33,922 bases of DNA from Candidatus Treponema faecavium (GTDB lineage: Bacteria > Spirochaetota > Spirochaetia > Treponematales > Treponemataceae), in contig DXHG01000103.1 in NCBI GenBank assembly GCA_019113455.1, forward strand, positions 1-33,922. The letters run 5' to 3'. Below, piece by piece: positions 1 to 33,922 of the stretch; positions within the stretch are counted from its first letter, which is position 1; every line of letters begins with the position of its first letter. Position numbers and translations under genes: made by a program. The notes under the pieces were generated by a model that made no database searches, had not been told where the DNA came from, and was given only the letters and a program-made list of their open reading frames with translations.

Positions 1-1023
1 AAACGCGGAAACGGACAGTTCGGCGGCAACGACGAACGCGAACAGACGCTCAACCAGCTGCTTACCGAAATGGACGGCTTTGACGGCTCCAAAGGCATCG
101 TGATTCTTGCGGCAACAAATCAGCCTGACAGCCTTGATCCGGCGCTGCTGCGCCCCGGCAGATTTGACCGGCGTATTCCAGTAGAACTGCCTGATCTTGA
201 CGGGCGGGAACAGATTCTGCGTGTTCACGGCGCAAAAGTAAAGATGTCTGACTCCGTTGATTACAGCGTGATTGCCAAAGCCTCTCCGGGAGCTTCAGGA
301 GCAGAACTGGCAAATATCATCAACGAAGCCGCATTGCGCGCGGTGCGGAACGGACGCGATACGGTAAGCCAGCAGGATCTTGAAGAAAGCATAGAAGTAG
401 TCATCGCAGGCTATCAGAAAAAAAACCAGGTGCTCACAGACAAAGAAAAATGGATTGTCTCATATCACGAAGTGGGGCACGCGCTTGTTGCCGCGCTCCA
501 GACAAATTCGGCGCCGGTGCATAAAATCACGATTATTCCGCGCACGTCAGGTGCTTTAGGCTATACAATGCAGGTGGAAGACGACGGCAATCACTATCTG
601 ATGACTAAAACGGAGCTTGAAAACAAGATTGCGACGCTCACCGGCGGCCGCGCCGCAGAAGAAGTGATATATGATTCTGTAACAACCGGCGCGTCTAACG
701 ACATTGAACAGGCGACAAAACTTGCCCGTCAGATGATTACGCGCTACGGCATGAGCGGCGATTTTGATATGGTGGCGCTTGAGACGGTATCTAACCAGTA
801 TCTGGGCGGAGACGCGTCGCTGAGCTGCGCTCCCGAAACGCAGAAACAGATTGACGATGCAGTCGTTGCGCTCGTAAAGACGGCGCACAGCAAAGCGCGG
901 CGCATACTCACGGATAATATCGACGCGCTGCGCCGCATCGCTGCATATCTGTACGAAAAAGAAACAATCACCGGTGATGAGTTTATGCAGCAGCTGCATA
1001 CTGCAGAGGAACGGCAGAAATAA
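1..1023 (+). CDS. ftsH: ATP-dependent zinc metalloprotease FtsH, C-terminal part (5' truncated by window edge)
   Basis: Frame is open from base 1 ([27 protein letters not shown]); AAA motifs ([22 protein letters not shown]), zinc motif [17 protein letters not shown] segment. Confidence 0.97.
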
Positions 1024-1087
1024 CGCGCTTTTTGTTGGTTTGACCGTGCGTTTTCAGGGGAACAGCATATTTGCCGACGGCAAAAGT

Positions 1088-1382
1088 TTTCCCGTTTAAA
1101 AAATAAAAATTTGCCGCTGGCAAAATTTTATTTTGCCGTTTATCAGACTTGAATTTTGCCGATGGCCAGCGGCGCACTTGCCGATTGCAAATTTTTTGTT
1201 TGCCGTCGGCAAATGAAACGTTTGCCGATTGCAAGTGTCTCACTGGCCGACGGCAAATTTCTTACCGGATAAACGGCAAAATAAATATTTGCCGCCGGCA
1301 ATTTTTTTATTTGCCACCGGCAAAAGTAAATTTTGCCATCGGCAAATTTTTTATTTGTAATCGGCAAAAGTTTTGCGGCAAA
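1088..1382. repeat. Palindrome-array element, copy 1: 15-bp inverted-repeat units (TTTGCCGNCGGCAAA and variants) on a 22-bp period; core dyad axis at 1206. One further isolated unit lies at 1070-1084
   Basis: Unit centres read at 1117, 1162, 1184, 1206, 1228, 1250, 1295, 1317, 1339, 1361, with degenerate units near 1095, 1139 and 1273. GCCGTTTATC (1135-1144) mirrors GATAAACGGC (1268-1277) exactly about 1206. Confidence 0.93.
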
Positions 1383-1449
1383 ACGGGACGCACAGCGCGC
1401 CTGTTTTTGCTGTATTGCGGCAAGCCGGGCGCGCTGTATTTTGGCGCTG

Positions 1450-1665
1450 CTATAAATTTTCCTCTATCCGCGCCGCAAGTTCGGAAAGGCTCATATCAAA
1501 GGCGCAGGCGATTTTCAGCAGCACTGTAAGGGACGGCAGCTTTTTGCCTTTTTCAATTTCCGATACGTACACCTGATGCGAGTCGATAATCTCGGCGAGC
1601 TGTTCCTGCGACAATCCGCGCTGTTTACGCAGCTTGCAAATTGTCTTCCCGACCGCCTCGTTCAT
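1450..1665 (-). CDS. Small XRE/Cro-CI family HTH transcriptional regulator (71 aa from MNEAVGK)
   Basis: ICKLRKQRGLSQEQLAEIIDSHQVYVSEIEKGKKLPSLTVLLKIACAFDMSLSEL is a classic HTH_3 pattern; start chosen at the internal Met of the 124-aa ORF. Confidence 0.9.
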   Translation of the reverse strand: MNEAVGKTICKLRKQRGLSQEQLAEIIDSHQVYVSEIEKGKKLPSLTVLLKIACAFDMSLSELAARIEENL

Positions 1666-1683
1666 GTGTTCATTGTAGAAAAA

Positions 1684-1716
1684 TATAAGCAATAACATTA
1701 TAAACTGTTGCTTATA
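1684..1716. promoter_or_regulatory. Candidate operator: inverted repeat TATAAGCAA-N15-TTGCTTATA between the XRE gene and the divergent gtrA-like ORF
   Basis: Arms 1684-1692 and 1708-1716 are exact reverse complements; sits just upstream of the XRE start codon. Confidence 0.5.
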
Positions 1717-1749
1717 ATCAAAAACTAAAAAATAAATTATTCTGCACAT

Positions 1750-2032
1750 ATGCAAGACAACAGGGAATTTTCCCATGCTATTGATTCCGGAGATGACGGC
1801 GCGCAGCAGAAACACACGCCGCACGGCAGAGCGGCGTCCATGCTTTTCCGCTATATTCTGTTCGGCGTGCTTACGACTGCGGTCAATGTCTGCGTATTCT
1901 CACTTTTGCGCGCCGCGCGCGTTCCGCTGACTGTGTCGGTGGCCGCAGCATGGGGTATTTCTGTGGCATTCGCGTTTGTTACTAACCGCAGTTTTGTGTT
2001 CCGCCCTGACGCGGACGCGCCTGTGCAGCACA
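1750..2032 (+). pseudogene. gtrA-like membrane protein, N-terminal fragment (C-terminal part missing)
   Basis: LFRYILFGVLTTAVNVCVFSLL...AWGISVAFAFVTNRSFVFRP matches the start of GtrA-like proteins; from about 2033 the ORF (to 2190) runs through the antisense of the dam-like fragment. Confidence 0.65.
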
Positions 2033-2347
2033 TGCACGTTCCACCGGCGTATACGTATCCGTGCTGTCTTTTAATATTTCTGCTGCTTTGTTATATTTCG
2101 CCCGTGCGTGCAGGGTGTATGCTATTCGTTTTTGCAGTTCAGGGAATTGTGTTTTACAAACGTGATAAAAGTTTACTATCGTATCATTGATATCGTTTAT
2201 AATTTCTATTTTTGCGGGCTCTTTTGCAAAAAATACAGCGCCGCCGCCAAAAAACGGCTCTATATAGGCTGTATGTGCAGGGATTAACTTAATAATAGTT
2301 TTTGCTAACTTTTGTTTGCCGCCGTAATACGTTAATGGTGGTTTCAT
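2033..2347 (-). pseudogene. D12-class (Dam-like) adenine-specific DNA methyltransferase, N-terminal fragment lacking the catalytic DPPY region
   Basis: MKPPLTYYGGKQKLAKTIIKLIPAHTAYIEPFFGGGAVFFAKEPAKIEIINDINDTIVNFY...YTPVERA, then similarity stops and no DPPY motif follows. Confidence 0.8.
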
Positions 2348-2384
2348 ACTTTTATAGGTATTTTGCGTATGCGCAAAAAATAAA

Positions 2385-2411
2385 AAAATCCTCGATGTGC
2401 TCGAGGATTTT
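2385..2411 (-). terminator. Rho-independent-type terminator for the minus-strand genes at 2487-3043
   Basis: AAAATCCTCGA-TGTGC-TCGAGGATTTT; the minus strand continues into a T-rich run. Confidence 0.6.
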
Positions 2412-2429
2412 GCACGATTCGTGCAGAAT

Positions 2430-2498
2430 GATAACGAAAATGTGCGTGTTGATAACAAAAAGGGCTAAACCGATAACGTTTTTGTGCTATGTGATAAC
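2430..2498. repeat. Four GATAAC motifs at exact 21-bp spacing (GTTATC on the minus strand)
   Basis: GATAAC begins at 2430, 2451, 2472 and 2493; upstream of the dam-like fragment. Confidence 0.85.
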
Positions 2499-2804
2499 AT
2501 CTGCAATGCCTTTGACTGTTTTATAGATGCGCTGCATGATGCTGTTTTCTGACAGGTATTCAAGCCCCTGTATGGTGATAAGCGGGTTATCGGCAATGAT
2601 GTCGATACCGCCTGCAAGGTTTTGTCTAAACTGGATGCCGGTTATGTATCCGGCGTGTACAAGCATTTGCAGATACTTGCATCTGCGTGTTTCTGATATG
2701 TGCAGCGATTCGGCCGTGATAGCGGATACGTCGAAATCGGGCACGTCGAGTGCACGCTCAAACGCGCTTAAAAGCTGGTAAATGATTTTGAAATTGTCTG
2801 TCAT
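2487..2804 (-). CDS. YjcQ-like small protein (phage/mobile-associated family)
   Basis: FKIIYQLLSAFERAL...ITAESLHISETRRCKYLQMLVHAGYITGI...PLITIQGLEYLSENSIMQRIYKTVKGI resembles the YjcQ pattern. Confidence 0.65.
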   Translation of the reverse strand: MTDNFKIIYQLLSAFERALDVPDFDVSAITAESLHISETRRCKYLQMLVHAGYITGIQFRQNLAGGIDIIADNPLITIQGLEYLSENSIMQRIYKTVKGIADVIT

Positions 2805-2809
2805 ATTCG

Positions 2810-3043
2810 TTATTCTTCGTCGGTTGGAAATAACACATTTATGTGGTGCATTATTTTAAGCGTTTCGTCAATGTCATTTACTAGAGTAAAAACGCCGTCT
2901 TTTTCAAGCGCAAACTGCGGAAAACCCACGATTGCCCCTTCAAGCTCTTTATACCACAATTCATATACCTTATACTCATTATATGTACACCAGTATTTAT
3001 GCGCGGTAAAGACTTCCTGTTTTGCAACGTCTTCTATGGTCAT
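2810..3043 (-). CDS. Hypothetical 77-aa protein, probably cotranscribed with the YjcQ-like gene
   Basis: ORF ends 5 bp before the start of the next gene on the same strand. Confidence 0.55.
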   Translation of the reverse strand: MTIEDVAKQEVFTAHKYWCTYNEYKVYELWYKELEGAIVGFPQFALEKDGVFTLVNDIDETLKIMHHINVLFPTDEE

Positions 3044-3261
3044 GCTGGTTTATGTCCTTTTTTGTACAATGTAGTTTACAACATTCATATTAACATCGCA
3101 ATCTTCAACATTCAATAACATGATTGCCTATCGCAGAGCGTAAACATCGGATCCCTGCGCAAACCGCGCGCCGCGCGCGGTATTGCAACGCGCCTCTATT
3201 TATTATATGCTTATATATAGAATAAATAGAATTTCAGGCACAACACGGAACAAGGACAAAG

Positions 3262-5253
3262 GTGCGTTTTACATATACCAGCAGGCTATCTGAAACACAG
3301 TATACGCGGCGCGCAGCGCAGGCCGTACGCCTTGTGTGCGCAGTGTTCTTGTGCGCCGCCCTGCCCGCTTTTGCCCAAACGCCGCACAATCCAGGAGAGC
3401 TTTCCGCGCACCTGTATGAACGGTTTACCGATGCCGGTCTGTCCCCTCAAAAACAGCTTCTTGCAGGTCCTTCGTCAGACGGCTTTCCGTTCAATATTGT
3501 GTTTGACACGCAGCCTGATTTCGGCACAGCCGAGCAGGATACCCTTATCATACAAATCTGTCAGGAAGACGCGCTGCCGCTGTTTGACCGGCTGTGCGCG
3601 CTTATAAGCCGCGCGCTGCAGGTGCAGAAACGCGTGCAGATTATCTGCACCGCGCTTGATTATCCCGTACTTCCGCAGCAGAAACAAGAGCCTCGCGGTT
3701 CGCTGCACGCTATTTCCCAGCTTGAAAATCAAAACAATATATGTGCCCTGCTTCTGATTCCCCGCTCAACGCTCTCTGACACTACCCGCCGGACACAGCC
3801 TTTGATTCTGCCCGGGGCAGGCGGTCAGGCATCGCCGCAGTGGCTGCTCGATATGCTGCAATTTTACGGCACGCGCTCATATCTGCTGCTCTACCGTCAA
3901 AACATGATTTCTGCCAATGAGCGCCTCGCCCTTTTTTTGAACAGCAGCATACCGGCGGCAGGCATCGTGTACGACGCTGTTAATCAGGAGCAGACGGCGG
4001 ATATGTTTTCGCATCTGGAGCAGGTTATAAACACATTCGAGATTCCGGACAACGCGCTCTGGGACCGGCACTACGACAGGGTGCCGGTACAGTCTGTCAA
4101 TCTCATTATCCCTGAACACAATCAGGTGCGGCTGTTTATCGTTATTATCACGGTAAGTTTGTTTGTGCTCTGCGGGTTTACGTTTTTGTTCGGCAAAAAT
4201 ATCTATCAGAACACAAAAGACTTTCTGCGCACCTGGTATCTGATTCCCGGCACCATCGCGGCAACGGCGCTCATGCTCAAAGCGGGACAAGCCGTATCGG
4301 GTATGATTTTGCCTGCGTCAACTTCGCCGTTTTTGTTTATCGTATTCAAAATCATTTTTGCCGTGCTGTTTGTTACGCTGTGCTTTATCATTCTGCTTAA
4401 ACTGCATCTGCCTGTTTCGCAGGTGGTGTACGGTGTAATGATGTCAATGACGGCAACGCTCAATATCTTTATTTTTGCCGCATTTGATATATCATTCGTG
4501 TATCTGTTCGCAATAGAATACATCATAGCCGCGATAGCCGGATACGCGCGGCGGTTTGTGCCGCTCGTGGCTGCAGAGATTGCACTCGTGCTGCCGTTTC
4601 TGCCGTATATACGCGATGTTATTGCCTACCCGAACACGGCGTTTCTGGAAAAAGTCGCAGATGCGTCGTTTGCCGGAAATCTGCTGCTCGCCTGTATCCT
4701 GCTGCCCATGCTCATCATGTGGCTTAAGCTGCAGATCCGCATTACGGTCTTTCTGCAGGGAAGGAATATTTCCATCAAGCCCGTTATCGCGATTACCGTG
4801 CTCACGATGATATGCAGCGCGGCGTTTGCGTGGATATATCTGTCGTCGCCGCGGTTTCAGACGCTCACGCAGCAGACATCCCGATTTGCGGCAGTGGAAC
4901 AGGGAAATCCCGAACACTATGAAGCAAGCATCACGGCGTCTGAAACGTTTTTTCTTGAGCTGCGCACCGTGCAGCTCAGCTTTACCGCTTCGGCGCCGAT
5001 TATACGCTGCGATATACACGTTATTTCTGATTCCGGCACGCCGGTATACAGTTCGGATTATCCGATAGCCGTTGATAAACAGCGCGTCTCTTTTCTGCTG
5101 CCTGAGTATCCGCCTGAGCCGCTGCAGATTACCTACACGGCAAACGAGACGGAAGACATGTACGTAAGCGCCGTATTCTATCTGCAAAAAGATGATACGA
5201 CTGCCGCCATGGTGGAAAAGCAGCTCTTTATTCCCGGGAAATCACAGCCATGA
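3262..5253 (+). CDS. Secreted/membrane protein with N-terminal signal and multiple transmembrane segments, spirochaetal hypothetical (GTG start)
   Basis: Signal-like AVRLVCAVFLCAALPAFA; a run of hydrophobic segments in the middle; ATGA overlap with the next ORF. Confidence 0.8.
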   Translation: MRFTYTSRLSETQYTRRAAQAVRLVCAVFLCAALPAFAQTPHNPGELSAHLYERFTDAGLSPQKQLLAGPSSDGFPFNIVFDTQPDFGTAEQDTLIIQICQEDALPLFDRLCALISRALQVQKRVQIICTALDYPVLPQQKQEPRGSLHAISQLENQNNICALLLIPRSTLSDTTRRTQPLILPGAGGQASPQWLLDMLQFYGTRSYLLLYRQNMISANERLALFLNSSIPAAGIVYDAVNQEQTADMFSHLEQVINTFEIPDNALWDRHYDRVPVQSVNLIIPEHNQVRLFIVIITVSLFVLCGFTFLFGKNIYQNTKDFLRTWYLIPGTIAATALMLKAGQAVSGMILPASTSPFLFIVFKIIFAVLFVTLCFIILLKLHLPVSQVVYGVMMSMTATLNIFIFAAFDISFVYLFAIEYIIAAIAGYARRFVPLVAAEIALVLPFLPYIRDVIAYPNTAFLEKVADASFAGNLLLACILLPMLIMWLKLQIRITVFLQGRNISIKPVIAITVLTMICSAAFAWIYLSSPRFQTLTQQTSRFAAVEQGNPEHYEASITASETFFLELRTVQLSFTASAPIIRCDIHVISDSGTPVYSSDYPIAVDKQRVSFLLPEYPPEPLQITYTANETEDMYVSAVFYLQKDDTTAAMVEKQLFIPGKSQP

Positions 5254-6404
5254 CGTGGTTTGTGCATGTCGATCTTGACGCGTTTTACGCTTCGGTTGAG
5301 CAGCTTGATCATCCGGAACTCAAAGGAAAACCGGTTATTGTCGGCGGGCTTCCCGGCTCCCGCCGCGGCGTTGTGTCTACGGCGTCATACGAGGCGCGCG
5401 CATACGGCGTACATTCTGCGATGCCGATTGGTCAGGCGTACCGGCTGTGTCCCGACGGTATTTATCTTCCGGTGCGGATGAAGCGGTACCAGCAGAAATC
5501 GGCGGAAATCATGCGCATATTCAGCGAGTTTTCTCCCGATGTACAGCAGATATCCGTGGACGAGGCGTTTGTCGATATCAGCGGCACTGAACGGCTGTTC
5601 GGTCCGCCGGAGCAGACAGCGCAGGCGATACAGACGGCGGTGCGTGAGCGGACAGGCCTTACGGCGTCTATAGGGCTTGCGTCAAATAAATATCTGGCAA
5701 AAATTGCTTCCGGCATGTCCAAGCCGAACGGTTTTTGCATGATTCCCGCAGGCTCCGAATGTGCGTTTATGCAGCGGCTGCCGCTTAACAAAGTATGGGG
5801 CGTCGGAGAAAAAACGCTTGCCAAGCTGCACAAGCTGGGGCTGCATACGACTGCGGATGTTTATAACACATCGTTTGAGCTTTTGGCAAAAACGCTGGGC
5901 ACTGCCTGCGCGAATTTCCTGTTTGCAGCCGTCCGCGGGCAAAACGCTGCTGTATTCAGTGAAGAAGCCAAAACGCACTCGGTAAGCGCGGAGTCAACCT
6001 ATGAGTATGACCTCTGTGAACCGTATGCGATAGAAACGGCGCTCATGGAATTATGCTGCACTGTCATGTTCCGCATGTATACGGAAGGCTGGATAAGCAG
6101 GACGGTGCAGGTAAAAATACGGTATGACGATTTCTCCACGGTCAGCGTGCAGGAAACATCGCAGCAGATTATAGCCAATACCGAGGATATGTTTGCCCGC
6201 GCAAAAACGCTGCTGCACAAAAAATACAGCGGAGGCAGCATCAGGCTTTTAGGGGCAGCTGCGCTCAATCTTGAACGCAGCGAAGTTCTGCGTCAGGGGG
6301 AGCTATTCGATTTCGGCAGCGCAAAAGCGCAGAAACTGGAGCAGGCTGTTTTTAATCTCAAGCAGAAAAACCCCAGGCTGAAAATTACCAAGGCGCGGCT
6401 GCTG
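5250..6404 (+). other. Y-family polymerase (DinB) domain within the fused ORF
   Basis: DLDAFYASVEQ, SYEARAYGVHSAMP, SVDEAFVDISG, GLASNKYLAKIAS, WGVGEKTLAKL and a little-finger region ending KITKARLL. Confidence 0.95.
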
Positions 6405-9400
6405 CAGGATCTCTGCGTGCTGTTTCTGCTGCCGGCGCTGTATTTTTTTTGTTCGCAGCAGCCGCTTGCAGCAGAAACGATGCCTGAAACTGCGGCTTCG
6501 CACGGCGGAGCGGCGGCGCTTACGTTTCAGCTGCCGCCGCCATCGCCTGATACGGATGGCGCGCTCTTTTCGTATTCGCTGTTTGACACCGACATAGAGT
6601 TTTTTATGCAGGGCTACTGGGACACGGAACTGACCGGCTCGCTTTCGTTTTCGTTCGGCGGCGGCAGTGATTTTGCCGTATCCACGGCCATGCCGGTCTT
6701 TAAGCAGGAAGTTGATTTATCCGTGTGGCTCATGCTTAATAAACAGTGGTATTTTGAAGCGGCATTTGCCGAACAGTTTGAAAAAAACACCTTTGCGCTC
6801 GGCTATACGGGAGAAAACACGCTGCGTTCCGTCCGCATTGCAAACAGAGGAATACTCTTTCCTTCGTTTTATCCTGCGGACGCGCTCAACCGGGGCATAG
6901 GCGGCGGAGACAATCAGGCTCCCGGAATCAGCGCCTCGTTTGCCGGAAAGAACTGGAGAGCTGACGCCGCAGTCAGATATGAGGCTCTTACGGCGCATGA
7001 AAAGATATTTTACGGTTCAAACGAAGTGTCCGAACAGACAGTGCAGCTTACTCAGTGGGAACGCGGCAGGCTGTTTTTTTTGCCGTCAGTGCAGACTGCT
7101 GCATCAGTAACGGGCGTGTATGTTGAATCCGAAAACGGCACGCTGCGCGACCGCGAGGGGCGGACATACCGCAAGCTTGATACATCTGAATATCAGATAG
7201 CGCCGCAGCGCGCGCAGCTTGTGCTTGCAAAACAGGCGCTGATAACCGACGGCGCACATAAAAGAACGGCTGCTGTGCTGTTACGTTTTTCAGACGCGGC
7301 GGCCATACAGACGCTCAAAACGGAGCTTGGCACCTTCTCCGACGCAGGCGGCAATTCGTTTCTGAGCGATGTGCAGCAGCTTTTTTTGCAGGGCGGCATA
7401 GACAATATAGCGGCGTACTCGTACGGGGCGCTGTATCATGACAGCCCTGCAGGAGACCCCAGCGGGAACAGCACAGACGGTTTTTTTACCAACATCTTGG
7501 GAACGCAGATGCTCGTTATTCAGCATCCGGCAGGGTTTTCGCCGTTCAGCGGCGCATACCGGTATGCCAGCACCGTGCAATCGGCAGATGAAGTACAGCT
7601 TGTCTCGCAATCAACCGATACCCGTATAGAGCCGTACGCCGCCGCAACGGCAGACAGTATGCAGTTCGTTTCGGAAGATTTTCTTACGGCGCAGCCAACG
7701 ACATATATAGAAGTATACAGCACGGAGCTTGACGGCTCTGACGGAACGCAGGCGGCGGTCAGATTTCCGCTCGCCGCGCGCTATCCACAGTATTATTTAC
7801 AGTCTGCGTCATCGGTTCCCGCAGGTGAGGCAGACGCTGTCATAAAGATACGCAGCTACTCGCCTGTAGATCAATACTATATCGGCACGGACGCCGCGGA
7901 GGGGACTGTTTCCGCATACAGGAACGGAATTCGCGACAGCGGCGCGGCATACGATGCGGAATCGGGCGTTGTTACGCTTTCCGCTGCGGTATCGGCAATG
8001 GACCGCATACGCATCGTGTGGTACGAAGACAGCAATACCGCGGATACCGGCGCAATAGCTGCGGCAGCCGGCATACAGTTTTTTCCGTTCGATGGTTTTT
8101 CACTGGCGGCTTCTCTCACGTCGCGCTGGGCGTTTTCTCCTCACAAGCAGTTTGCAGACGCGGAGTCTCAGACGCAGGGGTTTGCAGCGCTTGCCGGAGC
8201 GGCGGCATATGAAAAAAACGGCTTTAAGGCTGCAAATACGATTGGCCTGACTGTCGATATGCAGAATACAAGCGGCTATTACCGTATCCTGGGCATGGAT
8301 GATCATGTGCCGCAAACAGCCTATTTGACGCAAAATGCGGCGTTCAACCTGCCTGACGGCTTTATTCCGTCTATTGAACAGGTAAAAGGCGGCGACGCGC
8401 CCAATCTTGCTGCACATATATCGCTTATTGAAGATATGCCGGGAATTACCGATGAGTATATCACCGGCTACGCGGCGGTGCTTGCGTATGATCTGCCGGA
8501 GACGCAAACCGGCGCGCCTGTATCATGGACGGCGCGCTCAATAAGTCTCGGGAATGCCGCCGCACAGCTTGCCTCGGCATCGCAGTTCAGTATTGCATTA
8601 AAAGATATCGGCAGCAATCGCTATGATGTGTATTTGCAGCTCGGCGTGCCTGATGAAGACAGCAGCGCATTTGAGTCAAAGGCTGCTGTACCGACCTGGA
8701 AAATAGGCGGGCTTACGGATACCGATATATCGCCCGGCGTTGAGCAGGCGTTTATCCCTGCGCAGATATCCGAACAGGGCGGCTGGCAGACCGTTACGGT
8801 AAATCTTACTGACGCAGACCGCGCACGGCTTGCGGAACATCACGCTGCGCGCCTCATTATCGTTAATTCCGGCGCGGCCTTACCGATACAGGGAGAGCTC
8901 CTCGCGGGCCCCTATGAAATAACGACGCAGGGATTCTCGGTTAAAACGACAAATGCGGAGGCTGCAGTCAGACAGACGCGGGACAATTCTCTGCCTGATG
9001 ACATCCGCAAGCGTTTTAATCCGGACAGCGACAATGCCGTACAGCAGATTTCGTGGACGATGCAGAGCGGTGCCGAAAGTAAAATCACGCTGCAGCAATA
9101 CATAGCGGAAGTCGATATTTCGCCGTATCGTATGCTACATATGTATGTGCGGCTTGCCGGTGAGAACCTAAGTTCATCACCGGCTTTTTCATTTTCGCTT
9201 GACCGGCATACAGCAGACATTGTTTCTGTAGACGTTGCGGCAGGACAGCTTGCGCTGCACGGCGGCTGGCAGCTTGTATCCGTAAATCTGGATACGCAAA
9301 AAGTATACATAGACGGCGCGGAACTTACCGCACATGCCTATTCCGTGTCATGTATGCTGCATGACACTGCGGTGCGCTTTTCTTTTTCGGCAACGCCGAC

Positions 9401-11156
9401 AGTAAGCGGGACGCTCTACATCGATGAAGTATATCTGTCAGAAACCAGTCCGCAGTATCTTGTTGAAGACTCGTTTGAAGTATCGTGGCAGAAAGACGGC
9501 GTTATAGCCGCGGTAAAAGACTTTGCGCTCCTTGAAGACGCGGAAGTAAAAACAGAAGGCACTGTTTCTGTAATGCTTCCGACAGCGCATATTGAGCCTG
9601 ACGCCGCATTTACTGGCAAAGTATCCGCAAGCGTTACCGTTGCGGGCCTGCAGCTTTCAGGGGACGCCGCACATGCAAGCGGTTCCGACATGATTATATC
9701 GGACGCGGGACACGCCGCCGCAACAACCTCGTCAAATCCGCTGTTCCGCTATATACAGTTTTCCGAACAATACCGCTATTCGGAAACGAGCGCGGCAAAA
9801 CAGAACGCGGCAGGCGTTACGCTTGCTCCGCTCAATATACCGGTAACGCTTACCGCCGAAACGCAGGCAAAAACATCACTCTGGCAGACACAGCAGAAAA
9901 CGCAAAGCAATCTGTATATCACTATCCCCTTTTCTCCGCTTGACTATACTATTGCGGCACAGGCTGCTGTGTTTCAGGAAACAGCCGCGGTATGGGAGCC
10001 CGACGGCGCAAACACAGAGACATACGGAGAAAGCTATCTCAGACTGTCAAAACTCTCATTTTCACGCGGAGAGGCGGCCGCCGCTTCACGTGAATTTTCT
10101 TTTAATCTCACAAACGCGATAGTATGCAATACTATTGACTTTATTCCTCAGGCATCATTCAGCGCCGACGGACAGTATGCCAATACGACAGAAACGCTGT
10201 ATACTCATTCCGCGGAATTTCAGTTTTTGTTTCCGTTTGCCGTTCAGGGCAATCAATTCAGCATCAGCTGGCAAAAAGAAACAGATACCGTGCATCAGAC
10301 AGCAGCAGGCGGAAACTATGCCGTTGATATTTCTGAGTTATTTGACACGCTCGGCAGACAGGACTGGTTTTTTGCAGCGCTGCCCTTTTATGATATGTTT
10401 GATGCACAGCTTCCGCAGAAAATAGCGGCTTTTACTAAAAAATACGCATATGCAGCAAACGGCGCATACAATACCACATACCGCTTTTCATGGCAGCGAA
10501 ATATTTCAGCCAATCGGTACAGTTTTTTTATACCGACCGCAGCAGAAATCGCAGTTTCACGAAACATCCGTACAGCGCAGAACATTGCCGATGCGTACCA
10601 GACAAAACTGGGAGCGTCATTCGCGGCGTTTAACTGCTTCGGTTCATTCGGCATACATCCTGTTTTTTCCTGGTATCAGGAAGATGAGTATATGTCTTCT
10701 TATTATATCGGCATCAAAATACCGCGCAGCGATCCGAGTCTTGTTTCTCTGGTATTTTCAGGCTACGCACAGGCAGTGTTTTATATCGAGCCGCAGGCGG
10801 CGCTTAAAGCAGCGATTGAGTTTCAGTTTGAGGAGCTGTCAACTTGGAACGGACAATGCACCGCGATATGGGAACGCACCAGCACTTTTTCAGCGATTAC
10901 GGCGCTTATACGCGCCGTCAGTATTCCGTTTTATGAAAAGATACGCGCCGCAAACCGAACAGACAGCATAAACTACGCCATTGACTGTACCGATTCCGCA
11001 ATAGCACACACCATAGTCTATGACCATAAACTGACGCTGCAGCTTGGTGCGTATTTTTCTGTCTCGGCGTCATTGGGCGCGGAACTCATTCTTGAACACA
11101 AAAAAGCCGCCGTACTGACGCTTCTTGGCAGTATCGGCGGCACCGTTATTTTCTAG
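5250..11156 (+). CDS. dinB: Single uninterrupted 1968-codon ORF: DNA polymerase IV followed in frame by a signal-peptide-like segment and a large envelope/outer-membrane protein
   Basis: No stop between MTWFVHVDLDAFYASVEQ...KITKARLL (Pol IV), LCVLFLLPALYFFCSQQPLAA (signal-like) and the downstream beta-rich protein. Whether it is translated as one product is unknown. Confidence 0.85.
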   Translation: MTWFVHVDLDAFYASVEQLDHPELKGKPVIVGGLPGSRRGVVSTASYEARAYGVHSAMPIGQAYRLCPDGIYLPVRMKRYQQKSAEIMRIFSEFSPDVQQISVDEAFVDISGTERLFGPPEQTAQAIQTAVRERTGLTASIGLASNKYLAKIASGMSKPNGFCMIPAGSECAFMQRLPLNKVWGVGEKTLAKLHKLGLHTTADVYNTSFELLAKTLGTACANFLFAAVRGQNAAVFSEEAKTHSVSAESTYEYDLCEPYAIETALMELCCTVMFRMYTEGWISRTVQVKIRYDDFSTVSVQETSQQIIANTEDMFARAKTLLHKKYSGGSIRLLGAAALNLERSEVLRQGELFDFGSAKAQKLEQAVFNLKQKNPRLKITKARLLQDLCVLFLLPALYFFCSQQPLAAETMPETAASHGGAAALTFQLPPPSPDTDGALFSYSLFDTDIEFFMQGYWDTELTGSLSFSFGGGSDFAVSTAMPVFKQEVDLSVWLMLNKQWYFEAAFAEQFEKNTFALGYTGENTLRSVRIANRGILFPSFYPADALNRGIGGGDNQAPGISASFAGKNWRADAAVRYEALTAHEKIFYGSNEVSEQTVQLTQWERGRLFFLPSVQTAASVTGVYVESENGTLRDREGRTYRKLDTSEYQIAPQRAQLVLAKQALITDGAHKRTAAVLLRFSDAAAIQTLKTELGTFSDAGGNSFLSDVQQLFLQGGIDNIAAYSYGALYHDSPAGDPSGNSTDGFFTNILGTQMLVIQHPAGFSPFSGAYRYASTVQSADEVQLVSQSTDTRIEPYAAATADSMQFVSEDFLTAQPTTYIEVYSTELDGSDGTQAAVRFPLAARYPQYYLQSASSVPAGEADAVIKIRSYSPVDQYYIGTDAAEGTVSAYRNGIRDSGAAYDAESGVVTLSAAVSAMDRIRIVWYEDSNTADTGAIAAAAGIQFFPFDGFSLAASLTSRWAFSPHKQFADAESQTQGFAALAGAAAYEKNGFKAANTIGLTVDMQNTSGYYRILGMDDHVPQTAYLTQNAAFNLPDGFIPSIEQVKGGDAPNLAAHISLIEDMPGITDEYITGYAAVLAYDLPETQTGAPVSWTARSISLGNAAAQLASASQFSIALKDIGSNRYDVYLQLGVPDEDSSAFESKAAVPTWKIGGLTDTDISPGVEQAFIPAQISEQGGWQTVTVNLTDADRARLAEHHAARLIIVNSGAALPIQGELLAGPYEITTQGFSVKTTNAEAAVRQTRDNSLPDDIRKRFNPDSDNAVQQISWTMQSGAESKITLQQYIAEVDISPYRMLHMYVRLAGENLSSSPAFSFSLDRHTADIVSVDVAAGQLALHGGWQLVSVNLDTQKVYIDGAELTAHAYSVSCMLHDTAVRFSFSATPTVSGTLYIDEVYLSETSPQYLVEDSFEVSWQKDGVIAAVKDFALLEDAEVKTEGTVSVMLPTAHIEPDAAFTGKVSASVTVAGLQLSGDAAHASGSDMIISDAGHAAATTSSNPLFRYIQFSEQYRYSETSAAKQNAAGVTLAPLNIPVTLTAETQAKTSLWQTQQKTQSNLYITIPFSPLDYTIAAQAAVFQETAAVWEPDGANTETYGESYLRLSKLSFSRGEAAAASREFSFNLTNAIVCNTIDFIPQASFSADGQYANTTETLYTHSAEFQFLFPFAVQGNQFSISWQKETDTVHQTAAGGNYAVDISELFDTLGRQDWFFAALPFYDMFDAQLPQKIAAFTKKYAYAANGAYNTTYRFSWQRNISANRYSFFIPTAAEIAVSRNIRTAQNIADAYQTKLGASFAAFNCFGSFGIHPVFSWYQEDEYMSSYYIGIKIPRSDPSLVSLVFSGYAQAVFYIEPQAALKAAIEFQFEELSTWNGQCTAIWERTSTFSAITALIRAVSIPFYEKIRAANRTDSINYAIDCTDSAIAHTIVYDHKLTLQLGAYFSVSASLGAELILEHKKAAVLTLLGSIGGTVIF
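6405..11156 (+). other. Envelope/outer-membrane protein region of the fused ORF (about 1580 aa), possibly with a private GTG start at 6417
   Basis: Signal-like hydrophobic stretch then long alternating beta-rich sequence (GYWDTELTGSLSFSFGGGSDFAV..., C-terminal LTLQLGAYFSVSASLGAELILE). Confidence 0.7.
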
Positions 11157-11167
11157 CTGTGCTGCTG

Positions 11168-13195
11168 TTACTGCAGCGGCGCAAAATAACCGGTTTCGTC
11201 TCTGCCTGAGCGGTTAAGCAGATACGTTTCTATCTCTACCGGCAGATACGCGGTTCCAAAGTTAGTAGACAGCCGTGAGGTATATGAAAGCTGATATAAA
11301 CCGTTCGGCAGCTCAAGCAAATCATTCACAATCATACCCAGTCCCTGCGGTCGATAGACGTAATACTCCTCGCCGCTCGTGCGCCGTGTTAAGTAATCAA
11401 GCTCTTCAGGAAGCGCCTGCTGTTTAATATTGATCGTAGAAAAAGGAATACCGTTATTATTCATATACGCTGTAAGATCTGAAAGGCTGTAATCGGTAAA
11501 CGCGTTTTCAGACACAACACCGCTCGTAATATAAATAATCGCGCGCTTCTTTTCTGCATTGATCAAATCGTTTGCCGCAAACCTCACCCCTAAATCGATA
11601 CGGCACGCATCGGAAACAGGATTTTTAAGGCGGGAAAGGTCAAAGTTATCCGCCTGCACCGGAGGACCTTCATACTCAAGCGTGGGAATAGCTCCGGCAG
11701 ACACAATACGCAGCGTGCCGTTTCCATTCATCGACGTGCTGATATCACGCACGGCCGTTTCTACCGCTTCTTTTAATGCTGTCGTTTCCGGCGAACGGTC
11801 AATAACAATCGTAATATCGCACACCGTATTTTCAGACGCTGCTCCGGTCAGCTGCTGATTTTCCACAGGAGCTTTATTTTCCGTAATAAAGAAGTTTGCC
11901 GCTTTAAGACCGACAACCGGTTCGCGGCTCCGGTTTTCTACCCTGACTTCAAGTATCACATTCGGAAAATCATCAGCTATCACCCGTTCAATCTGAACAA
12001 ATAAACCGCCGACAAGCTCCGTCATCCGCGACATAACATAAATTTCGTTTGTTACAAAGTCAGACGCAAGGATATTGCCGTTTTTATCAGGTGCTGCGCA
12101 CATGATGCGGGACGGCGCGTTGCCGGTTCGGGTGTTTTCAAACACAGCCCCGTTAGCCGTATCGACTGTTACAATGCGCTTGTTGTCGGCAACGATTAAG
12201 TACCTGCCGATTGCCTTCATTGCTTCCGGTCGGGTAAATGTCTGAGGCGGCACAACAATGCCTTCGTAATTGCCGGATAAGTCAAATGAATAGATTGCGC
12301 CGTCTATGGCATCAGCAACATACACCACGTTTTCAATAACCGCAATACCGGCAGGCGCGGTAAATCCGTCAAAATCATCCGTCTTCTGACCAAAAGAAAA
12401 GAGAGGCGTTCCGGCGCTGTCAAACACCACTACGCGGGCATTGCCAAAATCCGTAACAAAAATATTGCCGTACAAATCGACAGCAATATACTGCGGTCCG
12501 ACCAACTGCCCGCTGCCGATACCGGTAGTGCCAAATGATTTAATGTACCGGCCGTCTGCAGACAGCTGCGAAATCCGGTTCCCAGCATATTCAGTAACAA
12601 GCAGGGAACCGTCAGCACAGCACGCAATATCCATTGGGCGGTCAAAACCCTGCAGCGGACCTCCCGTTCTGAACACGACAGAACCATTAATATCAAGTTT
12701 CAAGAGCTCGTTTGAACTATAGGCAACGACCCAAAAAGTACCGTCGTCGTTCGGAAGCACCGACGCAGGCTGCACAAAAATCGTATCCGTTTCCGTTGTT
12801 CCGGGAAAACTGCCCGCTTCGGTATACGGCACAAGATATTTATTAAAATCAACGGAAAGACGCCTGTTCTGCACAATATCGATTTTATTCTGCAGCAAAA
12901 GCCCGCCGTAATCATTGGCGGCGGCCATCTGCCAGTTTTCAAGCGCCGCGCCTTCTATGCCCGCATGGTAATACGCTTTGCCAAGCCAGTCCAAATACAG
13001 ATTGTTGTCAGGCGTATAAGAAAGCGCCCGTTCAAACAGCACTATTGCGTCATTGAATGCGCCCCGGTAAAACGACTGAACGCCTCTTCTGAAATCATCC
13101 TGCGCAAATCCTTCATTTGCCGGACGCACAGTCTGAGCCGAAAACGGCACTATACAGCAGGCTATCAGCAATACTGCAACATATATACGTTTCAA
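11168..13195 (-). CDS. Secreted TPR plus NHL/6-bladed propeller protein with C-terminal vWA-like domain
   Basis: N-terminal signal; TPR (DFRRGVQSFYRGAFNDAIVLFERAL); NHL-type repeats (GSGQLVGPQYIAVDLYGNIFVTDFGNARVVVFD); vWA-like DITIVIDRSPETTALKEAVETAV. Confidence 0.85.
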   Translation of the reverse strand: MKRIYVAVLLIACCIVPFSAQTVRPANEGFAQDDFRRGVQSFYRGAFNDAIVLFERALSYTPDNNLYLDWLGKAYYHAGIEGAALENWQMAAANDYGGLLLQNKIDIVQNRRLSVDFNKYLVPYTEAGSFPGTTETDTIFVQPASVLPNDDGTFWVVAYSSNELLKLDINGSVVFRTGGPLQGFDRPMDIACCADGSLLVTEYAGNRISQLSADGRYIKSFGTTGIGSGQLVGPQYIAVDLYGNIFVTDFGNARVVVFDSAGTPLFSFGQKTDDFDGFTAPAGIAVIENVVYVADAIDGAIYSFDLSGNYEGIVVPPQTFTRPEAMKAIGRYLIVADNKRIVTVDTANGAVFENTRTGNAPSRIMCAAPDKNGNILASDFVTNEIYVMSRMTELVGGLFVQIERVIADDFPNVILEVRVENRSREPVVGLKAANFFITENKAPVENQQLTGAASENTVCDITIVIDRSPETTALKEAVETAVRDISTSMNGNGTLRIVSAGAIPTLEYEGPPVQADNFDLSRLKNPVSDACRIDLGVRFAANDLINAEKKRAIIYITSGVVSENAFTDYSLSDLTAYMNNNGIPFSTINIKQQALPEELDYLTRRTSGEEYYVYRPQGLGMIVNDLLELPNGLYQLSYTSRLSTNFGTAYLPVEIETYLLNRSGRDETGYFAPLQ

Positions 13196-13210
13196 ACTTG
13201 CAGCTCCTTT

Positions 13211-13894
13211 TTATTTAGCGAGTTTTTTCTCTGCAACAGCCCGGTAATGCTCTCCAATTTCACGGCACGCAGGCTGCTGCTGCCGGGCACGCCCGATATA
13301 ACTTTCAGCTTCGTTTAACAGTCCAAGGTGAAAATACACCCAGCCAAGGGAATCGAGATATGCTGCGGAATCAGGATCTTCCACCAGTGCTTTTTTACAC
13401 AGACTAAGCGCGCGCGTATAATCCTTACCTGAACACGCAAGCACATACCCGAGTCCATTGAGCGCAGTCGCATTCTGTGCGTCTTCTTCAAGCGCTTTTT
13501 CATATGCGGCAATGCACTCGGCTGTCTTATGCTGCTTCCACAGCAAATACGCATATACCGACTGCACCATTACCGGGCGGTACCCGCATTCTACCAGCTT
13601 TTCAATTTCAAATTCGGCCAAACGCGCGCGTCCCGTCACCGCGTAAATAACGGCTAACAGCAGCCGGCACTGCCTGATGCGGGACTCGGCAACATCAGCG
13701 GAAGTTACCACCTGCTCAAGATACAGCATCGCGTCTTCGTATCGTTCCAGACGCACATATGACAGCCCTACATAATAGAGATAATCCATGCTGTCATCAT
13801 CATCGGTAACGGTATATTGTAAAAAAAAAGTCAGCGCGTCACTATACTGGCCCGTTCTGTAAAGCCGAATTCCTTCAGCATACCCCTCTGACAT
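13211..13894 (-). CDS. Tetratricopeptide repeat protein
   Basis: Repeated TPR pattern (YAEGIRLYRTGQYSDALTFFLQY; AECIAAYEKALEEDAQNATALNGLGYVL). Confidence 0.85.
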   Translation of the reverse strand: MSEGYAEGIRLYRTGQYSDALTFFLQYTVTDDDDSMDYLYYVGLSYVRLERYEDAMLYLEQVVTSADVAESRIRQCRLLLAVIYAVTGRARLAEFEIEKLVECGYRPVMVQSVYAYLLWKQHKTAECIAAYEKALEEDAQNATALNGLGYVLACSGKDYTRALSLCKKALVEDPDSAAYLDSLGWVYFHLGLLNEAESYIGRARQQQPACREIGEHYRAVAEKKLAK

Positions 13895-13933
13895 TCATAC
13901 CCCCACATGATAAGAAACGGCAAATCCCGGATG

Positions 13934-14671
13934 CTACACAGATATGCCGTCCAGCGATATATCTGCAAACGATACTGTCGCAGGATGAGCGAACACCGGA
14001 CTGACAGAAACATATCCGTCCTGCACCGCCTGAAAATCAGACAGCTCGCTTCCCTGGGTCTGCATACATCCGCTTTCAAAAAAACTGTACGTCTGTCCAT
14101 TCGGCGCCGTATACAGATGTATCGTGTCCTGATACTGCCTCAAAGATATTGCCGTTAATTTACACCCATTATAACTGTCGGCTGATTTTGCGTTTATATT
14201 AAGAAACACATCTGCAATGCACAATTTCTTCAGGCTGTTCAGATTCCGCACCGCAAAATCAGTCAACGCCGCGTACCGCCAGCTGCCGTCATCCGAATCA
14301 AGACTGAACGCAAGCGCGGGAATTCCAAACAGCGCTGCCTGGCGCGCAGCCGCGGCGGTTCCTGAATAAATAATATCGCTTCCGATATTCGGTCCGCGAT
14401 TTATCCCTGAAATTACTACGTCAGGCACAGCCGGAAGCACCGCCTTAACGCCAGTGATCACACAATCTGCCGGAAGACCTGAACATGAAAATGTATTTTT
14501 ATCATACTGCCGCATTTTCAGCGGTTCGTGCATCGTGATACCGTGCGAAACGCCGGAACGATTCCGATCAGGCGCGACAACCCACACCTCATGTTCGCGT
14601 TTTAATCCTTCGGCAAGCGCTGCAAGGCCTTCTTCGTCAATGCCGTCGTCATTAGTCAGCAGAATACGCAT
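13934..14671 (-). CDS. surE: 5'/3'-nucleotidase SurE
   Basis: MRILLTNDDGIDEEGLAAL, VVAPDRNRSGVSHGIT, PDVVISGINRGPNIGSDIIYSGTAAAARQAALFGIPALAFSL. Confidence 0.96.
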   Translation of the reverse strand: MRILLTNDDGIDEEGLAALAEGLKREHEVWVVAPDRNRSGVSHGITMHEPLKMRQYDKNTFSCSGLPADCVITGVKAVLPAVPDVVISGINRGPNIGSDIIYSGTAAAARQAALFGIPALAFSLDSDDGSWRYAALTDFAVRNLNSLKKLCIADVFLNINAKSADSYNGCKLTAISLRQYQDTIHLYTAPNGQTYSFFESGCMQTQGSELSDFQAVQDGYVSVSPVFAHPATVSFADISLDGISV

Positions 14672-14693
14672 ACAGCCCTCCTACTGCAGAAAA

Positions 14694-15863
14694 TCACAGA
14701 ACTTCAGCACCGCCTGCCGGCTTCACTTCGTAACAGGCAGGCTTAAACCCAAATATCCGCTCATACTCAGACAGCTTTTTCTTATATCGGGTCACCTCAG
14801 TTTCCTTGAGCATTGTATACGTACAGCGGCCAAAACCTTTTCCGGTAATACGCGCACACGCCTTGGGAGTAAGCGACGACACAAGATCAAATTCCTGCAC
14901 GCGCTTGATAAGCCAGTCTATTTCGGGACAAGAAATAGTATATAAGTCGCGCATATTATCATGCGATTTATTGACCGCATGGGCAAATTTCTCAAAATTA
15001 TGTTCCCGCAAACCGTCCGCCGCTTCAAGCACACAGTGATGCTCTTTTATTACGCTCAGCAGCCGCTTTCGCATATCCTCAGAAACAACCGACAGCACTT
15101 CCACAAGCTCGCTTCCCGACTCCTGATAGACCCAGCCGCCATATGCGTTGCGTTTGCGATTCCGCAGTTCACCCAAAAGCAGCACGTTTTCAGGAGAACG
15201 CACCGTTTCTTCATTCCACACCGATATGCGCGGAACTTTCGCGTCAGTCAGAAGAATCGCGATGTGTTCAAACTCATATGGGAACAGATCATAGTCTTTT
15301 GTTTCGTAATTCGTAAGCAGACAGGTGGCGGGCCGCGCATATAACGCGGTAAACACGTCAGCATAATATGTACCGATGCCAAGGAACTGTTTATTTCCTG
15401 CCGCAAAGCTTTCCAGAAGCTCCTCATCGGTACAATCTCGGGCAAATAATTCCCGGCAGCCAAGCAGTATCGCGATTTTAATTGCAGTTGTAATACCGAA
15501 CCCTGCAGACGGCAGAATCTCGGAATGAATCGTTATATTCATTCCTTTGCACGGAAAACCTTTACTGATAAAACCGAACAGCACCGCTTTGACGGCGTTG
15601 AACCAGCGATCTTCTTTTTTAAATTTCATTGTCTGCAAGTTAGCGCGTTTTCTGTCGTTAAACTCGACAAAGCAGCACCGAATCGATGCATCATTGCGCG
15701 CTGAAATCGCAACATAAACCGGAATATTGATAGCCATTGAAAGTGTTTTATCCCTGCAGAACCAGGAATGTTCGCCAATCAAATGGAACCGTCCCGGCGC
15801 GGATATTATCACATCCGGCTTAGTCCCGTATTCCGTTTCATGAGCCTTTTCAATGTGTTCCAT
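14694..15863 (-). CDS. Galactokinase-like GHMP kinase, with divergent sugar/ATP motifs
   Basis: SAPGRFHLIGEHSWF (cf. PGRVNLIGEHTDY), ILPSAGFGITTAIKIAIL, KACARITGKGFGRCTY (cf. GARMTGGGFGGC). Confidence 0.8.
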   Translation of the reverse strand: MEHIEKAHETEYGTKPDVIISAPGRFHLIGEHSWFCRDKTLSMAINIPVYVAISARNDASIRCCFVEFNDRKRANLQTMKFKKEDRWFNAVKAVLFGFISKGFPCKGMNITIHSEILPSAGFGITTAIKIAILLGCRELFARDCTDEELLESFAAGNKQFLGIGTYYADVFTALYARPATCLLTNYETKDYDLFPYEFEHIAILLTDAKVPRISVWNEETVRSPENVLLLGELRNRKRNAYGGWVYQESGSELVEVLSVVSEDMRKRLLSVIKEHHCVLEAADGLREHNFEKFAHAVNKSHDNMRDLYTISCPEIDWLIKRVQEFDLVSSLTPKACARITGKGFGRCTYTMLKETEVTRYKKKLSEYERIFGFKPACYEVKPAGGAEVL

Positions 15864-15944
15864 GTGTACCCATTGTTTGACAATATCTGCATTTACCGCA
15901 GGATATTGCGTTACTGTCCTTCATTCTGCTAGAATAATAATATA

Positions 15945-17654
15945 ATGGAAAGATTTTTACAAGTTTATTATATACTTTTTTCGGCTTTTATGTCGGCGGC
16001 GGCAATTCAGAATGAATTTCTGCCGCTCGGCTCCCCCTTTTTAGGATTATTTGCACTGGCGCCGCTGTATCTGGCCGTTTCACGGTCAAAAAGCTATGCA
16101 GAAGCCGCGTGTCTGACAGGTCTGCAGGTCGGCGCCACACACCTCTTGTCAAGTTTCTGGCTTGCGTTTTTTAAGGATTTTGCCGTTTTTACGCTGGGAG
16201 CATCCGCGGCCGGCACCGCCGTTATCGGCCTTGTCTTCGGCTGCTATCTCTATCTGCCGTTCAGCAAAGACCATAACAGAACAAACACGCTTGCCCGTAT
16301 GCAGCCGAAAGCGTCAGTGCCGGTGCGGGTGCTGTATTTTTCCGCTGTATGGGTGCTCTACGAATGGGCAAAATCAAACGGCTTTTTAGGCTACCCATGG
16401 GGCACCATCCACATGAGCAGCTGGAAATGGCCGCTCATTATCCAGATTGTCGATATAACCGGCGTAACAGGCATCACGTTTCTGTTCGCGTGCTGCTCGG
16501 CGCTCACAGCAGAAACGCTTCTGCTCCTCCCCTGTTGCCGCACGCAGCGGCGCTCGCTTGCGGTGCTTGCCGCACGCTGTGCGCAGCTGCGAAACTGCAC
16601 CGCCGCGTGGCTCTGCCTGATTGCCGCCGCCGCCGCGTACGGCGCATACCATCTGACAAAAGACCGCACGCCGGTAAAATATATCGACGCGGTTATCGTG
16701 CAGCATAATGTCGACTCATGGAACGAAACAGGCGATGACGGCTCCCTTGCCATCCTCACATCGCAGCGCCTCACAGAACAGGCGCTTGCAAAACAGCCGC
16801 AGGCAGATCTCATCATCTGGAGCGAGTCAGTCATTCCGTATGCAATGCCGCAGTCGCACTCATTCTACACCGCATTTCCGCTTCAGAATCCGCTTGTTCC
16901 GTTTATCAAAGAACACCGCATACCAATCATTATCGGCGGGCCGGTAACGCTCGACGCGCAAAAACACTTTTACGGCAACTCTGCCGTATTGTTTGGCAGG
17001 GACGGCACATACAACGGCTTTTACTCAAAAATGCAGCTTGTGCCGTTCGCTGAAGTTATTCCGTACGGAGAAACGGAATGGATGCGCACGTTCATGCAAA
17101 ATATAGTCGGTTTTTCAAGCGGCTGGACGCCGGGAACATCATTGACGCTGTTCGATATTCCGCTTGATGACACACAAAAAGAGCAGGACGCGGCAGCCTA
17201 TACCCAGCATGATGCGCTGCCGCCGATTACCGGCGACACTGCCCGCATCAGCGTACCCATCTGCTTTGAAGACGCGTTTCCGTCAGTATGCCGCGCGCTC
17301 TTTCTCCGCGGCAGCGAGGCGTTTCTCAATATCACAAACGATTCCTGGTCGCGCATGGCAAGCGCCGAATACCAGCATTTTGCGGTGGCGGCGTTCCGCA
17401 GCATTGAATTCCGCACAACGCTGGTGCGGACAACCAATTCCGGCTATTCCGTACTGCTTGACCCCACCGGACGGATACAAAAAGACATGCCGCTGTTCAG
17501 CGCCTGCTCGGACACGTGGACTATTCCCATATACGAACGCACGCTCACAATATACGCGCGCTTAGGCGACTGGTTTCCCGCCGTCTGCCTGATTGCCGCG
17601 GCAGCATACGCAGTTCTTTTTAGAATCAAAGCGCGGTTCCGCAGCGCTCCATAA
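15945..17654 (+). CDS. lnt: Apolipoprotein N-acyltransferase
   Basis: N-terminal membrane domain, GYPWGTIHMSSWKWPLIIQIVDITGVTGITFL, and nitrilase-like domain (IWSESVIPY, YSKMQLVPFAEVIPYGE, ICFEDAFP). Confidence 0.95.
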   Translation: MERFLQVYYILFSAFMSAAAIQNEFLPLGSPFLGLFALAPLYLAVSRSKSYAEAACLTGLQVGATHLLSSFWLAFFKDFAVFTLGASAAGTAVIGLVFGCYLYLPFSKDHNRTNTLARMQPKASVPVRVLYFSAVWVLYEWAKSNGFLGYPWGTIHMSSWKWPLIIQIVDITGVTGITFLFACCSALTAETLLLLPCCRTQRRSLAVLAARCAQLRNCTAAWLCLIAAAAAYGAYHLTKDRTPVKYIDAVIVQHNVDSWNETGDDGSLAILTSQRLTEQALAKQPQADLIIWSESVIPYAMPQSHSFYTAFPLQNPLVPFIKEHRIPIIIGGPVTLDAQKHFYGNSAVLFGRDGTYNGFYSKMQLVPFAEVIPYGETEWMRTFMQNIVGFSSGWTPGTSLTLFDIPLDDTQKEQDAAAYTQHDALPPITGDTARISVPICFEDAFPSVCRALFLRGSEAFLNITNDSWSRMASAEYQHFAVAAFRSIEFRTTLVRTTNSGYSVLLDPTGRIQKDMPLFSACSDTWTIPIYERTLTIYARLGDWFPAVCLIAAAAYAVLFRIKARFRSAP

Positions 17655-18600
17655 ATAAGGCCGTTTGCCGCGCCGCGCCGTCATAATCGTCAGCGCCGCA
17701 GCGCAGCGCGCCGTCAATGCGTTTAAAGAATGTCTCCTGCCGCTTTGCATAGTGGCAGCTGTCGCTGATAACCGCGGCCTTAACTGCGGAAAGCCACAAC
17801 GCATTCTCGCTGAAATCACTGCGGCGCACCGTAAAAAACTCTTTATACCCGATTGCCTGCATCCCGGGATCGTGTTCGGTACAGCCGCCGCGCACGAGCG
17901 ACTCCACTTCTTCCGCCAGGCCGCTTTCAAACATAGCCTCGATCCGTTCCGCTATGCGCTTATACAGCTCGGCTCTGTCCCGCACCAGAAAAAGAACGCA
18001 GAACCGGTACTGCGCGCGCGGCTGCTGCGGCTGACGGTATGAGCTCAGCGGTTTTCCCGCAGTATATGGAACTTCAAGCGCGCGCACAATGCGGTATGCG
18101 TCGTTAGGGTGTATGCGCGCCGCGCTTTCAGGATCACGGTCAAGCAGCTCCTCATACAGTACCGGCGCGCCTTCTGCCTGCAACCTGCGCTGCAATTCCG
18201 CGCGCACGCGCATATCCGCCTGCGGCGTTGGAGGAAGCCCGTAAATAAAGTTTTTAATGTAAAATGCCGTGCCGCCGACAATAACGGGGATTTTACCGCG
18301 TCTTGCTATATCCCTGCAGCACAGATCGGCACAGCGCACAAATTCACCTGCCCCAAACGGCTCTTTCGGCGAACAAATATCTATGAGATGATGCGGCAGT
18401 TTCTTCAAGAATTCCGCTTCCGGCTTCGCCGTCCCGATATCCATGCCGCAGTATGCCTGCATGGAATCAGCGCTGATAACTTCTGCCATACCGGCAAACG
18501 GACTCTCCTCCCCGGCTGCAAACAGTCTGCCGGCAAGCGCCGTTTTGCCGCACGCGGTTGCACCGCACAGGATAAGAACCGGTATCGCAGCGCCGGTCAT
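17626..18600 (-). CDS. miaA: tRNA dimethylallyltransferase
   Basis: ILCGATACGKTALA, EVISADSMQAYCGMDIGTAKP, PHHLIDICSP, VIVGGTAFYIKNFIYGL. Confidence 0.96.
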   Translation of the reverse strand: MTGAAIPVLILCGATACGKTALAGRLFAAGEESPFAGMAEVISADSMQAYCGMDIGTAKPEAEFLKKLPHHLIDICSPKEPFGAGEFVRCADLCCRDIARRGKIPVIVGGTAFYIKNFIYGLPPTPQADMRVRAELQRRLQAEGAPVLYEELLDRDPESAARIHPNDAYRIVRALEVPYTAGKPLSSYRQPQQPRAQYRFCVLFLVRDRAELYKRIAERIEAMFESGLAEEVESLVRGGCTEHDPGMQAIGYKEFFTVRRSDFSENALWLSAVKAAVISDSCHYAKRQETFFKRIDGALRCGADDYDGAARQTALFMERCGTAL

Positions 18601-18606
18601 ACGCGG

Positions 18607-18798
18607 TTAATTTTCAATACTGTATGTAACGCTGTGGTCAAAAAGCTGCTGCGCGGCAACTGACACGACTTTATCGTCACTCTCTTCTATAACAGGATCT
18701 TTCACCATTGAAAGCTGATACGCGCGGCGGCTTGCGGCGCACGTCATTTCATAAATATTGCCTTTAAACTTGATTAACTGTTCCAACGGGAATATCAT
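18607..18798 (-). CDS. rpoZ: RNA polymerase omega subunit, spirochaete-type
   Basis: MIFPLEQLIKFKGNIYEMTCAASRRAYQLSMV...DDKVVSVAAQQLFD resembles omega (N-x-Y/F-E-x-x-x-A-A-x-R-A-x-Q-L); sits upstream of miaA. Confidence 0.75.
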   Translation of the reverse strand: MIFPLEQLIKFKGNIYEMTCAASRRAYQLSMVKDPVIEESDDKVVSVAAQQLFDHSVTYSIEN

Positions 18799-18836
18799 AT
18801 CAGTATACCTCTGCACATTGCACAAATAGTTTACAC

Positions 18837-18865
18837 AGTATAATAGAAAAGAATAATTATGTAAA
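18837..18865 (-). promoter_or_regulatory. Sigma70-type promoter for rpoZ-miaA: TTTACA-N17-TATACT
   Basis: Read on the minus strand: TTTACA TAATTATTCTTTTCTAT TATACT. Confidence 0.6.
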
Positions 18866-18944
18866 CCCTTGTAAACTGCCGCAGCAATACGTTGATATGG
18901 CGGCTTGCGATACAGAAACGGATAATACCGTGATGTGATTATTT

Positions 18945-19017
18945 TGAGCTACACTGGATTCGAACCAGTGACCCACGCCTTAAAAGGGCGTTGCTCTACC
19001 TACTGAGCTAGTAGCCC
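18945..19017 (-). tRNA. tRNA-Lys(TTT), CCA not encoded
   Basis: GGGCTACTAGCTCAGTAGGTAGAGCAACGCCCTTTTAAGGCGTGGGTCACTGGTTCGAATCCAGTGTAGCTCA; acceptor GGGCTAC/GTAGCTC pairs; anticodon loop CTTTTAA. Confidence 0.96.
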
Positions 19018-19042
19018 ATCCTCAATCTGAGGTATGTGAAAT

Positions 19043-19071
19043 ATATTACATACAATAAGAAAAAAAGTCAA
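19043..19071 (-). promoter_or_regulatory. Sigma70-type promoter for tRNA-Lys: TTGACT-N17-TAATAT
   Basis: Read on the minus strand upstream of the tRNA 5' end. Confidence 0.6.
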
Positions 19072-19212
19072 GAGGGAATATACACATGTCAGGGCAGCGG
19101 CATTTATGCTGCACGCTATATTTGCAGTTCCCTGCAGAGTGCTTCTGCACTTGCCCGCAGTCTGTGATACAGCAAATGCAGCTGTTCTAAAAACATTTTT
19201 TCTCATCGCAAT

Positions 19213-19436
19213 TTTCCCATTTAAAAAATAAAAATTTGCCGATTGCAAAATTTTATTTTGCCATTTATCAGACATGCATTTTGCCGATGGCCAGCGGCGC
19301 ACTTGCCGACGGCAAATTTTTAGTTTGCCGTCGGCAAATGAAACGTTTGCAATCGGCAAGTGTCTCGCTGGCCGACGGCAAATTTCTTACCGGATAAACG
19401 GCAAATGTAAATTTTGCCACCGGCAAAAGTTTTAGT
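19213..19436. repeat. Palindrome-array element, copy 2 (same orientation as copy 1), core dyad axis at 19331
   Basis: Unit centres at 19242, 19287, 19309, 19331, 19353, 19375, 19420 (degenerate near 19264 and 19398); near-collinear with copy 1 across about 170 bp. Confidence 0.93.
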
Positions 19437-19646
19437 TTGTTATACAGCTGATAAATTCATACCGATACGTCTGTACGTTTGAGACATCGACTCAAACGCG
19501 GCAGCCTGACGCACAGCGCCAAGCCTCAATCGTCAAACCAGCTGTCGGCTCACCGCTGTCGTCTTCATCGGCGGCTGGCAAACGGTCAGGCGCTGTTTTC
19601 TCCAGACCGGCGCGGCTCCGCACACAGGATTGCTGCACCTGCAATA

Positions 19647-19675
19647 TTGACTTTGGAAAGATTCAGGGGTATACT
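19647..19675 (+). promoter_or_regulatory. Sigma70-type promoter for the DUF6884 cassette: TTGACT-N17-TATACT
   Basis: TTGACT at 19647-19652, TATACT at 19670-19675, exact 17-bp spacer, 34 bp upstream of the ATG. Confidence 0.7.
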
Positions 19676-19709
19676 GATAGTATCTTATATTAGTTATGAA
19701 GGAAGTATC

Positions 19710-20156
19710 ATGGATAACATGAAGCACATAGCATTGATCGCCTGCAGCAAAAGCAAACAGGGACAAAATGACCCCGCCAGAAAATTCAAGGCGCAGGACA
19801 TTTACACAGGCAATACGTTCAAACTGGCAAAAACGGAAGGCATACGGCGGTTCGGCTGCGAAGACTTTCATATTTTATCATCCAAGTATTATCTGCTCGA
19901 TAAGGATGACGGGATTTCGTACTACGACATGTATCTTGGTTCGCAATCGGCGTCATATAAGAAAATGTGGGCCGGCAAAGTTATTTCAGCCCTAAAAGCA
20001 AAATATGATATAGAAAACACAAAATTTTATATCTTTGGCGGCAAACCATATTATGAAAATCTCACACCGCACCTCAACTGCGTGGTGTTTGGTTATATAA
20101 GCAGCAGCAAAATCGATCTTGAAAAACCAACCGAATACAAAAACGGAGGGAAATAG
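19710..20156 (+). CDS. DUF6884-like protein (148 aa)
   Basis: ALIACSKSKQG, PARKFKAQDIYTGNTFKLA, FHILSSKYYLLDKDDGISYYDMYL; GGAAG upstream of the ATG. Confidence 0.75.
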   Translation: MDNMKHIALIACSKSKQGQNDPARKFKAQDIYTGNTFKLAKTEGIRRFGCEDFHILSSKYYLLDKDDGISYYDMYLGSQSASYKKMWAGKVISALKAKYDIENTKFYIFGGKPYYENLTPHLNCVVFGYISSSKIDLEKPTEYKNGGK

Positions 20157-20158
20157 CC

Positions 20159-20710
20159 GTGATTCAGGCGTCAAAACTGCGCGAAAAACAGGAGCTGCAG
20201 AACATCCGTGATGTCCCCGGCTATTACAAATGGTGGGCGCGCAAAGAAGAACTCGAGCTGATTCTCAACGCCCTGCAGGTGCCGTTTGACGACATAAAAG
20301 ACGCGCTCGAAACAGCTGACGGGCTGTTCTGCATCTATGTGGGAATCGCCGAAAAAGAATCGGTTCGTAACCGGCTGAGCTGGCATGTAAACGACCCGCA
20401 CACGGAAACGCGCGTGCGAAACGGCATCCTTTCAACGCTCCGCCAGAGCATCGCAAGCATTGTCGCCGGCAATCAATACGACAAAACCGCGACAAATGCC
20501 TTTATCGATAAACTCTTTATTGAATGGTTTTATAGCGAAAACCCGATAAAATCGGACAGTGCGCATATTGAACTGCACGAAATTGAACACCGGCTGATGA
20601 CGGACTATTTTCGCATCCTGAACATCCGCGATAACCGCCATCCCTGCGCCGCGTATACGGCAAAAAAACTGAGCGCACTCAGAAAAGCAGGCAAACACAT
20701 ACAAAACTAA
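20159..20710 (+). CDS. GIY-YIG-like nuclease family protein (183 aa, GTG start)
   Basis: VPGYYKWW...LFCIYVGIAEKESVRNRLSWH...LSTLRQSIASIV...ELHEIEHRLMTDYFRILNIRDN fits a divergent GIY-YIG layout; SD GGAGGG at 20145-20150. Confidence 0.65.
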   Translation: MIQASKLREKQELQNIRDVPGYYKWWARKEELELILNALQVPFDDIKDALETADGLFCIYVGIAEKESVRNRLSWHVNDPHTETRVRNGILSTLRQSIASIVAGNQYDKTATNAFIDKLFIEWFYSENPIKSDSAHIELHEIEHRLMTDYFRILNIRDNRHPCAAYTAKKLSALRKAGKHIQN

Positions 20711-20729
20711 GCGCAAGGAGTTTTTGGTT

Positions 20730-21431
20730 ATGTCTGATTGGCGTGATATCTGGAAAGAAGCGATACGGGTAAACAGCTCGGTCGCAAGAAGCGGCGACGT
20801 TTCGGAATATGACCGGTTATACAAAAAATATGGCGACGACGGAATGATTCACTATACCGCCGCCGCTTCATATGAACTACTGGGAAAACAAACAGAAGCC
20901 ATGGCTGAATACGAGAAGGCAAAAGATTGTTTTCCCGCACCGCACTGGAAAGACGTGGCGGCTAAAAACGCAGAGCGGCTAAAAAAACGGCGAAGTCCTG
21001 AGCAGTTTTTCGAACAGGATGATTTTAATGAGCTTTTGTGGTACGGTTTTCAAAAAATGTATGAATTCGTCAACCTTGATCCGTTTAACCGCTACATCGC
21101 TTTATCCGCATTGGCAAGAGGCAGTTCCGAATGGTCACTGTCGCTGGTTGATTTCAGAACAGTCATGGAGCTTACAATAAAACAGTATTACCCTGAGATA
21201 ATAGAAACTACCTGCCAAAAGGATTCACTGCTTGCTACTTTAAAAGAATTACAAAAACAAACCGATATTCCCAAGCATATTATCGATACGCTGCACGCAA
21301 TCCGCAAAGCCGGAAATATAGCGGCGCACGACGCAAGGATTGTCGAGGCTGAAAAGATCGCTAACGCAAAGAATTTTATAAAAGCAATGGCGTATTTCAA
21401 CAATCTTGAACCAAACAAATATATAGTATAA
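20730..21431 (+). CDS. TPR-like protein with C-terminal DUF4145/HEPN-like domain (233 aa)
   Basis: MIHYTAAASYELLGKQTEAMAEYEKAKDCFP (TPR-like); VMELTIKQYYPEII...HIIDTLHAIRKAGNIAAHDARIVEAEKIANAKNFIKAMAYF (DUF4145-like); SD AAGGAG at 20715-20720. Confidence 0.6.
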   Translation: MSDWRDIWKEAIRVNSSVARSGDVSEYDRLYKKYGDDGMIHYTAAASYELLGKQTEAMAEYEKAKDCFPAPHWKDVAAKNAERLKKRRSPEQFFEQDDFNELLWYGFQKMYEFVNLDPFNRYIALSALARGSSEWSLSLVDFRTVMELTIKQYYPEIIETTCQKDSLLATLKELQKQTDIPKHIIDTLHAIRKAGNIAAHDARIVEAEKIANAKNFIKAMAYFNNLEPNKYIV

Positions 21432-21521
21432 GCAGCGATTTATCCGTCCTGCCCTGTCTGCCGGTCTTTCATCAGCGCGTCAATAATTGCAACAAGCGCG
21501 CAATTACGGTATGCTTGCGCC

Positions 21522-22301
21522 ATGACGGTTGATGAAAAAAAAGAGCTGTACGCGCTGCTGCGCACGGTCGCGTCTTCTTTATACGGGTGCAGCGCGCGCG
21601 AATACGAACAGGAACCGGTGTTTTCAGCCGATGTGCCCGACGGCCCGGCGGCGCAGCCTGCTCCCGAATACTCATCGCCTTCAGTGCATGACGGCGCGCC
21701 TTCGTCGCTTGACGCCGTTGCCGCCACCATCGCCAGCTGCAGAAAGTGCGGCCTGTGCGCAAAGCGGCGCAGCACCGTGCCGGGCACCGGCTGCACGTCT
21801 CCTGCAGTTCTGGTGATAGGCGAAGGCCCCGGCGCCGATGAGGACGCAAGCGGGCTTCCCTTTGTGGGGCGCGCCGGTCAGCTCCTTGACAAAATGCTTG
21901 CCGCTATTTCCCTTTCGCGCACGGCAAACTGCTTTATCGCCAACATCGTCAAATGCCGGCCGCCGAATAACCGAGATCCCCTGCCCGACGAAATGTACGC
22001 CTGCAGACCGTATCTTGACGCGCAGATTTCGCTGCTGCGCCCGGCAAGCATCCTTGCCGTCGGACGCATCGCGGCGCAGAACCTGCTTAACACGAGCGAG
22101 GGCATCGGCAGGCTGCACGGCGTGTTCCGCGAATACAACGGCATTCCGTTCATGGCGACGTATCACCCGAGCGCGCTTCTGCGCAACGCCGAACTCAAGC
22201 GTCCCGCGTGGGAAGACCTCAAGCTGTTCCGCAGCCGTCTGGAAACGCTCGTTCCCGGCTACGCGGAACCCTTTAACAGGGAGCGCGGACAGCCGGTATG
22301 A
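21522..22301 (+). CDS. Type-4/5 uracil-DNA glycosylase
   Basis: CRKCGLCAKRR, GEGPGADEDASGLPFVGRAGQLLDKML, ANIVKCRPPNNRDP, TYHPSALLRN. Confidence 0.93.
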   Translation: MTVDEKKELYALLRTVASSLYGCSAREYEQEPVFSADVPDGPAAQPAPEYSSPSVHDGAPSSLDAVAATIASCRKCGLCAKRRSTVPGTGCTSPAVLVIGEGPGADEDASGLPFVGRAGQLLDKMLAAISLSRTANCFIANIVKCRPPNNRDPLPDEMYACRPYLDAQISLLRPASILAVGRIAAQNLLNTSEGIGRLHGVFREYNGIPFMATYHPSALLRNAELKRPAWEDLKLFRSRLETLVPGYAEPFNRERGQPV

Positions 22302-24298
22302 GCCGCTATGCAGAAGTCGTGCTGAACGTGCCGCTGCCAAAGACATTTACGTATGCCGTGCCCGATACGGCGGCGCAGACGGCAGCCGGTATGCGCGCAC
22401 AGGTGCAGTTCGGCAGCAGGCGCATGACCGCGTATATTATCGCCGTGCACGACAAACCGCCGCCGGAGCTGCCGCGCGAAAAGATACGGCCGCTTTCGCG
22501 CCTCATTGACGAAAAGCCGCTCTTTACCGCAGAGCACATCAGACTCTCGCAATGGATTGCAAGTTATTATCTGTGCACGCAGGGAGAGGCGCTTTCTGCC
22601 ATGCTGCCTTCAGGCAAAACGGAACGCGGCATACAGCCGATGTTCGGCACCGTCGAGCAGCTGCCGCAGGAATGTGCGCTTTCGGCACAGCAGCAGGCAG
22701 CCGTCGAATCTATACTGCGGGCGCCAGCCAATGCCGACACGGTGGCTGCGCTGCATTATGTCTACGGCCCTACCGGCAGCGGAAAAACGGAAGTGTTTCT
22801 GCGCATTGCGCAGGACATGCTTGCAAACGGCAAGGGCATCATTTATCTTGTGCCTGAAATAAGCCTCACCAGGCAGGTATCAGACGCGCTCACCGCGCGC
22901 TTTGGCGGCACGGTGGCGGTGCTGCATTCGGGGCTTACCGGCAGCCAGCGGCTGCGCGAATGGAACCGCATCCTCAGCCGGGACGCGCGCATCGTTATCG
23001 GCGCGCGCAGCGCCGTCTTTGCTCCCGTTCCCGATCTGGGAACGATTATCATCGATGAGGAACACGACGGCGCGTATAAATCAGAAGCGACGCCGCGCTA
23101 TCACGCCCGCCAGGTGGCCATATTCCGCTGCCGGGAACTCAATATTCCGCTTATCATGGGAAGCGCTACGCCGTCTGCAGAAGCGTGGGAACTTATGCGG
23201 CAGGGCGTTATCCGCAGGCACACGCTGTCAAAACGGCTTTCAGGCGGCGCGCCGCCTGAGATTATCACCGTCAATCTCACAGAAACTGCCGCGAACAGCT
23301 GCCTCTCCCCGCTTCTGCGCCGCGAGATAACCGCCGCGCTGCAGGAAAAACGGCAGACGATTCTCTTTTTGAACAGGCGCGGTTTTACGCATTTTTTCAG
23401 GTGCAATACCTGCGGTTTTGAGCTTACGTGCAAAAACTGTTCCGTCGCGCTCACGTACCACAAAAACGAAAAACGACTGCGCTGTCATTACTGCGGCTGG
23501 ACAATAGAGCCGCCGCATATCTGCCCGCAATGCGCGTCGCTTGATGTCGGCTATGCCGGATTCGGCACGGAATACATAGAAACGGAGGTGCGCGCCGCCT
23601 TTCCGCAGGCTGTTGTTGACCGTATCGATACCGACAGCCTGACGCACCGCAATGAGCTTGAAGAAAAACTTGCCAACTTTAAAGACGGGCGCACGGATAT
23701 TCTTTTGGGAACACAGATGATTGCCAAGGGATTAAATTTCCCGCACTTAAAACTTGTCGGCATCATTTTGGCAGATACAGGGCTGCATCTGCCTGATTTC
23801 CGCGCGGCGGAACGCACGTTTTCGCTTATTACGCAGGTTGCCGGGCGGGCGGGCCGCTTCTTTCCTGACGGAAAAGTTATCGTGCAAAGCTATGATCCCA
23901 ATCGCCAGCCGATTCTGCTTGCGTGCAGCGGCAATATCGAACAGTTTTATACGGAAGAGCTGGCACAGCGCAAACTGCTGAAATTTCCGCCGTTTACACG
24001 GCTTATCAGATTAGTGTTCCGTTCCGCTCAAGAAAATGCAGTGTGGAGCGCCGCCGAGGGAGCCGCCGTGCTGCTGCACCGCATAGCGGCAGAGCATAAT
24101 CTGACCGGAAAGATTGAGCTGCTCGGCCCGTCTGAGTGCCCGCTTGCAAAAATCGCCGCCAATTACCGCGTGCAGATACTGCTGCGATCAAACGCCATAC
24201 AGACGCTGCTTACGGTGAGCCGCCATTTTCTGTTCGGCTACCGCGCGCCGCAGCATGTCTATATCGAAGCTGACACAGATCCGGTGCAGCTGCTCTGA
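22298..24298 (+). CDS. priA: Primosomal protein N' (PriA helicase)
   Basis: YGPTGSGKTEVF, IIIDEEHDGAYKSE, zinc cysteines CNTCGFELTCKNC...CHYCGW...CPQC, GTQMIAKGLNFPHLKLV; ATGA overlap with the UDG gene. Confidence 0.97.
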   Translation: MSRYAEVVLNVPLPKTFTYAVPDTAAQTAAGMRAQVQFGSRRMTAYIIAVHDKPPPELPREKIRPLSRLIDEKPLFTAEHIRLSQWIASYYLCTQGEALSAMLPSGKTERGIQPMFGTVEQLPQECALSAQQQAAVESILRAPANADTVAALHYVYGPTGSGKTEVFLRIAQDMLANGKGIIYLVPEISLTRQVSDALTARFGGTVAVLHSGLTGSQRLREWNRILSRDARIVIGARSAVFAPVPDLGTIIIDEEHDGAYKSEATPRYHARQVAIFRCRELNIPLIMGSATPSAEAWELMRQGVIRRHTLSKRLSGGAPPEIITVNLTETAANSCLSPLLRREITAALQEKRQTILFLNRRGFTHFFRCNTCGFELTCKNCSVALTYHKNEKRLRCHYCGWTIEPPHICPQCASLDVGYAGFGTEYIETEVRAAFPQAVVDRIDTDSLTHRNELEEKLANFKDGRTDILLGTQMIAKGLNFPHLKLVGIILADTGLHLPDFRAAERTFSLITQVAGRAGRFFPDGKVIVQSYDPNRQPILLACSGNIEQFYTEELAQRKLLKFPPFTRLIRLVFRSAQENAVWSAAEGAAVLLHRIAAEHNLTGKIELLGPSECPLAKIAANYRVQILLRSNAIQTLLTVSRHFLFGYRAPQHVYIEADTDPVQLL

Positions 24299-24301
24299 CG
24301 G

Positions 24302-25075
24302 TTAATGCCGCCGCTCCCCGTTAAACTCAACTTTCCACAAGAATAACCCGTGCGCCGGCGCGGTGGGCCCTGCAAGGCGCCGGTCTCTGGCATGGAGCAC
24401 TTCGGAAAAGAACGCCGCGTCTTTTTTCTGCCGATCAAAGAACACCAGCGAGCCTACAATGGAACGCACCATCTTCCACAGAAACGCATTTGCAGCGATT
24501 TCAAACACGATATTGCCGCGTTCAGGGTAAAACACCGCCTTTTCTATGTACCGGCATTTTGAAACGCTTGCATCGCCGGCAGCAGAAAATGTCGTACAGT
24601 CAAGTTCCCCATGCAGGCAGGCGGCCATCGCATTCAGATTCGCAATGTCGGGCAGATGACGCAGCTGCCACACGTACGGCATCTCATGCGCATACGCCTG
24701 TCTGCCGCCGCACAAAAAATAGCGGTACGTACGCGACGTTGCCGAAAACCGCGCGTGAAAACCAGCGTCTGCCTCCGCCGCAGAAATCACGCGCACATCG
24801 TGCGGCAGCGTGCTGTTCAGCGCGGGGATATAATTCTGCACGGGAATGGAATCGATCGGAGAAAAGAAATTGACCGCCTGACCGGCGGCATGAACGCCTG
24901 CGTCAGTTCTGCCTGAACCGATTGCGGCAACCGGCTCATGATGAATACGGTGCAGCGCCTGTTCAAGCTCTCCCTGAACGGTACGCACGGGCTTTCCGGC
25001 GGCGGCTTTATCCTGTTTCTGCCAGCCGCAAAAGCGCGTGCCATCGTACGAGACCGTAAGTACAATATTTCTCAC
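24302..25075 (-). CDS. truA: tRNA pseudouridine(38-40) synthase TruA
   Basis: VSYDGTRFCGWQKQ, GSGRTDAGVHAAGQAVNF, FLWKMVRSIVGSL. Confidence 0.96.
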   Translation of the reverse strand: MRNIVLTVSYDGTRFCGWQKQDKAAAGKPVRTVQGELEQALHRIHHEPVAAIGSGRTDAGVHAAGQAVNFFSPIDSIPVQNYIPALNSTLPHDVRVISAAEADAGFHARFSATSRTYRYFLCGGRQAYAHEMPYVWQLRHLPDIANLNAMAACLHGELDCTTFSAAGDASVSKCRYIEKAVFYPERGNIVFEIAANAFLWKMVRSIVGSLVFFDRQKKDAAFFSEVLHARDRRLAGPTAPAHGLFLWKVEFNGERRH

Positions 25076-25099
25076 AGCAGTTGATTAAACTAAGCGGCG

Positions 25100-26011
25100 C
25101 TACTCATCGTCATCATCGAATTCGATGATATTCGCTTCTTTGAGTTCCTTTGCGAGGCTGTCGTATAAGTGGCGGGAATGTTCAAGCAGCGGCCCGGGCT
25201 TAGCCTTTGACGATTTGCCCAATCCGAAAATGCGCGCAATGGAACGCTTGCACTCATCGAGCTTTGTCAGCCGCTGGCGTATGTCCTCTCGCTGTCCGTA
25301 TTTGAATTCGAGCAGGCCGTTTAAGTAAATAACGCCGTCATATCCGTAGTTTTTGTCTATATCGGGCCCGAAATTCGATATCGCGGTAATGCTTTCCGTC
25401 CTGTCCATTTCGTATATCAGCGACTGCTGATAAAAGAACAGTGCCTTGCGGTAAAACACCTGCGCGATATAATCAAAATTGTGATTGGGGCACACGCCAT
25501 GCACGTCCATGCTCAGCCACGCAAGCCGCAGAGAAACAATGGCTTTCTTTATTGTAGGGGAATACCCCCGTGATACCTGCTCATACGTTAAAAGCGCAAG
25601 ATAATACATCGCCGCGCCGTCGTACAGCGTTCTTGGCCGGGAAAGATCATAGTGCGGGAAAATAACCGATACCGCTTTTTTGCGCGCGTCTCCGTCATTC
25701 AGTACTGCGTCAACGCTTGCCTGATCCGGCGCTGCAGGAAAATCGCTCCATAACAGAGCGGCATGGCAATGCGGACACGCGCCGACGGCATAAATGAGCG
25801 GATATATCACGCCGTACCGCGCCGACGGCTCAAAGACACGGTGCAGTTCATCCGTCAGTTCACCGGCAATCATGCGGCCGCTGCCGGAAAGCATTTCTTC
25901 ATGCGGAAATTCTTTTTTACAGAACGGACAAACAGCCGGCTGCTTCGTGTAATACGAAATAGCCGGCTTTTTCTCTGCATCGGTTGTTTTCTTTGTATGC
26001 ATCATCAGCAA
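25100..26011 (-). CDS. DUF2225 family protein
   Basis: VCPFCKKEF..., YAVGACPHCHAALLWSDF; acidic tail EFDDDDE. Confidence 0.75.
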   Translation of the reverse strand: MLMMHTKKTTDAEKKPAISYYTKQPAVCPFCKKEFPHEEMLSGSGRMIAGELTDELHRVFEPSARYGVIYPLIYAVGACPHCHAALLWSDFPAAPDQASVDAVLNDGDARKKAVSVIFPHYDLSRPRTLYDGAAMYYLALLTYEQVSRGYSPTIKKAIVSLRLAWLSMDVHGVCPNHNFDYIAQVFYRKALFFYQQSLIYEMDRTESITAISNFGPDIDKNYGYDGVIYLNGLLEFKYGQREDIRQRLTKLDECKRSIARIFGLGKSSKAKPGPLLEHSRHLYDSLAKELKEANIIEFDDDDE

Positions 26012-26055
26012 TTCTCCACGTACTTTTTATTTTTCGGCATAACCACGCAGGTTCA

Positions 26056-26433
26056 TCAGTCTCTTTCCAGCACGACAAACGCAACAGCCGCATCCGTCTC
26101 ATGCGAAAGCGAAACGAGCACGCGCGACGCGCCTGTTTTCTCAAGCGCCTCCTGCGCACTGCCGTATACATACAGCACGGGCTTGCCCAGACTATCGTTG
26201 TGCACGCAAATGTCTGCAAGCGCGATGCCGTGGAATCCCACGCCAAGCGCTTTAACAAACGCTTCTTTTGCGGCGAAACGGGCGGCAAGCGACTGCACCG
26301 CCCGCGCTTTGGAGAGCGCCGTTACCGTATCGTATTCCTCGCTGTGAAAAAAACGGCGTATCAGGCTCGGCGTTTCATACCATTTAGTAAAGCGGCACAC
26401 GCGCACAATATCTACGCCAATGCCTATAATCAT
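26056..26433 (-). CDS. acpS: Holo-[acyl-carrier-protein] synthase
   Basis: IIGIGVDIVRVCRF, FAAKEAFVKALGVGFHGIALADICV, VSLSHETDAAVAFVVLE. Confidence 0.95.
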   Translation of the reverse strand: MIIGIGVDIVRVCRFTKWYETPSLIRRFFHSEEYDTVTALSKARAVQSLAARFAAKEAFVKALGVGFHGIALADICVHNDSLGKPVLYVYGSAQEALEKTGASRVLVSLSHETDAAVAFVVLERD

Positions 26434-26449
26434 TGCGCATACGCCTCTG

Positions 26450-27505
26450 TCACAGCTGTTCTTCCATAGTTATGGAAATTTCTCCCGCTTCCGAAGGAAG
26501 TACTTCTTCCGAATCAGCCGCCGCTTCTTCGGCTGCCGTATCCGCCGCTTCCGAAGCGATTTCAGAAACGGCAGCGGAAACCGTCTCCGTTTCAACAGGA
26601 GACACTAACGTCAGATATGACGGCAGCTGTATCACAACCGGCACATCATATGTTCCGCCGGCAGTGATGCCTGAAAAATCAGCATAGACTGCTCCGTCAG
26701 GCGGGGAATACCGCTCAAGCGACAGTTCCGTTCCGCCCACCGTGATGTCAATCGCCGGAAGCTCCGAATCAAGCCGCAGGTTTTCTGCCAGATTCTGTGC
26801 CGAAAGCGGAACCGCAAACTGCTTTTCTGTCTGAAGCGGCTCAATGGCAACAGAAGCCGTAACGGTCGACTGTCCGCTGAAATGGATATACTGGCTTACG
26901 GACTCTGTTGCCACCGTCATCTCAAAACTTTCATGCTTGCCGTCAAGCGGAATAGGAATCGTCAGCAACTCCTGCACGCTGTGCACCGCTGACGAACCGC
27001 CTTCAATGCGCAGCGTTGAAGGCGAAAGCGAAACGCCTGCAACCCGGTAACCCGCCGCCGGAGAACCGGAAAATCCCGCCCGCACCGGCACATCGGCAAA
27101 CGTCCGCGTTTCAAGCACCAGCGGCACTTCTTTCGGCTCAATGTCTATTTCAAGCGGGGTAATTGCCTGCGCAAGCGAAGATTTGTTTGTCGTTACCGGC
27201 ACATTAAACGTACCCGGTTCCGTATAGTAATTCAAATCGAGGTACACAGAAATATCATTATCTCCCAGCGTATTGATGTCAGCACCGTTTCCGCGAATCG
27301 TTACTTTTACCCGCGGCAGATACGGACTTGCGACAACCATCGAGCCGTTTTCCAAAACGGTCAGCGGCAGCGTAAGCACCTTCTGCTGCAAGAGCGTTAT
27401 ATCGTGCAGTACATACAGCAAAATCGCTAAAATAAGGCAGACAATTTTTATCGGCCAGTCGGCAATCAGTTTGTCAAAGTTTACCTTGAACCGCATCTGC
27501 GTCAT
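26450..27505 (-). CDS. YbbR/CdaR-like protein with acidic Ala/Ser/Glu-rich C-terminal tail (start uncertain)
   Basis: Single N-terminal TM, YbbR-type repeats (LPLTVLENGSMVVASPYLPRVKVTIRG), immediately downstream of cdaA. Confidence 0.8.
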   Translation of the reverse strand: MTQMRFKVNFDKLIADWPIKIVCLILAILLYVLHDITLLQQKVLTLPLTVLENGSMVVASPYLPRVKVTIRGNGADINTLGDNDISVYLDLNYYTEPGTFNVPVTTNKSSLAQAITPLEIDIEPKEVPLVLETRTFADVPVRAGFSGSPAAGYRVAGVSLSPSTLRIEGGSSAVHSVQELLTIPIPLDGKHESFEMTVATESVSQYIHFSGQSTVTASVAIEPLQTEKQFAVPLSAQNLAENLRLDSELPAIDITVGGTELSLERYSPPDGAVYADFSGITAGGTYDVPVVIQLPSYLTLVSPVETETVSAAVSEIASEAADTAAEEAAADSEEVLPSEAGEISITMEEQL

Positions 27506-28289
27506 CCTCCTCGGTAATATCTCCCGGAGACAGTTCAAGCTCTGTTTCCAATGTTTTTGTTAATTGCTCTGCCGACAGGTTGTAATGAAGCTTTGAATCA
27601 TACGCAAGGCTGATTGCACCGGTCTCTTCCGAAACGACAAGCACAACCGCGTCCGTCTGTTCGCTTACGCCGAGCGCCGCCCGGTGGCGCGTACCAAACG
27701 TTTTTTTAATGTCGTACTGCTCGGAAAGCGGCAGAAAACAGCCCGCCGCGATAATCTTTCCGCCCTGCACAATAACGGCGCCGTCGTGCAGCGGCGTATC
27801 ATGGCCAAAGATCGTAACCAATAGATTAGAAGACAAATGCGCATCAAGACGGGTGCCGGTCTCGATAATGCCTTTGAGCTCTGTATGGTTGATAAACACG
27901 ACAAGCATACCGCGCTTAACCGCAGAAAGCTGCTCCGCCGCAAGCAGCACCGACTCTATCGACGTGTGGCGCGGACGGCTGCCGATAGCAAACCATGTGC
28001 CCTGCCCCAGCTTTAAGAATATCTTTCGCAATTCCGGCTGGAACACAATGCAGAACCCGATAACAAGGCTTGGGCCGCTTACGTTCAGCAGCCACTGCAG
28101 CGTCTGCAGCTGCAAAATCAATGCTGCAATATACGCCAGCGCGATAATCATCACCGCCTTGATAATCTGCATCCCGTTCGTCTTTACCAGCAGGCCGTAT
28201 ACCTTATACAGCAAAAATGCCAGAAAGAAAATATCAAGCAGCATCTGTATGACCGCAACAGGCGAGCCAAAACGCATAAGAGAATTCAT
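27474..28289 (-). CDS. cdaA: Diadenylate cyclase CdaA
   Basis: Three N-terminal TMs, DTPLHDGAVIV (DGA) and FGTRHRAALGVSEQTDAVVLVVSEETG (RHR). Confidence 0.95.
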   Translation of the reverse strand: MNSLMRFGSPVAVIQMLLDIFFLAFLLYKVYGLLVKTNGMQIIKAVMIIALAYIAALILQLQTLQWLLNVSGPSLVIGFCIVFQPELRKIFLKLGQGTWFAIGSRPRHTSIESVLLAAEQLSAVKRGMLVVFINHTELKGIIETGTRLDAHLSSNLLVTIFGHDTPLHDGAVIVQGGKIIAAGCFLPLSEQYDIKKTFGTRHRAALGVSEQTDAVVLVVSEETGAISLAYDSKLHYNLSAEQLTKTLETELELSPGDITEEDDADAVQGKL

Positions 28290-29119
28290 AATCGCAAGCT
28301 TCCCAGAACTTTAAGCATATCTATAGTCTCTCCGACATCATGAACGCGGATAATCGACGCGCCGTTCTGCACCGCAAGCATATTTGCGGCGAGCGTGCCG
28401 CCCAGCCGCTGCGAAACGTCCTTTCCCGTCATGTCTCCGATGCAGGTTTTCCGCGAAAGCCCCATCAGCACCGGATAGCGGCCGCCGCACAGCTTTCCGC
28501 ACCGCGCAATAAGCACGCGATTTGCGTCAAGATTTTTTCCAAACCCGATACCGGGATCAACGATAATGCGTTCCTCGGCTACGCCGCAAGACACCGCATA
28601 CGCCGCGCGGCTTTGCAGATATGCATCAACCTCGCCAAACGCGTCAGCGTACGCGCCGTCTTTCTGCATTATAGCAGGAACACCGCGTTTGTGCATCAAG
28701 ATAACCGCAATATCGGTTTGCGCAGCGTATGCCGCTATCTCGGCGTCATCCTCAAGCGCCGATATGTCATTGAGCATATCGGCGCCCGCCTCATACGCGG
28801 CCCGCATCACCGCTTTCTTTCTCGTGTCTACCGAGATAACGCAGTCAGAGCGGCGGCGCAGCTGTTCAATCACCGGAATCACCCGCTCAAGTTCTTCTTC
28901 CGCAGAAATATAGCGCGCGCCGGGGCGGCTTGATTCCCCGCCTATATCGATAATCGAAGCGCCTTGTTCAACGGCGTAAAGCGCCTGCTCCACCGCCGCG
29001 GCGGCAGTCTTTCTGCTTTCGCTCCAAAACGAGTCAGGCGTTGCGTTCACAATGCCCATAACAAGAGCGGGAAGCTCCGAACAAATCGTTTTCCGCGCAA
29101 GATGCAGCACAGCGCCCAT
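28286..29119 (-). CDS. folP: Dihydropteroate synthase
   Basis: MGIVNATPDSFW, ASIIDIGGESSRPGA, ISVDTRKKAVMRAA, DPGIGFGKNLDANRVLI. Confidence 0.96.
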   Translation of the reverse strand: MGAVLHLARKTICSELPALVMGIVNATPDSFWSESRKTAAAAVEQALYAVEQGASIIDIGGESSRPGARYISAEEELERVIPVIEQLRRRSDCVISVDTRKKAVMRAAYEAGADMLNDISALEDDAEIAAYAAQTDIAVILMHKRGVPAIMQKDGAYADAFGEVDAYLQSRAAYAVSCGVAEERIIVDPGIGFGKNLDANRVLIARCGKLCGGRYPVLMGLSRKTCIGDMTGKDVSQRLGGTLAANMLAVQNGASIIRVHDVGETIDMLKVLGSLRL

Positions 29120-29131
29120 ATCAGCCCGCCG

Positions 29132-31051
29132 TCAGTCCGCTGTAAGCGCGCATGCCAGCTCCGCCAGCGCAGCGGCAGAAAGGCCTGCATCCGCAAGCAC
29201 TTCGGCACGTTTTCCCTGCGCGATAAATGAATCGGGGAACCCCGCCGCGGCGCAGCGGCCGTCGGGACGAATCGTTTTATAGTATGCCGAAAGATATTCT
29301 CCGATACCGCCCGCACGCATACCGTCTTCTGCAAACACAACATACCGGTAGCATTCCGCCACAGACTGAAAATACGCAAGGTCAACCGGCTTAATAAAGC
29401 GCAGATTGTATATATCAGCGGTTATGCGCTTAAACGCAAGACTGCGGCACGCGGTAAGCACTTCCGAAAATATACCGCCGGTGCACACAAAAAGCACGCT
29501 GCCGCGGGAGTCCGTGTCTGAAAGTTCCGCAGTCTCTGCGTCAGAATATTCATTGCACCTGAGCAGCACGCCCCTGCCTTCTTCAATCGGCTGTGCAAAC
29601 GCGTCAAACTCCGAGGGACACGATGTTTTGGGATACCGTATCACCACCGGCGCCCCGCGCTTGGCTGCCCAAAAGAGCAGCGCTTCAAGCTCCTTTGCCG
29701 ACGCGGGAGTCGTCAGTATCACATTGGGCACGGAACGCATCAGTACCATATCGAACACGCCCTGATGCGTCTCACCGTCATCCGGCACCGCACCCGCGCG
29801 GTCAAGCATAAAAATCACAGGAAATGCGGGAATGGCAATATCATGAATAAACTGATCCATCGCCCGCTGCATAAACGTTGAATATATCGCCGCAACCGGC
29901 ACCGCGCCCGCGGCCGCAAGCCCGCCGGCAAATGTTACCGCATGCTGCTCGGCAATACCGACGTCAAAAAAACGGTCAGGATACTTATGCGCAAAACGCG
30001 CCAGACCGGTACCTTTCATCATCGCAGCCGTTATCGCAACAACACGGCTGTCGCGTGCGGCAAGCCGCACCAGCGCGTTTGAAAACACCTCCGTATAGCT
30101 CATCGCGTCGAATTTCTCAACCGTACCGTCGGAAATACAAAACGGTCCGATGCCGTGGAACGCTTCGGGATCGTTTTCGGCGGGACTATAGCCGCAGCCT
30201 TTCTTTGTCAGCACGTGCACAACGACCGGACGGGAAAGATGCTTTGCCGTGCGCAGCACCGGTTCCAGCTCCGCGATATTGTGACCGTCAAGCGGACCGA
30301 CATATTCAAAGCCCAAGTCAGAAAACAGATTTGTCTGAAAAAACAATCCTTTTAAGCCGCGCTTGAACCTGAAAATAAGATGCGGCATAAACCGTCTGAC
30401 TATCGGAATATTTTCTGCAATATGGTCAACAGTGCGGCGGAACGATTGGTACGGCAGCGTTGCTGTGAGCCGGCTTAAATATTTTGAAATGCCTCCGGTG
30501 TTTTTCCCGATAGACATCTGATTATCGTTGAGCACAACGATGAGATTTTTTGCCATCGCGCCGGCGTGAGACAGCGCCTCAAACGCCATGCCGCCGGTTA
30601 AGGCGCCATCTCCGATTACGGCGACCACCTTGCCTTCGGTACCGAAAAGCTCCCGAGCGGTCAGCAGGCCAAGCGCCGAAGAAATGGACGTAGATGAATG
30701 TCCAACGTCAAAGAAATCATGCGGACTCTCGCTGCGTTTGGTAAAGCCCGCAATGCCGCCGTGCCTGCGCAGCGTGGGAAACGCCGCATACCGGCCCGTC
30801 AGCAGCTTATGCGTATAGCACTGATGACTCACATCCCAGATAATCGCGTCTGTGGGACTGTCAAAAACGCGGTGCAGCGCAAGCGTCAGTTCCACTACTC
30901 CCAGATTGCTCGCAAGATGCCCGCCGTTCTGTGCGACAGTTTCGATAATGATCTTTCTGATGTCGGCGGCAAGAACGGCAAGCTCTGTTCTGTTTAAATG
31001 CCTGATATCTTCAGGTGAATGTATTTCTGATAGCAGCGTACAGCACTCCAC
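29132..31051 (-). CDS. dxs: 1-deoxy-D-xylulose-5-phosphate synthase
   Basis: NGGHLASNLGVVELTLALH, IWDVSHQCYTHKLLTGR, VIGDGALTGGMAFEAL, GIAEQHAVTFAGGLA. Confidence 0.97.
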   Translation of the reverse strand: MECCTLLSEIHSPEDIRHLNRTELAVLAADIRKIIIETVAQNGGHLASNLGVVELTLALHRVFDSPTDAIIWDVSHQCYTHKLLTGRYAAFPTLRRHGGIAGFTKRSESPHDFFDVGHSSTSISSALGLLTARELFGTEGKVVAVIGDGALTGGMAFEALSHAGAMAKNLIVVLNDNQMSIGKNTGGISKYLSRLTATLPYQSFRRTVDHIAENIPIVRRFMPHLIFRFKRGLKGLFFQTNLFSDLGFEYVGPLDGHNIAELEPVLRTAKHLSRPVVVHVLTKKGCGYSPAENDPEAFHGIGPFCISDGTVEKFDAMSYTEVFSNALVRLAARDSRVVAITAAMMKGTGLARFAHKYPDRFFDVGIAEQHAVTFAGGLAAAGAVPVAAIYSTFMQRAMDQFIHDIAIPAFPVIFMLDRAGAVPDDGETHQGVFDMVLMRSVPNVILTTPASAKELEALLFWAAKRGAPVVIRYPKTSCPSEFDAFAQPIEEGRGVLLRCNEYSDAETAELSDTDSRGSVLFVCTGGIFSEVLTACRSLAFKRITADIYNLRFIKPVDLAYFQSVAECYRYVVFAEDGMRAGGIGEYLSAYYKTIRPDGRCAAAGFPDSFIAQGKRAEVLADAGLSAAALAELACALTAD

Positions 31052-31072
31052 AGCAAAACAGATAGGGGCAAT

Positions 31073-31118
31073 AAAAAAGACCGCAGTTTAAGTTGCTTGC
31101 GCAACTAAAGCAGCGGTC
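31073..31118 (-). terminator. Rho-independent terminator downstream of the 29-codon COX24-like ORF
   Basis: Minus strand GACCGCTGCTTTAGTTGCGCAAGCAACTTAAACTGCGGTC followed by TTTTTT. Confidence 0.85.
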
Positions 31119-31193
31119 TCCATCGGCAAAACAAAACCGAAGCATATACAGCAAACGATACGGCACCGAGCCAATTTCATTTGCAGAACAACC

Positions 31194-31283
31194 TTACTTG
31201 TTCTTATGCCGATTTCGTCTCAGCTTCTTCTTGCGCTTATGTGTTGCAATCTTTTGGCGCTTTCTTTTCTTTCCGCACGGCAC
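31194..31283 (-). CDS. 29-aa very basic AURKAIP1/COX24-like (bS22-type) small ribosome-associated protein, absent from the supplied ORF track
   Basis: Minus-strand GTG start, 7 nt after AAGGAG: MPCGKKRKRQKIATHKRKKKLRRNRHKNK*. Confidence 0.75.
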   Translation of the reverse strand: MPCGKKRKRQKIATHKRKKKLRRNRHKNK

Positions 31284-31304
31284 AATGGCACTCCTTATTG
31301 AAAA

Positions 31305-32801
31305 CTATGTAGTATTATGAACAATTCCGGTATGTTCGTCAAGACAGCGAGGCTGCAATTCGATAGGCTCGATGATATGCGCAAGCGCATCAACACCAGC
31401 GCTGTTTTTTTCAGCAGGAGCAGTAATCAGAACGCGCACCGCCTCTCCCGCCTTGATACGGAATTCCTGCCAGTTTGTCAGACGCACATGCAGGAAATTC
31501 TCGGTTACTGCATGGGAGCAGGTCGCGAACGCCGCCGCCTCGGTACGCCGCAGACTTGTCAGACGATCAGGTTTGCGCGATTCCGCGACAGCCCAGTACG
31601 TGCCGCCGATACAGCCGCGTATATACGCCGCCTTCTGCGCTGCAGCGAGCTCCGTCAGCCGGCGCACGCGCTCGCCGGCAATATGCTGCGGCACCTGCGG
31701 GCGCATCGCGTACGCTTCCGTTCCCGGCCGGGCGGAAAACGGAAACGCATGTATCCAGGCAAACCGGCACGCGCGGCACAGCTCAAACGTCTGCGCAAAA
31801 TCAGCGTCCGTTTCCCCGGGAAACCCCGCGATAATATCGCACGAAATAAACGCCGCAGGCTTTATTTCACGCAGGCGCACGGCCGCGTCATACACCTGAG
31901 ACGCAGTATACGGCCGCTTCATCGCGCGCAGTACGGCGTCGCTTCCCGACTGCACAGATAAATGAAAAAACGGGGTTACACGCTCATTGGCGGCAATGCT
32001 GCAGAACGCGCTGTCAACACGTTCAGGGTACAGGCTCGATATGCGGAAACGCACCGCAGACGTGTGTTCAAGCAGTATACCGAGCAGAGACGCGATATCA
32101 ACCGCGCTTCCGTTCCAGACGCTGCGATACTGGCTGAGATTGACGCCGGTCAAAACGATTTCCGCGTAACCGACGGTCTCAAGCGCCTGCACGCGCCGGA
32201 GCACATCAGACGCCGCAAGCGATACCGGCTCACCGCGCGCAAGGCGTATGCGGCAGTAAGTGCAGCTGTTTGCGCAGCCGTCCTGTATTTTGAGCGATGC
32301 GCGGGAATGTTTGAAAAACGTCTGCGCCGAAAGCCTGAACGGAGAAGCCTCTTTTACGGTACCCGTAAGTGAACGCAGTATGCGCGCCGTCTCCGCGCCG
32401 CTGATGCTGCCGCGCGCGTGCTGCGTTAAAAGAGACGAAGAGAGTTTTTCTGCAATATCGGAAAGCGCGTCCTTAAATCTGCCGGGCAGCACCGCGACGC
32501 GCTCGTCCAGAGCGGAAACGGCTGCCTGCTCTACTTCGGCGTAACAGCCGGTTACCAGCACCGCCGCTTCAGGATATTTGCCAAGCAGCAGCCGGATTAC
32601 GCGCCGCGCTTTCTGCTCCGCTTTTGACGTTACCGTACAGGTATTAACGATGCACAGCACCGTCTGCGCCGTTTTCGATCCGTACGCCGAAGCGTTTTCC
32701 ATATCAACGGAAAAACCGGCTGCGGCAAACGCGCCGGCAGCCGCTTCAGATTCCAGCTGATTAAGCCTGCAGCCGATTGTTTCAAAATGCACGCTGTACA
32801 T
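31305..32801 (-). CDS. mtaB: tRNA (N6-threonylcarbamoyladenosine(37)-C2)-methylthiotransferase MtaB
   Basis: VHFETIGCRLNQLESE, CIVNTCTVTSKAEQKARR, radical SAM QDGCANSCTYCRIRLARG, CDIIAGFPGETDADF. Confidence 0.94.
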   Translation of the reverse strand: MYSVHFETIGCRLNQLESEAAAGAFAAAGFSVDMENASAYGSKTAQTVLCIVNTCTVTSKAEQKARRVIRLLLGKYPEAAVLVTGCYAEVEQAAVSALDERVAVLPGRFKDALSDIAEKLSSSLLTQHARGSISGAETARILRSLTGTVKEASPFRLSAQTFFKHSRASLKIQDGCANSCTYCRIRLARGEPVSLAASDVLRRVQALETVGYAEIVLTGVNLSQYRSVWNGSAVDIASLLGILLEHTSAVRFRISSLYPERVDSAFCSIAANERVTPFFHLSVQSGSDAVLRAMKRPYTASQVYDAAVRLREIKPAAFISCDIIAGFPGETDADFAQTFELCRACRFAWIHAFPFSARPGTEAYAMRPQVPQHIAGERVRRLTELAAAQKAAYIRGCIGGTYWAVAESRKPDRLTSLRRTEAAAFATCSHAVTENFLHVRLTNWQEFRIKAGEAVRVLITAPAEKNSAGVDALAHIIEPIELQPRCLDEHTGIVHNTT

Positions 32802-32874
32802 GAGATGTTTGATTCACTCAAGCGGCGGCGCACCACGAAAACGCATGCGGCCGACCGCACATACGAGCTGATGT

Positions 32875-33507
32875 TTATAAATGAGACTGGATGCGTTCCC
32901 TGCCGGCGCGGGCTTCTGCGGCAGAGGGATTGAGCGCAAGCGCCCGATCATACGCGGCGGCAGCCGTTTTGTAGCTGCCCGTCATTTCGCGCGCGAACCC
33001 CAGACGCATCCACCAGTAGAACAGCAGCGGTTCAACGCGCACGGCGGCAGTAAGGGCAATATCCGCATGCTGATACCGCCCCTGCCGCAGATAAATTTCT
33101 CCCATAAAATAATACGCGTTGCCGACACGCGCCGCATTGTCTGAAACATATGAAAGGAATTCTTGAAACAGCGCAAGCGACTCATTGTTTTTGCCCAGAT
33201 AAAACTGCGCTTCTGCCAGTATCTCAATGACGCGGTGATCATTCGCGTTTATCCTGCGCGCCGTAAGCGCGCGCTGCTCCGCCTCCGCATAGCGCCCGTT
33301 TTTGACCAGCGCCCAACACAAAACCACATACGAATCCATATTCTGCGGATTTGCGCGGAGTTCCTGCTCGCAGATACGGATTGCCTCATCGTAATTGCCT
33401 TCACGGTACATGCGCAGCGCGTCGGGACGCTGCTGCGCGGCCACATGAGCCGGAACAAGCAACACGCATAACACCATTACCCATACCATACGTACTGCAC
33501 GCATCAT
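32875..33507 (-). CDS. Secreted tetratricopeptide repeat protein
   Basis: Signal-like VWVMVLCVLLVPAHVAA; TPR units (ALRMYREGNYDEAIRICEQELRANPQN). Confidence 0.85.
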   Translation of the reverse strand: MMRAVRMVWVMVLCVLLVPAHVAAQQRPDALRMYREGNYDEAIRICEQELRANPQNMDSYVVLCWALVKNGRYAEAEQRALTARRINANDHRVIEILAEAQFYLGKNNESLALFQEFLSYVSDNAARVGNAYYFMGEIYLRQGRYQHADIALTAAVRVEPLLFYWWMRLGFAREMTGSYKTAAAAYDRALALNPSAAEARAGRERIQSHL

Positions 33508-33513
33508 TCACCT

Positions 33514-33909
33514 CTATTTAGTCATTGTACAGCGTCCGCTGAACGTGCTCCCCGGCTCAAGCACGACTTGCGCAGACGTAATGTCGCCTCGCACGCTGCC
33601 GCTCGCCGCGATAAACACCAGCCGTTTGCCTTCTATACAGCCTTCCACGCTGCCGCGCACCAGCACGCGCTCCGCAGCTATATCGGCAGCAACAACGGCG
33701 CCCGTGTCCACCACCAGATCGCTCGCCGCATCAATGGCGCCGTTCACCGTTCCTTTTATCATGAACGGTTTTTGAAACCGAATATTGCCGGAAAACGAAA
33801 TATCGGGAGCCAGCACCGTGTCAAAATCATCTTCATCCAATTCAAAAAAATCGGAATCTTTTGCCGTAAACATGGTGTATACTTTAATAGGAAGCGCGCG
33901 GTCGGTCAA
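33514..33909 (-). CDS. Bactofilin (polymer-forming cytoskeletal protein); start may be MFTAKDSDFFE at 33873
   Basis: FSGNIRFQKPFMIKGTVNGAIDAASDLVVDTGAVVAADIAAERVLVRGSVEGCIEGKRLVFIAASGSVRGDI beta-helix repeats. Confidence 0.92.
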   Translation of the reverse strand: MTDRALPIKVYTMFTAKDSDFFELDEDDFDTVLAPDISFSGNIRFQKPFMIKGTVNGAIDAASDLVVDTGAVVAADIAAERVLVRGSVEGCIEGKRLVFIAASGSVRGDITSAQVVLEPGSTFSGRCTMTK

Positions 33910-33922
33910 GTATATACCATTG

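Follow-up and report, generated by a model that had tools for sequence, protein, structure and literature searches.

A DNA polymerase IV gene fused in frame to an internal signal peptide and a predicted SprA-like envelope barrel in Treponema-like spirochaetes

The window, a stretch of 33,922 nucleotides from "Candidatus Treponema faecavium" (contig DXHG01000103.1), contains a single open reading frame on the forward strand, from 5250 to 11156, that runs for 1968 codons and is free of stops up to its end. The frame encodes, in order, a full DNA polymerase IV (DinB), a signal peptide, and an envelope protein of ~1,550 amino acids, with no stop between the DinB part and the signal peptide (Table 1). 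A first-pass annotation, made without database searches, had described both a frame open from the polymerase start to 11156 and a polymerase complete to KITKARLL followed by a hydrophobic segment; both claims held, the latter on the basis of Pfam and NCBIfam matches together with the sequence. The gene immediately upstream overlaps the start of dinB as ATGA, and its product has no Pfam or NCBIfam match. In nearly all of the loci with enough flanking sequence, dinB is directly preceded by a relative of this gene, and the upstream gene probably belongs to the same operon as the dinB fusion. Downstream, genes for an NHL/TPR protein and a TPR protein recur on the other strand among the loci, and in the window a SurE gene lies next to them. 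The conserved neighbor at 11168-13195, also on the other strand, contains NHL repeats and TPR and shows a weak match to ScyF-like proteins.

Table 1. Features of the fused locus, in window coordinates
Feature	Position	Strand	Description
Upstream partner gene	3262..5253	+	663 aa; signal peptide and several membrane helices, judged by eye
Pol IV (DinB) part	5250..6398	+	Catalytic core, little finger, clamp motif, and C-terminal helix ending KITKAR; Pfam basis
Clamp motif	6294-6314	+	QGELFDF, inside the DinB part
Internal signal peptide	6381..6473	+	n-region KITKAR; h-region LLQDLCVLFLLPALYFFC; probable cleavage between PLAA and E
Candidate separate start	6417..6419	+	GTG; AGGA at 6406-6409, 7 bases upstream
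Mature envelope part	6474..11156	+	Stop codon included; predicted giant beta-barrel with SprA-like fold; model basis

Full-length matches to the fusion were found among 61 relatives, with 33 to 44% identity across the entire chain, and many more turned up among 246 genomes of the family. Among 143 loci that were read, 93 were fused in one frame, 22 consisted of separate genes, 20 contained dinB only, and 8 contained only the envelope gene or were cut. The 93 fused loci represent 93 species of the Treponema-like family in 10 genera (10 genus codes), including the complete chromosomes of Treponema ruminis RU1 and T. parvum ATCC 700773 as well as T. porcinum, T. bryantii (three records), and Treponema sp. 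JC4 and C6A8. The fusion occurs in many gut and mouth spirochaetes. Comparing the junction in close relatives, as the first-pass annotation had proposed, thus returned the same in-frame fusion in 93 species. The fusion is real and far beyond chance; an artefact is excluded because it recurs in so many species, including complete isolate genomes. No description of a dinB-envelope fusion was found in the literature searched.

The Pol IV part, residues 1 to ~386, matches PF00817 (3.8e-54), PF11799 (6.5e-19), and PF11798, and its NCBIfam matches range from 1e-97 to 3e-100. The criteria for Pol IV membership are met, namely, an IMS domain with catalytic Asp/Glu residues and steric gate, followed by the little finger and clamp motif. 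Residues D8, D10, F12, D104, E105, and K151 are invariant in all of the fused loci (93/93) and in all of the unfused relatives (41/41), and the Q, L, and F of the beta-clamp motif are each conserved in at least 89 of the 93. By its catalytic residues the DinB part stays intact, but no stop ahead of the signal peptide would release it as a free, soluble polymerase. In genomes G000, G004, and G140, the latter two of which are single-contig genomes, the fusion is the sole Y-family polymerase detected. Genome G207 carries three further Y-family polymerases besides the fusion.

The hydrophobic sequence QDLCVLFLLPALYFFCSQQPLAAE follows KITKARLL directly, without a gap, and the positively charged n-region of the signal peptide, KITKAR, consists of DinB's own last residues. 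Most features of a Sec signal are present (positive n-region, hydrophobic core, and small residues at -3 and -1), but the criterion of N-terminal position is not met, as the signal starts ~380 residues into the frame. A hydrophobic core is found at the equivalent position in nearly all of the fused relatives, and a site resembling those cut by signal peptidase follows it in 78 of the 90 fused loci (junction counts use 90 or 92 of the 93). Linker length differs among species, mostly between 0 and 24 residues, and is always in frame. One fused DinB, in genome G189, has an exceptionally long linker ahead of the signal peptide. In 19/90 fused loci the linker beyond KAR carries no net positive charge, and the n-region must therefore come from the end of DinB. 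Across 19 close pairs, dN/dS was 0.36 for the linker and core, 0.28 for the end of the signal, 0.07 for DinB, and 0.18 for the envelope part; the junction evolves as protein, at a dN/dS of about 0.3.

The envelope part gave nothing useful in sequence searches against Pfam, NCBIfam, or the PDB. It ends in a C-terminal F, as in outer-membrane barrels. AlphaFold models of its two halves, for which 39 and 35 sequences were aligned, had mean pLDDT values of 81 and 84 and contained many long strands, with the stretch after the signal disordered. SprA was the top Foldseek match in the PDB for both halves (E values of 3.3e-17 and 4.5e-7; probability, 1.00), and LptD was second for the C-terminal half. 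The TM-scores of the SprA matches were only 0.28 to 0.34; the models represent halves of a large barrel. The envelope part thus resembles SprA (PDB 8gl6, 8gl8, and 6h3i; PMC10994853) as a giant beta-barrel, whereas it differs in lacking a sequence match to PDB chains or to the SprA_N profile PF14349, and in its length (~1,550 residues versus more than 2,000). PF14349 had no match in G000 or in 30 envelope sequences and was above the cut-off in none of 150 genomes of the phylum, though the control genomes gave no match either; a search for GldM was also negative, but its control was likewise silent. Full-length matches to the PorV family were found in 5 of 5 genomes tested, at 56 to 82 bits, below the 90-bit cut-off. 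One of these barrels, in G000 (C185:9391-10323; FadL-like), gives a full-length match to NF033709 at 68.8 bits, also below the cut-off, and could conceivably be a partner of the SprA-like barrel. The barrel fold is a model prediction, which places the envelope part as SprA-like in fold and not as a member of the SprA family, and secretion has not been shown. The SprA papers examined name no spirochaetes as carriers, and no report of type 9 secretion in spirochaetes was found.

In unfused sister lineages, dinB and the envelope gene are adjacent in different frames, and in 11 of 14 close separate pairs the ATG of the envelope gene overlaps the TGA of dinB as ATGA. The fusion therefore arose by a frameshift within the overlap and not by loss of a TAG stop, and the proposal of a TAG-to-CAG change at 6405-6407 in the first-pass annotation is not supported; a single indel in the overlap would suffice. 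On the DinB tree, the fused state needs 15 changes, at least 7 of them forced by well-supported branches, versus 35.5 with shuffled labels, and 92 of the 114 rows on a single branch are fused. The fusion has therefore been gained or lost several times, though it is strongly clustered. Given some losses and re-splits within the lineage, it is tolerated rather than indispensable. Two loci scored as separate (L142 and L144) resemble fusions that a frameshift or an N gap has interrupted. A genome of the same genus (G001) has KARLLKDIFS, a stop, and then in-frame hydrophobic sequence, with the barrel gone, an apparent relic of the fusion. In G014, DinB ends in KARFFIKLFAAAVLPFLQFIGVPAVF and a stop, giving a signal-like hydrophobic tail, and no barrel gene was found there. 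In G230, dinB and the barrel gene are adjacent on opposite strands, in a branch that has fused relatives. The fused locus of G020 sits on a long branch outside the main fused branch and is possibly an independent fusion.

The reading that we favor, with a probability of roughly 0.72, is that the locus is a long-conserved gene fusion making one polyprotein with an internal signal, which is cut afterwards. The first-pass annotation had listed a genuine, perhaps processed fusion as one of its options; the fusion is supported, whereas the processing is inferred. DinB would be translated first and would fold in the cytoplasm. KITKAR-LL would then lead into a cleavable signal that engages Sec from within the chain in type II fashion, with its N-terminal side in and its C-terminal side out. 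Signal peptidase I would cut after the signal, and the barrel part would cross to the outer membrane. DinB would stay behind on the cytoplasmic side and would keep the signal peptide as its hydrophobic C-terminal tail, at least until another protease trims it. This course of export and cleavage is likely because the core is short, because signal-peptidase-like sites are so frequent after it, and because G000 encodes both signal peptidase I and an M50 intramembrane protease. All of the steps after translation (Sec insertion, cleavage, localization, and the membrane tail of DinB) are inferred; there are no protein-level data, and neither a junction peptide nor cleavage has been seen.

Parts of this scheme have parallels in known systems. 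FbcH of Bradyrhizobium japonicum is a polyprotein of cytochrome b and cytochrome c1 in which the second protein has a cleaved internal signal peptide. Like the fusion, it is one bacterial gene that yields two proteins with an internal signal peptide cut in the second, but both of its products belong to one membrane complex, whereas the fusion starts with a soluble DNA polymerase. At the hepatitis C virus core-E1 junction, the signal peptide of an envelope protein is joined to the end of a cytosolic protein that binds nucleic acid, the core protein, which keeps it as an anchor until it is trimmed (PMC5402940). The likeness lies in a signal peptidase cut that leaves the signal on the first product; the viral case takes place at the eukaryotic ER and is unrelated by descent. 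Among polymerases, UmuC, ImuB, and PolY also have a polymerase core and clamp motif followed by added C-terminal sequence (PMC6511836), but their extensions are cytoplasmic interaction motifs, and that paper mentions neither signal peptides nor spirochaetes.

The strongest of the alternatives, though an unlikely one, is separate synthesis, in which ribosomes restart inside the end of dinB, for example, at GTG 6417, and read-through yields the fusion as a by-product or as the source of DinB. In its favor, the sister lineages have separate, coupled starts, 39 of the 90 fused loci contain at least one start codon between KAR and the end of the hydrophobic core, and the window itself has the GTG and, at a spacing favorable for ribosome binding, the AGGA. 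The first-pass annotation had suggested this start, and both elements are present as it described, but the start is not conserved in the fused relatives, and a signal peptide begun there would have no positive charge before its core. No ATG, GTG, or TTG occurs between KAR and the hydrophobic start in 62 of 92 loci or from KAR through the core in 51 of 90. About 65 startless loci would be expected by chance, and the shortfall arises because the core is rich in Leu and Val; start codons at the junction are neither avoided nor clearly kept. In 35/90 loci, the closest in-frame start upstream is 40 codons or more away from the core, within DinB. Starts with a Shine-Dalgarno match of at least 4 are found at 17 of 92 junctions versus 5 to 24 of 91 to 92 in control windows and so are not enriched; at the true dinB start a ribosome-binding match is found in 56 of 82. 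The evidence is mostly against separate initiation of the envelope protein. It remains possible that GTG 6417 serves as an additional start in the window, and codon counting cannot exclude noncanonical starts such as CTG or ATT. Even if separate synthesis occurred, the absence of a stop means that DinB could be made only as the fusion.

Two further alternatives to the cut polyprotein are very unlikely. The chain could remain uncut, as a two-compartment protein with DinB tethered across the periplasm to the outer-membrane barrel. The single reading frame and the disordered stretch modeled after the signal, which could span some distance, are consistent with this, but the cleavage-like sites following most signals and a core as short as those of cleavable signals argue against it. 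Alternatively, slippage on homopolymers at the junction could yield some barrel-free DinB. The first-pass annotation had pointed to a T8 run near 6442-6449, which is present one base further on (6443-6450), and runs of at least 7 bases occur more often at the junction (23/90) than in control windows (107/898). Most fused loci lack such a run, however, and the excess fits a signal peptide rich in Phe, Leu, and Lys. Finally, a sequencing or assembly error that removed a stop, a third option of the first-pass annotation, finds support in the fragmentation of the window's genome (245 contigs) but is excluded by the 93 species that share the fusion.

The polymerase-barrel fusion breaks the usual rule that proteins of different compartments are encoded apart, and yet ten genera retain it. 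As a natural test case, it could show how bacterial Sec copes with a signal peptide that is preceded by a large folded domain, and it prompts one to ask whether these organisms have a membrane-tethered Pol IV. It also points to a SprA-like barrel in spirochaetes. A bolder reading, which we hold to be rather short of an even bet, is that this whole spirochaete lineage produces Pol IV solely as the N-terminal portion of a secreted polyprotein, in a one-to-one ratio to a SprA-like outer-membrane translocon, and that the spent signal peptide leaves the mutagenic polymerase tethered to the inner membrane. If that reading is true, the envelope part would be the first SprA-like translocon described in spirochaetes.
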